In this document: positions 1 through 64,000 of the stretch, one piece after another
How the letters are laid out: each line of letters starts with the position of its first letter
Position numbering within the stretch: position 1 is the first letter of the stretch
Assembly: GCA_003994795.1 (NCBI GenBank)
Contig: AP018269.1
Span: forward strand, 3,705,677-3,769,676
Length of the DNA: 64,000 nucleotides
Direction: 5' to 3'
DNA from: Cylindrospermum sp. NIES-4074
Lineage (GTDB): Bacteria > Cyanobacteriota > Cyanobacteriia > Cyanobacteriales > Nostocaceae
Translations under genes and position numbers: made by a program
Notes under the pieces: generated by a model
What the model was told of the DNA's origin: nothing
The model's database searches: none
Seen by the model: only the letters and a program-made list of their open reading frames with translations

Positions 1-2
1 CT

Positions 3-107
3 TACGACAAAATTATCAATATTGATCATAACTATCCACCTATTGCTTTTTCTTGCGATAATTTCCAAGGGGCACGCGCTCTCCACTGGTTAGGCAAAGG
101 GGGATAG
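3..107 (+). CDS. C-terminal end of an unrecognised protein (partial)
   Basis: An open frame enters from the left edge and ends at TAG 105-107, giving the last 34 residues (ending ARALHWLGKGG). The next gene's ATG follows this stop directly at 108, which suggests the two are co-transcribed and perhaps translationally coupled. The tail has no motif I recognise, so no function is offered. The frame is open throughout and abuts the next start, which is why I treat it as real coding sequence. Confidence 0.55.
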   Translation, partial: YDKIINIDHNYPPIAFSCDNFQGARALHWLGKGG

Positions 108-1700
108 ATGACAATCAAGCGGTTAATTTTAATTGGGCTGACGCTGATAGTAATGCTGTTGGCAGGTACGTCTTTAGTTGGCAGTTGGCAGGAGCCTCAG
201 GTTCAAAGCCGTCTAGAACTGTACCAAACCAATATTGCACTGCAAGCCCAAGCATGGCAACCAGGAGCTAGCAACGACGAGAGCCTCCAAGGAATTCAGG
301 AAGCGTTATTAGGCGATCGCCCCCTAGAAAATGCTACAAAGCAATATGAGGAAGCGCGTCAATCGGTTCAAACCAATTTGGACAAAGCCAAAAGCCAATT
401 AGCACAACTGCGCTCTCCAGAAGCCACAACTCCTACACCCCCTAAACCTCTACCAGCAAACCCTAGCACGAGTTCTACCTCTCTCCAAGAACAAGAGAAG
501 CGGTTACAAAAGTCCCTCGATGAACTGCAAAAATTCCAAGATGAATTAGATTTGCGTCTGGGAATCTTACAAGCACAGCAAAAACAGACCCAAAGTGCCC
601 TCAAAACCTGGAGCGAATTACAGCAACGCTCAGATACTAATCCAGAATTTAGCAAAACGGCTATTGTACTCAGCGGACTGTGGAGCGATCCCCCCCGCAT
701 CCTACCAAATACCCAACCACTGATTCAAAAAAATTTAGAAGGTTGGTTTCGCTCTACTGCTTTGGTTCAGCTATACCAACTCCAACAACGCCAAGAAGCT
801 CTATCAACCGTTAAAATTGCACAACAGGAAGCTGCCACCCAAGCTGTGTTGAAGTTAGCCCTGATTGGCACCATCCCCACTTTATCAGCCTTGATTGGGT
901 TGATTTTGCTGGTTTTTTTAGTGGGAGAGCGCTTGGTGAAGGGCAAAGCCGCCTTATTAGCTCAAAATGGGGAACTGCCTTGGACAACACCTTGGAGTGC
1001 AGAAACAGTATTACAGGTGTTTGTCATCGGCTTCTTCTTGATGCAACAAGCTGTAGGGCTAATTTTTGCACCCGTATTGATTTCACTTCTCCCTATCCCC
1101 CGTCCCATCGCTAATGTCCGACTGCAAGCTATCTCTGTATTGATCAGTTACCTGTTGGTATCATTGGGTGCGCTGTCGGTGCTGTATTTTTCTATCAAGC
1201 GCTATTTCCCACTTCCAGAATTCTGGTTTCGCTTCCGTTTCCAAGGTAATTGGTTTTTGTGGGGACTGGGGGGCTATTGCACGGCTTTACCCATCGTGGT
1301 GCTGGTGTCATTGATTAATCAACAACTATGGCAAGGAAAAGGTGGCAGTAATCCTTTGTTGCAACTGGCTTTGGAAAGCCGAGATGGTGTAGCTTTGGGA
1401 ATATTTTTCTTTACAGCTGCGATCGCCGCTCCATTGTTTGAAGAACTGCTATTTCGCGGCTTTTTGTTACCTTCCCTAACTCGTTATTTACCAGTGTGGG
1501 CCTCAATTCTCACCAGCAGTTTGTTATTTGCCGCCGCTCACCTCAGCTTGTCTGAAATCCTTCCCCTGACAGCATTAGGGATTGTTTTGGGAGTAGTGTA
1601 CACGCGATCGCGCAACCTCCTTGCCCCTATGCTCCTTCATAGCCTCTGGAATAGCGGCACATTACTCAGCTTGTTCCTTCTAGGTAGTGGTAATAATTAA
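108..1700 (+). CDS. CPBP-family (CAAX-type) intramembrane metalloprotease
   Basis: A 530-aa membrane protein of the CPBP/Abi intramembrane protease family. An N-terminal hydrophobic segment (about residues 5-25) is followed by a long Gln/Lys/Glu-rich, coiled-coil-prone periplasmic or lumenal stretch (about 65-240). Multiple membrane helices start near residue 245. The catalytic core is visible: EExxxR at E445-E446-R450, a second-motif His at H478, and HxxxN at H511-N515, which together form the family's metal site. The extra N-terminal coiled-coil half is longer than in minimal CPBP proteases but common in cyanobacterial versions. The ATG abuts the preceding stop. The substrate is unknown; proteolysis of membrane proteins is inferred from the family. 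Confidence 0.85.
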   Translation: MTIKRLILIGLTLIVMLLAGTSLVGSWQEPQVQSRLELYQTNIALQAQAWQPGASNDESLQGIQEALLGDRPLENATKQYEEARQSVQTNLDKAKSQLAQLRSPEATTPTPPKPLPANPSTSSTSLQEQEKRLQKSLDELQKFQDELDLRLGILQAQQKQTQSALKTWSELQQRSDTNPEFSKTAIVLSGLWSDPPRILPNTQPLIQKNLEGWFRSTALVQLYQLQQRQEALSTVKIAQQEAATQAVLKLALIGTIPTLSALIGLILLVFLVGERLVKGKAALLAQNGELPWTTPWSAETVLQVFVIGFFLMQQAVGLIFAPVLISLLPIPRPIANVRLQAISVLISYLLVSLGALSVLYFSIKRYFPLPEFWFRFRFQGNWFLWGLGGYCTALPIVVLVSLINQQLWQGKGGSNPLLQLALESRDGVALGIFFFTAAIAAPLFEELLFRGFLLPSLTRYLPVWASILTSSLLFAAAHLSLSEILPLTALGIVLGVVYTRSRNLLAPMLLHSLWNSGTLLSLFLLGSGNN

Positions 1701-2984
1701 CGCTTGTTTTCTACAGTTGCTAAAAGCCGGAAAATTCGCATATAAGAGAGATGAAGATTAAGTAGGCAACGTAAAAAGTATTTCTTTACAGAAGTATTGC
1801 GTAACTAAATCAGACGATTTAGTAGTCTATGAAACTTAATAACCCCAAAAGTAATTTTTAAGAGTACGGTAGGGCACATCGGAATTTATGCTTGGCAGGT
1901 ATTGGGTTGGGTAGGCAGCGCGGTGGACGGGTTGCCCGGCATAAGGCGACTGCCGTCGGCGGAGCCGACTTAAAGCAAGTGCCGTGAAAAATATGCTTTT
2001 ACTTTGGCTGGGTAAGTCCTGTTAAAGTAAGCGACTTTGTAGAACCAAAAATCCCCTGATTAGAAATCAGGAGAGTGTCAAATCTGTAAGCATTCAGCTT
2101 GTAGCTTTAAGCAATCTTAAAGTATTTATGAGCATTCTAACTGCTGATTACTATACTTTTGGTGTAAGTCTCCCCAATTCAAAACCCTTAAACTCAGTCT
2201 AAAACTTGTTTTTAGCCGATTTACTTCGGCGTGAGGCTCCGACGGTAAGCTCAGTCGAACGCTAACGGCTGATAGCTGAATGCTTACTCAAATCTCCATA
2301 TAGGACATCAATCAACTAGCCATAATTAATGATAAGCACCAATGAATGCTAGATTTCTGGTAAATTTCTCATATCCAAAACAACTTAAGTAATTCTGTTA
2401 AATAGATAACAAAAATACCTGATCTAAACATACTTTTTCTGCATAATTTTAGCTATGAGTAGCTGGAATAGTTGAGTTGAAAATAAGGTTTACACCTATG
2501 AGCATCAGCCGCTAAAAAGGATCTTCCATCTTGGGAAAACTCCCGCCAAGTGTCTGCGATCACAAGCTTGTCAAGTGTATTCTCATCCTTGCTGCAAACT
2601 CAAAAACAGTCCGGATATCATACTGCTATACTTGGAGAAATTATTATGGTCAACCCGTTTTTGCTGATTATTAGACTTAACTCTCCTCCAGAAAAATGTC
2701 TAGTCTGGAAATATTCAAACCTGTTGTATTGGGATTGGTAGCTAAACTGACCAACAATCATTGAAGAGTGCGATAGTTTTAAGAAATGTGGGAATATTTC
2801 CTGCTGCCGATACTTCCATTATTAGCTATGGAATGGTAACAGATTCGTTTTGGTTATTGCTGTTAGGATATGATTCTGCTACCTAGAAAGTAAAATTATA
2901 TTTAGTCACTAAATATATTGACTTCTTCTCATTACAATAAAGACCTTAATTTTATATTTCACGCATCAAGGAGAAACATTGAAT
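1701..2984. other. 1.28-kb spacer with a MITE and short hairpins; no convincing gene
   Basis: The stretch contains a 202-bp MITE (2086-2287, listed separately), a small hairpin CCTGATT-AGA-AATCAGG at about 2055-2071, and AT-rich sequence. A 63-codon GTG-initiated frame at 2550-2741 lacks a ribosome-binding site, a recognisable motif and coding-like composition, so I do not call it. AAGGAG at 2968-2973 belongs to the next gene. Confidence 0.6.
2086..2287 (+). mobile_element. MITE, GTAAGC-type (copy A) with 8-bp target duplication
   Basis: A 202-bp non-coding element with perfect 13-bp terminal inverted repeats, GTAAGCATTCAGC at 2086-2098 and GCTGAATGCTTAC at 2275-2287. It is flanked by identical 8-bp sequences TCAAATCT at 2078-2085 and 2288-2295, a target-site duplication. 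The interior is shared with copies at 28812-28987 and 47073-47286: TGAGCATTCT, then TTTGGTGTAAGTCT, then AAACCCTTAAACT. No ORF is present. Ends beginning GTAAGC with 8-bp duplications match what is known of IS66-family elements, so trans-mobilisation by an IS66-type transposase is inferred. Confidence 0.88.
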
Positions 2985-3260
2985 ATGGCAAATCTCAACC
3001 CCTCTCACGCTACCAAACAACTTTTAGCTGGGTACTGTGGCATTATTTTCGGGGGTTTTGGGGTGCATAAGTTTATTCTCGGTTATGCCCCAGAAGGTTT
3101 TATAATGCTGGTGATTGCAGTAGTAGGGGGTTATCTCACCTACGGTTTCACATTAGTGATTATGCAACTGGTGGGTTTGATTGAAGCTATGATTTACCTA
3201 AACAAAACTCACGACGAATTCGTTAATACTTACTTTGTGAAAAAGCAGGGCTGGTTCTAG
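2985..3260 (+). CDS. TM2-domain small membrane protein
   Basis: A protein of about 91 aa with a TM2 domain: a first hydrophobic segment with GYCGIIFGGFGVHKFILG (the glycine-rich turn and HKF/Y typical of the family), then a second helix around residues 38-60 (FIMLVIAVVGGYLTYG). TM2 proteins are small two-helix membrane proteins of unknown molecular function. AAGGAG at 2968-2973 is the ribosome-binding site. ATG 2985 lies 11 nt from it and an in-frame TTG at 2979 lies 5 nt away, so the TTG start (93 aa) is possible. The gene stands alone, with about 250 bp of featureless spacer after it. Confidence 0.75.
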   Translation: MANLNPSHATKQLLAGYCGIIFGGFGVHKFILGYAPEGFIMLVIAVVGGYLTYGFTLVIMQLVGLIEAMIYLNKTHDEFVNTYFVKKQGWF

Positions 3261-3511
3261 AAATTCTTATTTGAGACTAAGTATTTTGAGTATCATAGTT
3301 GCGAACCCTATTGCTGACGGCGATATTTAAACCATTTACCATATCCTAGCTACCGTACTCTGGCAAAATCTTGACCATAGCCCCCGGTTGCTAGGCTTTT
3401 TTATGAGTTGTTAAGAGTCAATAACGAATGTAGCTATTAAGCTAGAATGATGACAAAAATTAGGGGGTGGGGGAGCCAGTGCGTTGCTTTGGTTTCCTTG
3501 CGTTGTAAGTC

Positions 3512-3814
3512 TTGTTCACAAACCCAATAGGAGATTTGCACCAAGCAGCCGCAGAACATTTGTTTGGGCCGCTTTTATTTGCTAGCTTTGTGATTGCAGC
3601 AGTTCATATTACGCTGGAATTACTAACAAAACGTCAAATTATCGCATTTTATTGTCAACTGTTAAAACTCAGAAAGCTACAGATACTAGGGTTATGGGCA
3701 ATTTTAACTTATCATTCTTTCCGGCTGTATCACATTTCACAAACTGGAGAACTGTATATTGCTTTTATTAATTCCCCTTTAGGTGAACTGCTGTCTTTAT
3801 TAAATATTAGTTAA
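3512..3814 (+). CDS. small two-helix membrane protein, unknown function
   Basis: A 100-aa frame using a TTG start, with no ATG available upstream or near the N-terminus. The N-terminal third contains a hydrophobic helix (about 20-40, LLFASFVIAAVHITLELL) and a second weaker one lies near 57-72. It is followed after 42 bp by another tiny membrane protein (3857) and then by a P1B copper-type ATPase, all on the same strand, so a link to metal handling is possible but is only positional. I do not recognise the family. The unusual start and weak ribosome-binding site lower confidence. Confidence 0.4.
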   Translation: MFTNPIGDLHQAAAEHLFGPLLFASFVIAAVHITLELLTKRQIIAFYCQLLKLRKLQILGLWAILTYHSFRLYHISQTGELYIAFINSPLGELLSLLNIS

Positions 3815-3856
3815 ACTTATCGTCTATTTTGAGGCAAACCTTAAATTTCTACTGCC

Positions 3857-4036
3857 ATGTTAACTATGAAACGTAAACAACTGACCTGGGGCATCCTCCT
3901 GTTGATGGGCTTCGGTTATTTCAGTGCTATGTCTAATTTAGAAATGCATTATATTTTAAAAAGCCTGATTGCCTTCATGCCAATCCAGGGGTTAGCTCTG
4001 ATTTATGTGACTTATATAAACTGGAGTCGGCGATAA
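3857..4036 (+). CDS. 59-aa membrane protein, unknown function
   Basis: ATG 3857 opens 59 codons ending TAA 4034-4036. The product starts with a basic MKRKQLTW segment and then has two hydrophobic stretches (about residues 12-24 and 36-54), so it is a likely two-pass membrane peptide. A second in-frame ATG (3866) is an alternative start. It lies between the 100-aa membrane protein and the metal ATPase, 115 bp before the latter. No known family is recognised. Charge distribution and position support a real small gene, but comparative evidence is needed. Confidence 0.45.
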   Translation: MLTMKRKQLTWGILLLMGFGYFSAMSNLEMHYILKSLIAFMPIQGLALIYVTYINWSRR

Positions 4037-4151
4037 CTTAATAAACTTAATAGTATTGACATTCAGTCATAGTTCCAAATTTCGCCTACGCTCGAAGTAG
4101 AGACGCTTTTTGTCAGGCGTTGAATGTTGGTAGCGAATCTAAAAACTAGCC

Positions 4152-6578
4152 ATGCAACTTGTCCCAAAAACTAAGATTGCCCCAGAATCTGCCCCAATCA
4201 CAGAGAAAATTATTCTAGATGTTGGGGGTATGAAATGTGCTGGGTGTGTGAATGCCGTCGAGCGTCAGCTCACCCAACAGCCAGGGGTAAAAAGTGCCTG
4301 TGTGAACCTAGCGACAGAGGTAGCAGTTGTAGAGTCAGAACCTGGTGCGGTAGATCCAGATGCACTGGCAAAGGTATTAACAGCAAGTGGGTTCCCCTCT
4401 CAAATCCGAAAAGCTAGGGATCAGGCAACAGGTGAGACATCTGCTCTACAAGACCCAGCGGTACGGCAGCGCCAAGAAATGTTGGCTTCCATGAGGCAGT
4501 TGGCGATCGCCACTCTGTTACTTCTGTTATCGGGAATTGGACATTTTGGTAACATTGGTAGCTCATTACTGCCAATTTTGGATAATATCTGGTTCCACTG
4601 TGGACTGGCAACAGTGGCATTATTATTTCCCGGTCGCCCAATTTTAGTAGACGGGTGGTTAGGTTGGCGACGAAGTGCGCCGAATATGAATACTCTAGTG
4701 GGCTTAGGCACGCTCACAGCCTACACTACTAGTCTGGTAGCGTTACTATTCCCCCAAATGGGTTGGGAGTGCTTCTTTGACGAACCTGTGATGATGCTGG
4801 GCTTTATCCTCTTAGGACGGACATTAGAGCGACAAGCCAGAGGTCGCGCTGCTGCTGCATTTAGGCAATTGCTAGCACTCCAGCCACAGCTAGCACGATT
4901 AATTGCTAACCCGGAAGCCGAAAAAATAGGTGCTGGGGCAAATATTGTCGAGATTCCCGCTGAACAAGTGCGGGTTGGTGAATGGTTACAGGTGCTACCT
5001 GGAGATAAAATTCCTGTTGATGGTGAGATTCGCTTTGGACAAACAACGGTAGATGAATCGATGCTGACTGGGGAAGCAGTGCCGATCATCAAACAACCAG
5101 GAGATATTGTCACTGGGGGAACCATCAACCAATCGGGAGCGATCGCAATTCAAGCCACCCGTACCGGCGATGATACAACTCTGGCGCAAATTGTCGCTTT
5201 GGTAGAAGCTGCTCAAACCCGGAAAGCACCTGTACAAAAATTAGCTGATACAGTAGCTGGTTACTTTACTTACGCTGTGTTGACAGCGGCTTTATTAACT
5301 TTTATCTTTTGGTACTTTTTCGGTACTCATCTCTGGCCGTATCTCACCCTGTCAAGTGGGATGCAAATGATGGGACACTCTGCACATAACGCCCCCACTC
5401 CGACTTCCCCGCTGTTATTCAGCTTAAAATTAGCGATCGCTGTGATGGTAGTCGCTTGCCCCTGCGCTTTGGGACTTGCCACCCCCACAGCTATTCTCGT
5501 GGGAACTGGTATGGGCGCAGAACGGGGTCTGTTAATTAAAGGCGGCGATGTTTTGGAAAGAGTACACCAGTTAGACACCGTGGTGTTTGATAAAACTGGC
5601 ACTCTCACACAAGGTAATCCCACGGTGACAGATTGCCTGGTATTTGAGGAAATGTTGAGCAACGGATCTACCCAATCCTTAATCCAAATAGCCGCAGCGG
5701 TAGAAAGTGGCACATACCATCCTTTAGCAACAGCGATTCAAGCCGAAGCGCAACGGCAAAAGCTATTAATTCCCGATGCTGTGGACTTTCACACCGAACC
5801 AGGATTGGGTGTGTCTGCCGTGGTTGAAGGCACTAGTGTACTGTTAGGGAACTGGGACTGGTTGAGTTGGCACGGAATTACCATTACTGAAACGGCTCAA
5901 CAGCAAGCTCAGAAATTGGCAGCAGATGGTAAAACAGTTGTTTGTGTGGCAGTTGGCGGGGCTTTAGCTGGATTAATTGCCGTTAGTGATACCCTCAGAC
6001 CAGATGCTCAAACAGCGGTAGACAAGTTACGCCAAATGGGTTTAAGAGTGATGCTGCTCAGTGGCGATAGATTAGAAGCAGCTAATGCGATCGCCAAACA
6101 ATTGGGACTAGATAGCGCTGATGTGATGGCAGGTGTGCCCCCAGCGAAAAAAGCAGCTGCAATTGAGTCTTTACAAACTGGCGCTTTGGGGGGAACACTC
6201 AAGGCAAAATCCGTTGTCGCAATGGTGGGAGATGGGATTAATGATGCCCCGGCTTTATCTCAAGCAGATGTGGGCATTGCTTTACACTCAGGTACAGATG
6301 TGGCGATGGAAACCGCTGAAATTGTGTTGATGCGCGATCGCCTAAATGACGTTGTTGAATCAATTCAGCTTAGTCGTGCCACTTTTAACAAAATCCGCCA
6401 AAATTTATTCTGGGCTTTTGCATATAATACAATTGGTATTCCGTTAGCTGCGGGTATTTTCTTGCCCAATTTGGGTTTTGTTCTCAGCCCATCCAGCGCA
6501 GCAGCATTAATGGCTTTTAGTTCAGTTAGTGTTGTTACTAACTCAATCTTATTACGGCGGTTTGCTCATTGCCTGTAG
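4152..6578 (+). CDS. copper-type P1B heavy-metal-translocating ATPase
   Basis: An 808-aa P-type ATPase that pumps Cu+ (or Ag+) across a membrane. An N-terminal HMA domain carries GMKCAGC (C29, C32). The intramembrane CPC motif is at C436-P437-C438 (VACPCALGLATPT), the phosphorylation motif DKTGTL at D480, an HP dipeptide follows in the nucleotide-binding domain, and the hinge GDGINDAP lies near residue 695. A His/Met-rich loop (GMQMMGHSAHN) sits between the membrane helices before the CPC helix. Cyanobacteria use PacS and CtaA ATPases of this type to supply copper to thylakoid plastocyanin and cytochrome oxidase. The sequence does not tell me which of the two this is, so no symbol is given. 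Confidence 0.92.
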   Translation: MQLVPKTKIAPESAPITEKIILDVGGMKCAGCVNAVERQLTQQPGVKSACVNLATEVAVVESEPGAVDPDALAKVLTASGFPSQIRKARDQATGETSALQDPAVRQRQEMLASMRQLAIATLLLLLSGIGHFGNIGSSLLPILDNIWFHCGLATVALLFPGRPILVDGWLGWRRSAPNMNTLVGLGTLTAYTTSLVALLFPQMGWECFFDEPVMMLGFILLGRTLERQARGRAAAAFRQLLALQPQLARLIANPEAEKIGAGANIVEIPAEQVRVGEWLQVLPGDKIPVDGEIRFGQTTVDESMLTGEAVPIIKQPGDIVTGGTINQSGAIAIQATRTGDDTTLAQIVALVEAAQTRKAPVQKLADTVAGYFTYAVLTAALLTFIFWYFFGTHLWPYLTLSSGMQMMGHSAHNAPTPTSPLLFSLKLAIAVMVVACPCALGLATPTAILVGTGMGAERGLLIKGGDVLERVHQLDTVVFDKTGTLTQGNPTVTDCLVFEEMLSNGSTQSLIQIAAAVESGTYHPLATAIQAEAQRQKLLIPDAVDFHTEPGLGVSAVVEGTSVLLGNWDWLSWHGITITETAQQQAQKLAADGKTVVCVAVGGALAGLIAVSDTLRPDAQTAVDKLRQMGLRVMLLSGDRLEAANAIAKQLGLDSADVMAGVPPAKKAAAIESLQTGALGGTLKAKSVVAMVGDGINDAPALSQADVGIALHSGTDVAMETAEIVLMRDRLNDVVESIQLSRATFNKIRQNLFWAFAYNTIGIPLAAGIFLPNLGFVLSPSSAAALMAFSSVSVVTNSILLRRFAHCL

Positions 6579-6794
6579 AACCTCCCAGTGGGGTAATTTT
6601 CTAGGCAAAAACCTAAGTGCCATCTCAGGTTAAACTGAATCATTAGTTAAATGTTACGTATTTCACAGGACGTATTGAGGCTTCTCACGGAGAACCGTAG
6701 CCATCAGAGTAGGGCAATTATGTTCTACTCTGTTGACGCAATATGCAATTTCAATGCTTATTAGATTCACTACCACAGACCTTAGTGAGCGAAA

Positions 6795-7295
6795 ATGGCA
6801 GGAAAAGATACTCAAAAAATCTTGATTAATCAAAGTTCAACCAATTTTAGTAACTATCTGTCAATGGCAGCAGAAACTGATGAAAACCATCTACTGATTA
6901 TTGAAGATGATCAGGGGCGCAAAGAATTTCCTTTGGAAAACTCCGTCTATTCTATCGGTAGAGATCGTGATTGTGATATCCGTTTGATGTCGCAGTTTGT
7001 CTCCCGCCGCCACGCCACATTAGTGAGATTGCCACGAAAGCATAATAGTCTTAGCTATTATTACCGCATTGTAGATGGCGATGCTAAAGGCAGGCCTAGT
7101 TCCAATGGTCTGATGATTAACGGACGCAAGATACCAGCCCACGACCTGAAAAATGAAGATGAGATCGTTTTTGGCCCTCAAGTGCGTGCTATTTATTACC
7201 TACTAAGAAATTCTCAGCGCCCAGGGCAAACAGATTCCAGTGAATATGACATTACATTAATCAACCCTGGTATGACTGAGGATATGGAGGATTGA
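6795..7295 (+). CDS. FHA-domain protein
   Basis: A 166-aa cytoplasmic protein with one forkhead-associated domain (about residues 40-140), a phosphothreonine-peptide binding fold. The FHA signature is clear: SIGRDRDCDIRL, then SRRHATL, then SNGLMINGRKI with the conserved N and G, and DEIVFG. The acidic C-terminal tail (DMED) is short. It acts as an adaptor for Ser/Thr kinase signalling by family knowledge; no kinase gene is adjacent. Its stop codon TGA (7293-7295) is directly followed by the right end of the IS200/IS605 element, so the gene's 3' region may have been altered by that insertion. Confidence 0.82.
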   Translation: MAGKDTQKILINQSSTNFSNYLSMAAETDENHLLIIEDDQGRKEFPLENSVYSIGRDRDCDIRLMSQFVSRRHATLVRLPRKHNSLSYYYRIVDGDAKGRPSSNGLMINGRKIPAHDLKNEDEIVFGPQVRAIYYLLRNSQRPGQTDSSEYDITLINPGMTEDMED

Positions 7296-7480
7296 CACTC
7301 CCCTGGCTAAAGCCGAGGGGATTCTGTAATCTACGTCAGAATTTGCTCTAGCAGGCTTGCGCCAACTAGCGTAGTGATTCCAACTCCTACAGCGTTACTT
7401 TGGACGTGCCCCGTCCTAGCAAGTCTAGCAAGATTCAAAATGTTAATCGCTGCATTTTCATCCCTATGCAACTTGCATCC
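7296..7480 (-). ncRNA. predicted TnpB guide RNA (omega/reRNA) region
   Basis: In IS200/IS605 elements the guide RNA of TnpB is made from the 3' end of tnpB and the adjacent right end, with the guide read from the flanking DNA. Here that corresponds to the minus strand from within the last part of tnpB through the hairpin at about 7300-7320. The guide would be the complement of the last bases of the FHA gene, below 7296. The 5' boundary is a guess. Only the hairpin and gene order are seen; the RNA itself is inferred. Confidence 0.3.
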
Positions 7481-8575
7481 ACAACTACAAACATGGGTGC
7501 GAGTTGATAGGGATTTTTTAACAACTGCACCACAATTACTGCATTTTTGACTTGTGTAATGTGGTGCTACAGCAACAGCTAATTTGCCAAATTTACCAGC
7601 AAAATACTCAATCCATTGCCTAAACAAATACCAGCTAGCGTCAGAGATTGACTTAGCCAAACAATGATTTCTGAGTAAATTACGCACGCTTAAGTTCTCA
7701 TAGGCTACTAAGTCGTTAGACTTGCATACGTTACGCGCTACTCTCTTAGCGTGTTCATGCCGTTGCCTACTTATTCTTAAGTGCTTTCTGGCAAATATAG
7801 CTCTAGCTTTTTTACGTCCTGATGAACCTTTTTTCTTTTTGTAAATACGTCTTTGAGAGTGTTTAACTGATGTCTCAGCTTTCTGGTAAAACTTTGGATT
7901 AGCTTCTTGATGTCCTTTGGAATCGGTGTAAAAACTTTCAATTCCCACATCCAAACCAATTTCGTTACCTGTCAACGGTTGAATATCTGAAGCTTCAACA
8001 TCAATGCAAAATTGACAGTAATATCCATCGGCACGACGCACCAATCTAACACGCTTAATTGATTTAACAGGGTAGGTTTGAATATCCCACTTACCCAACA
8101 ATTTCAACTCACCAATACCTTTTTTATCGGTAATGGTAATGCGTCTTTTTATTGAGTTTAATTTCCAGCCTGATGTCTTGTACTCAACCGAACGATTATC
8201 ATGCTGAAATCTTGGATATCCTGTCTTGGAAAATCGCTCCACTTGGGGAGACCCCAAGAACGCGTTTTCCGCTTTTTTACCTAATGCTTTCTTTTGACAA
8301 TTTTCGTAAAACCTTGATATTGCTAACCAAGCTCTTTCGGCTGATGATTGTACAGCCATTGAATTGAGGTTGGACACAAATTTAAACTCGTTGCGTAGTT
8401 CTGTTGAATACTTATTGAGTGCAAACCTATCAATTTTTGCTTCTCTTGGCGCGTCCATCCAATATCTCAAGCATTTATTCCTGATGAACTGAGTTGTTTT
8501 GATGGCTTCCTCAATCGCTAAATATTGAAGTTTTTTAGCTTTAATTTTGTACTCTAGAACTAGCAACTTAATCAC
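7331..8575 (-). CDS. tnpB: TnpB RNA-guided endonuclease of IS200/IS605
   Basis: About 414 aa from a GTG start at 8575 preceded by an AGAGGGG ribosome-binding site; the frame remains open further upstream to 8704, but that part would overlap tnpA's start. All RuvC-like catalytic residues are present: D in GLDVGIE (about residue 209), E in VAYENLSVRNL (about 293) and D in LHRDENAAINI (about 372). A four-cysteine zinc finger (CSNC with CSCGC) lies in between. TnpB nicks or cleaves DNA guided by an RNA from the element's right end, which helps the element persist. No disruption is seen, so it is probably functional although its partner TnpA is broken. Confidence 0.9.
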   Translation of the reverse strand: MIKLLVLEYKIKAKKLQYLAIEEAIKTTQFIRNKCLRYWMDAPREAKIDRFALNKYSTELRNEFKFVSNLNSMAVQSSAERAWLAISRFYENCQKKALGKKAENAFLGSPQVERFSKTGYPRFQHDNRSVEYKTSGWKLNSIKRRITITDKKGIGELKLLGKWDIQTYPVKSIKRVRLVRRADGYYCQFCIDVEASDIQPLTGNEIGLDVGIESFYTDSKGHQEANPKFYQKAETSVKHSQRRIYKKKKGSSGRKKARAIFARKHLRISRQRHEHAKRVARNVCKSNDLVAYENLSVRNLLRNHCLAKSISDASWYLFRQWIEYFAGKFGKLAVAVAPHYTSQKCSNCGAVVKKSLSTRTHVCSCGCKLHRDENAAINILNLARLARTGHVQSNAVGVGITTLVGASLLEQILT

Positions 8576-8645
8576 CCCTCTTTGTTTATGCGTTATATCG
8601 ATAATATTATATTCATATACAAACTTACAATAGGTATTTCGGAAA

Positions 8646-9052
8646 ATGGCAACTTTTACACCAGACGAATATAGGCATGAGGGGAATGCTGTATCCCTGC
8701 TCAATTACCACTTTGTTTTTATTCCTAAACGTAGAAAAAAAGTTTTGGTCAATGAAATAGCAGAACGATTACAGCAAATCATTTGCGATGTTGGCAATTG
8801 AGTTTAGATGGAAGATTATTGCAATGGAAATCATGCCAGACCATGTACATTTATTCCTAAATGCCAAGCCTACAGATAACCCCGCTCAAATGATGAACAA
8901 AATTAAATGTTGGGCAAGTCATCACCTAAGAAAAGAGTTCCCAGAATTGCTTAAACTTCCTAGACTATGGACACCCAGCCCTAACAGTATCTACTGCTGG
9001 CAATATCAGCACAGAATCAGTAAAACGATATATTGAACAACAGCGTGATTGA
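8646..9052 (+). pseudogene. tnpA: tnpA, IS200-type Y1 (HUH) transposase, two frameshifts
   Basis: Three overlapping reading frames reconstruct one TnpA. Codons from ATG 8646 (with SLLNYHFVFIPKRRKKVL) run to a premature TGA at 8799-8801. The next frame (from about 8788) carries the HUH motif PDHVHLFL. It goes out of frame near 8975-8980, after the segment LPRLWTP. The last frame (from about 8981) carries the catalytic-Tyr helix STESVKRYIEQQRD and ends at TGA 9050-9052. Two indels are therefore needed, and the transposase is inactive as read. The intact domain order shows the decay is recent. Confidence 0.85.
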
Positions 9053-9090
9053 AAGCCTTCTGGCGGCGTTTACGCCGCCAGAAGGCTTTC
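9051..9090. terminator. perfect 19-bp hairpin after tnpA (IS end structure or terminator)
   Basis: GAAAGCCTTCTGGCGGCGT at 9051-9069 is perfectly complementary to 9072-9090 with a two-base loop. It overlaps the tnpA stop codon. It may serve as the tnpA-side foldback recognised by TnpA, as a terminator, or both. No T-tract follows on the plus strand. Confidence 0.55.
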
Positions 9091-9293
9091 ATCCCTTGCC
9101 TAAAGTACGGAATACGGCGCTGCGCGCCTGTTCCTCAAGGGTTTTCAGCCTGCCTTTTTTATAACTACATTCCACTTCAGGTAGGTTTGGACTATTAGCT
9201 GATCTAAATATTGAGCTTAAGCTGATCACTAGAGAGAGCTTTACTATATATAAAGCTAACTCTAGTGATCCGTCTTTGTATAAACACCAATAG

Positions 9294-9641
9294 CTATCCT
9301 GCAAAACTTTCAACAAGATGCCAATTGCGGCTATGTTCAATCGCCTGTTTGACGAATTCAAATATTTGTCGGCAGTGATTATCAAGTTGAAGAGGTAGTT
9401 CTTCATTTTTCATCACAATACTCATTCGCGTTTCTGTTTCGGTTGCTGTTGATTTATCAATCAGAACCTCCACTGCGACTAACTTAGAAAAGGAAACATT
9501 ACCAGGAATCTCGCGAGCCATAATATAGTCAGGTGTGTAGTATTGAATTTCCAACTCACAGTCCTGTAGCAATTCTATAAGTAACGGCTGGAGATAATCA
9601 CTGGGAACAGAAACAATAAACGAACAGGTATAGCGAGCCAT
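9294..9641 (-). CDS. conserved cyanobacterial protein of unknown function (115 aa)
   Basis: A 115-aa soluble protein beginning MARYTCSFIVSVP and containing DYIMAREIPGNVSFSKLVAVEVLID and NEELPLQLDNHC. I recognise this pattern as a small protein widespread in cyanobacteria, without a known function. Repeated hydrophobic beta-strand-like segments suggest a compact alpha/beta fold resembling SRPBCC or ACT-like sizes, but I cannot assign it. It is transcribed away from the epimerase gene (starts at 9641 and 9780, divergent), sharing a 138-bp promoter region. A longer overlapping frame at 9089-9406 looks spurious. Confidence 0.72.
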   Translation of the reverse strand: MARYTCSFIVSVPSDYLQPLLIELLQDCELEIQYYTPDYIMAREIPGNVSFSKLVAVEVLIDKSTATETETRMSIVMKNEELPLQLDNHCRQIFEFVKQAIEHSRNWHLVESFAG

Positions 9642-9779
9642 AAAAGCCCCACGCCTTGCAACACTCCGTCCATCCTATAACACTGAAGCATCTAAACAGC
9701 AAGTCATCGTAGATTCATTTATGCGGAGGCTAAAAAATTGATAAAAAACTTTAGAATAAGAGTTTGGCTGAGGTAAAAC

Positions 9780-10700
9780 ATGAAAGTAGCAATTACTGGC
9801 GCAACAGGATTTGTCGGTAGTCGTTTGGTAGAAAGACTTCACGGGGAAGGTAATAGAGTCCTGGTATTCACCCGCAACATTGTTTACGCCCGCAAGGTTT
9901 TTCCGGCTGAGGCTTTCCCCAATCTAGAAATTATTGCCTATACACCAGGTGTATCGGGTTCTTGGCAAGATGCGATCGCAGGTTGTGATGCTGTAGTAAA
10001 TTTGGCAGGAGAACCCATTGCTGAGGGACGCTGGACACCAGAACGTAAGCAAGCAATCTTGAATAGTCGCCAACTAGGTACACAAAAAATTGTGGAAGCG
10101 ATCGCTAAAGCTAACCCCAAACCTACTGTATTAGTCAACGCTTCAGCCATTGGCTACTACGGTACTAACGAAACTGCTAGCTTTGACGAAACTAGCCCCG
10201 CAGGTAAAGATTTTCTCGCTCAAGTCTGCCAAGCTTGGGAAGCCGAAGCGCAAAAAGTCAAAGATGCTGGTGTGCGGCTGGTAATTCTGCGTTTTGGTAT
10301 TGTACTGGGCAATGGTGGTGCTTTAGGTAAAATGATTCCCCCTTTCAAACTCTTTGCCGGCGGCCCCATTGGTAGCGGTCGGCAGTGGTTTTCATGGATT
10401 CATTTAGACGATATAGTTAACCTAATTCTGCAAGCTTTAACCAAAACGGAAATAGAAGGGATATATAACGCTACGGCTCCTAACCCTGTGCGGATGACAG
10501 ATTTGAGTCAAACTATGGGAAAAGTGATGAATCGCCCTTCTTGGTTGCCTGTTCCCGCTTTGGCCCTAGAAGTTCTGTTGGGAGATGGAGCGATAGTTGT
10601 TTTAGAAGGTCAAAAAGTCCTCCCCAAGCGCACCTTAGAAGCAGGCTTTAACTATCAATATCCTGATTTGCCATCAGCACTGACACAAATTCTTCATTAA
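9780..10700 (+). CDS. TIGR01777-family NAD(P)-dependent epimerase
   Basis: A 306-aa extended-SDR-like protein. The Rossmann glycine motif is GATGFVG (residues 7-13), VNLAGEPI follows strand beta4, SAIGYYG carries the catalytic-region Tyr, and the C-terminal DUF1731 domain (about 250-300) contains VLEGQKVLPKRTLEAGF. This matches the YfcH/SULA family (TIGR01777), a nucleotide-binding epimerase-like group. In plastids and cyanobacteria it has been linked to cell-division regulation, but the enzymatic substrate is not established. No upstream gene is co-oriented. Heptad repeats begin directly after its stop. Confidence 0.88.
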   Translation: MKVAITGATGFVGSRLVERLHGEGNRVLVFTRNIVYARKVFPAEAFPNLEIIAYTPGVSGSWQDAIAGCDAVVNLAGEPIAEGRWTPERKQAILNSRQLGTQKIVEAIAKANPKPTVLVNASAIGYYGTNETASFDETSPAGKDFLAQVCQAWEAEAQKVKDAGVRLVILRFGIVLGNGGALGKMIPPFKLFAGGPIGSGRQWFSWIHLDDIVNLILQALTKTEIEGIYNATAPNPVRMTDLSQTMGKVMNRPSWLPVPALALEVLLGDGAIVVLEGQKVLPKRTLEAGFNYQYPDLPSALTQILH

Positions 10701-10703
10701 TGT

Positions 10704-10837
10704 CAGGTGGCAGGTGGCAGGTGGCAGGTGGCAGAAGGCAGGTGGCAGAAGAAAGAAAGAAATCTAATAACTAATGACCAATGACCAATGACCAATGACC
10801 AATGACTAATGACCAATGACCAATGGCCAATGACTAA
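10704..10837. repeat. two heptad tandem-repeat blocks (CAGGTGG and TGACCAA)
   Basis: About 10704-10749 repeats the heptamer CAGGTGG with interruptions. About 10772-10837 repeats TGACCAA with TGACTAA/TGGCCAA variants. Such short tandemly repeated heptanucleotides are a known feature of heterocystous cyanobacterial genomes. The second block runs up to the stop codon of the convergent 80-aa membrane gene. Confidence 0.9.
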
Positions 10838-11076
10838 TTTGTGAGAAATTTCTTGGAAATCCAGCTGATAATACCGCTGAGAATAGCACCACCCATGAGG
10901 ATGCCAAGGGCAGGGTTAAAAACAGGTTGCCATAGTTGATGCCACAAGTCCAAACCCAGGTTTATTCCAGCGGCTTTACCAAGAGATGCGATCGCTAACC
11001 ATCCAAAGCCCAAGAAAACCAGAAACACATCAGCAACTAAAACTAGGTTTAGCCAGTTCAATAACTTATCTTTCAT
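10834..11076 (-). CDS. small cyanobacterial membrane protein (80 aa), unknown function
   Basis: An 80-aa protein with two strong hydrophobic helices (about residues 10-32, VLVADVFLVFLGFGWLAIA, and 53-73, ALGILMGGAILSGIISW) joined by a short Trp-containing loop, with a basic C-terminus (SKKFLTN). The positive ends suggest both termini are cytoplasmic. I know of no function; small proteins of this kind are common in cyanobacteria. The stop codon lies at the edge of the TGACCAA heptad block, so the C-terminus borders repeat DNA. Confidence 0.65.
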   Translation of the reverse strand: MKDKLLNWLNLVLVADVFLVFLGFGWLAIASLGKAAGINLGLDLWHQLWQPVFNPALGILMGGAILSGIISWISKKFLTN

Positions 11077-11143
11077 TTTTTGTGAACTTATACAATTAGG
11101 TAATCGGGAAAAAGCGAAAGAGAAAAACTCTTACCCATTACCA

Positions 11144-11232
11144 ATCAGGATTTAAGGATGAAAGGATGATGAGGATAAATATTAATCATTCTCAAATAAA
11201 TCCTGCTCATCCTCTAATCCTCTAATCCTGAT
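11144..11232 (-). repeat. ATCAGGAT-ended interspersed element (copy 1)
   Basis: An 89-bp unit with imperfect terminal inverted repeats (ATCAGGATTTAAGGAT at 11144-11159; its complement-like ATCCTCTAATCCTGAT at 11217-11232). The reverse complement closely matches 50865-50945, sharing GCAGGATTTATTTGAGAAT-like and CCTCATCATCCTTTCATCC-like blocks. Both copies are embedded in ATTACC/GGTAAT heptad sequence. It is non-coding. Confidence 0.75.
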
Positions 11233-11257
11233 CCCAATTACCCATTACCAATACCAA

Positions 11258-11680
11258 TTATTTTTCAAATAGCCAAGTTTTGACCTTTGCCAAACTCTGC
11301 CAATCCGGTTTTCTGCTTAAACCATCTTCAATGCTATTTTTAATTTCTTCTTGCCATTCTGGATTGACAAAAATCAACTGTTGTGCAAAAGCAACGTGTT
11401 CGCGCAAACCTTTTTGACCTGTTTCCAGCATGGCGACAGCGAGATTAACCCTGGCTTGTGGGTCTTGTGGACTTAACTTAACTGCCTTTTGTGCGGCTTT
11501 GTAAGCCAAGCTGGGTTTGTCATCGAGTAGATACAACCACGCCAAACAAATCCAAGCCGAACTAGTTTTAGGAGCGCGATCGCACACTTCTTTAAATACA
11601 GGGATTAAAGAATCGGCTGCTTCTCCAGCTTTATAGCGTTCTAAACCTGTATCAAACAGGGATTCAACTGTATTAGTCAT
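11258..11680 (-). CDS. TPR-repeat protein
   Basis: A 140-aa soluble protein with two to three tetratricopeptide-like helical repeats: SSAWICLAWLYLLDDKPSLAYKAAQKAVKLSP is a clear TPR (about residues 40-73), followed by ARVNLAVAMLETGQKG (about 76-92). TPRs mediate protein-protein contacts; the partner is unknown. It lies downstream of the A-type Fe-S carrier gene on the same strand, with a 76-bp spacer made of ATTAGTC heptads, so the two may be one transcript. In many cyanobacteria the two genes are neighbours, which fits a role near Fe-S assembly, but this is only positional. Confidence 0.75.
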   Translation of the reverse strand: MTNTVESLFDTGLERYKAGEAADSLIPVFKEVCDRAPKTSSAWICLAWLYLLDDKPSLAYKAAQKAVKLSPQDPQARVNLAVAMLETGQKGLREHVAFAQQLIFVNPEWQEEIKNSIEDGLSRKPDWQSLAKVKTWLFEK

Positions 11681-11730
11681 TAGTAATTAGTCATTAGTCA
11701 TTGGTCATTAGTCATTAGTCAGTTGTGATT
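11676..11730. repeat. heptad tandem repeat (ATTAGTC)
   Basis: About seven imperfect copies of the heptamer ATTAGTC/ATTGGTC fill the spacer between the A-type carrier gene and the TPR gene and run into the TPR gene's start region. Confidence 0.85.
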
Positions 11731-11756
11731 AACAACCGACCATTGACAATAGTACA

Positions 11757-12125
11757 TTACGTTGCAAATGACTTACCACAACCGCAAGTTTGGGAGGCAT
11801 TGGGGTTGGTGAATTGAAAACCGCCGCCGATCATGGCATCGCTATAATCGAGCATCAAACCGTAGAGGTATAATAGGCTCTTGCGATCGCTGACAATTTT
11901 GAAGCCGTCATAGTCAAAAACTTCATCCTGAGGGGTGATCTTGCTAGTGTCCTCAAAGTCCATCATGTAAGACATCCCAGAGCAGCCACCTTGACGTACT
12001 CCTACCCGTAAACAGAAATCTGTGCCTTGCCTGTCTCGAAGAAATTTTACCTGGCGTAATGCTGATTCACTCAACAGAATGCCGCGTTGTTGAGGCTGAG
12101 TTGCTTGTGTCATCTGCGTTTTCAA
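11757..12125 (-). CDS. A-type iron-sulfur carrier (HesB/IscA/SufA family)
   Basis: A 122-aa protein of the HesB/IscA/SufA family, which carries Fe or Fe-S clusters to apoproteins. The three invariant cysteines are present: C48 in QGGCSGMSY and C114/C116 in the C-terminal TCGCGKSF. The length is slightly above the usual 105-118 aa because of a Gln/Thr-rich N-terminus ([11 protein letters not shown]). An internal ATG near the N-terminus (codon 5) would shorten it. It is cytoplasmic. It is probably first in an operon with the TPR gene. Confidence 0.9.
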
Positions 12126-12429
12126 CTCCTGAATTTAGTTTAACCATTACCCTTTGTAGGCTTTTTACTGCCCCTGGGTTGTCCTTGGTGTTTTTGTATT
12201 CATTCTAGCGACATTGCAGCCGCTAGATGCCAAATTGTAAACACTCTGTCAAAAGCAGCTAAAGGTTTTTATTCTAGAATTGAGAGACTCGGTGTGTTTA
12301 GAGTTTTGGTAAAAGAGGAGTTCCAGCCTTGTAGCAACCACTCTTCAGGTGCAGCCAGGAAAATTTGATCCGAGGCCAGCCATCCCCCAAAGTTTACGTC
12401 TAAATAGCTTCTTTTGATTAACTTACTCT
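12126..12429. other. 304-bp divergent promoter region
   Basis: The spacer lies between the divergent starts of the A-type carrier (minus) and the 545-aa DUF6930-like gene (plus). The sequence is AT-rich with no repeat or hairpin that stands out. I cannot place promoters with confidence. Confidence 0.5.
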
Positions 12430-14067
12430 ATGACAAGTTTTAATCGCTCTACCAGTCGTCGGTTGAAGAAATTAACCCAAATTCCTTCTGTATGGGAGGG
12501 CGATCGTCGTCCGTTGTCATCATCGCCAACCCAGCCCAGAGAATCTGAGTCTAAGGGGGAATGCATTCTCTGGGTGGATGGCTCCCAAGGAATTGTGCGA
12601 GGCATGGACGTGGTTGCTCCAGACTTAGGGCCAGAAGCCATTGTTCGTACCTTAATGCGAGCAATGGAGCATCCCCACAGTCCAGCGAAACCCGCCAGAC
12701 CCCAAAAAATTGTGGTGCGCGATCGCGAAATTCAATTTTATTTGCGGGGAGTGCTGCAAGATTTGGACATTGCCATTGACTACGCACCAGAATTACCTTT
12801 AATTGATGAACTATTTCGGGGGTTCGCGGATATCATCGATAGTCAAATCCCAGATTTACCCCCACAGTATGCCAAAGGACTGCAAGAAAAATCCTTGGCA
12901 ATTTGGCAAGCGGCCCCTTGGGAATTTTTGGAAGAACAGCAAATATTATCAATCGAGATCAATAAGTGGGATGTTGGTACACTCTATGCCTCAGTGATGG
13001 GAATGCTGGGAATGGAGTACGGAATTTTGTTGTATCGGTCTGAAGACTCCCTGAAGCGGTTTCGCGCCGCAGTTTTAATGGATGAGGAATCAGCCCAAGG
13101 TTTAGAAGAAGCTTTCCTCAAACAAGATTGCCTATTTCTCACCTTTGAGCGAGCTGATGAAGATGAGGAAGATCAGGATGAGGATGAGGATTTAGCAGAT
13201 TTACCACTATCGGAAATTCAACCCACCTTCGGAAATATTCATCCTCTTGAAGGACTGCGGTCAGTTTTGTATGAGGAAGAAGCACTTGCAGTGTTTGTGG
13301 CTTTAGAAAGCCTCAGCCGTTTTATCCGCGATCACCGTCGCCAATTGCAGGAGGAAGAATTTCCTGCCCTTAGCCGACGCTACCGGATTTCTGTACCAGA
13401 GTCAGATGAGTCAACTAAGTCAGTGTCTGTGACTGTTGCTACCATGCCAGAGTTAGCAGCAGAGTTAGAGGAAATGGCTGGCTTTGGTATCCCTGAAGAA
13501 AATGACTTTGACTCCACCAGCTTCCGCTCATTGCGTGATGACTTGATACCAGAAGACTCCTTCCTCAGCTTGGGTATGGTTTCTTGGGAAATGTTAGAGT
13601 ATTTGCGTAAAGGGGTGACATACCATCAAGCCGGGGATATTAGACCAGTGGGTGATGGATTACCCGTGATTTTAATTCAAACTTCCCGACCCAAGGCTAA
13701 GACTGTAATTGAAAATCTGGAGGCTGCTGGCGGATTAAAGGCTATTTGCTTTAACCCAGGAGCTGATCCTTTCGATGGCGATCGCTATGACTTGGGTTTG
13801 TTGCAAGCGCAAAATGGTGAATTATTCCTGTTCGGGGAATTTTTAGATGATGACCCAGTTCATGTAGAAGCCAGGAAGAAATGGAACCAGCGGTGTAAAA
13901 ATACCAAAGGCTACTGCGGCTTGATTATTGCTAAAGGACTGACAGGGGCTTCCCGTGGCAATCCCCAACTGCGAGATATGATGGCTTTGTTTGAAGCGCG
14001 ATCGCTTTCTCCCAAAGATTTAGGCATCGGTACACTCCAACTCATGCCCGAACTTCAATTGGAATAA
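12430..14067 (+). CDS. cyanobacterial DUF6930-like protein
   Basis: A 545-aa soluble protein. An N-terminal basic, low-complexity segment (1-45) precedes a conserved domain (about 46-240, ECILWVDGSQGIVRGMDVV and APWEFLEEQQILSIE). A very acidic linker (DEDEEDQDEDEDLADL, about 245-262) follows, then a second domain (about 270-545). The arrangement matches cyanobacterial proteins annotated with DUF6930; that assignment is from memory and of moderate certainty. No catalytic motif, membrane helix or signal peptide is visible. The function is unknown. It is monocistronic, with 800 bp of spacer after it. Confidence 0.7.
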   Translation: MTSFNRSTSRRLKKLTQIPSVWEGDRRPLSSSPTQPRESESKGECILWVDGSQGIVRGMDVVAPDLGPEAIVRTLMRAMEHPHSPAKPARPQKIVVRDREIQFYLRGVLQDLDIAIDYAPELPLIDELFRGFADIIDSQIPDLPPQYAKGLQEKSLAIWQAAPWEFLEEQQILSIEINKWDVGTLYASVMGMLGMEYGILLYRSEDSLKRFRAAVLMDEESAQGLEEAFLKQDCLFLTFERADEDEEDQDEDEDLADLPLSEIQPTFGNIHPLEGLRSVLYEEEALAVFVALESLSRFIRDHRRQLQEEEFPALSRRYRISVPESDESTKSVSVTVATMPELAAELEEMAGFGIPEENDFDSTSFRSLRDDLIPEDSFLSLGMVSWEMLEYLRKGVTYHQAGDIRPVGDGLPVILIQTSRPKAKTVIENLEAAGGLKAICFNPGADPFDGDRYDLGLLQAQNGELFLFGEFLDDDPVHVEARKKWNQRCKNTKGYCGLIIAKGLTGASRGNPQLRDMMALFEARSLSPKDLGIGTLQLMPELQLE

Positions 14068-14869
14068 TCGTCTAAGTCATCACCACAGATGAACTAAAAA
14101 TTTACACCAATCTGAGTTCATCAGCGTTTATCTGTGGTTTTCTAGCAGCACTTGCGGAAATAGCCCCAGATGTTTTCCCCACTGTCAAAAGTATTAGCAC
14201 TGCTTTGCGGAATTAAAAATTAAATATCAAAAATTTAAAAACCATGTACCATAAGTTTTTCAGTGATTTTGAATGCTTCGTATTTTGACGCCGCGCTACA
14301 CTATATCTTTAAGGCTCTGACTCAAAATAAAGCCAAGATGTAGGTATATACTTTGGAACTTCGATTTTTCTGTAAAGAAATAAAAACAACGACCAAGATT
14401 ATTTAAACTCAGCCAATAACTGCTATAATTATCACCTTGAAATATATTGTACTGGACAAATTTTCTCAGCAATGGAAACCTTTCTACGTTATCGCATTTA
14501 CCCCAGGTTTATAAATCACTGGAAGAGAGTGGCGAACACTTTCACTATTTACCCTTAGGCTTTGTATATTAATACCCAACAGGTATATCCTAGCTAGTTA
14601 ACTACTTCAATTGTTACAATTTCCTAGTTGATGAGCAAATAGTACACAAGTCTTAACCTTAGAGTCTTCAGCATTGGGATGATGCAGTTTCATAATAGTA
14701 ATATTTGCGTGATTTTTAGTAATTAATAACTACTTAAATATGCCAATATTACGTGATAAAACGCCTTAGAGTCAGCAGTTAAGTATAATAACTACAAAAC
14801 AGCTTGATCTTAGGTATAGTTGCATATATTCTCTCCACAGGTATTTGGTGAACTTGGGCATAAAGAGAA
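14068..14869. other. 800-bp AT-rich spacer, no gene seen
   Basis: The longest frames are under 35 codons without ribosome-binding sites. There are no strong inverted repeats. A partial palindromic CACAGATGAA...TTCATC segment (14081-14140) may terminate the preceding gene. The region before 14870 is the likely promoter of the small RHH gene. Confidence 0.5.
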
Positions 14870-15040
14870 ATGACAAATAAAAAATGGGCCGTCAAACGTA
14901 TAACTGTTAACCTAGCAACCCAGGAAGCGGAAAAGCTGGAAAAATATTGTCAGCAGACAGGGAGACCCGCTACTGATGTGATCCGGGAACTGATTAGAGG
15001 GTTACTCCTCTCGGAAGAAGCCAAGGATGCCAGCAGGTAA
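14870..15040 (+). CDS. CopG-like ribbon-helix-helix protein (56 aa)
   Basis: ATG 14870 opens 56 codons to TAA 15038-15040. The product KRITVNLATQEAEKLEKYCQQTGR-PATDVIRELIRGLL has the ribbon-helix-helix layout: a basic beta strand (residues 9-15), helix 1 (16-30), a G-R turn, and helix 2 (33-45). Such proteins bind DNA as dimers and act as repressors or antitoxins. No toxin gene is adjacent. crtQ starts 133 bp downstream on the same strand, so an effect on carotenoid synthesis is conceivable but unproven. The first residues (MTNKKWAVK) are basic. It is too short for usual ORF cut-offs but looks real. Confidence 0.72.
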   Translation: MTNKKWAVKRITVNLATQEAEKLEKYCQQTGRPATDVIRELIRGLLLSEEAKDASR

Positions 15041-15044
15041 GTGA

Positions 15045-15113
15045 TTGGGTACTGAGGGCTGGGTTCTGGGGGTAGAAGAAATACTTACCCAATCCTTAAT
15101 CCCCAGTACCCAA
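15045..15113. repeat. inverted repeat upstream of crtQ
   Basis: TTGGGTACTG at 15045-15054 is the exact reverse complement of CAGTACCCAA at 15104-15113, with further G-rich/C-rich complementarity inside. The sequence belongs to the GGGTACTGGGG/CCCCAGTACCC repeat type common in Nostoc spacers. It could form a stem-loop in the crtQ leader. Confidence 0.6.
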
Positions 15114-15173
15114 TCCCCAATTTCGACACCAACCCAGTTACAATTTGTAAAGAAACTGAAAAGGATCGAGGGA

Positions 15174-16628
15174 ATGCGTGTCGCAATCGTAGGTGCGGGA
15201 CTGGCGGGGCTAGCAACCGCTGTAGATTTGGCTGATGCTGGCTGCGAAGTCCAAATTTTTGAATCTCGCCCATTTGTTGGTGGAAAAGTTAGTAGCTGGG
15301 TTGATGGCGATGGCAACCATATCGAAATGGGGTTGCACGTATTTTTTGGTTGCTATTACGAATTATTTGCGTTGATGAAAAAAGTGGGGGCGTTGTCTAA
15401 CTTACGCCTCAAAGAACACAGTCACACTTTCATCAACAAAGGGGGACGCACTGGCGCTTTAGATTTTCGCTTCTTCACAGGTGCGCCGTTCAATGGCTTA
15501 AAGGCATTTTTTACCACGTCCCAACTCTCGTTGCAGGATAAATTGCAAAATGCTGTTGCCTTGGGAACTAGCCCTATAGTTCAGGGTTTGGTAGACTTTG
15601 ATGGCGCCATGAAAACCATCCGCAAGTTAGATAAAATCAGCTTTGCTGAATGGTTCCGCAATCACGGGGGCAGTGAAGGCAGCATCAAACGCTTATGGAA
15701 CCCCATCGCCTACGCTCTTGGCTTTATCGATTGCGACAATATTTCCGCTCGTTGTATGTTGACAATTTTCCAGTTTTTTGCTGTCAGAACTGAAGCTTCA
15801 ATTCTGCGGATGCTGGAAGGTTCACCTCATGAATATTTACACAAGCCGATTCTGGAATATCTGGAAGCTAGAGGCACTAAAATATATACTCGTCGCCAAG
15901 TGCGGGAAATTCAGTTTGCTGAATCAGAAGCACAAACCCACGTCACAGGCATAGTAGTTGCTGAAGGTGATACAGAAGAAATTATCACTGCTGATGCCTA
16001 TGTTTTTGCCTGCGATGTGCCAGGAATTCAGCGCGTTCTCCCCCAAGAATGGCGGAAATGGTCAGAATTTGACAATATTTACAAATTAGATGCAGTCCCA
16101 GTTGCTACAGTGCAACTCAGGTTTGATGGTTGGGTGACGGAATTAGCAGATGGGGAGAAACGGGGTAGGGGCGGGGTTACCCCGCCCTTACAGGCGGTGG
16201 GGATTGATAATCTGCTGTACACTGCTGATGCTGATTTCTCCTGTTTTGCTGATTTGGCTTTGACTAGCCCTGCTGATTATTATCGCCCCGGTGAGGGATC
16301 GTTGTTGCAACTGGTGTTGACACCGGGTGATCCGTTTATTAAACAAAGTAATGAGGCGATCGCACAACACGTCCTCAAGCAAGTGTATGAACTGTTCCCC
16401 TCTTCCCGTGAACTAAATATGACTTGGTATAGTGTTGTCAAACTTGCTCAGTCTCTCTACCGAGAAGCGCCAGGAATGGATGCGTACCGTCCCAACCAAA
16501 AAACACCTGTGAATAACTTCTTCTTAGCTGGGAGTTATACTCAACAAGATTACATCGACAGCATGGAAGGCGCCACAATTTCTGGACGGCGTGCAGCGAA
16601 GGTGATTTTGGAGAATGTGAAGAAATAA
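15174..16628 (+). CDS. crtQ: zeta-carotene desaturase
   Basis: A 484-aa FAD-dependent desaturase converting zeta-carotene to lycopene at the membrane. I start it at ATG 15174 ([19 protein letters not shown]), preceded by AAGGA at 15161-15165; the frame is open further upstream, but that part lies in repeat DNA. The dinucleotide-binding GxGxxG is at residues 7-12, followed by the ZDS-typical [26 protein letters not shown], and the C-terminal FAD motif [27 protein letters not shown]. An in-frame 27-bp palindromic repeat (16165-16191) replaces or extends a loop, giving the odd [15 protein letters not shown] stretch. A SRPBCC gene follows after 45 bp, as in other cyanobacteria. Confidence 0.95.
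16165..16191. repeat. GC-rich palindromic repeat inside crtQ
   Basis: GTAGGGGCGGGG-TTA-CCCCGCCCTTAC forms an 8-bp perfect G/C stem extended to 12 bp with one mismatch. It is the type of dispersed hairpin repeat usually found in spacers of Nostoc-like genomes, yet here it is translated in frame within crtQ. Confidence 0.7.
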
Positions 16629-16672
16629 GAAACGAACCGCCAAGACGCAAAGAACGCCAAGGAAAAAGAGAT
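16629..16672. repeat. degenerate CGCAGAGG-type spacer repeat
   Basis: The spacer between crtQ and the SRPBCC gene reads GAACCGCCAAGACGCAAAG-AACGCCAAGG, a form of the repeat whose relatives lie at 56618-56660, 57682-57728 and 63830-63870. Confidence 0.5.
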
Positions 16673-16673
16673 C

Positions 16674-17117
16674 ATGTCAGACTGGCTAGAGCATAGTGTG
16701 CAGGTTGAAGTCGAGGTTCCTATAGATTTAGTTTGGAGTCTGTGGTCTGATTTAGAACAGATGCCTCGGTGGATGAAGTGGATTGAGTCGGTGAAGATTT
16801 TACCGGATGAGCCAGAGATATCTCTTTGGAAGTTGAGTACTGGAGGTTGGGATTTTAGTTGGAAATCCCGCATTCTCAAACTTATCCCTAACCAAATTAT
16901 CCAATGGGAATCGGTTGATGGGTTGCCAAATCAGGGAGCAATTCGCTTCTACGATCGCCACACTAGTAGTATTGTCAAAATGACGGTTTCCTATGCCATC
17001 CCTGGTTTTATTGGCAAACTTATGGATAACCTATTTTTAGGCAAGGTGGTGGAGTCCACAATCCAAGCAGATTTGGAGCGGTTTAAGCAATACGCTTTGA
17101 ATGTGAAAGCCAATTGA
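16674..17117 (+). CDS. SRPBCC-family (polyketide cyclase/START-like) protein
   Basis: A 147-aa single-domain SRPBCC protein with a hydrophobic ligand-binding helix-grip fold. The pattern is typical: HSVQVEVEVPIDLVWSLWSDLEQMPRWMKWIESV at the N-terminus (beta1, helix with conserved W), then IIQWESVDGLPNQGAIRFYD and a long C-terminal helix (VESTIQADLERFKQY). It follows crtQ by 45 bp on the same strand, a conserved cyanobacterial arrangement. This suggests a lipid- or carotenoid-binding role in the same operon, by inference only. Confidence 0.85.
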   Translation: MSDWLEHSVQVEVEVPIDLVWSLWSDLEQMPRWMKWIESVKILPDEPEISLWKLSTGGWDFSWKSRILKLIPNQIIQWESVDGLPNQGAIRFYDRHTSSIVKMTVSYAIPGFIGKLMDNLFLGKVVESTIQADLERFKQYALNVKAN

Positions 17118-17244
17118 TATAGGCAGTAAATATTAGGCAGCAAGCAACAAAGTCTAAAAGTTTCTTGCTGTCTGATGGGAAACTCTGGATTTGCTAAAGA
17201 GCGTGATTTAAATAAAATGATGCAATATAACCTCTTGTGGGGTG

Positions 17245-17277
17245 GGCGTCTCGCCCGCCCTGAACAGGCGAGACGCC
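17245..17277. repeat. GGCGTCTCGCC hairpin repeat
   Basis: GGCGTCTCGCC (17245-17255) and GGCGAGACGCC (17267-17277) form an 11-bp perfect stem with an 11-nt loop. This is a dispersed Nostoc-type palindrome, possibly a terminator for the crtQ-SRPBCC transcript. Confidence 0.75.
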
Positions 17278-17699
17278 TGTTCTACAATTTATAATGCACA
17301 AATTTAGCCTTGTCACGCCACTATGCTGCGTTACAAACTGTTGCTTCTGGAAGCGCATCACCCGCAGCTTCATCAGCATAGCCAACCTTTATTTATTAGT
17401 AATCGATAAAGCGGATACTTATTAATAATTGATCAAGCTGAGTAAGTATCAGATAAACAACAACCTACCAGAATTCAAGCCAGGAAACCAACCGTAATTA
17501 CACGGCAAAAGTTTATTTAACCCAAAAAATCTACAATTAACCTTTAAGTGAAACGCCTTAACCATTCTGGAGCAAATATCCAAAATCAACATCTGAGAAT
17601 AAGTGCAAAAATCAGCCTTATTTTTCTTTTTTCAGAGAATAATCATGATTATTAAATAATAATAAAAGAAATAACAATTTAAAGTAAACATGATAAGTT

Positions 17700-17713
17700 G
17701 TAGCGAATATTAC
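17700..17713 (+). promoter_or_regulatory. NtcA-consensus-like site upstream of lipoxygenase
   Basis: GTAGCGAATATTAC fits GTA-N8-TAC, the consensus of the nitrogen regulator NtcA. It lies 131 bp before the lipoxygenase ATG. A well-spaced -10 element was not found, and chance matches of this six-base pattern are expected in a window this size. Confidence 0.25.
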
Positions 17714-17844
17714 ATTGACGCAGTTAATAAGTTATTCAAGGCTTAACTAAAATACTGTGAGCTATTTTGATATTTGTGCAAAATTGATGCTTCTCAAAGC
17801 TGAACTAGGCTACAAAATTCAGTAAATTAACAACAAGGAAAATT

Positions 17845-19992
17845 ATGTCCCCGATTAACCCCGTAGATTCTCAATTTACTGTACATCAAAAAAGTGGAGA
17901 TTTAGATTTAAAGCAGTTACTTAAGCTGTTATACACACTTCTGGAATCACGTAAAAATTCAACGGTAAAAGAGGAATTTACGTATGAATATAACTATACT
18001 TATTTAACACCTTTAGCTATAACAAATGTACCTCCATTGAAGATTTTGGGTATTCCTACTCCCATACCTGATCTTCCTCCAGGAGAACGTCCTAGCCTCA
18101 CATGGATAATTTCAGTAGTCATTAGGTTAGTTGTTATCCTGCTAAATGAATCTTTAATTAACCAACCTGGTTTCTTAAAATCAAGTTTGGCTGCTGCTTT
18201 AGACACTATTGGTAACGAAATAAATAACCCAGCAAATCAAGAAGACTTAAACAATATTATTGCCAAGCTGAAATCTATTTTAGCAGAAATTATTGGGAAT
18301 CTAAAAGTTGATGAGCAACTTGCAGGATATCCTGCACAAGTTCCCATTGATGCAGAGTTTCTATTAATTGACAAGCAGTTAGATCAATTATTCATTGAAG
18401 TTCCAGAAAACCTCGCACTGAATTTATTGGATTCCAGTGAAAAATCGTTAATACCAGATGTTCAAGGAATAATCAAAGACACGACTAAGTTGGCGGAAAT
18501 AGCTGATAATCAAATCTCCAGTTTAAAGACCTCAGTTAGTTCTTCTAACCTTGATGATTACAACAGACAATTTCAAGCTATAGCCAAGCCGGATATTTCT
18601 TATCACTTCCAAGAAGATAAATATTTTGCTTATATGCAGGTAGCTGGGCCTAACCCACTTATGCTTCATCAAATAGCACAACTAGATTCCCGCTTGCAAA
18701 TTACAGAAAACACCTACTCTGATGTAGCCCAATTCTACGGACTCTCAGATACTCTCAATACAGCACTAGCTGAAGGAAGGATTTATTTAGCAGACTATAC
18801 TCTGTTAGATACCTTGGTAAATGGCACTTATCCTGCACAACAAAAGTATACTTCTGCTCCTTTGGTGCTATTTGCAGTACCACCAAATAGCTATCAAGAT
18901 CGCTCTTTATTTCCAGTAGCAATTAGTTTTCGGCAAACTACAATTAGTAATGAGTGGAATCTATTTACACCCTTGGTTGCTGATACTGACGCAGATACGT
19001 GGATGACTGCTAAGAACATTGTCCAAATGGCAGATAGCAACTATCACGAATTAGTCAGTCACTTAGGCCGTACTCACTTAGTTGTTGAGCCTTTTGTGGT
19101 TGCAACTAATCTATTACCTGACATCCACAATCTTAAAATTCTGCTGAAACCTCATCTTGAGGGTACCGTAATAATTAATTATGGCGCTCATGCATTGTTA
19201 GTAGCCCCAGGAGGCGGTGTAGACGAGCTGCTAGGTGGTAGCATTGGCAGTGGCCAAACTGTAGCCGCTAGAGCAGCGCAAAGCTACCTGTTTAACTTTA
19301 ATGACATTGACTTTCCCAATACTTTAAAAAATCGGGGTGTTGACGATAGTAGCAAACTACCTACTTATCCCTACAGAGATGACGGGTTACTAATTTGGGG
19401 GGCTATTGAAAGTTGGGTTCATGACTATTTTACCCTCTATTACAGCAGCGATTCATCAGTTCTCAATGATCAAGATTTACAAAATTGGGCTAGTACATTG
19501 ATTTCCCTTGATGGAGGCCGTCTACAAAATTTCGGGGACGATGGACAAGGACAGATCAAAACCTTAGATTATCTGGTGAAAGCTGTCTCAACAATTATTT
19601 TTACGGCTAGTGCTCAACACGCTGCTGTTAATTTTCCCCAAAAGGAACTGATGATGTATACACCAGGATTTCCTTTAGCTCGTTATTTACCCACACCTAC
19701 AAATCCCAAACAGTCTGAGAATTTCATCAAAGGACTACCCCCACTAGAGCAAGCTCTAAATCAGATAAATTTACTTTATTTACTTGGTTCGGTCTACTAC
19801 ACAAATTTAGGCAATTACTCCACATCCGCTTTTACAGATGACAGGGTGAAATCGCCTTTGGAGAAATTCCAAAAAAACCTCAAAGACATTGAGCAACAGA
19901 TTAACCAGAGAAATAGTAATAGTAGCGGTGATAGGATAATACCTTACGAGTTTTTACTTCCTACCAAGATTCCTCAAAGCATCAATATTTAA
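17845..19992 (+). CDS. lipoxygenase-family protein
   Basis: A 715-aa iron dioxygenase of the lipoxygenase family, which adds O2 to polyunsaturated fatty acids. All five iron ligands can be read: H401 and H406 in HELVSHLGRTH, H592 and N596 in TASAQHAAVNFP, and the C-terminal Ile (I715, ending PQSINI), the terminal carboxylate ligand expected for the family. The length fits plant-type lipoxygenases without an obvious N-terminal PLAT domain; the first 250 residues are instead helical and poorly conserved. No signal peptide is visible. The ATG has an upstream AAGGAAAA. It stands alone, converging on the ferredoxin-cobQ pair with a shared hairpin terminator. Confidence 0.92.
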   Translation: MSPINPVDSQFTVHQKSGDLDLKQLLKLLYTLLESRKNSTVKEEFTYEYNYTYLTPLAITNVPPLKILGIPTPIPDLPPGERPSLTWIISVVIRLVVILLNESLINQPGFLKSSLAAALDTIGNEINNPANQEDLNNIIAKLKSILAEIIGNLKVDEQLAGYPAQVPIDAEFLLIDKQLDQLFIEVPENLALNLLDSSEKSLIPDVQGIIKDTTKLAEIADNQISSLKTSVSSSNLDDYNRQFQAIAKPDISYHFQEDKYFAYMQVAGPNPLMLHQIAQLDSRLQITENTYSDVAQFYGLSDTLNTALAEGRIYLADYTLLDTLVNGTYPAQQKYTSAPLVLFAVPPNSYQDRSLFPVAISFRQTTISNEWNLFTPLVADTDADTWMTAKNIVQMADSNYHELVSHLGRTHLVVEPFVVATNLLPDIHNLKILLKPHLEGTVIINYGAHALLVAPGGGVDELLGGSIGSGQTVAARAAQSYLFNFNDIDFPNTLKNRGVDDSSKLPTYPYRDDGLLIWGAIESWVHDYFTLYYSSDSSVLNDQDLQNWASTLISLDGGRLQNFGDDGQGQIKTLDYLVKAVSTIIFTASAQHAAVNFPQKELMMYTPGFPLARYLPTPTNPKQSENFIKGLPPLEQALNQINLLYLLGSVYYTNLGNYSTSAFTDDRVKSPLEKFQKNLKDIEQQINQRNSNSSGDRIIPYEFLLPTKIPQSINI

Positions 19993-20025
19993 TGTATCTG
20001 CGCCTGTGATCTGAATAGCTAAAAC

Positions 20026-20062
20026 TGACGCCTGTAGCTTTAAGGAAAAGTTACAGGCGTCA
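20026..20062. terminator. bidirectional hairpin between convergent genes
   Basis: TGACGCCTGTA at 20026-20036 pairs with TACAGGCGTCA at 20052-20062, and the stem continues inward (CTTT/AAAG) after one mismatch. It lies between the converging stops of the lipoxygenase (19992) and ferredoxin (20083) genes. The minus-strand side is followed by GTTTTA. Confidence 0.7.
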
Positions 20063-20082
20063 AATTCATAGCCATATTGACA

Positions 20083-20322
20083 TTACCAAGTTGGGTCGCT
20101 AAATACATTAATTGTCAATTCATCTTTGCCTGGTGGAACTGAGGTAAGACAAGCGCGGATGATTTCGCCATCTTCCAGTTCCACGGTGCAAGCGTGACAT
20201 GAACCCATCAAACAACCAGTGGGAATTAATACCCCAGCGCGATCGGCTACATCCAACAGGGCTTCTCCAACTTCAGCATCAACGGTGACATTATCTGGTA
20301 AAAAGCGGATGCGAGTACTCAT
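20083..20322 (-). CDS. 2Fe-2S ferredoxin-like protein
   Basis: A 79-aa protein with the plant-type [2Fe-2S] fold: cysteines in GCLMGSCHACTVEL (C-x4-C-x2-C) and a fourth in IRACLTSVP. I start at the ATG giving MSTRIRFLPDN (20322); the frame is open upstream to 20379, but that adds residues unlike a ferredoxin N-terminus (NTRILNFELLI) and would come within 12 bp of the cobQ stop. It is shorter than photosynthetic PetF (about 98 aa), so it is a minor electron carrier. It follows cobQ on the same strand and may share its transcript. The partner is unknown. Confidence 0.88.
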   Translation of the reverse strand: MSTRIRFLPDNVTVDAEVGEALLDVADRAGVLIPTGCLMGSCHACTVELEDGEIIRACLTSVPPGKDELTINVFSDPTW

Positions 20323-20390
20323 GATCAGTAATTCAAAATTCAAAATTCTGGTATTAGAGAATGGATTCATGGCAAGCATCCTGCCATTCC

Positions 20391-21869
20391 CTAAGACAAA
20401 AATGGTGTTAAATCTAAATGGTGCTCAATTTCAGTAGCTAAAGAGTCCAAAATCTGTTCTCGCTGTTCCCGGTAGTTAGCAACACCAGTAGGCAGAGACT
20501 TCAAACCCCGTTGTTGACGGAGGCGATTTAACCAAGCACGACGCCAAGGGCCATTATCAAATATCCCGTGGAGATAAGTGCCCCAAATTGATTGACCATT
20601 ATCTACTAACCCTAAATTAACATCATCAAATAGGGGATGGTAGGCTTGAGAATCTATCCCTTGCTGTTCAATGCGCGATCGCCCTTGGTGGATTTCAAAC
20701 CCATTCACTGGCAAACCCATCTGCGGAAAATTCGAGCTAACTTGGCGTTGGCGGGCAATTTTTTGTCCCGTAATTACAGTTCTGATAGGTAATAGATTTA
20801 ACGCCTGAAACCTACCAGCTTGTCCTTCTAACCCTTCCGGATCGGCTATCATTTGACCCAGCATTTGGAAGCCACCACAAATCCCCATAACTGTGCCACC
20901 AGAGGCAGCATACTGTTGAATTGCTTCCGCCATACCGCTTTTTTGTAGCAGTATTAAATCCGAAATTGTGGTTTTCGTACCAGGGAGAATCACTGCATCC
21001 GGGTGTCCTAAATCTTGCTTGGGGCTGAGGAATTTCACTGAAACTGTGGGTTCTGATTCCAGTGGGTCAAAGTCGGTAAAATTGGCAATTCTCGGTAAGC
21101 GGATGACAGCGATGTTCAGGTCACTATGGAATTTTTCTGTTTTCCGTTCCAGTAGGTCAAGGGAGTCTTCAGCCGGAAACACTTCTTGTAAGTAGGGAAT
21201 AACACCAACAACAGGAATTCCAGTGCGTTCTTCTAACCATTTTATTCCTGGTTCGAGGATTGAGCGCTGTCCCCGAAATTTGTTGATGACTACACCTTTA
21301 ATTAATGCCCGTTCATCTGGTTCCAGTAACTCTAGAGTGCCTACCACATGAGCAAAAGCGCCGCCCCGGTCAATATCAACTACTAACATAGTTGGGGCAT
21401 TCAAATGCTTTGCCACCCGCATATTAGTCAAGTCACGGTGTTTGAGGTTAATTTCCGCTGGACTACCGGCACCTTCACAAACCAATAAGTCGAATTCTGT
21501 TGCTAAATGCTGTAGACATTCTTCAATTGTCCGCCAACCAAGTTCAAAATATTGCTCGTAATAATCGCTAGCGCTGACTTTGCCTACAGGTCTACCTTTG
21601 AGAATTACTTGGGAGGTCATGTCCCCTTGGGGTTTAAGTAAAATTGGGTTCATTTCTACCCAAGGAACAACGCCTGCGGCCCAAGCTTGTACTGCTTGAG
21701 CATAGCCAATTTCTCCACCACTGGCGGTCACATAAGCATTTAAAGCCATATTTTGACCTTTAAAGGGAGCCACTCGCCAGCCACGCCGCGATAGAATGCG
21801 ACAAATAGCGGCGGTTAACAGTGATTTCCCTGCGTGGGATGTTGTCCCCACTACCATTATTGATTTCAT
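20391..21869 (-). CDS. cobQ: cobyric acid synthase
   Basis: A 492-aa glutamine-dependent amidotransferase that amidates side chains of adenosylcobyrinic acid a,c-diamide in cobalamin synthesis. The N-terminal ATP-binding domain has GTTSHAGKS (residues 8-16), followed by PFKGQNMALNA and ILLKPQGDMTSQVI. The C-terminal GATase domain has the catalytic Cys in GICGGFQMLG and the His in GTYLHGIFDN. The length is normal for CobQ (about 480-510). No cobalamin riboswitch is visible in the 390 bp upstream. It is followed by the small ferredoxin gene. Confidence 0.96.
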   Translation of the reverse strand: MKSIMVVGTTSHAGKSLLTAAICRILSRRGWRVAPFKGQNMALNAYVTASGGEIGYAQAVQAWAAGVVPWVEMNPILLKPQGDMTSQVILKGRPVGKVSASDYYEQYFELGWRTIEECLQHLATEFDLLVCEGAGSPAEINLKHRDLTNMRVAKHLNAPTMLVVDIDRGGAFAHVVGTLELLEPDERALIKGVVINKFRGQRSILEPGIKWLEERTGIPVVGVIPYLQEVFPAEDSLDLLERKTEKFHSDLNIAVIRLPRIANFTDFDPLESEPTVSVKFLSPKQDLGHPDAVILPGTKTTISDLILLQKSGMAEAIQQYAASGGTVMGICGGFQMLGQMIADPEGLEGQAGRFQALNLLPIRTVITGQKIARQRQVSSNFPQMGLPVNGFEIHQGRSRIEQQGIDSQAYHPLFDDVNLGLVDNGQSIWGTYLHGIFDNGPWRRAWLNRLRQQRGLKSLPTGVANYREQREQILDSLATEIEHHLDLTPFLS

Positions 21870-22259
21870 AATGCAACCAACAGTATTTTAAAATTGGCGG
21901 TATAATTACCGGAAAGGCTAAAACGCAGGGTAAGCTAAGGAATTTAATCTTCATCATCCCAGTGGGGATGACTTTCCCCCTTTACCTTCTGCTTACACCT
22001 CGCAAATCAGGTCAGATTGCTATTGTAAAGACTTTATCAATGGTGTTGGTGATTTCCTATATGATTGTTCACTTCGATTGAGAGTGGGGTGTGGGGTGTA
22101 GGGTGTAGGGTGTAGGGTGTGGGGTGTAGGGTGTAGGGTGTAGGGTGTGGGGTGTGGGGTGTAGGGTGTGGGGAAATATATTTTCCATTGATTAAGTTGT
22201 TTTCCCGTTATCGGTAAGGATAAAGCAGTCTTTTCACCTACACCCCATAACTAGTTTAG
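21870..22259. other. 390-bp spacer with heptad repeat
   Basis: Upstream of cobQ the spacer holds a short CATCCC-AGTG-GGGATG hairpin (21955-21970) and the GGTGTAG heptad block (22085-22173). I looked for a cobalamin riboswitch on the cobQ strand and see none. Confidence 0.55.
22085..22173. repeat. heptad tandem repeat (GGTGTAG/GGTGTGG)
   Basis: Twelve to thirteen consecutive copies of GGTGTAG or GGTGTGG run without indels. The complement occurs at 39735-39775, at the 3' end of the FTR1 gene. Confidence 0.95.
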
Positions 22260-22664
22260 CTAAAAGGGTAGTCTAAACCACCGAATTACGGCGTCAGATA
22301 GGCGATCGCTCCATGAAGGTGTAGGTAAGTTCTTTTCCTGGAATTGTTCTACCAATTGATGACCTAGAGGCGTGAGGCGAAAACCATCTGTAATGCCCTG
22401 TCCATCAACTTCTCGCCGCAGTACACCCACTTGGATTAACCAGCCTAAAGCATTGTCACAAATCAATTCTGGTAGTGGGCTGTTGGTGTAGCCTTGCTTA
22501 ACGCCATTTTCTAGAGCGATCGCACCTAATGTCACACTTTGATGCCGCATCAGGTTAAACAAACAGAGGTTGAAAGGCGAACATAACAGCGATCGCTTGG
22601 CTCGTTCTACTGTTTTCCGAGTATAGAAAAACGTTTTGGTGTTTGGGGAATCAACAGCAGCCAT
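22260..22664 (-). CDS. Npun_F0494-like cyanobacterial protein
   Basis: A 134-aa soluble protein with the pattern YTRKTVERAKRSLLCSPFNLCLFNLM, GYTNSPLPELICDNALGWLIQVGVLRREVDGQGITDGFRLTPLG. This resembles the cyanobacteria-specific Npun_F0494 family and looks like a winged-helix domain (helices followed by a beta hairpin with LRREVDGQGITDGFRLT). No function is established and DNA binding is a guess from the fold impression. It is divergent from PrxQ, with 107 bp between starts. Confidence 0.72.
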   Translation of the reverse strand: MAAVDSPNTKTFFYTRKTVERAKRSLLCSPFNLCLFNLMRHQSVTLGAIALENGVKQGYTNSPLPELICDNALGWLIQVGVLRREVDGQGITDGFRLTPLGHQLVEQFQEKNLPTPSWSDRLSDAVIRWFRLPF

Positions 22665-22771
22665 TTTCTCTTGGGGTAAATTTTGCTTATTTTTCAGACA
22701 ATTTCTTAAATGATTGTAAATTAATGTAAAATTTCAAGTGCATCAACAATCTGAAACAGGAAAAGTTAATT

Positions 22772-23209
22772 ATGCCTCTAGCAGTTGGTACGGATGCACC
22801 TGCATTTACCGCTAAAGACACCAACGGTAACACCATCTCATTATCTGATTTTGCTGGTAAGACGGTGGTTTTGTATTTTTACCCCAAAGATGACACGCCA
22901 GGCTGCACCAAACAAGCTTGTAGTTTCCGGGATGCTAAACCTGTATATCAAGGTAAAGATGTTGTGGTGCTGGGAGTAAGTGCTGATGATGAAGCTGCCC
23001 ATCAAGCATTTACCGCTAAATACAATCTGAATTTTCCCCTACTGGCTGACACTGACAAAGCCCTAATTAAAGCTTTCGATGTAGACGGTGGTGGTTATGC
23101 CAAGCGCGTTACCTATGTAATCGACCCCAACGGCAAAATTGTGCTTGTTGATACTGCTGTCAACACAACTACACACGCCAGTGATGTTTTAGCTGCACTA
23201 GGGCTGTAG
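22772..23209 (+). CDS. peroxiredoxin, BCP/PrxQ type
   Basis: A 145-aa thiol peroxidase that reduces H2O2 and alkyl hydroperoxides. The peroxidatic C45 and resolving C50 lie in PKDDTPGCTKQACSFRD, the CxxxxC arrangement that defines atypical 2-Cys BCP/PrxQ enzymes. The rest of the thioredoxin-like fold is complete (VVVLGVSADD, FPLLADTDKA, RVTYVIDPNGKI). There is no signal peptide, so it is cytosolic, probably reduced by thioredoxin. GGAAAAG precedes the start. It converges with a secreted protein gene across a shared hairpin. Confidence 0.95.
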   Translation: MPLAVGTDAPAFTAKDTNGNTISLSDFAGKTVVLYFYPKDDTPGCTKQACSFRDAKPVYQGKDVVVLGVSADDEAAHQAFTAKYNLNFPLLADTDKALIKAFDVDGGGYAKRVTYVIDPNGKIVLVDTAVNTTTHASDVLAALGL

Positions 23210-23230
23210 TTTTTCACTGTAATCACAATT

Positions 23231-23269
23231 AACCCCAATCTTCACCCCTCAGGGGGTTAGGTTGGGGTT
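23231..23269. terminator. bidirectional hairpin terminator
   Basis: AACCCCAA (23231-23238) pairs with TTGGGGTT (23262-23269), enclosing an inner CCCCTCAGGGGG stem. It sits between the convergent stops at 23209 and 23276. Confidence 0.7.
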
Positions 23270-23275
23270 TCGAGT

Positions 23276-23665
23276 TTACTTATTTACAGGAATAGAAATT
23301 GATTGCGTTTTCGTTCCCTCCGGTGCGTTCAAGGTTGAACCTGGAGTTGGTTGCTGTTGACCTTGAATTCGTTGTTGTTGTTTAGCTTTAAACTCGGTTG
23401 CGGCTGAGTCCAACTTTTGATTTTGTTCAGCAGCGTTCCAGTTGATGTTCCCAAAATTTGCCCGATGAACCAGGTCAAGCATATTGAAATCACCTGAGTT
23501 GACGTTACCAAGGGGATTGCTACTTCCTTGAGGATCGATGCTGGTATTAGAGTCTACCGTGCTTAGTTGAGCCAAGGTAGGTTGAGCAGTCAGCAAGGAA
23601 GCAAAGCTAATTCCAGCTATGGTAGTCAAAAATAGTTTGGTGACAGATAAAAACGGTTTTTTCAT
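23276..23665 (-). CDS. secreted small protein, unknown function
   Basis: A 129-aa protein with a clear Sec signal peptide (MKKPFLSVTKLFLTTIAG, ending near QPTLA-Q at about residue 32). The mature part is Gln/Asn/Ser-rich (SSNPLGNVNSGDFNMLDLVHRANFGN, then KQQQRIQGQQQ) and probably partly disordered. No cysteines or catalytic motif are visible. Proteins of this look occur in many cyanobacteria, but I know no function. It is the last gene before the ABC transporter genes on the same strand (46-bp gap to the permease stop) and could be co-transcribed with them. Confidence 0.65.
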   Translation of the reverse strand: MKKPFLSVTKLFLTTIAGISFASLLTAQPTLAQLSTVDSNTSIDPQGSSNPLGNVNSGDFNMLDLVHRANFGNINWNAAEQNQKLDSAATEFKAKQQQRIQGQQQPTPGSTLNAPEGTKTQSISIPVNK

Positions 23666-23710
23666 GGTATTTCTGCGCTGTAATGACTCCTGCCAAATCC
23701 TGCTTCTATA

Positions 23711-24598
23711 TTAAGCAAGAGTCCGTCGCAATTGGGGTTGAATACTGAGTAAGGCAACAGCGGCAAAGCCAAGCAACACCAGCAACGCTCCCCCAAAGGT
23801 GACATCACCCCAAGGAGCCTGCATCACCACACTACCTAAATCCCAATTATTGTGCAAATAGAGATAGCGAATTGGTTCGATAGCGTAGCTGAGAGGATTG
23901 AGGGTGGCTACAACCTGCAACCAGTGAGGCATAAAAGACAAAGGCGCTAAAGCGGTGCTAGCAAACAGCAGCGGCAGATTAGTGACAAAAATTACTGCAA
24001 TTAGTTCAATGTGTCCAGGGAGGGCAAAAGCCAAACCGAGAGAAATAGCTGTTACTCCCAAAGCGAGGAGAAAGACAATTAAAGCGATCGCATTTAAACC
24101 CAGTGCATCCGGTAGCCCAGCCCCTAGAAACGCTGCTGCACCCACAATTACCGCTGCTTGCAGTAAACTTTGGCTAATAATGAAAATTGCTGAAGCAAAG
24201 ACAATCGAGAAGCGAGAAGCTAAAGGTGCAACCAGCAACCGATTTAAAAAGCCAAATTCGCGATCGAACATCACAGGTAAACCAGCATTTAACGCCCCAG
24301 CAAAGGCGGTAAAGACAATGACACCTGCTGCTAAAAATTGCCCGTAATTTGTTGTACTACCAAATAGTCCTTTAGGAGCATTTTGGAACAAAGCGCCAAA
24401 CAACACCAACCACATTACAGGCTGAATAATACCTGCAACCAAGCTTGAGGGACGGCGTTGTAATTGAATAAACAAGCGACGGGTTAAAGCCAGCGTCTCT
24501 TGGACAAATTCACCAAAGAAGTTAGAAGTAGTATCTGCAACTGCAACAGGTGATGCTAGTTGCTGCCAATTCATATCTGTTTTAGGAGTTACACTCAT
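23711..24598 (-). CDS. ABC-2 type transporter permease
   Basis: A 295-aa membrane permease of the ABC-2 (DrrB-like) family with about six hydrophobic segments, for example WLVLFGALF, FLAAGVIVFTAFAGAL, IVFLLALGVTAISLGLAFAL, and a last helix GALLVLLGFAAVALLSI. The signature loop MFDREFGFLNRLLVAPLASR matches this family. It pairs with the ATP-binding protein encoded upstream (stop 24733); the 134-bp spacer between them is almost entirely heptad repeat. The exporter's substrate is unknown; the cyanobacterial members are often linked to lipid or drug export. Confidence 0.9.
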   Translation of the reverse strand: MSVTPKTDMNWQQLASPVAVADTTSNFFGEFVQETLALTRRLFIQLQRRPSSLVAGIIQPVMWLVLFGALFQNAPKGLFGSTTNYGQFLAAGVIVFTAFAGALNAGLPVMFDREFGFLNRLLVAPLASRFSIVFASAIFIISQSLLQAAVIVGAAAFLGAGLPDALGLNAIALIVFLLALGVTAISLGLAFALPGHIELIAVIFVTNLPLLFASTALAPLSFMPHWLQVVATLNPLSYAIEPIRYLYLHNNWDLGSVVMQAPWGDVTFGGALLVLLGFAAVALLSIQPQLRRTLA

Positions 24599-24725
24599 AT
24601 TGGTAATTGGTAATTGGTAATTGGTAATTGGTAATTGGTAATTGGTAATTGAGGATTGGTAATTAGTAATTGGGGATTGGTAATTAGTAATTAATTTCTA
24701 TTACCTATTACCCATTACCCATTAC
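24599..24725. repeat. heptad tandem repeat (ATTGGTA) within an ABC operon
   Basis: Seven perfect copies of ATTGGTA follow the permease start region (24600-24648), then degenerate ATTAGTA/ATTACCC units reach the ATPase stop. The repeat fills the whole intercistronic gap. Confidence 0.92.
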
Positions 24726-24732
24726 CCATCAC

Positions 24733-25752
24733 CTATCTCATATTTTGCTTTTTCTCGGCTTTGGGATCGCGGGTGGAGACTGCTGCTAATTCGGCATCCA
24801 TTAAGGTGCGTCCGGTAGCGGCGAGGTAGACATCATCGAGGCTGGGGCGAGATTGGGCGATGCCAAAAATCGGTAAGCCTGCGTTATTTAGGGTTTGCTG
24901 GATGGTAATTAGGGCATCATTTTGGGGTGTCACCACCAAATTGAGGGAATTACCTTGAGCGCTGTTGATGATCACTTCTTGGACAAAAGGCAAAGTTTGC
25001 AGAAGATTGGCGGCTTTTTCGGCTTCTTCGATGGGGGAAAACTCGCGGATTCGCAAAGTAATGCGATCGCCTCCCACTTGATCTTTTAGCTGTGAAGGTG
25101 AGCCGGAAGCAATTACCAAGCCGCGATCGATTATGGCCACGCGATCGGCTAAAGCGTCAATTTCTTCTAAATAGTGGCTGGTAATTAATACCGTTGTCCC
25201 AGCGGCACGTAACTTCCGCAAGAAATCCCATACCACAAAGCGGCTTTCTATGTCAAGTCCTACCGTTGGCTCATCCAACACCAACACATCAGGGGCATGA
25301 AGCAACCCAGCAGCCAAGTCTAGGCGCTTGCGTAAACCGCCAGAGTAGGTTCCGGTTTTTTTATTGGCGTACTCTTGTAAACCGAGTAAATCTAAGACTG
25401 TGTTAATACGCTGTTTGGCTACTGCACCAGGAATGTGATAAAGCGCTGCTTGCAATTGCAGTAGTTCTTTTCCCGTCAGCACTTTATCTAAAGCCACTTC
25501 TTGAGCTACATAACCCAGCTTTTGTCTAGCAAGTTTGGGGTTATCTAACACCGAAATTCCCGATACCTCGATTTTGCCAGCATCGGGAGTCGTGAGAGTA
25601 CACAAAGCACGTAGCGTAGTAGTTTTCCCTGCACCATTGGGGCCGAGTAAACCAAAGATTTCTCCCGGTTCCACCAGAAAGGAGACATCTTTCACGGCTT
25701 CCACGGTGCCGTAGCGCTTTTGCAGATTTTGAATTAAAACGGCGGGCGCCAT
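24733..25752 (-). CDS. ABC transporter ATP-binding protein (DrrA-like)
   Basis: A 339-aa ATPase subunit of an ABC-2 exporter. It shows Walker A GPNGAGKTTT (about 37-46), the signature TYSGGLRKRLDLAAGLL, Walker B VLVLDEPTVGLD and the switch ITSHYLEEID. The long C-terminal extension (about 230-339, including SRPSLDDVYLAATGRTL) is typical of the DrrA family. It is encoded upstream of its permease; together they make a homodimeric-type exporter. The start ATG gives MAPAVLIQNLQKRYG. No regulator is adjacent. Confidence 0.93.
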   Translation of the reverse strand: MAPAVLIQNLQKRYGTVEAVKDVSFLVEPGEIFGLLGPNGAGKTTTLRALCTLTTPDAGKIEVSGISVLDNPKLARQKLGYVAQEVALDKVLTGKELLQLQAALYHIPGAVAKQRINTVLDLLGLQEYANKKTGTYSGGLRKRLDLAAGLLHAPDVLVLDEPTVGLDIESRFVVWDFLRKLRAAGTTVLITSHYLEEIDALADRVAIIDRGLVIASGSPSQLKDQVGGDRITLRIREFSPIEEAEKAANLLQTLPFVQEVIINSAQGNSLNLVVTPQNDALITIQQTLNNAGLPIFGIAQSRPSLDDVYLAATGRTLMDAELAAVSTRDPKAEKKQNMR

Positions 25753-26205
25753 GACAGCTTATCCCTAACTATACAAATCTCAACAATATCTACCTTTATT
25801 GTAGTTGAGTAGTGTTAGGTGAAGCGATCGCTTTGTTACTGTTCCTTTAATCTCATTTTCTCATCCCAGGCAGACTTCCTGCGTGTGGCCCCAAGCCATT
25901 GCGTTGGACGGGAAAGGCGTACATCTACACGTAGCTTGTGTTAGCCTGCGGGATCTTCCTACAGTCAGGGTTTAAATCCCTATCGGAAACAGGTTTTAAT
26001 TTAAAATTTAAAATTTAAAATTTTGAAAATTCCCCTTCTATCAAAAGAATTGAAAATTGTACTTCTTTCGTTAGAGCCAAAAATCCTGAAGTGTGGATAC
26101 TTTAGGTAAAGATGAACACGAATTGAAATGTATTCTGGAGGGCACTTGCTCTATGAATATATTTATTCGTGTTGATATGTGGTGTCAAAAAATAGTGGAC
26201 TTGTC
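25753..26205. other. 453-bp spacer before susA
   Basis: The spacer contains degenerate repeat-like sequence (25870-25990) and a block of TTTAAAA/TTAAAAT units at about 25998-26025. It forms the divergent promoter region of the ABC operon and susA. No gene or clear hairpin was seen. Confidence 0.5.
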
Positions 26206-28626
26206 ATGTCTGAATTACTGCAAGCGATTCTAGATAGTGATGAAAAAAATGATTTGCGCTCCTTAATGAGTGAATTACGTCAGCAAGAAAAGAGATATTT
26301 GCTGCGGAATGACATCCTTAATGTTTATAGTGAATATTGCTCTAAATACCAACAAACTGAGAATTTTTCCACTTCTTCCCAATTAAGCAAACTAATTTAT
26401 TACACTCAGGAAATTATTATAGAGGATTCAAACCTCTGTTTCATCATCCGTTCCCAGATTGCGAGTCAAGAAGTTTATCGACTGACAGCAGATTTGAGTT
26501 TTGCACCAATGACGGTGATGGAGTTGCTGGATTTGCGCGATCGCTTCGTCAACAAATCCCATCCCCAAGAAGGAGGACTGCTAGAAATTGACTTTGGCCC
26601 TTTCTATGACTACTCCCCAGCCATGCGCGACCCCAAAAATATTGGTAAGGGGGTGCAGTTTCTCAACCGTTATCTATCCAGCAAACTCTTTCAGGACTCT
26701 AAACAATGGCTAGAAAGCTTGTGGATGTTCTTGCGCTTGCATCAATGTAACGGTATCCAGTTATTAATTAGCGATCGCATCCAGTCACAGCAGCAGCTTT
26801 CCCAGCAAGTTAAAAAGGCGATCGTCTTTTTAAACGAACTCCCCAATCATCAACCCTATGAACAATTCCGGTTTCCCCTGCAAACAATGGGTTTTGAGCC
26901 GGGTTGGGGTAACACTGCTGAACGTGTGCGGGACACCTTAAATATTCTTGATGAATTAATTGATTCTCCCGATCCCCAAACATTAGAAGCCTTTATTTCT
27001 CGCATCCCGATGATTTTTAAAATCGTCTTAGTATCTCCTCATGGTTGGTTTGGACAAGAGGGAGTATTGGGACGACCTGACACTGGTGGACAAGTAGTTT
27101 ATGTTCTCGACCAAGCAAAAAACTTAGAAAAGCAGCTACAAGAAGATGTCACACTCGCCGGTTTAGAAGGTTTGAATGTCCAACCAAAAGTAATAATTCT
27201 CTCTCGCTTAATTCCTCATAGTGATGGTACGCTTTGTAATCAACGCCTAGAAAAAGTACATGGTACAGAAAACGCCTGGATTTTGCGCGTACCTCTGCGA
27301 GAATTTAATCCTAATATGACTCGAAACTGGATTTCCCGATTTGAGTTTTGGCCTTATTTAGAAACTTACGCCGTTGATGCAGAAAGAGAACTCCTAGCAG
27401 AATTTCATGGTAGACCTGACTTAATTGTGGGTAACTATTCTGATGGAAATTTGGTGGCGTTTTTGCTAGCGCGGCGGATGAAAGTTACCCAATGCAATAT
27501 TGCTCATGCTTTGGAAAAATCTAAATACTTATTTAGTAATCTTTATTGGCAAGATTTAGAAGATAAATATCATTTTTCCTTGCAATTTACCGCAGATTTA
27601 ATTGCCATGAATGCTGCTAATTTTGTTATCAGCAGCACCTATCAAGAGATTGTTGGGACGCCGGATAGCATCGGACAGTATGAGTCTTATAAATGCTTCA
27701 CTATGCCAGAATTATACCATGTGGTAAATGGCATTGAACTATTTAATCCCAAGTTTAATGTAGTACCACCTGGGGTAAATGAAAGTTACTATTTCCCCTA
27801 TTCACAGACTGAAGACCGAGTGGAACGCGATCGCTTGCGTCTTGCAGAAATGCTTTTTACCCTAAATGATCCTACCCAAATCTTTGGTAAACTCGATGAC
27901 CCCAGCAAGCGACCAATATTTTCAGTAGCACGTCTCGACCGCATTAAAAACCTGACTGGTTTAGCAGAATGCTTTGGTAAAAGTCCAGAATTACAAGAGT
28001 GTTGTAACTTAATTTTAATAGCGGGTAAGTTGCGCGTAGAAGATTCCGGTGATCACGAAGAACGCGACGAAATTATTAAACTGTATCACATCATTGATGA
28101 GTACAATCTCCACGGTAAAATTCGCTGGTTAGGTGTACGCTTATCTAAAACTGAATCAGGTGAAATTTATCGAGTGATTGCTGACCACCAAGGAATTTTT
28201 GTTCAACCAGCTTTATTTGAAGCCTTTGGTTTGACAGTTTTGGAAGCAATGATTTCCGGTTTACCAACTTTTGCCACACAATTTGGCGGCCCTTTAGAAA
28301 TTATTCAAGACCAAGTTAATGGCTTTTATATTAACCCAACAAATTTAGAGGAAACAGCCGCAAGAATTCTGGATTTTGTCAGCAAATGTCAACATAATTC
28401 TCAGTATTGGCATACTATTTCTCAAGCAGCAATTAACCGAGTTTACAGTACATATACTTGGAAAATTCACACTAATAAGCTGTTATCTCTAGCGCGGATT
28501 TATGGATTTTGGAATTTTACCTCACAAGAAAATCGAGAGGATTTATTGCGTTATCTTGAGGCGTTGTTCTACTTAATTTATAAACCCAGAGCGCAACAAC
28601 TATTAGAGCAGCACAAGTATCGGTAG
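26206..28626 (+). CDS. susA: sucrose synthase
   Basis: An 806-aa GT4 glycosyltransferase catalysing reversible sucrose + NDP = NDP-glucose + fructose; in filamentous N2-fixing cyanobacteria it mainly cleaves sucrose. I start at ATG 26206 (MSELLQAILDSDEK) because this gives 806 aa, the known cyanobacterial SusA length; an open GTG 27 bp upstream adds nine unlikely residues. An N-terminal regulatory region (1-270) precedes the GT-B domain with GVLGRPDTGGQVVYVLDQA and the E-x7-E motif in QPALFEAFGLTVLEAMISGLP. A 28-bp palindrome lies 21 bp after the stop. Confidence 0.96.
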   Translation: MSELLQAILDSDEKNDLRSLMSELRQQEKRYLLRNDILNVYSEYCSKYQQTENFSTSSQLSKLIYYTQEIIIEDSNLCFIIRSQIASQEVYRLTADLSFAPMTVMELLDLRDRFVNKSHPQEGGLLEIDFGPFYDYSPAMRDPKNIGKGVQFLNRYLSSKLFQDSKQWLESLWMFLRLHQCNGIQLLISDRIQSQQQLSQQVKKAIVFLNELPNHQPYEQFRFPLQTMGFEPGWGNTAERVRDTLNILDELIDSPDPQTLEAFISRIPMIFKIVLVSPHGWFGQEGVLGRPDTGGQVVYVLDQAKNLEKQLQEDVTLAGLEGLNVQPKVIILSRLIPHSDGTLCNQRLEKVHGTENAWILRVPLREFNPNMTRNWISRFEFWPYLETYAVDAERELLAEFHGRPDLIVGNYSDGNLVAFLLARRMKVTQCNIAHALEKSKYLFSNLYWQDLEDKYHFSLQFTADLIAMNAANFVISSTYQEIVGTPDSIGQYESYKCFTMPELYHVVNGIELFNPKFNVVPPGVNESYYFPYSQTEDRVERDRLRLAEMLFTLNDPTQIFGKLDDPSKRPIFSVARLDRIKNLTGLAECFGKSPELQECCNLILIAGKLRVEDSGDHEERDEIIKLYHIIDEYNLHGKIRWLGVRLSKTESGEIYRVIADHQGIFVQPALFEAFGLTVLEAMISGLPTFATQFGGPLEIIQDQVNGFYINPTNLEETAARILDFVSKCQHNSQYWHTISQAAINRVYSTYTWKIHTNKLLSLARIYGFWNFTSQENREDLLRYLEALFYLIYKPRAQQLLEQHKYR

Positions 28627-28647
28627 GACGCTTTAAAATAAAATACA

Positions 28648-28675
28648 GTAGAGACGTTACATGTAACGTCTCTAC
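28648..28675. repeat. 28-bp palindrome, GTAGAGACGTTACA type
   Basis: A perfect palindrome: GTAGAGACGTTACA followed by its reverse complement. It lies just after the susA stop. It is a variant (TACATGTA centre) of the GTAGAGACGTTGCA family at 34592, 34746 and 37676. It may act as a terminator. Confidence 0.85.
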
Positions 28676-28811
28676 ATCCGTTGATGGTCTGAACACCAAG
28701 CGTATCAGGCTATATTCTCGTTTTAACTTCGTAGATATATAGCAGATTCCCGTAGGAAACCCAAGAAAATAACTATATTCATCTGTGGGTCAAAATCATC
28801 AATCATAATTT

Positions 28812-28987
28812 GTAAGCATTCAGCCGTCAGCCCTCAGCTATCAGCTTTCCTCCAAGAATTTGTGAGCATTCTGACAGAGGGATTACTAATTGCCTTTGGT
28901 GTAAGTTTACCCAACTGCAAACCCTTAAACTTCAGTCTAAAACCCGGTTTTACCTGACTGCTGACCGCTGAAGTGCTGAATGCTTAC
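28812..28987 (+). mobile_element. MITE, GTAAGC-type (copy B) with 8-bp target duplication
   Basis: A 176-bp element with the same 13-bp ends as copy A: GTAAGCATTCAGC at 28812-28824 and GCTGAATGCTTAC at 28975-28987. It is flanked by perfect direct repeats CATAATTT at 28804-28811 and 28988-28995. It has the internal blocks GAGCATTCTGACAGAGGGATT, TTTGGTGTAAGTTTACCCAA and AAACCCTTAAACTTCAG, but is shorter in the right half. It is non-coding. Confidence 0.9.
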
Positions 28988-29011
28988 CATAATTTTGCAG
29001 AAAGTCTTGAT

Positions 29012-29557
29012 TTAAATTGTCAACTCGCGCCAGGTTCTTTGACCAACTATGCCATCTGCTCCTAAATTCCGCTGGTTTTGAAAAGCCTTGACTGCTGTTT
29101 CTGTGAGCGGGCCAAAAACGCCGTCAACTCGCATACTATAGCCGTTAGATATTAACAACCTTTGCAAAACCCGCACAGAAATACCTGAATTACCAAAACC
29201 CAAACTTGGCAAAGACGGACTTTTCAAATCTGGAAATTTTGTCGTAATTTTTTCACCAGTTGTTCCTGTTCTTATCACTTTTAAGGCATCAGCTAAGATG
29301 GGAGAATCTGAAGACACATACTTAGTTTTTATTTTCCGAAGTATCTTATCGTTCTTACGTTTGAGTGTTGATAGAGTAGTTGGAGAACTTGCATCTATCG
29401 GCATGAATTCAGGTGGTATAATTTGAGGAGTGGAAACTAACCGAGATAATAAAATATTAGCTGACTTACGCTCACCAATTTCTTGATGAAATGGTGACTG
29501 GTCTGGCAAATTGGGTGGAGGTGGTTGATTTGTGTTTAACACATCCGTAATCAGCAA
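29012..29557 (-). CDS. peptidoglycan-binding domain protein
   Basis: A 181-aa protein whose C-terminal 65 residues form a PG_binding_1 domain: LGFGNSGISVRVLQRLLISNG, MRVDGVFGPLTETAVKAFQNQRNLGADGIVGQRTW. That domain binds peptidoglycan or serves as a cell-wall anchor. The N-terminal 110 residues are Pro/Ser/Thr/Lys-rich without a domain I recognise and without a clear Sec signal, so the export route is unclear. It stands alone. Confidence 0.82.
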   Translation of the reverse strand: MLITDVLNTNQPPPPNLPDQSPFHQEIGERKSANILLSRLVSTPQIIPPEFMPIDASSPTTLSTLKRKNDKILRKIKTKYVSSDSPILADALKVIRTGTTGEKITTKFPDLKSPSLPSLGFGNSGISVRVLQRLLISNGYSMRVDGVFGPLTETAVKAFQNQRNLGADGIVGQRTWRELTI

Positions 29558-29983
29558 GCCAATATCAGTTATTGTACTTCAGATTCTTAACACCTGCTCT
29601 CGTTTGATATGCAAATTCGCACTTATTGATAATTGTGTATACTGATAAATGTGAACAAATTTATGTAATGATTTTATTTAAAATTATTTTTCAGGAAGTC
29701 TAATTAACCTAATTTCAATAAAATCTAGGCATTGTTAGTTTCTAAATAAGATTTTAACAGTTAAATATAGCACTTAAGTTAAATGCTTTAGTAAGAGTAT
29801 ATTGTCTGAATCATTAACATTACTATAAATCAGTTATACTTAAATTTTGAATTTTTCTAATAGTAAAAACGTAAAATATTGCGTATTGGAGATATTTAAC
29901 GAAAAATAGTTGATGATAAAAAGCGATCGCTTTCGGATAAACTACAAGCGATCGCACCAGCAATAACTACCTCATCCCCTGAA
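29558..29983. other. 426-bp AT-rich spacer
   Basis: Very AT-rich, with two HIP1 sites near 29923-29957. No gene or strong repeat was seen. Likely the promoter region of the peptidoglycan-binding gene plus the 3' region of the CAX gene. Confidence 0.5.
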
Positions 29984-31063
29984 TCACTGGAGTGGAAAGA
30001 AGTAGAAGGCGAAACCCAACACTGTATAGGTGGCTAAGAGTAAACTACCTTCCAACCAATTGGACTTACCATCAGAACTAATGCTATTGGCAATTAACAC
30101 CGCTACAACCACAGCTACTAATTCAAAGGGGTTAAAATCCAAATCCATTGGTTGACCTATTATCCACCCCGCTATCACCAAGACAGGTGCGACAAATAGG
30201 GCTATCTGCATACTTGATCCCACAGCCACGGAAACGGAAAGATCCATCTTATCTTTGATAGCTACGGTGACAGCAGTGGCGTGTTCAGCGGCGTTACCGA
30301 CAATGGGAACCAGAATCACCCCTGTAAATAGTGCGGTTAAACCTAGCTGAGATGTGGCGACTTCCAAAGCATCAACCAGCAGTTCTGACTCAATTGCTAC
30401 TAGCAAGGTACATACTAGCAACACACCACTCCACAACAAAACATTTGGTTTTTCGTGGGAGATTTCCTCTCCGTCTATTTCTGCTACACCCACATCATAT
30501 AGATAGGCGTGGGTTTTCATAGAAAATAGCAGTGTCATACCGTAGACCAAGATTAACACCACCGCAACGGCAAGAGAAAGATTTTGCAGAATCGGTTGGC
30601 TAATTCCCTTAGCAGAAAAGTTCATGGCTGTGGGCAGCAAAATAGCAATTACTGCTAAATTCATAGAAGAAGCGTTTACCCGCGCCACAATGGGCTGAAA
30701 TGTCTGTTCTTTGTGGCGCAGTCCGCCCAAAAACATGGAAAGACCCATCACTAATAGTAAGTTGCCAATAATTGATCCCGTGATACTGGCTTTGACTACA
30801 TCTATCAATCCAGCATTCAGGGCCACAAGGGCAATGATTAGTTCTGTAGCGTTGCCAAAGGTGGCATTTAACAAACCCCCCAAGGTTGGCCCAACTACTA
30901 CAGCAATTTCTTCTGTGGCTGTACCCATCCAAGCTGCTAGAGGCAAAATTGCCAATCCAGCTGTTATAAAGACTATTAAGTCACCCCACTCCAGAAAGTG
31001 GGCTGTTATGGAGATTGGTATAAACAGTAACAGAGTGAATAAAAGAATGTTTTTACCGGACAT
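29984..31063 (-). CDS. Ca2+/H+ antiporter (CAX family)
   Basis: A 359-aa integral membrane cation exchanger with about eleven helices in two homologous halves. The two alpha-repeat motifs are clear: GNATELIIALVALNAG (about residues 69-84) and GNAAEHATAVTVAIKD (about 256-271). Their acidic residues bind and translocate Ca2+ in exchange for protons. An acidic loop (VAEIDGEEISHEKP, about 195-208) separates the halves as in other CAX proteins. The cyanobacterial homologue has been linked to calcium and salt tolerance. It is transcribed alone. Confidence 0.93.
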   Translation of the reverse strand: MSGKNILLFTLLLFIPISITAHFLEWGDLIVFITAGLAILPLAAWMGTATEEIAVVVGPTLGGLLNATFGNATELIIALVALNAGLIDVVKASITGSIIGNLLLVMGLSMFLGGLRHKEQTFQPIVARVNASSMNLAVIAILLPTAMNFSAKGISQPILQNLSLAVAVVLILVYGMTLLFSMKTHAYLYDVGVAEIDGEEISHEKPNVLLWSGVLLVCTLLVAIESELLVDALEVATSQLGLTALFTGVILVPIVGNAAEHATAVTVAIKDKMDLSVSVAVGSSMQIALFVAPVLVIAGWIIGQPMDLDFNPFELVAVVVAVLIANSISSDGKSNWLEGSLLLATYTVLGFAFYFFPLQ

Positions 31064-31173
31064 TTGTCATCTCGAATTGTGGGTATTCGGTCACTGGAGT
31101 TAGTGCTGAGTTCTGAATAGAGAATTAAGGTAAGCGTTCACTGATATCTTGCACCATTTTTAATTAACCCAAA

Positions 31174-31233
31174 GGTGGGCAATGCCCGTGACGCAAGAAT
31201 CGGGGTTTCATGGCAATAAAAGCATTGCCCACC
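31174..31233. repeat. GGTGGGCAATGC inverted repeat
   Basis: GGTGGGCAATGC at 31174-31185 and GCATTGCCCACC at 31222-31233 form a perfect 12-bp stem with a 36-nt loop. It is a dispersed Nostoc-type hairpin repeat, possibly folding in the CAX leader. Confidence 0.8.
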
Positions 31234-31282
31234 CTACAAAAATTGGCTTCTGCCTCCTGCCTCCTGCCTCCTGCCTTCTTCA

Positions 31283-31326
31283 AGAGCATTCTGACTATCC
31301 TTTTAAGGTTTTAGCTGACTGCTTAC
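31283..31326 (+). mobile_element. relic of a GTAAGC-type MITE
   Basis: GAGCATTCTGACTAT followed within 20 bp by TTTTAGCTGACTGCTTAC. The last 13 bases (31314-31326) match the right terminal repeat GCTGAATGCTTAC at 12 of 13 positions, and GAGCATTCTGA matches the element interior. The left end is missing. Confidence 0.5.
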
Positions 31327-31822
31327 ACAGTTAGCCCCAGTTGGTAACATGAGCAACGCATTGGCTTATCAGCATTCATAACTCAGCACTACTAGGATAC
31401 TCGCAACGGTCTATGGCGCCATTCAGAATTTGTACGGTTTTCAGTCTGTCATGAGATATGTAAAATAGAATTGCGATTTACGTAGCTTTTGCAATCTTTT
31501 GTTGCAAAACTATGAAGATAAGCCAGGATTTTATACTAAAAATGGGTTTTAATAGTTTAAAAGACCTTTAAAATTATTGGCTTATTAGCGCTGTCAACGA
31601 GAAAAACCCTCAACTGAGGCGTTGTTTAATTGCTGTTTGCTTTGTACTTTTGGGGAAATGGCTGTGTGATAACGCAGATTTCCCCAAGACCAAGACCGCT
31701 GTTGTAAAAATTTAGTTGTATCCCATAGTTGTTGTATATACCGGAATTCGCGTTCAAGGCAATGTAAACGGGTATTAGTACAAAATTTTCGGCACAACTG
31801 TCAGTTTTTTGGATAAATATAC

Positions 31823-34552
31823 ATGACTTCTGCTGCCCAAATGCCAGCTAGCTCTGGCTCAACATTCTCATTACATCAAGATACTCAACACACAACTGAG
31901 GCCGATCCCCTAAGAACGGCTAAAGGTGTGTATGTAACGGTTCACGGTCATTTTTACCAGCCACCAAGAGAAAATCCTTATCTGGATGCGATCGAACGGC
32001 AACCGAGTGCTGCACCTTTCCATGACTGGAATGAGCGCATTCACTGGGAATGCTATCGCCCCAATGCCTTTGCCAGGGTGCTAAATGACCGAGGCGAGGT
32101 CGTGGGGATCGTGAATAATTATGAGTACATGAGCTTTAATATTGGGCCGACGCTGATGTCGTGGCTAGAACGCTACGATATGGAAGTATATCAGCGGATA
32201 TTAGAAGCGGATACGAAGAGTTCGCAACGCTTGCATGGTCACGGCAATGCGATCGCGCAAGTATATAATCACATCATCATGCCTCTGGCTAACGAACGGG
32301 ATAAATATACCCAAATTCGTTGGGGCAAAGAAGACTTCAAATCCCGATTTGGTCGTGATCCCGAAGGGATGTGGTTAGCAGAAACGGCTGTGGACTATGC
32401 AACCTTAACAGCCTTGGTTGCTGAAGGAATTCGCTTTATTGTCCTTGCACCATCCCAGGCACAGCGATGTCGTCTTCTACCCACCAAAAATGATCCCCAT
32501 CCTGAATGGCACGAAGTTGGCGGTAGTCAGATTGATCCCACTCGCCCCTATCGTTGTTATTTGAAGCCTTCCCTGAGCATTGCATCTTCACCTTTAAATA
32601 CCATCCATAGCAACGGTAAAACTGATCGTTCTATGTCTGCCTCAAAGGAAGAAAGTATCGAAGGATTACCTTATATTGATATCTTCTTTTACGATGGGCC
32701 GATTTCGCGGGATATGGGTTTTAGTGATGTTGTCTATAGTTCCAGCCATTTTGCCGGACGCATCGGTTCAGCAGTGCGTGGGGATCATCGTCCGGCGCAA
32801 TTGATTTCTGTGGGGACAGATGGGGAAACCTTTGGACATCATAAAAAGGGCACCGAGAAAACCTTAGCTTATGCCTTTACAGGGGAATTTCCTCACCAAG
32901 GTTGGACGGTAACAAATTTTGCCCACTACCTCAGCTTAAATCCTCCGACTTGGGAAGTGGAGTTAAAGTCTATAACTGCCTGGAGTTGCGCCCACGGTGT
33001 AGACAGATGGCAGGATGATTGTGGTTGTGGTGGGGAAGGTGGTGTTTGGCATCAAAAATGGCGTCGTCCCTTGCGGAATGCCCTGAATTGGCTGCGGGAT
33101 CAGTTAGTTGAAGTGTATGAACAACAGGGGAGACAGTTGTTTCGTGATCCCTGGCAAGCCAGAGATGAATATATCGAAGTGATGCGCGATCGCTCTCCTG
33201 CTAATGTTAGCCGCTTTCTCTCTCGCCATCAAACCCACAAACTGACAGCAGCAGAACAGGTAGATGCCTTGCGCTTGCTGGAAATGCAGCGTCATGCTTT
33301 GTTTATGTTCACTAGTTGCGGCTGGTTTTTTGAAGAAATTTCTCGCCCAGAAGGAACACAAATTCTCCGTTATGCCTCCCGTGCTTTAGAGTTAGCGGGA
33401 GATGTGGCAGGTGTGCAGCTAGAAAAAGGCTTCCTCAAACGCCTGGGTTTAGCCCCCAGTAATGTTGATCACTTTAAGCATGGGGCGGAAATTTATCGCC
33501 AACTGGTGCTAACTGCCCAAATTGATTTTAAGCAAGTTGCTGCTCACTATGCGATTACTTCTCTGTTTAGCAATCACAAAAATACTCCCTCTGGAGATGG
33601 GGTGAATAAAGGCCAGCATACTTACCCAAATCGGGTTTATTGCTACTCCGTCAATGAGCTAGATTACCAAATGCAACGCATGGGAGCGTTGACTATGGTA
33701 GTAGGGCAATTAAAGCTAGTCTCAGAAATTACCTGGGAAAGCGAACATTTAGTGTTTGCTGTGCTGCATTTGGGCGGCTGGGATTTTCACTGCTGCATTC
33801 AACAATTTACAGGACGGCGTGACTATAGCCAATTGAAAGATAAGCTGTTTGGGGCGCTGCAAAAGGCAAGTGCATCTCAATCTATCTTGGTAATGACACA
33901 GCTGTTTGGGGACGAAACTTTTAGTTTGCAAAACTTATTTGCAGAAGAACGTCACCGGATTATGCGGCTGTTAAGTCAGGAAACACTGACACGTTTAGAC
34001 CAGCTATATACCCAGGCATACCGTGAAAATTACGGTGTGATTATGGCGTTTCATCGGGATGAACTAACTGTGCCGCAAGAGTTGCAGGTAGCAGCAGAGA
34101 TTGCTTTGAGTTATCGCTGTATGATGACGTTGCGATCGCTTGAGCAAGACATCACCGATTCCCAATTAAGTTGGAATCATATAGCAGAGTTAGAAGCGAT
34201 CGCCACCGAAGCCAAGCATCTGCGCTGTCGGCTGAATATTCCGGAAGGGAAGCAGATATTAGAGCAGTTAATTGTGCGATCGCTTTGGCAAGCCTTGCAT
34301 GATGCCAATGGCAGCCTTGATGCAGATATCCAACGGTTAGAAAGGTTGATTGATATTGGGCATCAGTTAAACCTTGGCGTCTCCCTCCAGCGATCCCAGG
34401 AACTATACTACAGGTGTTTACAGAGTCAAATATTGCCCCTGTGTCTCACCACCCAGGCTAATGAGGAAGATGCTACTCATTGTCGTCAGTTACTCAAGTT
34501 GGGACAAAAGTTAGCGGTAGATGTCAGCGCCATCTGGCATAAGTTAGAGTAG
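31823..34552 (+). CDS. glycoside hydrolase family 57 protein with DUF3536
   Basis: A 909-aa protein. The N-terminal half is a GH57-type (alpha/beta)7 barrel: VTVHGHFYQPPRENPYLDAIE (the first GH57 motif with H), NYEYMSFNIGPTL, DPEGMWLAETAVD (the catalytic-Glu-like region WLAE), and a later VGTDGETFGHHKKGTEK (DGE/H motif). The C-terminal half (about 440-900) is DUF3536. GH57 enzymes act on alpha-glucans (amylase, amylopullulanase, branching types), so glycogen metabolism is likely, but specificity is not readable from sequence. It has no signal peptide and stands alone. Confidence 0.9.
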   Translation: MTSAAQMPASSGSTFSLHQDTQHTTEADPLRTAKGVYVTVHGHFYQPPRENPYLDAIERQPSAAPFHDWNERIHWECYRPNAFARVLNDRGEVVGIVNNYEYMSFNIGPTLMSWLERYDMEVYQRILEADTKSSQRLHGHGNAIAQVYNHIIMPLANERDKYTQIRWGKEDFKSRFGRDPEGMWLAETAVDYATLTALVAEGIRFIVLAPSQAQRCRLLPTKNDPHPEWHEVGGSQIDPTRPYRCYLKPSLSIASSPLNTIHSNGKTDRSMSASKEESIEGLPYIDIFFYDGPISRDMGFSDVVYSSSHFAGRIGSAVRGDHRPAQLISVGTDGETFGHHKKGTEKTLAYAFTGEFPHQGWTVTNFAHYLSLNPPTWEVELKSITAWSCAHGVDRWQDDCGCGGEGGVWHQKWRRPLRNALNWLRDQLVEVYEQQGRQLFRDPWQARDEYIEVMRDRSPANVSRFLSRHQTHKLTAAEQVDALRLLEMQRHALFMFTSCGWFFEEISRPEGTQILRYASRALELAGDVAGVQLEKGFLKRLGLAPSNVDHFKHGAEIYRQLVLTAQIDFKQVAAHYAITSLFSNHKNTPSGDGVNKGQHTYPNRVYCYSVNELDYQMQRMGALTMVVGQLKLVSEITWESEHLVFAVLHLGGWDFHCCIQQFTGRRDYSQLKDKLFGALQKASASQSILVMTQLFGDETFSLQNLFAEERHRIMRLLSQETLTRLDQLYTQAYRENYGVIMAFHRDELTVPQELQVAAEIALSYRCMMTLRSLEQDITDSQLSWNHIAELEAIATEAKHLRCRLNIPEGKQILEQLIVRSLWQALHDANGSLDADIQRLERLIDIGHQLNLGVSLQRSQELYYRCLQSQILPLCLTTQANEEDATHCRQLLKLGQKLAVDVSAIWHKLE

Positions 34553-34591
34553 GTGTCCCACTCGTTCACAAAAGAATCGATGAGTGGAATT

Positions 34592-34619
34592 GTAGAGACG
34601 TTGCTTGCAACGTCTCTAT
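34592..34619. repeat. 28-bp palindrome, GTAGAGACGTTGC type (imperfect)
   Basis: GTAGAGACGTTGC-TT-GCAACGTCTCTAT lies 40 bp after the GH57 stop. The ends mismatch at one pair and the centre is TT. It is a family member and probably a terminator-like hairpin. Confidence 0.8.
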
Positions 34620-34745
34620 ATTTGTAGGGTAGAAGTTTTGTGTTGAATTTGGTTGAATTACTTACTTTTGGGGATGCCAATAGGAAGAATTTTGTTTACA
34701 GCATTTTTCAGTTCAATGCACCACATTCTCTTCATTCAAACCCAT

Positions 34746-34773
34746 GTAGAGACGTTGCATGCAACGTCTCTAC
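34746..34773. repeat. 28-bp palindrome, GTAGAGACGTTGCA type
   Basis: A perfect palindrome. The adjoining left flank (about 34722-34745) matches, in reverse complement, the right flank of the copy at 37676-37703 (ATGGGTTTGAATGAAGAG), so these two copies share about 50 bp of homology beyond the palindrome. Confidence 0.88.
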
Positions 34774-34812
34774 TGTAGCAAATCACTGTATTAGGCATCT
34801 TGCAAAAATCAA

Positions 34813-35325
34813 TTAACCAACAGGTTCACCAACTCGCAACCCCATAATAATTAAGTCCCGTTCCACACCATCAAGTTCGGCTATTTTGGGCAAATGCCCC
34901 CAAGGTTGGAACCCAAATGTGGCAAACAGCTGTAAGCTGGGATCATTATGGGCAAAAATAAAGCTCACCAAAGTCTTTAAACCTAGATTAGGACTATGGT
35001 GGATAGCTTGCCTTAAAAGTTGCCGTCCTAAACCACGCCGATGAAAGGCAGGGGCAATATAAATACTAATTTCGGCAGTTGCGTGATAAGCTGGTCGCCC
35101 ATAAAATGATTGAAAACTCAGCCATCCAGCAGTTACACCCTCTACCTCAATGATCCACAGAGGACGTTGTGAAGGCGATCGCCCTCTAAACCAAGCAAGG
35201 CGACTTTCTACAGAAACTGGCTGTAAATCAGCGGTAGCCATGCGGCTAGGGATTGCAGCATTGTATATTGCCACAATTGTAGGCAAGTCAGTTTCAGTAG
35301 CATGGCGGATAATCATTGCTGCCAT
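34813..35325 (-). CDS. GNAT N-acetyltransferase (phosphinothricin-acetyltransferase-like)
   Basis: A 170-aa acetyl-CoA-dependent acetyltransferase of the GNAT fold. The N-terminus IIRHATETDLPTIVAIYNAAI matches PAT/Bar-type enzymes. The acetyl-CoA-binding loop is in ISIYIAPAFHRRGLGRQLLRQAI (the RRGLG loop), and FAHNDPSLQLFATFGFQPWGHLPKI is the conserved C-terminal part. These enzymes acetylate amino-group substrates such as phosphinothricin or methionine derivatives; the true substrate is unknown. The start could be at the ATG three codons later. It is divergent from the SDR gene, with 59 bp between starts. Confidence 0.88.
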   Translation of the reverse strand: MAAMIIRHATETDLPTIVAIYNAAIPSRMATADLQPVSVESRLAWFRGRSPSQRPLWIIEVEGVTAGWLSFQSFYGRPAYHATAEISIYIAPAFHRRGLGRQLLRQAIHHSPNLGLKTLVSFIFAHNDPSLQLFATFGFQPWGHLPKIAELDGVERDLIIMGLRVGEPVG

Positions 35326-35384
35326 CTGGGCAAAAAGCTTGAGAAAATATTCACAAATAATACAGCGTTAACGCCAGCAATTCT

Positions 35385-36200
35385 ATGACTCCTACCGTAA
35401 TTATCACAGGTGCTTCCCAAGGAATTGGTAAGGCGACAGCACTTTTATTCGCCCAAAAAGGTTATGATATCGTTTTGGCGGCGCGATCGCCAGAACGGTT
35501 AGAGGCAGCGGCAGCTGAGATACGTAATCTAGGGCGCAAAGCATTAGCTATCCCCACAGATGTCACTAATGTAGAACAAGTTAACGCTCTGGTAAACAAA
35601 GCATTGGATTTCTACAGCAATATTGATGTACTCGTGAATAATGCCGGCATCTGCTTAACAGGGCCAATAGAAAACACTTCATTGAACGATTGGCGACAGA
35701 TGATGGATACTAATTTTTGGGCTTACCTGTACGCCATACAGGCATTGCTACCCCACTTTTTACAGCGTGGTGCTGGGACAATCGTCAATGTAGGTTCCTT
35801 TGGGGGTAAGATGCCACTACCTTATATGACAGCTTACTGCACTAGCAAGTATGCTGTTACTGGGTTGACAGATAGCCTGCGGCTAGAATTAGAGCCAAAA
35901 GGTATTCATGTGTGTGCAGTGCAACCCAGTGTGACAAAAAGCGACTTTATGGAACGGGCGCAGTTTCGGGGGCAAGATGAAAAAGCAGCCCAGGAATATC
36001 GCCAGCAAATGAGCAATTTATTAGCAACATCAATGGCTAGTCAGCCGCAAGATGTAGCACAAGCGATTTGGGATGTGGTAAAGCACCAAAAGGCTGAGGT
36101 GGTAGTTGGTTCCGGGGCTATATTATCAACTGCTCATCGCTTATTTCCTGGGTTAATGCAGTGGGTAATGGCAAAACAAATCAAAAGCCCTAAGTCATAA
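35385..36200 (+). CDS. short-chain dehydrogenase/reductase
   Basis: A 271-aa classical SDR. The cofactor motif is TGASQGIG (residues 8-15), followed by NNAG in VDVLVNNAGI. The catalytic Tyr-x3-Lys is Y151-C-T-S-K155, and a Ser in NVGSFGGKMPLP lies about 13 residues before it. An Arg after the second strand (AARSPERL) suggests NADP(H) preference. The substrate is unknown. The N-terminus MTPTVIITGASQG needs no extension. It is monocistronic, with nearly 490 bp of spacer after it. Confidence 0.92.
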   Translation: MTPTVIITGASQGIGKATALLFAQKGYDIVLAARSPERLEAAAAEIRNLGRKALAIPTDVTNVEQVNALVNKALDFYSNIDVLVNNAGICLTGPIENTSLNDWRQMMDTNFWAYLYAIQALLPHFLQRGAGTIVNVGSFGGKMPLPYMTAYCTSKYAVTGLTDSLRLELEPKGIHVCAVQPSVTKSDFMERAQFRGQDEKAAQEYRQQMSNLLATSMASQPQDVAQAIWDVVKHQKAEVVVGSGAILSTAHRLFPGLMQWVMAKQIKSPKS

Positions 36201-36685
36201 GTTTTTTACTCATTCTAGGGATATCTAGCGCTTCTTTATAAACTGCAATACATTTTGCCATTTCTGTGAACCTCTTTTCTACAAAGAGATAGGCTTTGAG
36301 GATTACTCCCCCAACATCTCACATCTGAATCTTTATCAGAAGTCTATTCTGATGAGCAAATTATTTATATATCTCTTTTGTCAGACTGGGAGCAGTTTAA
36401 ATTTTGTACTCTGCTTACAGTCTGATTTTGATAAATTGCTCAATTTAAAGTAACTAACAAAGCTATGCAAAGGACATATCCGCAAAAGTGGCATGATCAG
36501 GATCAGTCTCATCATATCGGAAATTTATTAGAAATTTTTACAAAAATGAATTTGTATTGAACTTAAGTTCAATTAAATTTGCATTTACAGCTAAGGGTAG
36601 AGGCTCCTGTGATTTTATCTACTTAGGATGGATGTATTAAACAGGTTATCCTGCCCAGTCAAGTAGATGATTTAAATTTATTACT
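36201..36685. other. 485-bp spacer, no gene supported
   Basis: AT-rich, with a 31-codon frame at 36464 that lacks support. No strong repeats were seen. Likely the promoter region of the 312-aa unknown gene. Confidence 0.5.
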
Positions 36686-37624
36686 ATGCCTATTAATTTT
36701 GTTAAACATAATTTCAATAGAACAAAAAAAGCTAGCAATCAATCTATAGAAGTAGAAATTGCCCTTTTTATAGATAAACTGAGAAATTCTATTTGGCTCT
36801 TTGGTATTCCATTTTGGCTATTTGGAATTACCGATAGAAGTTTGGCTGCATTGGCTGATGGTTATTTATCGGCGGCAGAAATTTTGCAGCTACTCACAAC
36901 TTTCTTCTTTTTTGTGAGTTGGTTGTATTTGAAGCCAGGGGAAACTTTGAATAGCAATGATGTAGAGCCTAGCCAATATGAAGAATATTTATGTCGCACT
37001 CAAGCTGATAAACTGAGGTTAAAAAAGCGACATATGATTAGCCAGGAGTATATCTTGCCTTTTCCTTATCTCAGCCAAATCTATCATCTATTGAATTTGA
37101 GACATTTGGAAACTGTTCACAATTTTAGCCTAAATAACTTGAGAATCCTCAATATTAGCCATTTTCAACCCACTAAGATAGGGGGTATCATCAAATTTCA
37201 AACCCTTTTAGATTCGCCACTTAATCCTCTAAAAATTTGGCGGCAACCAATTGTAGAGGTAGATTTAATCTTGCATACTCCCTATACTATTGAGTTGAGT
37301 ATTCCAGCCTATAATGACAAAAGAATAGTTGTCATTTTCCAGGTTTTCCCATTAAATGATAGGGAACATAAGTTTTTTATAGATATTTACAGCGATTTAG
37401 AATGGCCTAAGCCCTTCTTACAAATAATTCTGCATTTGGCTGCCTGTTTGACGCTGTTTGAAGATTTGCCATATTTACGCGCTTTATCAGAGAGACGTAT
37501 TGAGCGTTTCTTTAACCCAAATTTAGCTTTAAATCACGAAAGTATGCTGTTGTTTAAGAGGTTTGTGGAACTATATGGTCATAGCACAGCCACAACAAGA
37601 TTAATTGAAGGAAGTCATGAGTGA
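36686..37624 (+). CDS. unrecognised membrane-associated protein (312 aa)
   Basis: I do not recognise this protein. A basic N-terminus (FNRTKKASNQ) precedes two hydrophobic segments (about residues 35-50, SIWLFGIPFWLFGI, and 66-83, ILQLLTTFFFFVSWLYL). A long soluble region rich in aromatic and hydrophobic residues follows, with beta-strand-like runs (VEVDLILHTPYTIELSIP). No cysteine cluster, nucleotide-binding or catalytic motif is evident. The base composition is AT-rich compared with neighbours. The frame is long and uninterrupted, so it is a real gene. A 28-bp palindrome follows 51 bp after the stop. Confidence 0.65.
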   Translation: MPINFVKHNFNRTKKASNQSIEVEIALFIDKLRNSIWLFGIPFWLFGITDRSLAALADGYLSAAEILQLLTTFFFFVSWLYLKPGETLNSNDVEPSQYEEYLCRTQADKLRLKKRHMISQEYILPFPYLSQIYHLLNLRHLETVHNFSLNNLRILNISHFQPTKIGGIIKFQTLLDSPLNPLKIWRQPIVEVDLILHTPYTIELSIPAYNDKRIVVIFQVFPLNDREHKFFIDIYSDLEWPKPFLQIILHLAACLTLFEDLPYLRALSERRIERFFNPNLALNHESMLLFKRFVELYGHSTATTRLIEGSHE

Positions 37625-37675
37625 AGAAGTTAGAATTAAGTTAAGTTACAGCGGCTTGCAGATTAATAGACTACA

Positions 37676-37703
37676 GTAGAGACGTTGCATGCAACGTCTC
37701 TAC
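37676..37703. repeat. 28-bp palindrome, GTAGAGACGTTGCA type
   Basis: A perfect palindrome between convergent genes (stops at 37624 and 37757). The right flank ATGGGTTTGAATGAAGAG is shared in inverted orientation with the copy at 34746. Confidence 0.88.
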
Positions 37704-37756
37704 ATGGGTTTGAATGAAGAGTATGTAGTTCTGTCACTACACCACTTATTAAAAAG

Positions 37757-39427
37757 TTAAGCGCGTGCCAGTAAGGGAGCAGCAGCTAGTAGAGTTTTGG
37801 TGTAGGGGTGTTGGGGATTGGTAAAAATTCGTTTTGTTTGATCAAGTTCGACAATTTGTCCGCCATTCATTACCGCAATCCGATCGCACAAAAACCGCGC
37901 TAACCATAAATCATGGGTGATAAACAAATAGGTTAACTCAAATTCTGCCTTTAACTGCAACATCAAATCCAGCACTTGCGTCTGCACACTAGCGTCTAGC
38001 ATACTCACAGGTTCGTCACAAATCAGCAGTTTGGGGTGGGTAATCAAAGCACGCGCGATCGCCACTCGTTGTTGCTGTCCCCCAGACAAATCGGAGGGAT
38101 AACGCTGATAATAAACCTCTGGTGGCGTTAACCCGACTTTCTCCAGCATCCATAAAACCTGTTCTTTAGCTTTGCTAGCATCCGCCAGATGATGGATAAA
38201 TAAAGGATCAGCAATACTTTGTCCCACCGTCATCGCTGGATTAAGACAAGCATGGGGATCTTGAAATACCATTTGAATTTGTCGCCGTGAGGAGCGAATT
38301 TCTTGACGCGACAAACTGGTTAAATCCTGTCCCAAAAACTCAACTTTGCCAGATGTGGGACGAATTAATTGCAAAATTGTCCGTGATAACGTACTTTTTC
38401 CACAACCAGATTCCCCAACTAAACCGAGAATTTCCCCAGGATACAATTCTAAGTTAATCCCATCTACTGCTTTAATTGTCTGACTTTCAGCTTTAAATAG
38501 ACGTTCAATAAAGTTAGGTTCGATGCTGTAATGTTGCTTGAGTTCTGTGATTTTTAAGATTGGGGATTGAGTTTTAGTAATCGGTAATTCGCTTTCTCCT
38601 TTATTCTCAATTACCAATTCCCCATCACCATCAACAGCTTGAATGTGCAAAGCTGCTTTTAAAAGCGATCGCGTATATTCGTGTTGAGGTTGTCCAAAGA
38701 CATCTTTTGTTTTCCCCATTTCCACCATTTTACCTTGGTACATCACCCCCAAGCGATCGCAATATTCCGCCACCATTGCTAAATCATGGGAAATTAGCAA
38801 TAGTCCCATATTGTCTTCAGCGCACAGTCGGGTTAATTCTTGTAAGATTTGGGCGGAAACAGTCACATCTAAGCTGGTGGTGGGTTCATCAGCGACTATT
38901 AATTTGGGGTTGAGAAGTAACGCTAAAGCGATCGCCACCCGTTGACGCATTCCCCCGCTAAACTCGTGTGGGTACTGATTCCAACGAGTTGCGGGAATTT
39001 TCACCTTTGCTAAAGTAGCGATCGCTTTTTCTTTCGCTTCCTTGGTAGATAATTCTGGTGAATGTGCTTGCAAAGTTTCGATACAATGCTTACCAATAGT
39101 CATCAACGGATCAAGTCGCGTCATCGGATCTTGAAAAATTAAAGCGATCGCCTCCCCCCGAAATTTCTGCAACTGAGAAGGTGTCAAATCAAGCACCGAT
39201 TGTCTTTGAAACTTCACCTTTCCCTCGATGCGACTAGACGCGGGTAGCAGACGCATTACCGCCCGGCCAATGGTAGACTTACCACAACCAGACTCCCCCA
39301 CCAATCCCATCCTTTCACCAGGTTGCAGGGTAAAAGACACATCATCAACCGCCCAAATTAAACCTTCCCCGCTATGCTGAGGATAGGCAACCCGCAGATT
39401 TTCAATACTAAATAAAGCTTCACTCAT
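37757..39427 (-). CDS. ABC transporter ATPase, two fused peptide/nickel-type domains
   Basis: A 556-aa protein with two complete ABC nucleotide-binding domains, matching a DppD-DppF (OppD-OppF) fusion. Domain 1 has [29 protein letters not shown] and [12 protein letters not shown]. Domain 2 (from about 285) repeats [29 protein letters not shown] and [12 protein letters not shown]. Each ends with the Opp-type C-terminal stretch ([20 protein letters not shown]). It energises uptake of peptides or similar solutes. No permease or binding-protein gene is adjacent, so those subunits must be encoded elsewhere, as is common in cyanobacteria. Heptads and other repeats lie upstream. Confidence 0.93.
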
Positions 39428-39750
39428 AAATTAATTATCAGCCCTGAGCCACCAGCTACCAGCTGTTATATTGCAAATTTCAGCTAGTCTAGCAGATCCA
39501 TAAAGAATAGCTCTAACCCTACCCGCTACACCCCACACTCCCCATACGTGTCAACTTAAGGTGAAGCCCTCGTAATGACGTGATATCAAACTTATTCAAT
39601 TACCAACCAATCCCAAAGAACCCCACCCCGGCTTTGCTGACGCAAAACCTCCCCTCCCCTATGGACGGGGAGGGGATTGAGGGGTGGGGTCAAACGTTTG
39701 TGGGACAACGGGTTGAGCTTAAGTTGATACCAATGCACACTCCCCACACC
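39428..39750. other. 323-bp spacer with CCCCTCCCC hairpin repeat
   Basis: Between the ABC ATPase start and the FTR1 stop the spacer holds a C-rich/G-rich hairpin (CCCCTCCCC 39651-39659, GGGGAGGGG 39667-39675) and CACCCTA heptads (39735-39775). The 88-codon plus-strand frame at 39580 reads through these repeats and is spurious. Confidence 0.6.
39621..39690. repeat. CCCCTCCCC/GGGGAGGGG dispersed hairpin (copy 1)
   Basis: A 9-bp perfect stem (39651-39659 with 39667-39675) followed by GATTGAGGGGTGGGGT. A related sequence occurs at 49078-49118 (CCCCTC...GGGGAGGGGGTTGGGGGTGGGG), making this a second dispersed hairpin repeat. Confidence 0.7.
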
Positions 39751-39775
39751 CTACACCCTACCCCCCACACCCTTC
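39735..39775. repeat. heptad repeat at the 3' end of the FTR1 gene
   Basis: Imperfect CACCCTA/CACCCCA heptads, the complement of the 22085-22173 type, overlap the last codons and stop of the FTR1 gene. Confidence 0.8.
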
Positions 39776-40686
39776 TTATTGACACCCTGGAAATAAAAAC
39801 CCCCAACCGTAGAGATAAACACACTGTAGCTAACCGCCTGAACTAAATACAGCCTTTCGGTGTAGCCAAACAAGGCATTGAGCAAAATGCCAGGAAAACC
39901 TCCCTCTGGCAAGACTTTACTAGTATTCCAAATCATCGGCCCTAAAATGCAATTCCGATCTAGAGGCTTGGCAAATCGGTGGTAGTAGAAACACACTGTT
40001 TCTGAATTGCGATCGATATTAGCCAGGGTAATTGCAGCTGTATCAAACCGAGCTAGAGCAGTTACTACCAGCCCGGCAATAATTAAAAGTAACAATACTC
40101 CCATAACTGTGAAAAAGCGGCGGATATTCAGCTTGACACCCCATTTGAAGATGAGTATACCAATAGCTGTTGCAGTGGTGATACCTGCAACGGCCCCCAA
40201 GGTAGGAATTAAACCTTGGCTGAAATTGCCAGCGATAAACAGCACCGTCTCAAATCCCTCCCGCAGTACCGCAAAGAAGACTAGGGCAAAAACTCCCCAG
40301 CCGGCGCTAATATCTTGTTTGAGAGCAGAGCCGATCGCCACTTCCAATTCCTGTTTCATTTGTCGGGCGTTTCGAGTCATCCAAATCAGCATCCAACTCA
40401 ATAAGGCGATCGCCATCAAATTAAATATCCCCTCCATCAGTGGCTCAATCACAGGGGCATATTTCTCATTAGTAGTTCCTAAGCTTTGAATCAACCAACT
40501 AAAAATGATTCCTACTAAAATGCTGGCAAGAATGCCGACGATGATACCGGCATACACCCAAGGACGCAAATGGCTCTGGCGGGCTTTTTTGAGGTATGCC
40601 AATACAATTCCCACCACAAGGGCAGCTTCTACCCCCTCTCGCAAAGTGATCACAAAGGTTGGTAAGGCAGAGCTAAAATCTGTCAA
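39751..40686 (-). CDS. FTR1-family iron permease
   Basis: A 311-aa membrane protein of the FTR1/EfeU family, which moves ferric iron into the cell. The two paired REGxE iron-binding motifs are R16-EGV-E20 and R142-EGF-E146, each inside a hydrophobic helix, with seven predicted helices in total. The C-terminal tail (VNKKGVGGRV) and the stop codon itself are encoded by the CACCCTA/TAGGGTG heptad repeat, so the tail length is repeat-dependent. It is divergent from the histidine kinase gene; a dyad resembling a Fur box lies between them. Confidence 0.9.
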   Translation of the reverse strand: MTDFSSALPTFVITLREGVEAALVVGIVLAYLKKARQSHLRPWVYAGIIVGILASILVGIIFSWLIQSLGTTNEKYAPVIEPLMEGIFNLMAIALLSWMLIWMTRNARQMKQELEVAIGSALKQDISAGWGVFALVFFAVLREGFETVLFIAGNFSQGLIPTLGAVAGITTATAIGILIFKWGVKLNIRRFFTVMGVLLLLIIAGLVVTALARFDTAAITLANIDRNSETVCFYYHRFAKPLDRNCILGPMIWNTSKVLPEGGFPGILLNALFGYTERLYLVQAVSYSVFISTVGGFYFQGVNKKGVGGRV

Positions 40687-40730
40687 TTTATCACCTAGTT
40701 TCTTGTGGTTGGGATTTTTCAGATGAGAAT

Positions 40731-40751
40731 ATTATCTGACTTTATGATAAT
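40731..40751. promoter_or_regulatory. possible Fur-like dyad between FTR1 and kinase genes
   Basis: ATTATC (40731-40736) and GATAAT (40746-40751) form an AT-rich dyad 45-65 bp upstream of the FTR1 start, resembling half-sites of the Fur consensus. An iron-permease target makes Fur control plausible, but the match to the 19-bp consensus is only partial. Confidence 0.3.
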
Positions 40752-40802
40752 CTTTGTCAATAATGAGCTTTAAGGTTATTTGTCAGTAGAAAAGTTGGGG
40801 AG

Positions 40803-42194
40803 ATGATTTTGGACTACCTGCCAATGCTGATCGTCATAGCCTATTATTTGTTGCCACCTGTGCTAGTTTATGCCCTTTACAAAGGACGGGATGTGCCATT
40901 TCACTGGATGTTTCTAGTGTTTGGGGTGCTGTTAAGTTTTTGTGGCACAGCTTATGTAATTCAAACTTGGCAGATATGGTATCCCGATTCTTGGATATCA
41001 GCATTACTGAGAATTGTGACAATTGTGGCAGGAATGGCGATCGCATTTATGGTGCTGGCATTGTTGCCGGTGGCACTAGCACTGCCTAGTCCGGCTCGCT
41101 TAGAAGCTGCAAAGCTGGCATTAGAAAACGAAATTTGCGAACGTCAACGGGCAGAACAAGCACTTTCTGAATTAGCATCGCACCTAGAACACATAGTTGA
41201 GCAACGAACCACCGAATTGTCAAATGTGAATTATGCTCTGAAACGGGAAATTGGCGATCGGCTTTTTGCTGAAAAATCCCTCAGACAATCAGAAGCACAA
41301 CTCAGAATAGAGCATCAGCAGCTACAACAAGCATTGCGGGCGCTTCAAAGTACCCAGTCGCAGCTAATTCAAGCAGAAAAAATGTCTAGTTTGGGTCAAA
41401 TGGTAGCAGGTATTGCCCATGAGGTAAACAACCCCATCAGTTTCATCTTTAGTAACCTTCAGTATGCAGAACAATACACAAGGGATTTATTACAACTAAT
41501 CAAGCTTTACCAACAGGAATATCCCCAACCAGGAGTAAAAATCCAAAACTACATCAATAAAATAGAGCTAGATTTTATCCGCGAAGACCTTGCCAATATA
41601 GTTTCTTCAATGCGAGTGGGAGCCGAACGCATCCGGCAAATTGTGCTGTCGATGCGGAACTTCTCCCGATTGGATGAGGCAGAGATGAAGTTTGTAAATA
41701 TCCATGAAGGTATCGATAGCACCTTACTCATCTTGAATCATCGGCTCAAAGCAGTTGGCAACCATGCAGCTATCCAAGTGATTAAGGAATATGGTACCCT
41801 CCCGGCGGTGGAATGCTATGCAGGGCCAATGAATCAGGTGTTTATGAATATCCTCAGTAATGCGATCGATGCCTTACGGGAATTAGAAGCTACCAGCTAC
41901 GACATTAACAACACCCTAACAATCCGCATTCAAACTGAATTTCTGGCAGATCATAGCGCCATTATCCGCATTGCCGATAACGGTATTGGTGTAGCAGAAA
42001 ACTCCAGGTATAAGCTATTTGATCCTTTCTTCACCACAAAGCCTGTTGGCAAAGGTACAGGGTTGGGGTTATCAGTCTGTTATCAAATCGTGGTAGATAA
42101 GCATGGTGGGCAACTGCGATGTGTACCAGCGTCGGGGCAGGGTGCAGAGTTTGTCATTGAAATTCCCATCCGACAATCTGGTGCAGCAGTCTGA
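40803..42194 (+). CDS. sensor histidine kinase with ethylene-receptor-like N-terminus
   Basis: A 463-aa kinase. Three N-terminal helices (about 5-26, 34-57, 66-95) align without gaps to the ethylene-binding domain of plant ETR1: AYYLLPPVLVYAL corresponds to ETR1 AYFSIPLELIYF, and SFCGTAYVIQTW to VLCGATHLINLW. The copper-ligand Cys (ETR1 C65) is kept as C47, but the ligand His (H69) is Tyr51. A coiled coil (100-195) leads to HisKA with the phospho-acceptor H206 (GIAHEVNNP) and HATPase with GKGTGLGLSV. No GAF domain or response regulator is present. It is a membrane sensor; the signal is unknown. Confidence 0.9.
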   Translation: MILDYLPMLIVIAYYLLPPVLVYALYKGRDVPFHWMFLVFGVLLSFCGTAYVIQTWQIWYPDSWISALLRIVTIVAGMAIAFMVLALLPVALALPSPARLEAAKLALENEICERQRAEQALSELASHLEHIVEQRTTELSNVNYALKREIGDRLFAEKSLRQSEAQLRIEHQQLQQALRALQSTQSQLIQAEKMSSLGQMVAGIAHEVNNPISFIFSNLQYAEQYTRDLLQLIKLYQQEYPQPGVKIQNYINKIELDFIREDLANIVSSMRVGAERIRQIVLSMRNFSRLDEAEMKFVNIHEGIDSTLLILNHRLKAVGNHAAIQVIKEYGTLPAVECYAGPMNQVFMNILSNAIDALRELEATSYDINNTLTIRIQTEFLADHSAIIRIADNGIGVAENSRYKLFDPFFTTKPVGKGTGLGLSVCYQIVVDKHGGQLRCVPASGQGAEFVIEIPIRQSGAAV

Positions 42195-42404
42195 CAACCA
42201 AGTGATAACGGTTGAAGGCAACGGGTATGAGATGTTTCTGTAAAGCGGAGAGTAAAAACCGTAAATTAAATATTGTTTTCCGCACTTTTCCTGTGATGTT
42301 TATTTAAAAAGACAATGTTATCTTTAAAAAGTTAAAATGAGCTTGAGTGGTGGTAAACCAGCCACTAAAAGAGCAGCTTTCTTGCGATTAATTGGGAGTA
42401 AAGA

Positions 42405-42563
42405 ATGGATTTAGTTCGGATTCTATGTGCAATTTTTCTACCACCTCTAGGTGTATTTTTGCAAGTTGGTTTCGGTCTAGATTTTTGGATTAACATAGTT
42501 TTGACACTTTTCGGTTACATTCCTGGCATTATTCATGCGGTGTGGATAATTGCTAAGAAATAA
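42405..42563 (+). CDS. Pmp3/YqaE (UPF0057) family peptide
   Basis: A 52-aa very hydrophobic peptide, MDLVRILCAIFLPPLGVFLQ then GFGLDFWINIVLTLFGYIPGIIHAVWIIAKK, a clear Pmp3/PMP3/YqaE family member (two helices; LPPLGVFL and GYIPGIIHA are signature). Homologues are membrane peptides induced by salt, cold or osmotic stress that affect membrane potential. GGAG lies just upstream of ATG 42405 (TTGGGAGTAAAGA). A hairpin terminator follows. The gene falls below usual ORF-length cut-offs. Confidence 0.92.
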   Translation: MDLVRILCAIFLPPLGVFLQVGFGLDFWINIVLTLFGYIPGIIHAVWIIAKK

Positions 42564-42570
42564 TAATTTT

Positions 42571-42599
42571 GAGGGGTAGGTTAGGTTTACCTATCCCTC
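42571..42599 (+). terminator. hairpin terminator after the Pmp3 gene
   Basis: GAGGGGTAGGT (42571-42581) pairs with ACCTATCCCTC (42589-42599) with one mismatch, starting 8 bp after the Pmp3 stop. The T-tract is weak. Confidence 0.6.
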
Positions 42600-42672
42600 G
42601 ACTTAATCTAATTTTGATGGTCTGTCAGATTAACCAATTTTCCACTTTTCCACCACATTTATAATTTGTATA

Positions 42673-42910
42673 GTTTCAATCCCTAATAGGGATTTTGGAA
42701 AGTTGTAACCATTTTTAACACCAATATATCATTCTGAAATTTCGTTCCAATCCCTAATAGGGATTTTGGGAAGTTGTAACTCCCCTAAGAATAGGGTACA
42801 GATTTATATAATGGGGTTTCAATCCCTAATAGGGATTTTGGGAAGTTGTAACACCAAACAAAAGCCACCCTCCAAGGATTTGTATGTTTCAATCCCTACT
42901 AGTTTTTTGC
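42673..42910 (+). CRISPR. short CRISPR array: three full repeats plus a degenerate one
   Basis: 37-nt repeats at 42673-42709, 42744-42780 and 42816-42852 (GTTTCAATCCCTAATAGGG through AAGTTGTAAC; the second has GTTCCAAT and the first has TTTGGAAAG). They are separated by spacers of 34 nt (42710-42743), 35 nt (42781-42815) and 33 nt (42853-42885). A truncated, diverged repeat starts at 42886 (GTTTCAATCCCTACTAG), marking the leader-distal end, so the leader would lie on the left. No cas gene exists within the window, so the array is an orphan or depends on Cas proteins encoded elsewhere. Confidence 0.93.
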
Positions 42911-42939
42911 TCACTACGTACTAATGTGGTAATGTAGGT

Positions 42940-43503
42940 ATGTTTGGTAAGCAAAAAGGAAAAGCATTGTTAAGCGAATATCATAGAAAAAAGTTACTGC
43001 ATCACTTTTACTGTCTGGATGCCGATAATTCGGGCTTCATTGGGAAAGAAGATGCTGAGATTTTTGCTGAGAGGTTTGCCAACATTCGTAGCGCAGAGCT
43101 TGGTTCAGAGATTCACAAAGATTTGTTGTTTAAGTGGCTTCATGTTTGGGATAATTTTTGGTCTAAAGCTGATTTGGATGGAGATGGTAAGGTAAGTCCC
43201 GAAGAATTTTGTCAGGGCATAGAGAAAGCAGTTTCAAATCCAGATTACAACGACCCTTTAATAGAGACTGTGTTTGACATTGTTGATTTAGACAGTGATG
43301 GTCACATATCACAACAAGAGCATCGTCTCTTCTTCAGTGTGTTTGACCTAGATGCTGAACAATCAGCTTTTGTCTTCTCCAAGCTTGATATCGATCAGGA
43401 TGGCATCCTCTCTAAACAAGAGTTTGTTTCTGCTAAGAGAGAATTTCTAACTGAAAAGGAACCCGGTGCTGTAGGCAACTGGTTTTGGGGTTCTGTGGAG
43501 TAA
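42940..43503 (+). CDS. four-EF-hand calcium-binding protein
   Basis: A 187-aa soluble protein with four canonical 12-residue EF-hand loops: DADNSGFIGKED (27-38), DLDGDGKVSPEE (78-89), DLDSDGHISQQE (116-127) and DIDQDGILSKQE (150-161). Loops 1, 2 and 4 and most of 3 keep the acidic ligand pattern, with a Glu or Asp at position 12. The length and spacing recall calerythrin-like bacterial calcium buffers or sensors rather than the short two-EF-hand cyanobacterial sensor. No enzymatic domain is present. It starts 30-50 bp after the degenerate CRISPR repeat, so its promoter may lie within or before the array. Confidence 0.9.
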   Translation: MFGKQKGKALLSEYHRKKLLHHFYCLDADNSGFIGKEDAEIFAERFANIRSAELGSEIHKDLLFKWLHVWDNFWSKADLDGDGKVSPEEFCQGIEKAVSNPDYNDPLIETVFDIVDLDSDGHISQQEHRLFFSVFDLDAEQSAFVFSKLDIDQDGILSKQEFVSAKREFLTEKEPGAVGNWFWGSVE

Positions 43504-43965
43504 TGCACGCCATGATTTTGGGGGATTCCCTTTATTTTTGCGTGCATTGGGGTGCTTCCTTCAAGTGCCATAATAATTTTTAGATAGATGAGCAACAACC
43601 TATCTAACCCAAGTTACGGATTATTTATCTCCGGTGGCAAAGCCAGCGGATTTTCATGCGATCGCCATTGTTTGAGTATGAGGAATTAGAAAAAGTTGTT
43701 ACTCATGGCTGGATACTGTCTACAGCCAAAGTCAAGGATTTAATCGGCAGATGAGCACTCGAAAATCTTACCCAGAGAGCATTTCATCCGATTATATTGA
43801 CTAACTCACACTATACATATCTTATTTGCTTCGGGATTCAATATTTAGATGCGTTTACCCTGATGGTTATTGCCTTGTGCTTACCTAAGACTTGTTGCTG
43901 AAATCATACTTGATTATGCTGTTACTAATCAGTATAATTATTGTCGTTAATATTAGTTTTGATTT
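43504..43965. other. 462-bp spacer with a possible gene remnant
   Basis: A 32-codon frame (43656-43754, MRSPLFEYEELEKVVTHGW...LIGR) looks protein-like and may be the 3' relic of a lost gene; it has no domain I can name. The rest is AT-rich upstream sequence of the hydrolase gene. Confidence 0.4.
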
Positions 43966-45015
43966 ATGAATAAACGCTTTTTATTCGTAGCAGGAAGCAC
44001 ATTAGTATCTTTAGTAAGTGGAGAAGCTGCATTGGCAACCAGTTTTAGCCCATCTCCTTTATTTCCAACAGTAAATAGTTATAACACTATTGTTACGACT
44101 AATGGAGACTCAGCAGATATTTACTTTCCTACTACTGCTAATTCAAATATTAGTCAGCAAAAGTTTTCTATTGCTTTGTTGTTACCAGGGTCGCGTGTTG
44201 ATACATCGGAATATTCTCAGTTTGCTAGTATTGTAGCTAGTTATGGTTTTACAGTAGTCGTACCGAGAAGAATTCGTTCTCTGCCAGCTTTTGGATTTAC
44301 TGGATTACTACCAGAGGCATCACAGATTAATGATGTCCTAGCTTTTATAGTGGCAGAGAATTCAAACCCTAATTCACCGATTGCTGGCACGGTTGACACA
44401 GATAATTTAGTATTAGTAGGACACTCTTTTGGTGGTTCAGTTGGTCTTACTGCTATTGATAATTCTTGTATTTACCCAGTCTGTGAGGGACAATTTCAAC
44501 GTCCTGAACAACTGCGAGCAGCAGCCTTTTTTGGCACAAGTATAAATGTTGGGACAAATCAATTTATCCCAATTAGAAATCAAGGGATTCCCATAGCTTT
44601 ATTGCACGGAAACCTAGATGGCTCATCAGTAACTCTAGAAGTGGCACAAAAAAGTTATGATTTAATTCAAGAGCCGCCTAAAGCACTAATTACTGTTAAT
44701 GGTGCTAATCATTATGGCATCACAAATACTAATAATCCTCTTGGTGCTAGACCAGATCCAAATATCCCAACCTTATCCCAGAATGAATCGATTGAAACTA
44801 TAGCTCGTTGGAGTGCGCTTTTCTTGCGAGGTTATGCACTTGATGATCAAGATGCTTTGGAATACGTCAATAATTCGGGTGATGGGCTGGACGAAAATAT
44901 TACTGTAAACCGCCAAGTAAAAACTGTACCAGAAGCAAATTCAGTTTGGGGTTTACTGAGTGTATTGGTGTTATCTGTTTTGCGGTGGGGAAAAGGTTGG
45001 ATGAGGCAATATTGA
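43966..45015 (+). CDS. secreted alpha/beta hydrolase with PEP-CTERM-like tail
   Basis: A 349-aa protein with a Sec signal peptide (FLFVAGSTLVSLVSGEAALA, cleavage near residue 25). The alpha/beta-hydrolase nucleophile elbow is GHSFGG with S154; a late His in NGANHYG (about residue 247) and an Asp in between fit a catalytic triad. The fold and the LLLPGSRVDTSEYSQFA start resemble platelet-activating-factor acetylhydrolase or dienelactone-hydrolase-like lipases. The C-terminus VPEANSVWGLLSVLVLSVL then RWGKG is a PEP-CTERM-like sorting tail (motif, helix, basic end). The protein is therefore probably exported and held at the cell surface before processing. Confidence 0.82.
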   Translation: MNKRFLFVAGSTLVSLVSGEAALATSFSPSPLFPTVNSYNTIVTTNGDSADIYFPTTANSNISQQKFSIALLLPGSRVDTSEYSQFASIVASYGFTVVVPRRIRSLPAFGFTGLLPEASQINDVLAFIVAENSNPNSPIAGTVDTDNLVLVGHSFGGSVGLTAIDNSCIYPVCEGQFQRPEQLRAAAFFGTSINVGTNQFIPIRNQGIPIALLHGNLDGSSVTLEVAQKSYDLIQEPPKALITVNGANHYGITNTNNPLGARPDPNIPTLSQNESIETIARWSALFLRGYALDDQDALEYVNNSGDGLDENITVNRQVKTVPEANSVWGLLSVLVLSVLRWGKGWMRQY

Positions 45016-45399
45016 TAGTGAAATGCTCATATAATTTTCTATTTTTCTAGGACTTAGGCTTTGACAAAGTGATGAAATAAGGTTCTTTCGGACATTTTAT
45101 GGAGAAAATTAAAAGGGTTCTACCGCTCCCCTGATGATGGTTTCAGCAATAACAAAGCCGAAAATCCTTGCTCTGTCTAGATTTGAGGTTTAAATATCCT
45201 AGAGAGGAAGCGATGGCGTACCCGCCCACCGGAGGCGATCGCTATATTTATTTGGCCCAAACCCAGGCACAGCAATGGTTATGGCGGCAAAAGAGGTGTG
45301 TTTTAGCATAAAGGGAGCGGTAGAGCCTAAAATAGTTAGCCTGCGAAAGCAGGCTTTGTTCCTGTAGCCGCAGATTTTAATCTGACGGCTTTATCTAAA
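45016..45399. other. 384-bp spacer bounded internally by long inverted repeats
   Basis: GGTTCTACCGCTCCC (45116-45130) and GGGAGCGGTAGAGCC (45313-45327) are inverted copies with one mismatch bounding about 212 bp. Inside is repeat-like HIP1-containing sequence with a 33-codon frame (ending QQWLWRQKRCVLA). No target duplication is evident. It may be a decayed small element. Confidence 0.55.
45116..45327. mobile_element. possible decayed element with 15-bp inverted ends
   Basis: Terminal repeats of 15 bp (14 matching) as given for the surrounding spacer. There is no transposase and no clear target duplication (flanks AATTAAAAG and TAAAATAG share only TAAAA). Size and symmetry suggest a MITE or an IS remnant. 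Confidence 0.4.
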
Positions 45400-46491
45400 T
45401 TAACTCACCAAATCAGGGAACACCTCTTGCACAGCAGGATGTACCAACTGATGATTTTGCACATTTAAACCTTTAGCTAAAGCTGGGTTAACCTCCAAGG
45501 CTTTAAGTCCCAAATTCGCTAACTGCACAACATAAGGTAAGGTGCTGTTATTCAGTGCTTGAGTTGCCGTCCAAGGCACAGCCCCCGGCATATTGGGAAC
45601 CCCATAATGCACGACACCCTCATCAACATATACTGGGCTGGTGTGAGATGTAGCGTGTAAGGTTTCCACACAACCACCTTGATCAACAGCCACATCCACA
45701 ATTACAGAACCGGGGTGCATTTGTTTAACCAATTCGCGGGATACTAAGGTTGGTGCCCTGCGTCCCAGCACTAAAACTGCACCGATGAGTAAATCGGCTT
45801 CTTTGGTAGCAGCTTCGATGTGGGCTGAGTTGCTGTAAAGCAGTTCAACTCTAGAGCCAAATAGGGTTTCTAAATAGGATAAGCGCTCAACGTTAACATC
45901 TAAAATTTGCACAGTGGCACCCATGCCTACGGCGATTCTAGCGGCTTCTGTGCCGACAACACCGCCACCTAAAATTACTACTTTCCCTGGTTTAACACCA
46001 GGTACACCACCCAAAAGCACACCTTTACCACCTTGTTGGCGTTCTAGAAATCTGGCACCAAATTGCACCGCTAGCCTACCAGCAATAATACTCATGGGAG
46101 TGAGCAAAGGCAGTTTGTTGGGGCCTGATTGTTCTACTGTTTCATAGGCGATCGCACAAGTGCCACAATCAATTAAATGTTCTGTCAATTTGCGATCGGC
46201 TGCTAAATGTAGATAAGTAAATAATAATTGTCCTTTTTGCAAAAATTTATACTCAGTCGTCAGTGGCTCTTTCACCTTGACAACTAGTTCCCGATTCCAA
46301 GCTGCTTCTGGTGTAGAGACAATCTCTGCCCCAGCGCTGCTATATTCAGCATCTGTAAATCCAGCACCAGTCCCTGCTTGGGTTTGGACAAAGATATTGT
46401 GACCTTTTTCCCGCAGCACCCGCACACTAGAAGGACTCAACCCTACCCGGAATTCTAAATCCTTAGTTTCCTTAGGAACGCCGATTTCCAT
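45400..46491 (-). CDS. ald: alanine dehydrogenase
   Basis: A 363-aa NAD-dependent L-alanine dehydrogenase (alanine + NAD = pyruvate + ammonia + NADH). The start MEIGVPKETKDLEFRVGLSP carries the substrate-binding Arg and Lys region, with FTYLHLAAD (catalytic His region) near residue 95. The Rossmann motif is VVILGGGVVGTEAARIAVGMGA, and DVAVDQGGCVETLHATSHTSPVYVDEGVVHY is the C-terminal hallmark. The length matches the family (about 360-372). In heterocystous cyanobacteria, alanine dehydrogenase supports nitrogen assimilation in diazotrophic filaments. It stands alone. Confidence 0.95.
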   Translation of the reverse strand: MEIGVPKETKDLEFRVGLSPSSVRVLREKGHNIFVQTQAGTGAGFTDAEYSSAGAEIVSTPEAAWNRELVVKVKEPLTTEYKFLQKGQLLFTYLHLAADRKLTEHLIDCGTCAIAYETVEQSGPNKLPLLTPMSIIAGRLAVQFGARFLERQQGGKGVLLGGVPGVKPGKVVILGGGVVGTEAARIAVGMGATVQILDVNVERLSYLETLFGSRVELLYSNSAHIEAATKEADLLIGAVLVLGRRAPTLVSRELVKQMHPGSVIVDVAVDQGGCVETLHATSHTSPVYVDEGVVHYGVPNMPGAVPWTATQALNNSTLPYVVQLANLGLKALEVNPALAKGLNVQNHQLVHPAVQEVFPDLVS

Positions 46492-46810
46492 GTACAGCCT
46501 CTAATAATTTTTTGTTTCACTTTAGCCTGCCAGTCTCTACCCTGCTACTTCCGTATTAGGGATAGCCAATCTTAAATAAAGCTAACTCTACCCTACTTGA
46601 GGATCTGCCAACTCTTACTCTTGACTAATGCTCCAGTATTCTTACAATAGATAAAGAATAATTACAAATTGTAAATAAGCGTTTGCATAGCTTCCTGCCG
46701 GAAGTTGCTGCTGGATTTCTCAAGCTACCTTGGCATTCAAGCACTGCAATTAGCTCAAAATCCAATTTTAAAGTTTCGTTTGCCGACAAGATAGAGAGGA
46801 ATTTTCGATT
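46492..46810. other. 319-bp divergent region upstream of ald and hli
   Basis: Contains TTACAATAG at 46642 and the dyad TTACAAATTGTAA at 46662-46674. Repeated TTACA half-sites resemble parts of the HLR1 element bound by RpaB at high-light genes, but spacing does not fit well. The hli ATG has GAGAGGAA upstream (46791-46799). Confidence 0.35.
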
Positions 46811-46981
46811 ATGACACAACCACAACCAACGGTTAATCCCAAATTAGAAGAACCTAAATTTGGCTTTAACGAATATGCCGAGCGCTTAAATGGTCGAGCC
46901 GCTATGATTGGCTTCATCTTGATGGTAGTAATTGAATACCTGACCAATCAAGGTGTTTTATCATGGCTCGGTTTGAAATAG
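46811..46981 (+). CDS. high-light-inducible protein (Hli/Scp)
   Basis: A 56-aa one-helix chlorophyll-binding protein: FGFNEYAERLNGRAAMIGFILMVVIEYLTNQG shows the ELIP/CAB motif with E, N, R (ExxNGRxAMIGF). The helix spans about residues 22-44. Hli proteins bind chlorophyll and carotenoid in the thylakoid, protecting photosystem assembly and pigment synthesis under light stress. The N-terminus (TQPQPTVNPKLEEPKF) is typical. It is below usual ORF cut-offs. Confidence 0.93.
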   Translation: MTQPQPTVNPKLEEPKFGFNEYAERLNGRAAMIGFILMVVIEYLTNQGVLSWLGLK

Positions 46982-47035
46982 TGCCCACCAAACACACCAG
47001 CTTACAAGTTATAAGCTAGTAGATAGAAGAGTTTC

Positions 47036-47060
47036 AACCAGCTGGAGCATCTAGCTGGTT
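47036..47060 (+). terminator. hairpin terminator after hli
   Basis: AACCAGCT (47036-47043) pairs with AGCTGGTT (47053-47060), followed by TTGACTTT. It lies 55 bp after the hli stop. Confidence 0.65.
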
Positions 47061-47072
47061 TTGACTTTAGTC

Positions 47073-47286
47073 GTAAGCATTCAGCACTTCAGCGGTCAGC
47101 AGTCAGCGTTCGACGCTCGCTCACGCCGAAGTCTAAAACTGGGCTTTAAAATGAGTTTAAGGGTTTTGCGTTGGGGAGACTGACGCCAAACGCAATTAGT
47201 AATCCCTGTGTCAGAATGCTCATAAATTCTTTAAGATTGCTGATTGCTGATTGCTGACGGCTGAATGCTGACGGCTGAATGCTTAC
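47073..47286 (-). mobile_element. MITE, GTAAGC-type (copy C), no target duplication
   Basis: A 214-bp element with the same 13-bp ends: GTAAGCATTCAGC at 47073-47085 and GCTGAATGCTTAC at 47274-47286. It is inserted in the opposite orientation to copies A and B. Read on the minus strand it has ATGAGCATTCTGACACAGGG, TTTGGCGTCAGTCTCCCCAA and AAACCCTTAAACTC in the same order as copies A and B. The eight bases on either side (CTTTAGTC, GATGAAAG) are not direct repeats. GCTGATT/GCTGACG units near one end are internally duplicated. Confidence 0.85.
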
Positions 47287-47477
47287 GATGAAAGAGTGTC
47301 AGTGTTATGCTGGGCTGGCAATTACTAAAGATAAGAGGGTTGATTACCACACATCCGTTATTCTTGAAGAAAATTATAATATCATGTGCCTTATTTGCCT
47401 TTGATTCAGAGAGGCAAGTTGCAAGTGCGGGATTCTGAGTAAATTTATACAAAAACTTAAGTGGGGCTAACTAAGCT

Positions 47478-47774
47478 GTGATGAATGCTGCATTACCTCG
47501 TTTTTTAAAGTCAGTCTACCGGAAAGACCCAATCATCAGTGGATTGATGACTATGGGTGTGGTAGAAGCGCTGATTGGTGGATTGGATGATAGCTGGACA
47601 TTGTTCGCTTTTGGTTTAGGATCAACAGGGATTGCGATCGCCTTTAAGTTGTGGCGGATGCAACAGCGTCCTCCTTTGCCAGAAGAGCCTGTAGTCCAAC
47701 ATTACTTGCCTTCTCGCTCTTCTAGTTCAGCTTTACCAACGTTGAACGTTCCCAAGAAAAAGCCACGATACTAG
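47478..47774 (+). CDS. small cyanobacterial membrane-associated protein (98 aa)
   Basis: A 98-aa protein, ALPRFLKSVYRKDPIISGLMTMGVVEALIGGLDDSWTLFAFGLGSTGIAIAFKLWRMQ, followed by a Pro/Ser-rich basic tail ending PKKKPRY. Two weak hydrophobic stretches (about 19-34 and 41-58) may be membrane helices. I recognise the general look of a conserved cyanobacterial hypothetical protein but no function. Two consecutive ATG codons (47478, 47481) could start it. An ATTAAAA heptad run (47789-47818) follows the stop. Confidence 0.65.
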   Translation: MMNAALPRFLKSVYRKDPIISGLMTMGVVEALIGGLDDSWTLFAFGLGSTGIAIAFKLWRMQQRPPLPEEPVVQHYLPSRSSSSALPTLNVPKKKPRY

Positions 47775-47788
47775 TACCGCTTTCTCGG

Positions 47789-47818
47789 AATTAAAAATTA
47801 AAAATTAAAAATTAAAAA
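47789..47818. repeat. short ATTAAAA tandem run
   Basis: Four tandem AATTAAAA/ATTAAAA heptads between the 98-aa gene and the WD40 gene. Confidence 0.75.
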
Positions 47819-47938
47819 GCAGACTACACAAGCTTTTTAAGAATTTTTAATTGTTAGTTGACTTACGCCGTTGCGTACTAGAGAGTTTTGAGTTCAAAAA
47901 AATTAATCGCCTACCACTTCAAAAAGTGAGGAAAAACA

Positions 47939-48994
47939 GTGAGGAGCGAGGGTCAAGGTAGGGATAGGACGTTTGTTAGCCCATATATTCTGGCACTTGT
48001 AGCAGCTTTCACCCTGCCAGTGCCCATCTGGCAAGGGCTTAATCTTCATGTTACCCAGGCTGCTAATGAAGTCATCACAGAAACCTCAGCTAACAAAAGC
48101 TTTGCCAATCCTCAGTTACTTCACTCTTTCATTGGCCACAAAGGAACTGTTAAATCTCTCACCTTCAGTCCCAAAAGCAACATTTTGGTAAGTGGTGGCT
48201 CAGAAAATGAGGGGCTAATCCACTTCTGGAATCCCAAAACTGGTAGAAAGCTAGGAAGTATCAACAAAGCGCACAAGTCGGCTGTGCAATCTGTAGTGAT
48301 TGCACCAGATGGTAAAACCTTAGTTAGCTGTAGTAGTGACTATACAATTAATCTTTGGAATTTCCAAAATAAGAGCTTTAGCCGCTCTTTTGTGGGGCAC
48401 ACTACTAATGTGTCGTCTTTGGCGGTGTCTCCTGATAGCAAAGTTCTCATCAGTGGTGCTTTAGACGGAATTCGTCTGTGGGATTTGCAACAACAGCGCC
48501 CTCTGGGGACGCTGGTACGGTTTGATAATTTAATTCATACCCTAGCAATTAGTCCTGATGGACAAACTTTGGCTAGTGGTGACAATAAGGGTGTAATTAA
48601 GCTGTGGAATTTGCGGACTGGTAAATTGATCCGTCGAATTGTGGCACATTCTCAAGTCGTTACTGCTGTTGCTTTTATGCCTAATGGGGCAACCTTAGTG
48701 AGTGCTAGCCGCGATCGCACTATTAAACTGTGGAATGTCAACAAGGGGACAAGATTCCGCACCCTCACAGGACATAATAATTGGGTAAATGCGATCGCCA
48801 TTCATCCCGACGGCCAAACCCTAGCCAGTGCCGGCAAAGATGGCATTAAATTGTGGGATCTAACTACAGGTGCATTAACCAATACACTTTATCAACATTC
48901 TGACTGGGTGAGTGCGATCGCCTTTAGTCCAGATGGACAATATTTAGCCAGTGGCGGATTTGATCGTCAAATTAATATTTGGCGTAGTTATTGA
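47939..48994 (+). CDS. WD40-repeat protein with N-terminal membrane anchor
   Basis: A 351-aa protein starting at GTG 47939 with GAGG 7 bp upstream (GTGAGGAAAAACA). An N-terminal hydrophobic segment (PYILALVAAFTLPVPIW, about residues 15-31) is a signal anchor or signal peptide. The rest forms seven WD40 blades, with repeated units such as GHKGTVKSLTFSPKSNILVSG, NLWNF, DGIRLWDLQ, GVIKLWNLRTGKL, RTIKLWNVNKGT, DGIKLWDLTTGAL and RQINIWRSY. It is a beta-propeller scaffold, likely facing the periplasm or lumen if the anchor is used. The partner is unknown. Such proteins are very common in Nostocales. Confidence 0.9.
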   Translation: MRSEGQGRDRTFVSPYILALVAAFTLPVPIWQGLNLHVTQAANEVITETSANKSFANPQLLHSFIGHKGTVKSLTFSPKSNILVSGGSENEGLIHFWNPKTGRKLGSINKAHKSAVQSVVIAPDGKTLVSCSSDYTINLWNFQNKSFSRSFVGHTTNVSSLAVSPDSKVLISGALDGIRLWDLQQQRPLGTLVRFDNLIHTLAISPDGQTLASGDNKGVIKLWNLRTGKLIRRIVAHSQVVTAVAFMPNGATLVSASRDRTIKLWNVNKGTRFRTLTGHNNWVNAIAIHPDGQTLASAGKDGIKLWDLTTGALTNTLYQHSDWVSAIAFSPDGQYLASGGFDRQINIWRSY

Positions 48995-49077
48995 GCAAAG
49001 ATTATTGAGCAGGGATAAGGCGGATAAAGTTCATAAACAACTATAGCGGTATGCACTTGGATGAGATACATCATAGT

Positions 49078-49118
49078 CCCCTCATCGCTTGCGGGGAGGG
49101 GGTTGGGGGTGGGGTTCT
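49078..49118. repeat. CCCCTC/GGGGAGGGG dispersed hairpin (copy 2)
   Basis: CCCCTCATCGCTTGCGGGGAGGGGGTTGGGGG-type sequence, related to 39621-39690, located between the WD40 and SET genes. Confidence 0.55.
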
Positions 49119-49227
49119 TGTATCTCACTCAACCGAGAACCGCTATATAAAAATTTATATTAATCTAAATATTGATATGTGTGACATATAATTATTCTGA
49201 CACTAAACAAAGTTATCCTCAAATCCT

Positions 49228-49749
49228 GTGACACCTGAGAGTCTTAATAATAATTCTTGCAAGATTTTTATTGATAAATGTAGTTTTGGTAGAGGAGTTT
49301 TTGCTGCTCAAAACATTACTAAAGGTGAAGTTATTTTCACCTTTACTGGCAAGATAATTACTTTGGATGAAGTTTTAGCAAAAGAAGAGCAATCAGGCGG
49401 CAATCCATTGCAAATAGATACTACAACATATATTGACCTAGAAGAACCTAGCGTTTTTATCAATCATCATTGCAATCCCAATGCCGGAATTGTAAACACA
49501 CATACATTAGTAGCTCTAATTGATATTGGCAAAAATGAGGAAATTTTCTTCGATTACTCTACAAGTATGAGTGAGAATGAGGACTCATGGACAATGGAGT
49601 GTAGATGTTCAGCAGCAGATTGTAGAAAAACAATCAAGGATTTGCATTACTTGCCAACGAGTATTAAAGAAAAATATCTCCAACTAGGTATAGTCCAAGA
49701 ATTCATTGTCCGTGAACACAATTCGGTGGGCAAAATTAGCTTGACTTAA
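49228..49749 (+). CDS. SET-domain protein (putative lysine methyltransferase)
   Basis: A 173-aa protein from a GTG start that is a compact SET domain: GRGVFAAQNITKGEVIFTF (residues 21-39), FINHHCNPNAG with the NHxCxPN motif (79-85), EEIFFDYSTS with the E-x-x-x-D-Y motif (104-110), and a post-SET zinc-type CRCSAADC (C125, C127, C132). All the elements for S-adenosylmethionine-dependent lysine methylation are present. Bacterial SET proteins are uncommon and their substrates are mostly unknown. It has no signal peptide. Its AT-rich codon use and solitary position may mean lateral origin, but I cannot measure this. Confidence 0.9.
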   Translation: MTPESLNNNSCKIFIDKCSFGRGVFAAQNITKGEVIFTFTGKIITLDEVLAKEEQSGGNPLQIDTTTYIDLEEPSVFINHHCNPNAGIVNTHTLVALIDIGKNEEIFFDYSTSMSENEDSWTMECRCSAADCRKTIKDLHYLPTSIKEKYLQLGIVQEFIVREHNSVGKISLT

Positions 49750-50020
49750 GCTAATTAAAAACGCAAAAATTAAAGCTATTTCTCGATAAATTTAACTGCT
49801 TATTGCATCAGCAACACAGATTGCCTAAATATTTTAATAGTCAACTCAATTTCTATTTAAATATTTTAGCTCTCAAAGATTTCCCTGCTTCTTCCACAAA
49901 AGAAACTAAGTATCTATATATCTCATAGGGTATCTTAGACACATATGAGCAATTATAGCAACCTTCTCGGTGGTTAGGACGGTGTTGATTCCTCAAAGCC
50001 TTGAAACAACTGGGTTTATA

Positions 50021-50050
50021 CTCAGCACTCAGCACTCAGCACTCAGCACT
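50021..50050. repeat. CTCAGCA heptad repeat
   Basis: Four tandem CTCAGCA units. Confidence 0.85.
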
Positions 50051-50111
50051 TTTCCATAGCACGCAACGAACCACATTTAGTATGAGTGGCTACACTCAAA
50101 AAATAGAAATT

Positions 50112-50131
50112 AAAAAAACCCCCAGAGGGGG
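50112..50131 (-). terminator. rho-independent terminator of the ctaCDE operon
   Basis: On the minus strand CCCCC-TCT-GGGGG (50131 to 50119) is followed by seven T residues (50118-50112). It lies 46-65 bp after the ctaE stop. Confidence 0.88.
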
Positions 50132-50176
50132 CTGATTAAGTTATTCGAGTGGAGTGAACAACTAAGTAATTAATAC

Positions 50177-50803
50177 TTAAAGCAAATACAGCAATCCGAA
50201 CAAAATAATCCAAATTACGTCTACAAAGTGCCAGTAAAGTTCGGCAGCTTCGATACCAAAGTGCTTTTCGTTGCTGTAATGACCCTGAACGCGCGATCGC
50301 CACAACACCGCCAGAATTGCCAAAACGCCAATGGTAACGTGCAACCCGTGGAAGCCAGTCAACACATAAAATGCACTGGCAAATAAGTTAGTAGTCAGGC
50401 CAAATTCAAGATGGGTGTATTCATACACCTGTCCCACCAAGAAAATTGCACCCATTGCGGCAGTAATTGCCAACCAGATACGCATTCCCCGTGCATCGTT
50501 CTTTTTGATCGCAACATCAGCATTGTGCATCACAAAACTGCTAGTAATCAAAATTGCGGTGTTAACTCCGGGGAGTAATAGTTCTAAATCTGGTGTGCCA
50601 GCTGGGGGCCATACAGGTAAGGTAGAACGGAAAGCCAGGTAAGCCCCGAACATCCCCACAAAAATCATCCCTTCAGCAATCAGGAAGACAACCAGCCCAA
50701 ATAAGCGATGGTCTGGATGTTCTTCGTGATGAGCATCTGCCGCTACTGCTGCGTGGTGATGATTCAGTTCAATTTTAGCTGGGTCAATAATTTGACTTTG
50801 CAT
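50177..50803 (-). CDS. ctaE: cytochrome c oxidase subunit III
   Basis: A 208-aa subunit III of the aa3-type terminal oxidase, with five to six membrane helices and hallmark sequences: HRLFGLVVFLIAEGMIFVGMFGAYLAFR, FYVLTGFHGLHVTIGVLAIL (the conserved GxHGxHV) and AAELYWHFVDVIWIILFGLLYLL. It stabilises subunit I and its proton pathway. It is last in a ctaC-ctaD-ctaE operon. The 183-bp gap to ctaD is occupied by GGTAATT heptads and an ATCAGGAT-type repeat. A T-tract terminator follows. Confidence 0.95.
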   Translation of the reverse strand: MQSQIIDPAKIELNHHHAAVAADAHHEEHPDHRLFGLVVFLIAEGMIFVGMFGAYLAFRSTLPVWPPAGTPDLELLLPGVNTAILITSSFVMHNADVAIKKNDARGMRIWLAITAAMGAIFLVGQVYEYTHLEFGLTTNLFASAFYVLTGFHGLHVTIGVLAILAVLWRSRVQGHYSNEKHFGIEAAELYWHFVDVIWIILFGLLYLL

Positions 50804-50813
50804 GAATCTTAAT

Positions 50814-50866
50814 TAATTGGGTAATGGGTAATTGGTAATTGGTAATGGGTAATTGGTAATTGGGAT
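50814..50866. repeat. GGTAATT heptad block in ctaD-ctaE spacer
   Basis: Imperfect GGGTAAT/GGTAATT heptads directly upstream of the ctaE start and abutting the ATCAGGAT element. Confidence 0.85.
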
Positions 50867-50945
50867 CAGGATTAGAGGATTGACAGGATTTATTTGAGAA
50901 TAATTAGTATTAATCCTCATCATCCTTTCATCCTTAAATCCTGAT
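50865..50945 (+). repeat. ATCAGGAT-ended interspersed element (copy 2)
   Basis: An 81-bp unit, ATCAGGATTAGAGGAT (50865-50880) to ATCCTTAAATCCTGAT (50930-50945), matching 11144-11232 in inverted orientation. It is flanked by heptads as in copy 1. It is non-coding and lies inside the cytochrome oxidase operon. Confidence 0.75.
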
Positions 50946-50986
50946 TGGCAATAGAATTTAATCACCAATTACCTATTAACAATCCC

Positions 50987-52723
50987 CTATTCTCTATCTT
51001 CAGGGTTAGCAGCAACCGCAGGGTCAGGTTGCGCTCTTAAGACTGAATTTGGGCCAGCAGACAAGACCGGATTAGGATCAGATAAGGGTACACCCTGTTT
51101 AGCTTTTTCTAAACCGTAGTCGTAGGGCCCTGTCGCTAATACTGGGGTTTTAGCAAAATTTTCGATCGCAGGTGGTGAGCTAGTCATCCACTCTAAGGTG
51201 AGTGCTTGCCAAGGATTATTACCAGCTTTTGGCCCGTAAAACCAACTCCAAATCGCATTGATAATAAAGGGCAATGTCGAAATCGCTAGTATATAAGACC
51301 CATAGGTACAGATTTCATTCAGCGAAGTGAATTTGGGGTCATATTGGGCAATCCGGCGGTTCATCCCCATCAAACCCAATTTGTGCATGGGTAAGAAGGT
51401 CATATTTAGACCCACAACCGTCAAGATAGCGTGAACCTTACCCCAAAATTCATTGATCATCCGTCCCGTCATTTTCGGGAACCAGTGATAGATAGCCGCA
51501 AAAATCCCTAGTACGCTACCGCCAAAGAGGACGTAGTGCAAGTGGGCTACCACAAAATAGGTATCGTGGACGTGAATATCAAAAGGTACTGCGGCTAACA
51601 TCACGCCACTAATACCACCAATCACAAAAGTACCCACAAAGCTAATGGCGAAAATCATGGCGCTATTGAGCCGGATTTTGCCACCCCACATCGTTGCTAA
51701 CCAGCTGAAAATTTTAATCCCTGTGGGTACAGCGATGATCATCGTAGTGATCATAAAGAACATCCGCAACCAACCAGGAATACCACTGGTAAACATATGG
51801 TGCGCCCAAACAATTAGCCCCAAAAAGCTAATAGCTAGACTGGAATAGGCGATCGCTTTATAGCCAAAAATCGGCTTGCGGGAATGAACCGGAATAATCT
51901 CAGAAATTGCCCCAAAGAAAGGCAAAATCATGATGTAAACCGCTGGGTGAGAGTAAAACCAGAACATATGCTGGTAAACTACTGGGTCACCGCCACCAGT
52001 CGGGTTAAAAAATGTTGTCCCCGCCAACAAGTCAAAAGACAGTAAAATCAGCGCCCCGGCAAGTACTGGGGTAGATATCAACACCAGCGCCGAAGTGGCA
52101 AACATTGCCCAACAGAACAAGGGCATTTGATGCACTCCCATACTGGGGATACGCATCTTCAGCAAGGTGACGACAAAATTAATCGACCCCAAAATTGATG
52201 ACGTACCCAGCAGCAGGACACTCATAATCCAAATAGCCTCCCCTACTTGACCCGTGACCAAGCTAAGGGGAGGGTAAGAAGTCCAGCCGGCATCTGGTGC
52301 ATCACCAACCGCTAAACTGGCGATGAGCAAAATCCCAGCTGGGGGAATCATCCAAAAAGCCACGGCATTCAGTCGAGGGAACGCCATATCCTTGGCCCCA
52401 ATCATGAGGGGAATTAGATAGTTAGCAAATCCGGCTCCCGCTGGCACAATCCACAAGAAAATCATGATTGTGGCGTGGAGTGTAAACAGGCTGTTATACA
52501 CTTCGGGCGTGACAAAATCGACTTCGGGAGTTCGTAGTTCTGTCCGCACCAAGTCAGCCATCACGCCGCCAATGCAGTAGAAAATAAACGAAGTGACTAG
52601 GTATTGAATCCCAATCACCTTATGGTCGGTACTGAAACCAAAGAAATCTCGCCAATGCCTTTCTCCTGGTTCTGCAACCAGGACGGGAATATTAGCAGTT
52701 TCTTGCAACTGAGCTTGTGTCAT
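50987..52723 (-). CDS. ctaD: cytochrome c oxidase subunit I
   Basis: A 578-aa catalytic heme-copper subunit with twelve helices. Active-site features include LFTLHATIMIFLWIVP (heme a ligand His), MFWFYSHPAVYIMILPFFG (CuB His cross-linked to Tyr), IIVHSRKPIFGYK region, and VHDTYFVVAHLHYVLFGG (CuB and heme ligands). It reduces O2 to water with electrons from cytochrome c or plastocyanin in thylakoid or cytoplasmic membranes. The N-terminal RDFFGFSTDHKVIGIQYL is standard. The start ATG gives MTQAQLQETANIPV. The preceding 176-bp spacer carries ATTAGTC heptads and a small inverted-repeat element. Confidence 0.97.
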   Translation of the reverse strand: MTQAQLQETANIPVLVAEPGERHWRDFFGFSTDHKVIGIQYLVTSFIFYCIGGVMADLVRTELRTPEVDFVTPEVYNSLFTLHATIMIFLWIVPAGAGFANYLIPLMIGAKDMAFPRLNAVAFWMIPPAGILLIASLAVGDAPDAGWTSYPPLSLVTGQVGEAIWIMSVLLLGTSSILGSINFVVTLLKMRIPSMGVHQMPLFCWAMFATSALVLISTPVLAGALILLSFDLLAGTTFFNPTGGGDPVVYQHMFWFYSHPAVYIMILPFFGAISEIIPVHSRKPIFGYKAIAYSSLAISFLGLIVWAHHMFTSGIPGWLRMFFMITTMIIAVPTGIKIFSWLATMWGGKIRLNSAMIFAISFVGTFVIGGISGVMLAAVPFDIHVHDTYFVVAHLHYVLFGGSVLGIFAAIYHWFPKMTGRMINEFWGKVHAILTVVGLNMTFLPMHKLGLMGMNRRIAQYDPKFTSLNEICTYGSYILAISTLPFIINAIWSWFYGPKAGNNPWQALTLEWMTSSPPAIENFAKTPVLATGPYDYGLEKAKQGVPLSDPNPVLSAGPNSVLRAQPDPAVAANPEDRE

Positions 52724-52731
52724 AGGGAGTT

Positions 52732-52776
52732 AGTCATTAGTCATTGGTCATTAGTCATTAGTCATTAGTCATTAGT
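52732..52776. repeat. ATTAGTC heptad repeat in ctaC-ctaD spacer
   Basis: Six tandem ATTAGTC/ATTGGTC heptads directly upstream of the ctaD start, the same heptad as at 11676-11730. Confidence 0.9.
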
Positions 52777-52778
52777 TT

Positions 52779-52876
52779 AGGACTTACGCAAAAACGCTCC
52801 CAAACTCTTATTCTTCTGCGTCCTCTGCGGTATGCCGACCGCACCTACGCGAACGTTTCGATTGTCCGTAAGTCCT
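52779..52876. mobile_element. 98-bp element with AGGACTTACG ends
   Basis: AGGACTTACG (52779-52788) and CGTAAGTCCT (52867-52876) are perfect 10-bp inverted ends enclosing CGCAGAGG-type and GACCGCACCTACGCG repeat sequence. No target duplication is clear. It is a miniature non-coding element or dispersed repeat between ctaC and ctaD. Confidence 0.6.
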
Positions 52877-52899
52877 GTAGTTGACTAAATCAGCATTGA

Positions 52900-53901
52900 T
52901 TAATGGTGGACTTGATGGAGCATTTCTGGGTGAATTCCCATGTCCTTGGTGTAAGGAGCGAGAAATTCATCTGGGGATTGTTCCGCAGGATTAACTGCAA
53001 CTGCTTGATTAAGGGTTTCACGGCTAGCAACTAGTTGCTCTTGCATCCATTCGTCAAAGGCTTCTTGTGACTCTACTACCACTTGCGCTTTCATTGCACC
53101 GTGGTAGGGCCCACAAAGTTCAGCACAGATGAGATCATAATCACCCGCTTTTCTGGGGGTGAAGCGAAACTCGCTTTGTCTACCGGGGATCGCATCTTGT
53201 TTGAGGCGGAACTCTGGCACCCAGAAAGCGTGGATGACATCGTTAGCTGTCATATTGATTCGCACTTCCCGCCCGATGGGAACGTGCATTTCACCTGTAG
53301 TTACCCCAGTTTCTGGATAGGTGAAAATCCAGGCGTACTGGAGTCCGGCGACGTTGACTTGTATATGGGGTGCGTTACCTTCGTACTGCATTTGAGACAT
53401 TTGGTCAGCATTATCGACTGCTGGGGTGGCTGTGTCTGGCAATGCTGCCGTGGTTTCGTCCCCAGCGCTCAAGGTTGCGGCCATCGCTGTTCCCGGCATT
53501 GCCATCGATTCCTGAGTCATTGGGGCTTCGTGGATGGAATGGGGATCGAAGCCGCCCATATCGTTGTACACTTCAAAGCTGTAAACAGAAATACCGATAA
53601 CGATAATTGCTGGGATCGCCGTCCAGAGTATTTCTAGCGGCACATTACCCTCAACTGGTGGCCCGTCTTCGTTGTCACCTGCACGCCGACGGTATCTAAT
53701 CGCAGCGTAAATCAAAATACCTTCAACAAGTAGAAATATACCTGTAGAAACGATCATCATCGTGTTAAACAGTCCATCTACCAAAACGGCTTCATCTGAG
53801 GCGGCTGTAGGTAACAGACCATGATTTTGACCGTACCAAAGGCTGACTAGGGTTAGCACGATGCCAATGAGTAATGTCCAGATCGAACTTGGAATTTTCA
53901 C
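52900..53901 (-). CDS. ctaC: cytochrome c oxidase subunit II
   Basis: A 333-aa subunit II. Two N-terminal helices (about 7-24, 47-68) precede a cupredoxin domain. The binuclear CuA ligands are visible: His in VIHAFWVPEF and C-x3-C with His and Met in CAELCGPYHGAM. QYAWIFTYPETG is the conserved aromatic patch for electron entry. A Met/Ala/Thr-rich insert (about 128-170) between the helices and the CuA domain is long. The His-rich C-terminus (HPEMLHQVHH) is notable. It is first gene of ctaC-ctaD-ctaE, divergent from ctaA with 405 bp between. Confidence 0.96.
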   Translation of the reverse strand: MKIPSSIWTLLIGIVLTLVSLWYGQNHGLLPTAASDEAVLVDGLFNTMMIVSTGIFLLVEGILIYAAIRYRRRAGDNEDGPPVEGNVPLEILWTAIPAIIVIGISVYSFEVYNDMGGFDPHSIHEAPMTQESMAMPGTAMAATLSAGDETTAALPDTATPAVDNADQMSQMQYEGNAPHIQVNVAGLQYAWIFTYPETGVTTGEMHVPIGREVRINMTANDVIHAFWVPEFRLKQDAIPGRQSEFRFTPRKAGDYDLICAELCGPYHGAMKAQVVVESQEAFDEWMQEQLVASRETLNQAVAVNPAEQSPDEFLAPYTKDMGIHPEMLHQVHH

Positions 53902-54306
53902 GGCTTACTTAAAATGAATTTACTACGTTATCTCAAAGCTGCTCACATACTAAGGTAGTCTAGGCAGTAGGTTATGGGGTACAAAGGTCTGAAATTTTTA
54001 TTAATTTTTTCGCCTGCTTTCCTAATTTTGAGTAAAAGAGACTTACGCGATATTGCCCAGAGCAAATGTAAAAAAGTGGGAAAATTTAAGGAAAATTTTA
54101 GGAAAGTTAAATTAATTGGGATAAATCAACTATTCACTTCATAAAAAATACCTAAAGCTTCCGGCCAAAAGTAGCTAGAGTGATTCAAAGTATAAGTGAG
54201 AGCCAATCTATAAATCCTAGACTATACGCTAGGGTGGAGATGGGTAGGTACTAACAAATAGAGAATTTTAAGAAGCTTCCCCCAAAGCGGGCAGAAGGTA
54301 TCGTTC
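53902..54306. other. 405-bp divergent promoter region, ctaC/ctaA
   Basis: AT-rich, with AGAGACTTACGCGATATTG near 54038-54056 (a fragment of the GACTTACGC repeat) and no strong hairpin except GCTTCCGG-type short dyads. I cannot assign operator sites. The region likely coordinates oxidase and heme A synthesis genes. Confidence 0.45.
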
Positions 54307-55290
54307 ATGAACGAAATTGTCCTAAAACAACAAAATGAAGCGGCAGTTGAGCAGCAAAAGCCCAAGGAAGTGATTCGTCGCTTGGTGTGGAAAATATGCG
54401 TGGCCACCTTGATTTTGATGGCAATAGGCAGTGCCACCCGCGTGATGAATGCTGGACTTGCTTGCCCAGACTGGCCTTTGTGCTACGGGGAACTGCTGCC
54501 AGCAAAGCAAATGAATTTCCAAGTGTTCTTGGAGTGGTTCCACCGACTAGATGCAGCTTTGATTGGTTTGAGTGCGATCGCCCTTTGTGGTTTATCCTGG
54601 TGGCATCGTCGCGTTTTACCCAACTGGCTGCCTTGGGCATCAACATTTGCCCTGTTTTTAATTGTCTTCCAAGGCGTCTTGGGGGGACTCACCGTCACCG
54701 AATTGTTGCGGTTTGATATCGTTACCGCCCACTTGGGAACGGCGCTGTTGTTTTTCACCACCCTCCTCATTGTCGGTACGGCACTCACTCCCTATCAGAG
54801 AACTGGCACTGTTGGCAAGTTGCCTTGGGTGGGTTTAACTGCCACCATTTTGGTTTATTTGCAAAGTCTATTAGGTGCTGTAGTAGGTTCTCGCTGGGCG
54901 CTACACCAATGCTTTGGTGATTCTCAACTTTGTGGAGTTATGTACGGCCATATTTTGGGTTTGGTGCCGCCAACGGTAGCCATCTTGGCATTAGTATTTA
55001 TTTCCTGGCGGACACCGGCACTACATCCAGCTTTGCGACGACTGGCAAATATGGCTGGTGGATTACTAATTGTACAACTGTTGTTGGGAGTTGCCACTTA
55101 CCGATTACATCTGCAAGTTGAGCCGCTGACAGTCTCTCACCAAGCTGTAGGCGCTTCTTTGTTAGGTACTTTGGTGGCGTTTACAGTTCTCGCCATGCGT
55201 GACTGGGTTGCTAGCCGGGAAATCAACGCTTACTCAGTTGGTGTAACAGCAAATGCACCAATTTCCCAAGTACATGGATCGAATCCATAA
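54307..55290 (+). CDS. ctaA: heme A synthase (COX15/CtaA)
   Basis: A 327-aa eight-helix membrane enzyme that oxidises heme O to heme A for the aa3 oxidase. Conserved features: RLVWKICVATLILMAIGSATRVMNAGLACPDWPLCYG (first helix with the CPDWPLC motif), EWFHRLDAALIGL (heme-ligand His), VTAHLGTALLFF, and later HQCFGDSQLCG and VSHQAVGASLLG (second heme His). The N-terminus is Gln/Glu-rich and cytoplasmic. It is followed by ctaB after 324 bp. It is divergent from the oxidase operon, as expected for assembly genes. Confidence 0.95.
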   Translation: MNEIVLKQQNEAAVEQQKPKEVIRRLVWKICVATLILMAIGSATRVMNAGLACPDWPLCYGELLPAKQMNFQVFLEWFHRLDAALIGLSAIALCGLSWWHRRVLPNWLPWASTFALFLIVFQGVLGGLTVTELLRFDIVTAHLGTALLFFTTLLIVGTALTPYQRTGTVGKLPWVGLTATILVYLQSLLGAVVGSRWALHQCFGDSQLCGVMYGHILGLVPPTVAILALVFISWRTPALHPALRRLANMAGGLLIVQLLLGVATYRLHLQVEPLTVSHQAVGASLLGTLVAFTVLAMRDWVASREINAYSVGVTANAPISQVHGSNP

Positions 55291-55614
55291 CTCGTCTCAA
55301 GTTCGTTTGCGAACTATTGTGATTACTATTTTTGCTGTTGACTAATGGTAATTAGCTATTAGCAATTTAGTAAATAGTGATGAAACGAACTTGACATCAC
55401 GTCTAGCATCATCCCTAGCAACTAGAAGTGGTGGAACCAGATAAACCCTTGTTTATGCCTACTCCCAAAGAGACTGAAAGTCACTGACTCTACAAACAGA
55501 AGCTTCTGAGTAGCAATCTTTCATAAAAACTGCAAGGGCTGTAGGCAATTTACTCAAGCGAGACTGAGCAGGGGTTGCTAATAAGTTGTTGAAAAATAAG
55601 GAACTAGAGTCAAC
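55291..55614. other. 324-bp ctaA-ctaB spacer with 12-bp inverted repeat
   Basis: TCAAGTTCGTTT (55297-55308) and AAACGAACTTGA (55383-55394) form a perfect 12-bp inverted repeat 98 bp across, starting 7 bp after the ctaA stop. It may be a terminator-like or small mobile structure. GGAAC lies upstream of the ctaB ATG. Confidence 0.6.
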
Positions 55615-56568
55615 ATGATTGAGACTAATGTCTCTCGCCACCACGAAACATTTCTCCAAGTGATTCAAAGTTACTACCAGCTAACAAAGCCGCGGATTAT
55701 TCCTTTGCTTTTAATCACCACTGCTGGCAGTATGTGGATCGCCGCTAAGGGTGAAGTAGACCCATTGCTGTTATTAGTAACCCTGATTGGTGGCACTTTA
55801 GCTGCTGCTAGCGCTCAGACAATTAACTGTATCTATGACCGAGATATAGATTATGAAATGGAGCGGACACGCCATCGTCCCATACCTTCTGGTAGGGTAC
55901 AGCCCCGTGAGGCGCTGATTTTTGCGATCGCTCTAGCTGTAGGTTCTTTCACCCTACTCACAGTATTCGCCAATCTCCTAGCGGCGTTGCTAGCCTTCTC
56001 TGGCATCGTTTTTTATATACTGGTCTATACCCACTGGCTAAAACGCCACAGCGCTCAAAATATCGTCATTGGTGGCGCAGCTGGAGCCATCCCCGCACTA
56101 GTCGGCTGGGCTGCTGTCACGGATACTTTAAGCTGGGCTGCATGGCTAATTTTTGCGATCGTCTTTTTGTGGACTCCGCCCCATTTCTGGGCGCTGGCTT
56201 TGATGATTCGCGACGACTACGCCAAAGTTGGGATACCTATGCTACCGGTGGTTGCAGGTGATAAGGCTACAGTGCGCCAAATTTGGTACTATACCCTGAT
56301 TACAGTAGCTGCCACAGTGTTGTTATTTTATCCTTTGGGGGCGAGTGGAATTTTATATGCGGCGATCGCTTTAAGTTTGGGTGGTTTCTTTATCCACAAG
56401 TCTTGGCGGTTGCTGCAAAATCCAGAGGATCGGACTGTAGCCAGAGAGTTGTTCCTTTATTCCATCTCCTACATGATGCTGCTGTGTTTGGGGATGGTGG
56501 TGGATAGTTTGCCCTTTACTCGCAGTCTGGTGACAGCAGTGGTGAGTCACTTGCACTGGGTTAGTTAG
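55615..56568 (+). CDS. ctaB: heme O synthase (protoheme IX farnesyltransferase)
   Basis: A 317-aa UbiA-family prenyltransferase that farnesylates heme B to heme O, the substrate of CtaA. The first Asp-rich motif is in [26 protein letters not shown] (N-x3-D-x3-D), with [19 protein letters not shown] before it and [24 protein letters not shown] (second Asp-rich loop) later. Nine helices are predicted. It completes the heme pathway needed by the adjacent ctaCDE oxidase. A HIP1-rich spacer follows. Confidence 0.96.
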
Positions 56569-56617
56569 GGAGTTTTGAGCGATCGCATTGTCTGGGGATA
56601 GTGCGATCGCATTATTT

Positions 56618-56660
56618 CTAACGCAGAGGGGCGCTGAGGTTAGCGCAGAGTATCGCTGAG
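56618..56660. repeat. CGCAGAGG/GCTGAGG dispersed repeat
   Basis: AACGCAGAGGGGCGCTGAGG-TTAGCGCAGAG-type sequence downstream of the HicB-like gene; it is repeated with changes at 57682-57728 and, inverted, at 63830-63870. Confidence 0.7.
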
Positions 56661-56701
56661 GTATTTTCTGGTTGTGCGGATGCGATCGCTTTCTCAGAAA
56701 C

Positions 56702-56884
56702 TCAAAATTTTAAAATGATTTTGGGAAGGTTTTGATCATCAGGAAAATGACATTGAACTGCATCACCAACCATTTCTCCCAGTGTTTCTATTTCATCAGC
56801 CTGAGTAAAAATTGATTCACCTAATGCTCTCGCTGTATAACCACCATCGGGATCTTCTTCAATCAAAAATACAATTTCATTCAT
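56702..56884 (-). CDS. HicB-like antitoxin, apparently C-terminally shortened
   Basis: A 60-aa protein, MNEIVFLIEEDPDGGYTARALGESIFTQADEIETLGEMVGDAVQCHFPDDQNLPKIILKF. This is the HicB N-terminal partial-RNase-H-like fold (I-E-E-D-x-x-GGYTARALGESIFT). Family members usually extend a few more residues (a VREEVIA-like end) and are followed by a HicA toxin. Here the frame stops at KF and no hicA follows; instead a dispersed repeat and HIP1 sites lie downstream. It is probably an orphan antitoxin with a lost partner, or a solitary regulator. Confidence 0.75.
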   Translation of the reverse strand: MNEIVFLIEEDPDGGYTARALGESIFTQADEIETLGEMVGDAVQCHFPDDQNLPKIILKF

Positions 56885-56971
56885 AGCTAATTGTTGTTTT
56901 TAGTGTGAAATTAAAAAAATAGTGAGCATATTGGAAATGCAAAATTATAATTATTTAATTTTATCTAATTT

Positions 56972-57334
56972 TCAATTATAAGCACTGAGAAATACCAATT
57001 GGTTAACCATTTCCTGGGGTGATTTGTCAGCAGCCAGTTTCAATAAACCTCGTAGTTGTTGACCAACCGAATATTGCTGTTGTGAAGCCAAGACTATTCC
57101 AGTATGACTTCTATCTTGAGCTATAAAATCACGGTGTAATCTGCAAAAATCACCGATGTTGAAACTGTAAATTACTCGCTCTTGTTCGGTTGCCCAAATC
57201 AGTTGTTCTTCATCGCTGTAACCTAATTTGCTCACATCGGCAACTGTCACAACATCCAAATTAGCATTTCTCAAAGCTTGTATCAGTGCAGTCTTGATAG
57301 TGTCTTCATCCAAGTACAAGCGAATACGACTCAC
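56972..57334 (-). CDS. DUF5615 PIN-like toxin-type protein
   Basis: A 120-aa protein of the DUF5615 (Mut7-C-like PIN) family: MSRIRLYLDEDTIKTALIQALRNANLDVVTVADV with an acidic D-E-D near the N-terminus, GYSDEEQLIWATEQERVIYSFNIGDFCRLH, and TGIVLASQQQ. These are candidate RNases. It overlaps by 4 bp the upstream DUF433 gene (57331-57334), the usual order for an antitoxin-toxin pair. Acidic residues at 9-11 and D in NIGDF are the likely metal-binding site. Confidence 0.85.
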   Translation of the reverse strand: MSRIRLYLDEDTIKTALIQALRNANLDVVTVADVSKLGYSDEEQLIWATEQERVIYSFNIGDFCRLHRDFIAQDRSHTGIVLASQQQYSVGQQLRGLLKLAADKSPQEMVNQLVFLSAYN

Positions 57335-57624
57335 GAGAAATTTCCTGCTTTATATTCTGCTTCCAGACGCTGACATTCTTCTTGATATGCAACGAATTCA
57401 GCATCTAGTAATTCCTTATTAGCGTAATAATAAGCCAAGGCGCTGTAAATACCTGCAAGTGTCAGATAAGGCTTATCTTCTATAATTGCTTCTGGGGTCA
57501 CACCAGATTTAATTTCATTGACAATATACTGAACAGTGATGCGAGTGTCAGCAATTCGGGGACGACCACCACAAGTACCTGGTGTGCTAACAATCAAAGT
57601 GGCAATATCTGTGAGGGCTTGCAT
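57331..57624 (-). CDS. DUF433 antitoxin-like protein
   Basis: A 97-aa DUF433 (VapB45-like) protein: ALTDIATLIVSTPGTCGGRPRIADTRITVQYIVNEIKSGVTPEAIIEDKPYLTLAGIYSALAYYYANKELLD. The CGGRPRIxGTRI/DTRI element and the following helix-turn-helix are the family's DNA-binding signature. It precedes and overlaps the DUF5615 gene by 4 bp and would neutralise it and repress the operon. This pair is a described type-II toxin-antitoxin class. Confidence 0.88.
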   Translation of the reverse strand: MQALTDIATLIVSTPGTCGGRPRIADTRITVQYIVNEIKSGVTPEAIIEDKPYLTLAGIYSALAYYYANKELLDAEFVAYQEECQRLEAEYKAGNFS

Positions 57625-57681
57625 CGGTTTCTGGCTAAATCCTCTGGGATAACTTTATTCTAAACCGGAAAGTGCGCGTTT

Positions 57682-57728
57682 TTTTAACGCAGTGGGACGC
57701 TGAGGTAAGCGCGGAGGATCGCTAAGGT
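57682..57728. repeat. CGCAGTGG/GCTGAGG dispersed repeat
   Basis: TAACGCAGTGGGACGCTGAGGTAAGCGCGGAGGATCGCTAAGG-type sequence upstream of the DUF433 gene, closely related to 56618-56660. Confidence 0.7.
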
Positions 57729-57872
57729 TTTAGAACAGGAGAAGATAACCTTTGAGAAATTCACAGTTCAGCTAATAACTTTTATAACTGCTTTTCCAGG
57801 TAGAGTGGAACATTATCCATCTTTACCTGGAATTGTTTAGTTTTTTTCTAAGCTAAGTTGCCTTTTCGTAAC

Positions 57873-58409
57873 TTAGAAAGAAAGATGTTGAATAAAAGAA
57901 TTAAGAGATACAAATTTCGTTGCTATCTCTTTCAACTCTCTTGCTGCATGATTCCAAAAATAAACATTTACTATAAAGCCATTGTTAACAAGGTCTTCAA
58001 CAACAGGAACAAAGTCTTTATCTCCAGCCACAAGAATTATTTCACTATCGCTTTTATCGATAATAGTGTAAGCATCTTTTGTTAGTTGATGTGCAATGGC
58101 TACATCAACTTTCTTCTCCTTACCTGCAAAACTCTTATCATAAGTAGTAACATTAAATCCTTTGCTACGTACCATCTCCCAAAATTTGTCGTTAGGTGGA
58201 GGTGAACCCCATAGTTTTGCACAACCTACTTCGACATCATTGCCAAATAAGAATTGATACAACTTGCTGTAGTCAGGAGACCAATTGTAGTTAAAAATAT
58301 TTCTATTCATAGCATCATAAATATCTAGTGCCAATTTAGTTTCTACCGCTGATGTTCTTTGACCTTCAATAAATACATTAGAGTTATCAACATAAGCATA
58401 AATACGCAT
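57873..58409 (-). CDS. NYN-domain (LabA/DUF88-like) ribonuclease-type protein
   Basis: A 178-aa NYN-domain protein of the PIN-like nuclease superfamily. The acidic site residues are D8 in AYVDNSNVF, D102 in KKVDVAIAHQL, and D130/D132 in VAGDKDFVPVV. The N-terminal DNSN motif is the family signature. Metal-dependent RNase activity is inferred. The homologue LabA in Synechococcus takes part in circadian gene regulation, but this protein is shorter and no circadian link is visible. It is single-gene, between TA-type genes and the MBL-ferredoxin gene. Confidence 0.88.
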   Translation of the reverse strand: MRIYAYVDNSNVFIEGQRTSAVETKLALDIYDAMNRNIFNYNWSPDYSKLYQFLFGNDVEVGCAKLWGSPPPNDKFWEMVRSKGFNVTTYDKSFAGKEKKVDVAIAHQLTKDAYTIIDKSDSEIILVAGDKDFVPVVEDLVNNGFIVNVYFWNHAARELKEIATKFVSLNSFIQHLSF

Positions 58410-58762
58410 GATTCACCTCTTTAGGAATAATATCTAGCATCTTTATATTAGCAGGAAGACTAAATTTGGCAAATACCATAACCATAACGCACTTAATGGA
58501 CTAATTTGATAGTGTCGTCTTATTTGATTTGCTTTGCAACAAATTATATACTAAACATATCTAATATCTAATTTGTATATTTAAATTTAATCAAACTTCT
58601 GTAGTGTGAACATCTTGACTGCCTTAATTACGTAAATTAAATGTACAGAGATTACTTCCTCAGTTCATAAATTAGGTTTATCTAGTCTACTTCAATCCAA
58701 CTAGTAGTTAATTTTTTGCTAACGTAGAGATATAAAATTCATCTCTATCCAAAGGTTTTAAC
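58410..58762. other. 353-bp divergent spacer
   Basis: AT-rich; no repeat or hairpin of note. It serves as the promoter region for the NYN gene (minus) and the ferredoxin-MBL gene (plus). Confidence 0.5.
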
Positions 58763-59635
58763 ATGGCTCATTTAAATCAGCGTCGTCCCCAAAATGTCAA
58801 CGGCGATTTTTATGTAGATACCACCTGCATAGATTGTGATACCTGTCGCTGGATGACACCCGAAGTATTCCATCGCGTAGATGAACAATCAGCAGTTTTT
58901 CACCAACCAACAAACGAAGCCGAAAGATTAGCCGCACTCCAAGCCCTTCTAGCTTGTCCCACCAGTTCTATCGGCACAGTTGAAAAACCAAAAGATATCA
59001 AAGCTGTTCAGCAAAGTTTCCCGATTTTGGTAGACGAAAATGTTTACCATTGCGGCTATCATGCGGAAAGTTCCTATGGTGCTGCTAGTTATTTAATTCA
59101 ACTTCCAGAAGGCAACATTTTAGTAGATTCTCCCCGCTTTACGCCGCCATTAGTTAAGCGTCTCGAAGAGTTCGGTAAAATTCGCTATATGTACCTAACT
59201 CACCAAGATGATGTTGCAGACCATCAAAAATTTGCCGAGCATTTTCAATGTCAGCGCATCCTCCATGAGAATGATATTTCTACAGGTACGCGGAATGTAG
59301 AAATACAGCTAACTGGTTCAGAACCATTTCAGTTAACTCCAGATTTATTAATCATCCCCGTTCCCGGTCACACCAAAGGACACACCGTTTTACTCTATAA
59401 AAACAAATTTCTCTTTTCTGGCGACCATCTTGCATGGTCAGACGACTTGCACCAGTTGATAGCGTTTCACGATGTCTGCTGGTATTCCTGGCCAGAACAG
59501 ATAAAATCAATGGCTAAATTGGCTAATTACTCCTTTGAGTGGGTGTTACCAGGTCACGGTAGACGGTTCCATGCGGATGCTGAAACAATGCACCAGCAGA
59601 TGCACAAGTGTTTAGAGTTGATGAAAAGCTTGTAA
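58763..59635 (+). CDS. MBL-fold hydrolase with N-terminal 4Fe-4S ferredoxin domain
   Basis: A 290-aa protein. Residues 15-70 form a ferredoxin-type domain with C22-x2-C25-x2-C28 and a later Cys in LLACPTSS, a [4Fe-4S] pattern. Residues 85-285 are a metallo-beta-lactamase domain with YLTHQDDVADHQKF (H147, D149 and H154, a degenerate HxHxDH), PVPGHTKGHTV (H), FSGDHLAW (D) and VLPGHGRRFH (H). This architecture is conserved in cyanobacteria and plastids; the substrate is not known, possibly a redox-linked thioesterase/glyoxalase-like reaction. It lies 40 bp upstream of lysK-type lysS, same strand. Confidence 0.87.
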   Translation: MAHLNQRRPQNVNGDFYVDTTCIDCDTCRWMTPEVFHRVDEQSAVFHQPTNEAERLAALQALLACPTSSIGTVEKPKDIKAVQQSFPILVDENVYHCGYHAESSYGAASYLIQLPEGNILVDSPRFTPPLVKRLEEFGKIRYMYLTHQDDVADHQKFAEHFQCQRILHENDISTGTRNVEIQLTGSEPFQLTPDLLIIPVPGHTKGHTVLLYKNKFLFSGDHLAWSDDLHQLIAFHDVCWYSWPEQIKSMAKLANYSFEWVLPGHGRRFHADAETMHQQMHKCLELMKSL

Positions 59636-59675
59636 GAGTTAAAATATAAGGCATCGTCAAAAAGTAGATGTCAAA

Positions 59676-61259
59676 ATGTTTTGGGCTGATAAAATCGCTG
59701 CTGATGCACAAGGCTACCAGGTAGTTAATGATTCTAAGACTCCCTCCGGCAGGGTACACGTAGGGTCATTGCGGGGTGTGGTTATCCATGACGTTATTTA
59801 CCGTGCCTTGAAACACGCAGGTAAGCCCGTGAAATTCTTGTACGGTGTGGATGACTATGATGCACTGGACACCGTTCCTAAATACCTAGACCAGGAAAAA
59901 TTTACTCCCTATCTTGGTTTTCCCCTGTGTAACGTACCTTCACCAGAAGATACAGCGAGTGATTACGCTAAGTATTTTATTGGTGAATTTTTTGAATCTT
60001 TCGAGTATTTAGGAATAAAACCAGAAACTTATTTTTTGCGTGATTTATATCGCACTGGAAAACTGAATTCCTACATCGATACTTTTCTCAAAAATGCTCA
60101 CCTTGTGAGAGAAGCTTATAAAGAGGTGAGTAAGGCAGACCGACCAAGTAATTGGTATCCTTTTCAAGTTATATGTGAGCATTGCGGCAAAATTGCCACC
60201 ACAGTTGTTACAGATTACAACGGTTCAGAAGTTTTTTACACTTGTAAACCAGATGCAACAGACTATGTAAAAGGTTGCGGTCATTCTGGTTGGGTTTCTC
60301 CTTTTGATGGTAATGGTAAATTGCCTTGGAAAGTTGAATGGGTTGCTAAGTGGGATGTCTTGGGTGTAACTATCGAAATGGCAGGTAAAGACCACTCACA
60401 AAAAGGTGGTTCTAGAGATGTGGCAAATGCTATCTCTCGTAAGGTTTTGCAAAAGCAACCACCTTTCCATTCTCCCTATGAATTTATTCTTGTGAATGGC
60501 ACAAAAATGAGTTCCTCTAAAGGTGTTGGTTCCAGTGCAAAGGAAATTGCTGCTTTACTTCCTGCTGAATTACTGCGCTTTTTGATGCTGCGGACTCAGC
60601 CAAGGTCAGTAATTAACTTTGCACCTAATTATGAAACCATCACCAGACTTTTCCGGGACTACGATACTTTAATCAACAAGTATCAACCTGCTTCAGAATT
60701 AACTGAGGAATTAATGCCGCTATTTTACGCGCAGTTAGGGGATGAAATTAAACCTTTCCAACCTTTTGACTTTAGTACCCTAATTTCACTGCTGCAAGTT
60801 CCTCGCTTGAATATTCAAGAAGAAGTAACGCAACGCAGTACACAGCCTTTAAGTGAATATGATCAGCAAATCGTCAATCAAAGAATTGCTGCGGCTCAAA
60901 GGTGGTTACAAGACTATGCAGATGAGGAAGAAAAGTTAGTTCTTTATCTGGAAGAAGTGCCAGAAAAAGCCAATGAATTAACAGAAGAACAGATTGCTTA
61001 TTTGCAAAGGCTGGTTGAGAATTTGCAGAATATTCCTAATTGGGAAGCGGAAGAATTACAAACTTTAATTTTCTCAACTACTAAAGAGTTGCAAATTCAG
61101 CAAGCAAATGCTTTTAAAGCTTTGTACTTATCCTTTTTAAATAAGGAACGGGGGCCAAAAGCTGGCGGTTTGTTGTCTTATTTAGAGAAATCTTTTGTAA
61201 TTTCGCGTCTGCAAGATGTGATTGCATTGAATGCCGCTAAGGAAACGGCAGAAGTTTAA
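59676..61259 (+). CDS. lysS: class I lysyl-tRNA synthetase
   Basis: A 527-aa class I (archaeal-type) LysRS that attaches Lys to tRNA-Lys. The HIGH-like motif is PSGRVHVGSLRG (H28-V-G-S31) and the KMSKS-like motif is KMSSSKG (277-282). CEHCGKI and the Cys/His-containing YTCKPDATDYVKGCGH form a zinc site. The length matches class I enzymes (about 510-540), not class II bacterial LysRS with its HGxEMxN-type motifs. Class II is usual in cyanobacteria, so this may be a replacement or an additional copy. It is followed by a 38-bp MITE-end hairpin. Confidence 0.93.
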   Translation: MFWADKIAADAQGYQVVNDSKTPSGRVHVGSLRGVVIHDVIYRALKHAGKPVKFLYGVDDYDALDTVPKYLDQEKFTPYLGFPLCNVPSPEDTASDYAKYFIGEFFESFEYLGIKPETYFLRDLYRTGKLNSYIDTFLKNAHLVREAYKEVSKADRPSNWYPFQVICEHCGKIATTVVTDYNGSEVFYTCKPDATDYVKGCGHSGWVSPFDGNGKLPWKVEWVAKWDVLGVTIEMAGKDHSQKGGSRDVANAISRKVLQKQPPFHSPYEFILVNGTKMSSSKGVGSSAKEIAALLPAELLRFLMLRTQPRSVINFAPNYETITRLFRDYDTLINKYQPASELTEELMPLFYAQLGDEIKPFQPFDFSTLISLLQVPRLNIQEEVTQRSTQPLSEYDQQIVNQRIAAAQRWLQDYADEEEKLVLYLEEVPEKANELTEEQIAYLQRLVENLQNIPNWEAEELQTLIFSTTKELQIQQANAFKALYLSFLNKERGPKAGGLLSYLEKSFVISRLQDVIALNAAKETAEV

Positions 61260-61273
61260 AGCGTAAAATATAG

Positions 61274-61311
61274 GTAAGCATTCAGCTAATAGTTCACTGT
61301 TGAATGCTTAC
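61274..61311 (+). mobile_element. minimal GTAAGC-type MITE ends (38 bp)
   Basis: GTAAGCATTCAGCTAATAG then TTCACTGTTGAATGCTTAC: the two element ends lie almost end to end, giving an 11-bp perfect stem (GTAAGCATTCA / TGAATGCTTAC). It starts 15 bp after the LysRS stop. It lacks a target duplication. It appears to be an internal-deletion derivative and may now act as a terminator. Confidence 0.7.
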
Positions 61312-61376
61312 TTAAAATTTTGACATTGTAAAAATTATTAGTGCAAGAGAAACAACACGCAGAGAACGGAGGTTTT

Positions 61377-61613
61377 ATGAAGAAGGAAACTAACTCTGAA
61401 TTTGATGATGAACTGCGTCCTGAATATGATTTCACTCAGTTAGAAGGAGGCGTTTGGGGTAAGTATGTGGAACGTTACAGAGAAGGCACTAACTTAGTTT
61501 TACTAGCACCCGATGTTGCTCAGGCTTTTCCAACGGCTGAGGCTGTGAATGAGGCATTAAGATTATTAATTAGGCTTGCCAAATCTCAAGTAGAAAATGT
61601 TGAGAATATTTAA
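61377..61613 (+). CDS. orphan antitoxin-like protein (78 aa)
   Basis: A 78-aa acidic protein, MKKETNSEFDDELRPEYDFTQLEGGVWGKYVERYREGTNLVLLAPDVAQAFPTAEAVNEALRLLIRLAKS. I choose ATG 61377 because GGAGG lies 4-8 bp before it; an upstream GTG (61341) is open but less likely. REYDF-like and the C-terminal beta-alpha-alpha run (NLVLLAPDVAQAFPTAEAVNEALRLLI) resemble ribbon-helix-helix antitoxins. No toxin gene follows on the same strand. A solitary or decayed toxin-antitoxin antitoxin is likely. Confidence 0.72.
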   Translation: MKKETNSEFDDELRPEYDFTQLEGGVWGKYVERYREGTNLVLLAPDVAQAFPTAEAVNEALRLLIRLAKSQVENVENI

Positions 61614-61801
61614 GCGATTGTGTTTTTTTAGGGAATTTTGAAGAGGGCTATCCCTTTTACTCAGAGAGATTTATTATGCTAATACAACATATATTAGTCT
61701 ATTTATTTTTAGATATATGTATATAAATTAATTTATAAGTATAAAATCAAGATTGGAGTAAATTATAGCCACTCGAACCCCGCTATATAGTTTTACATAA
61801 T

Positions 61802-62326
61802 TCAAAAAGAATCAAAATTATCAGATAGCCATTGTACAAATTTCATAGCATCTTGATAAAGTTCATATACTTCTTTGGCAGTTCTTTCTATAGTATAACT
61901 TGCAAAGTTCTGATGAACTAGGCAATTTCGCATATGGCCTAGTTCTAAAAAAGATTTTACGGCATTATCTAAACTAGTATCACTTTTAATTTTTTGCGCT
62001 ACTTGACTTTTAAATTCGTCACCGAATAAGGCAAAGAATTTATTTGCGTTTTTTTTATCCCATTCAAAGTAAGTATGATATTGTCTTTCAATTACCCTAC
62101 GTTTGACCAAAGAAGTGATACACTTATCATTACTTGTTTTGCGTTCAACAAAAGCCTGAAGTATTCTACAAATTTCTTCCTCAAAGAAGCTTGCTGATGA
62201 CAATAAAAGATATTTTTTAAAAGTTACGTCAAATTGACTAGCAAAGGATATTTCCTTTTGTAGGCTTAGATATTCAAGTAATACTAAGTTATCCTTATAT
62301 ATACGATCAACAATAGTCTCTGCCAT
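61802..62326 (-). CDS. HEPN-domain protein (RiboL-PSP/MAE_28990-like), DUF262 partner
   Basis: A 174-aa all-helical protein whose C-terminal part carries the HEPN RNase motif RNxxxH: R133-N134-CLV-H138 (HMRNCLVHQN). The rest (AETIVDRIYKDNLVLLEYLSLQKEI, FKKYLLLSSASFFEEEICRIL) fits the RiboL-PSP-type HEPN family found as MAE_28990/MAE_18760 proteins. HEPN proteins with this motif are mostly RNA-cleaving toxins in defence and toxin-antitoxin systems. It starts 6 bp after the stop of the DUF262 gene (GATAAA between), so the two are one operon. No other domain is seen. Confidence 0.82.
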   Translation of the reverse strand: MAETIVDRIYKDNLVLLEYLSLQKEISFASQFDVTFKKYLLLSSASFFEEEICRILQAFVERKTSNDKCITSLVKRRVIERQYHTYFEWDKKNANKFFALFGDEFKSQVAQKIKSDTSLDNAVKSFLELGHMRNCLVHQNFASYTIERTAKEVYELYQDAMKFVQWLSDNFDSF

Positions 62327-62332
62327 TTTATC

Positions 62333-63547
62333 TCAAGATAGTGTTTGTTCACATAAAATACTCATTGCCCTATCTAGTCTTCTTTTTACATTTTCTTTAC
62401 TTGTCGTTTGAGATTGAATAGCTTTTATAAACTCAGAATCATCTTTTAGAGATTCAAGCTTTTCAGCGTCTATCTTTCTCTCTACTAACCGCTGTTCTTT
62501 AAATGCACGGCTACATTGAGCAAAAAATACAGCTTCAAACATAGATATATTGAATTTCTTTGTTGTCTTTAAATAAAAAGCCTTTTCGGGTAGATTTGAA
62601 CAGGTTAGCAAGAAAGAGTTAAATAGAACTTCAAGATAGTTTATTTGTTCCTTGTCTAATTTCTTACACTTTCGAGAAAAGTCATTGAGAAATTTAACCA
62701 TTGAAGATTGATAACCTTCCCATTGCATCAATATTGCAAATCCTCTCAACAGGGTTTCAATATCTTTCATGTTCAAGTCTGGTTCATCGACACCAATTAT
62801 TTTGCGCCACTCTGAAAGGGTATTCAGTTTGTAGAGCATTGTGTAGAAGTCTGAATAGTAAAGACTCATTCGGATTTCTTGAGGTTTTAAATTAACACCA
62901 CCAGAGTTAAGCCTGTTAAATATTTCATATATACATGAATCATCATTTTCTGGAAAGGTTTGTTTAATAAAAACATTCCTAATAGTTCTTAAATCAAAAG
63001 CAACCTTATATTCAGCAAGTGTAGAATAATTAAGTTTATTTAACTTGTTGGGTTGTTGAGGTGAATTTGCAGGTAACTGTAAATTAAAGTTTGTAAAATA
63101 TTCATCATCACTTATAATATTATCAGGTATTTTACCATTTTGCTCAAAAATTCTTCTGAGAGAATTCCTTTTTTCTTTCCTTGGAAATCTCTGCTTTATA
63201 AAGTAATATATGGACATAAGGCGCTGCTGTCCATCTATTAAAAGAAAACTATTTCTTGACTCTTCATAAAGAAATATTTGTGGAATAGGTAAACCAATAA
63301 TAAGAGATTCAATTAACTTTGAAGCTCGTTTTATATCCCATACGTAGTTACGCTGAAAAGCTGGTATTTTAATTGCTCCCGACTCCATAAAATCATACAT
63401 TGTTCGTGTATTAAAGTCGTTCGGCGATGTCGTTATCTCATACTCATTTATCGTGTATGATTCATCCTCTTGGGAGTCATCATAAGATTCAAACCAGTCT
63501 TGTGTAACTTCAATGTTTTCTTGCATATACTGCCTAAATGAAGCCAT
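62333..63547 (-). CDS. DUF262 (ParB/Srx-fold NTPase-nuclease-like) protein
   Basis: A 404-aa DUF262 protein related to the N-terminal half of GmrS/D-type enzymes. It shows IPAFQRNYVWDIKRASKLIESLIIGLPIP (about 61-89), FLLIDGQQRLMSIYYF with the invariant DGQQR (105-109), and IFNRLNSGGVNLKPQEIRMSLY. The ParB-like fold binds and hydrolyses nucleotides and may cleave DNA. The DUF1524 HNH domain of GmrSD is absent; instead a HEPN gene follows directly, suggesting that the RNase supplies the effector. The first 50 residues are acidic (QEDESYTINEYE). It has its own promoter region with an inverted repeat at 63598-63632. Confidence 0.85.
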   Translation of the reverse strand: MASFRQYMQENIEVTQDWFESYDDSQEDESYTINEYEITTSPNDFNTRTMYDFMESGAIKIPAFQRNYVWDIKRASKLIESLIIGLPIPQIFLYEESRNSFLLIDGQQRLMSIYYFIKQRFPRKEKRNSLRRIFEQNGKIPDNIISDDEYFTNFNLQLPANSPQQPNKLNKLNYSTLAEYKVAFDLRTIRNVFIKQTFPENDDSCIYEIFNRLNSGGVNLKPQEIRMSLYYSDFYTMLYKLNTLSEWRKIIGVDEPDLNMKDIETLLRGFAILMQWEGYQSSMVKFLNDFSRKCKKLDKEQINYLEVLFNSFLLTCSNLPEKAFYLKTTKKFNISMFEAVFFAQCSRAFKEQRLVERKIDAEKLESLKDDSEFIKAIQSQTTSKENVKRRLDRAMSILCEQTLS

Positions 63548-63597
63548 CAGGCTAATTTAATTAATTGCATGTAGTTTTAGCCTGCATAGACAGACTT

Positions 63598-63632
63598 TGC
63601 ACTCATGGCTCTATGCTTTTAGCTTGAGTGCA
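63598..63632 (-). promoter_or_regulatory. inverted repeat upstream of the DUF262-HEPN operon
   Basis: Perfect 8-bp arms TGCACTCA/TGAGTGCA separated by 19 nt, 51-85 bp upstream of the DUF262 ATG (63547). It could be an operator for autoregulation; there is no direct evidence. Confidence 0.3.
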
Positions 63633-63829
63633 TATAAATAAAGACTATTCGAGAATTATAGTAGACAATCTCTCGCTATGTAAAGCTACTTACAAGACTA
63701 ATATCACTTATTGCACTGCCTTATCTTTAATATTTTTTTAGCCAAGTCATCCAGGAACTCCGGTCAACAGTTAGTTCTGGTTTGCGAAAATAACAGTAAA
63801 TTAACAACTGAGTTACCCTACTATCAAAC

Positions 63830-63870
63830 TCCGCGTTCCTCCGCGCTGCCTTTGCGTCCCTCTGCGTTAA
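63830..63870. repeat. CTCTGCG/CGCAGAGG dispersed repeat (inverted)
   Basis: CCGCGTTCCTCCGCGCTGCC-TTTGCGTCCCTCTGCGTTAA-type sequence, the reverse of the repeats at 56618 and 57682. It sits just after the proB stop. Confidence 0.7.
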
Positions 63871-63878
63871 AAAAACTC

Positions 63879-64000
63879 CTAAGTCAAAACCAAATTATCC
63901 CGGTGAACCACAGTTTCCGCACCCACATAACCCAAAATAGTGGAAATATCTCGTGAATGACACCCACGAATCTTTTGCAGTTCTTCGCTGCTATAATTCA
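63879..64000 (-). CDS. proB: glutamate 5-kinase, C-terminal end (partial)
   Basis: The minus-strand frame entering from the right edge ends at TAG 63881-63879 and gives the last 39 residues: NYSSEELQKIRGCHSRDI, ILGYVGAETVVHRDNLVLT. This is the characteristic end of the C-terminal PUA domain of cyanobacterial ProB, which phosphorylates glutamate in proline synthesis. The kinase domain lies outside the window. Confidence 0.88.
   Translation of the reverse strand, partial: NYSSEELQKIRGCHSRDISTILGYVGAETVVHRDNLVLT

What the first reader, a model, noticed from the sequence alone, without database searches (positions are those of the whole stretch)
2078..2295. IS66-type MITE copy A with perfect 8-bp target duplication
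A 202-bp non-coding unit has 13-bp perfect inverted ends starting GTAAGC and is flanked by TCAAATCT on both sides. IS66-family ISs are known for GTAA-type ends and 8-bp duplications, so a trans-mobilised MITE family is the simplest explanation. Together with copies B and C it defines a family that, as far as I know, is not a standard annotation class.
Basis: partly seen in the sequence, partly recalled or inferred. Interest (0 to 1): 0.72.

Follow-up and report, generated by a model that had tools for sequence, protein, structure and literature searches.

The report
IS66-type MITE family in a cyanobacterium
A 202-base stretch of non-coding DNA is one copy of a small parasitic mobile element that has spread through this cyanobacterial genome and must borrow the cutting enzyme of a larger element, probably of the IS66 family; it is a clear and well-marked case of a known kind of mobile DNA.

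Summary
Window 2086-2287 is a 202-bp unit with 14-bp perfect inverted ends (GTAAGCATTCAGCT), flanked by TCAAATCT at 2078-2085 and 2288-2295. The genome holds 144 exact 13-base ends, against 0 for the reversed pattern. Of 56 paired elements catalogued, 35 have a perfect 8-bp duplication; no pair has a flush repeat of another length from 4 to 12. One copy lies inside an older copy of its own family, and joining its flanks restores the uninterrupted sequence. So this is a MITE family that duplicates 8 bp on insertion. The IS66 assignment is well supported but not closed. The resident IS66 (7 copies, 8-bp duplications) matches 11 of 13 end bases, IS66 remnants in two relatives match 12 of 13 at one end, and none of 177 IS66 loci ends in the exact MITE sequence. 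A second, 4-copy MITE family here carries exactly the resident IS66 ends, so the larger family's own helper was probably a sister IS66, absent or not found. New family of a known kind; ordinary in mechanism.

The parts
2078..2085 (.). left copy of the 8-bp target duplication, TCAAATCT
   Evidence: sequence
2086..2287 (+). MITE copy A, 202 bp, 14-bp perfect terminal inverted repeats GTAAGCATTCAGCT
2288..2295 (.). right copy of the 8-bp target duplication, TCAAATCT
   Evidence: sequence
28812..28987 (+). MITE copy B, 176 bp, duplication CATAATTT 8 of 8; 99% identical to copies at C1:282261 and C1:1419751
47073..47286 (-). MITE copy C, 214 bp, exact ends on both sides, no target duplication (2 of 8)
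61274..61311 (.). 38-bp unit made of the two ends only (one end with 1 mismatch), no target duplication
31284..31326 (.). probable degraded fragment: internal GAGCATTCTGAC motif and one end with 1 mismatch
   Evidence: read by eye; end

Best explanation
Copy A is a non-autonomous miniature transposon (MITE). A transposase supplied in trans binds the GTAAGCATTCAGC ends, excises or copies the unit, and joins it to a target cut with an 8-base stagger; gap repair leaves the 8-bp direct repeat. The transposase most likely belongs to the IS66 family, as does the resident 1,547-bp single-ORF IS. The cognate IS66 is probably a sister element with GTAAGC..GC ends that is lost or was not found; the resident IS66 could be the helper only if it tolerates two end changes. 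Shown: ends, 8-bp duplication, copy number, absence from sister sites, recreation of the target at two sites. Inferred: the IS66 transposase and the cut-and-join steps.
For: 144 exact ends in the genome, 0 for the reversed pattern. 35 of 56 pairs have a perfect 8-bp duplication, 47 of 56 at least 7 of 8; the most seen in 10,000 shuffles of the flanks is 5 and 7. Flush exact repeats occur at length 8 only, of 4 to 12 tested. The element at C1:4078861 interrupts an older family copy and that at C1:783362 another repeat; joined flanks restore both. Resident IS66: 7 copies, ends GTAAGGATTCAGG found by comparing the copies, 5 of 7 with an 8-bp duplication. A search of 177 IS66 loci that made no demand on the end sequence found an inverted pair with an exact 8-bp flush repeat in 53, and 97 of the 106 ends begin GTAA. 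In the GTAA-restricted scan, 49 of 177 loci gave 98 ends, and the MITE base at each of positions 5-13 occurs in at least one; C at 13 occurs only in a divergent end type (GTAACTGCCTAGC). IS66 remnants in G238 and G210, both rich in MITE ends, show one end GTAAGCATTCAGG, 12 of 13. A 201-bp MITE in the same genome has exactly the resident IS66 ends and 8-bp duplications in 3 of 4 copies.
Against: No IS with exactly these ends was found: 0 of 177 IS66 loci end in GTAAGCATTCAGC (the single exact hit, in L298, lies about 1 kb from a weak match). Among 217 family genomes, 13 of 19 with 5 or more ends have a PF03050 hit against 108 of 198 others, Fisher p 0.33, so co-occurrence gives no support; G032 has 50 ends and no hit. 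MITE copy B and the IS66 share no 10-base word. 9 of 56 pairs have fewer than 7 of 8 matching flank bases. 124 of 177 IS66 loci gave no end pair with duplication (many are fragments or at contig edges), so their ends are unknown.
Confidence: 0.77

Rival explanations
1. The resident IS66 (7 near-identical copies, 490-aa transposase) itself mobilises the family despite two differences in the 13-base end.
For: It is the only IS66 with a PF03050 match in the genome (7 matches, 18 of 18 candidates scored), has 8-bp duplications, and its ends agree at 11 of 13 bases. Some MITE bodies are identical between copies, which suggests recent movement.
Against: Of the 112 ends of the 56 catalogued pairs, 96 are exact, 16 have one mismatch and none is the resident type, although two mismatches were allowed (the stretches were fetched by exact end or by similarity to copy A, which biases this). 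A different 4-copy MITE carries the resident ends exactly. All 27 GTAAGGATTCAGG ends listed in the genome fall to the IS (14), that small MITE (8), one 693-bp unit (2) and three single ends.
Confidence: 0.3
2. The family belongs to another transposase family that also makes 8-bp duplications.
For: Six of the 19 genomes with 5 or more ends have no PF03050 hit: G032, G035, G098, G198, G199, G222.
Against: Ends fit the IS66 pattern closely. An IS66 relative in L303, checked as a candidate, has different ends. Other IS families of this genome were not scanned.
Confidence: 0.17
3. A dispersed structural repeat (hairpin or regulatory RNA element) and not a mobile element.
For: The strand folds somewhat better than shuffles as DNA, z -2.7.
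Against: 8-bp duplications, nested insertion and absence at the corresponding place in genus mates (A and C in G001 and G002, B in G001); no Rfam match at the gathering score.
Confidence: 0.02

Closest known systems
ISAva2 (IS66 family, Trichormus variabilis ATCC 29413), and the resident IS66 of this genome
   Same: 8-bp target duplication; ends GTAAGGATTCAGGT agree with the MITE at 11 of 13 bases. The resident transposase is 66% identical to that of ISAva2.
   Different: Autonomous, about 1.5 kb with one transposase gene; no 10-base word shared with MITE copy B (checked for the resident IS); C, not G, at end positions 6 and 13 in the MITE.
The 201-bp MITE with GTAAGGATTCAGGT ends in this genome
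   Same: Small, multi-copy, IS66-type ends, 8-bp duplication in 3 of 4 copies.
   Different: Ends identical to the resident IS66; 4 identical copies; no 10-base word shared with copy B.
MITEs of Anabaena sp. 90 (PMC3542288, passages read)
   Different: Their end sequences are not in the passages read, so relationship is untested.
Nezha (cyanobacterial MITE)
   Same: Cyanobacterial MITE.
   Different: Seen only as a title in a reference list; ends not compared.

Membership tests
MITE | short, non-coding, terminal inverted repeats | tested here: met
   202 bp, 14-bp perfect ends, no listed ORF of 80 aa or more
MITE | multiple copies | tested here: met
   144 exact ends; 56 pairs catalogued from 62 fetched stretches, which do not cover all 144
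MITE | target site duplication of fixed length | tested here: met
   35 of 56 pairs perfect at 8 bp, no other length from 4 to 12
MITE | mobilised by a transposase in trans | not testable with these tools
   needs an assay; identical bodies at different sites suggest recent movement
IS66 family (as helper) | 8-bp target duplication | tested here: met
   MITE. IS66 elements. PMC3281130 lists ISPpa5a and ISPpa7 (IS66) with an 8 in what I take to be the duplication column; the column heading was not seen (passages)
IS66 family (as helper) | ends beginning GTAA and fitting the family end pattern | tested here: met
   97 of 106 IS66 ends found without regard to sequence begin GTAA; MITE bases 5-13 each occur among 10 distinct GTAA ends, C at 13 only in a divergent type. 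The GTAA rule as such is recalled
IS66 family (as helper) | an autonomous element with the same ends | tested here: not met
   best matches 11 of 13 in this genome and 12 of 13 at one end in relatives; 0 exact among 177 IS66 loci

The most novel reading that the evidence does not exclude
An orphan end-type, GTAAGCATTCAGC, is shared by MITE families in many genera of this cyanobacterial family with partly different bodies, while no autonomous element with these ends is left: the ends would outlive their IS66 helper and be kept moving by relaxed recognition by whichever IS66 arrives. The copies also reassort arms, body and a nested repeat, so the family would evolve by recombination between copies as well as by transposition.
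Probability: 0.2. Interest if true: 0.5.

Novelty: new member of a known kind. Interest (0 to 1): 0.3.

Why it matters
It adds a well-documented IS66-type MITE family, and a second smaller one, to a genome whose resident IS66 has an open transposase frame. Two MITE families with ends 2 bases apart beside one IS66 make transposase end-specificity in this family directly testable. The end 13-mer is also a simple annotation handle: 19 of 217 genomes of the host's family hold 5 or more.

Tried and rejected
Larger spans between ends were looked at as possible autonomous partners: G016:C1:207969-209901, G032:C1:950242-951198 and 4224383-4227410, and three single ends in the own genome (810896, 1014739, 2654573). 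In the first three, nearer imperfect ends pair with most of the exact ones; I read the first two by eye and only scanned the third for ends; no gene search was run on these three. For 810896 and 1014739 the ORF lists (120 aa or more) showed no gene I recognised as a transposase; for 2654573 ORFs were not listed. No partner end with a matching duplication was found for these three singles.

An IS66 relative of 566 aa (L303, G096) was considered as partner and rejected: its ends are GTATCGGCTCAATA with an 8-bp repeat.

MITE copy B was not found in plasmids or phages (distant mode). The exact end string is in no paper of the library. Searches combining cyanobacteri or Nostoc with MITE and IS66 or related words showed no report of an IS66-type MITE in cyanobacteria among the titles, abstract beginnings and passages seen (passages). 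Wolk et al. 2010 on Anabaena PCC 7120 insertion sequences is not held, so an earlier description there cannot be excluded.

Global alignment of the sister intergenic stretches is noisy because they are diverged; it shows absence, not the base-exact empty site. Copy B could be compared only with G001: its left flank had no match in the G002 list.

I lowered the main confidence from 0.80 to 0.77 and raised the other-family rival from 0.15 to 0.17, as most IS66 loci gave no ends at all.

Full report
What is there. The window lies in a 7.7-Mb, five-contig genome. Its name was not given; the nearest IS66 and plasmid matches are in Nostoc, Calothrix, Trichormus and similar cyanobacteria, so I take the host to be a member of the Nostocaceae. 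At 2086-2287 there is a 202-bp unit, with TCAAATCT on both sides at 2078-2085 and 2288-2295. The outer 14 bases are perfect inverted repeats. It lies between a 530-aa ORF ending at 1700 and a 93-aa ORF starting at 2979, and no listed ORF of 80 aa or more overlaps it.

Copy number. The exact 13-base end occurs 76 times forward and 68 times reverse in the genome; the pattern read backwards occurs 0 times. I catalogued 56 inverted pairs (ends within 2 mismatches, starting GTAA, less than 700 bp apart) in 62 stretches totalling 224,157 bases. The listing of ends stops at 100 of 144, and not every listed end was fetched, so the catalogue is a sample. Of its 112 ends, 96 are exact and 16 have one mismatch. 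20 of 56 elements are 165-176 bp and 17 are 259-267 bp long. One search left 13 exact ends unpaired; one (2684302) lies inside a catalogued pair, and of the other 12, 6 have a partner with 1-3 mismatches and an 8 of 8 duplication (L073, L002, L007, L003, L023, L015), one has 7 of 8 (L084), and 5 have no partner with a matching duplication.

Target duplication. Of the 56 pairs, 35 have identical 8-mers on both sides and 47 match at 7 or more bases; shuffling the right flanks 10,000 times gave at most 5 and 7, self-pairings included. Exact repeats flush with the ends occur at length 8 in 35 pairs and at no other length from 4 to 12. The 35 perfect 8-mers are 73% A+T. The nine pairs below 7 of 8 include window copy C (2 of 8) and the 38-bp ends-only unit at 61274-61311 (2 of 8).

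Insertion into a known sequence. The element at C1:4078861-4079126 lies inside an older, degraded copy of the same family: the joined flanks, with one GAATTTAT kept, read through the family sequence and align to many other catalogued copies across the junction. The element at C1:783362 lies in another repeat, of which two uninterrupted stretches (85-86% identical) were in the fetched sequence. In genus mate G001 all three window copies are missing between the aligned flanks: for A the two aligned pieces abut; for B the gap is about 120 bp against 382 in the window; for C about 60 bp against 234. In G002, A and C are missing likewise (for C 76 bp against 251; for A the gap is 927 bp against 1,164 and copy A finds no match there), and B could not be compared. 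G001 has 4 exact ends and G002 none.

Which transposase. The genome has seven PF03050 (IS66 DDE) matches, all of one IS, 1,547 bp with one 490-aa ORF. Its ends, found by comparing the copies, are GTAAGGATTCAGG(T), and 5 of 7 copies have an 8-bp duplication. The MITE end differs at positions 6 and 13. To see how IS66 ends vary I examined 177 loci brought in by IS66 searches (some overlap). Without regard to end sequence, 53 have an inverted pair 1.0-2.8 kb apart (at least 11 of 13) with an exact 8-bp flush repeat, and 97 of their 106 ends begin GTAA. In the GTAA-restricted scan 49 loci gave 98 ends; the commonest is GTAAGGATTCAGG (58), and the MITE base at each of positions 5-13 is present in at least one of 10 distinct ends, C at 13 only in the divergent GTAACTGCCTAGC. 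ISAva2 of Trichormus variabilis shows GTAAGGATTCAGGT ends and an 8-bp duplication GAATCCAG. IS66 remnants in G238 and G210 have one end GTAAGCATTCAGG, one base from the MITE; their other ends were not found. No IS66 locus ends in the exact MITE sequence.

A built-in comparison. The genome holds a second MITE, 201 bp in four identical copies, whose 14-base ends are exactly those of the resident IS66 and which shares no further 12-base word with it; 3 of 4 copies have an 8-bp duplication. This shows that MITEs with IS66 ends occur here, and makes it less likely that the larger family, with different bases at two positions, depends on the same IS.

Distribution. Of 217 genomes of the family, 105 have at least one exact end. 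19 have 5 or more, up to 57 outside the own genome; the other 86 have one to four, above the reversed-pattern control, which hits 20 genomes once each. Relatives of copy B over all or nearly all its length, at 67-80% identity, occur in G223, G205, G199, G222, G093, G096, G098 and G091; elsewhere only parts, often the ends, match (which scored 3 candidates per genome). PF03050 is found in 13 of the 19 rich genomes and 108 of the other 198 (p 0.33). This test does not support the IS66 link and does not exclude it, since helpers can be lost.

Mosaic structure. In the 38 of 56 elements with a delimitable 71-79-bp body, median pairwise identity is 0.81, but some bodies are identical while the left arm, the right arm or a nested repeat of about 90 bp differs. 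A 17-base word of that repeat is held by 22 of 56 elements. Exchange between copies, by gene conversion or similar, is the simple reading; it was not tested further.

Effect on genes. Of the 40 elements with at least 400 bp of flank on both sides, 3 overlap an ORF of 120 aa or more and 1 of these (C1:851862) appears to interrupt one. The other 37 are clear of such ORFs by this crude measure.

Verdict. A real MITE family with 8-bp duplications; IS66-type by ends, duplication length and a parallel case in the same genome; exact helper not found. I found no earlier report in the papers searched, but the main Anabaena PCC 7120 study was not held.

Noticed in passing
G000:C1:1007249-1007449, 3359557-3359757, 3695711-3695911, C2:53912-54112: Second MITE family, 201 bp, four identical copies, ends identical to the resident IS66 over 14 bases; 3 of 4 with 8-bp duplication.
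   Followed up: partly
inside 22 of 56 catalogued elements, e.g. G000:C1:6460520-6460786: A nested GC-rich repeat of about 90 bp (contains CTGCGGAACGCTACGCG) present or absent in elements with otherwise identical bodies; resembles cyanobacterial small dispersed repeats (recalled).
   Followed up: partly
G000:C1:4078861-4079126: MITE inserted into an older copy of its own family.
   Followed up: yes
window 1903-1984: Another dispersed repeat next to copy A, with matches at several places in the two genus mates.
   Followed up: no
window 42673-42852, minus strand: Three CRISPR-DR5 repeat matches in Rfam.
   Followed up: no
G000:C3:211962-212654: 693-bp unit with resident-type IS66 ends, no matching duplication, that by eye may be a deletion derivative of another IS66.
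   Followed up: no
G016 (relative): 47 PF03050 matches, many of the listed ones with stop codons inside, and 47 exact MITE ends in one 5.5-Mb genome.
   Followed up: no
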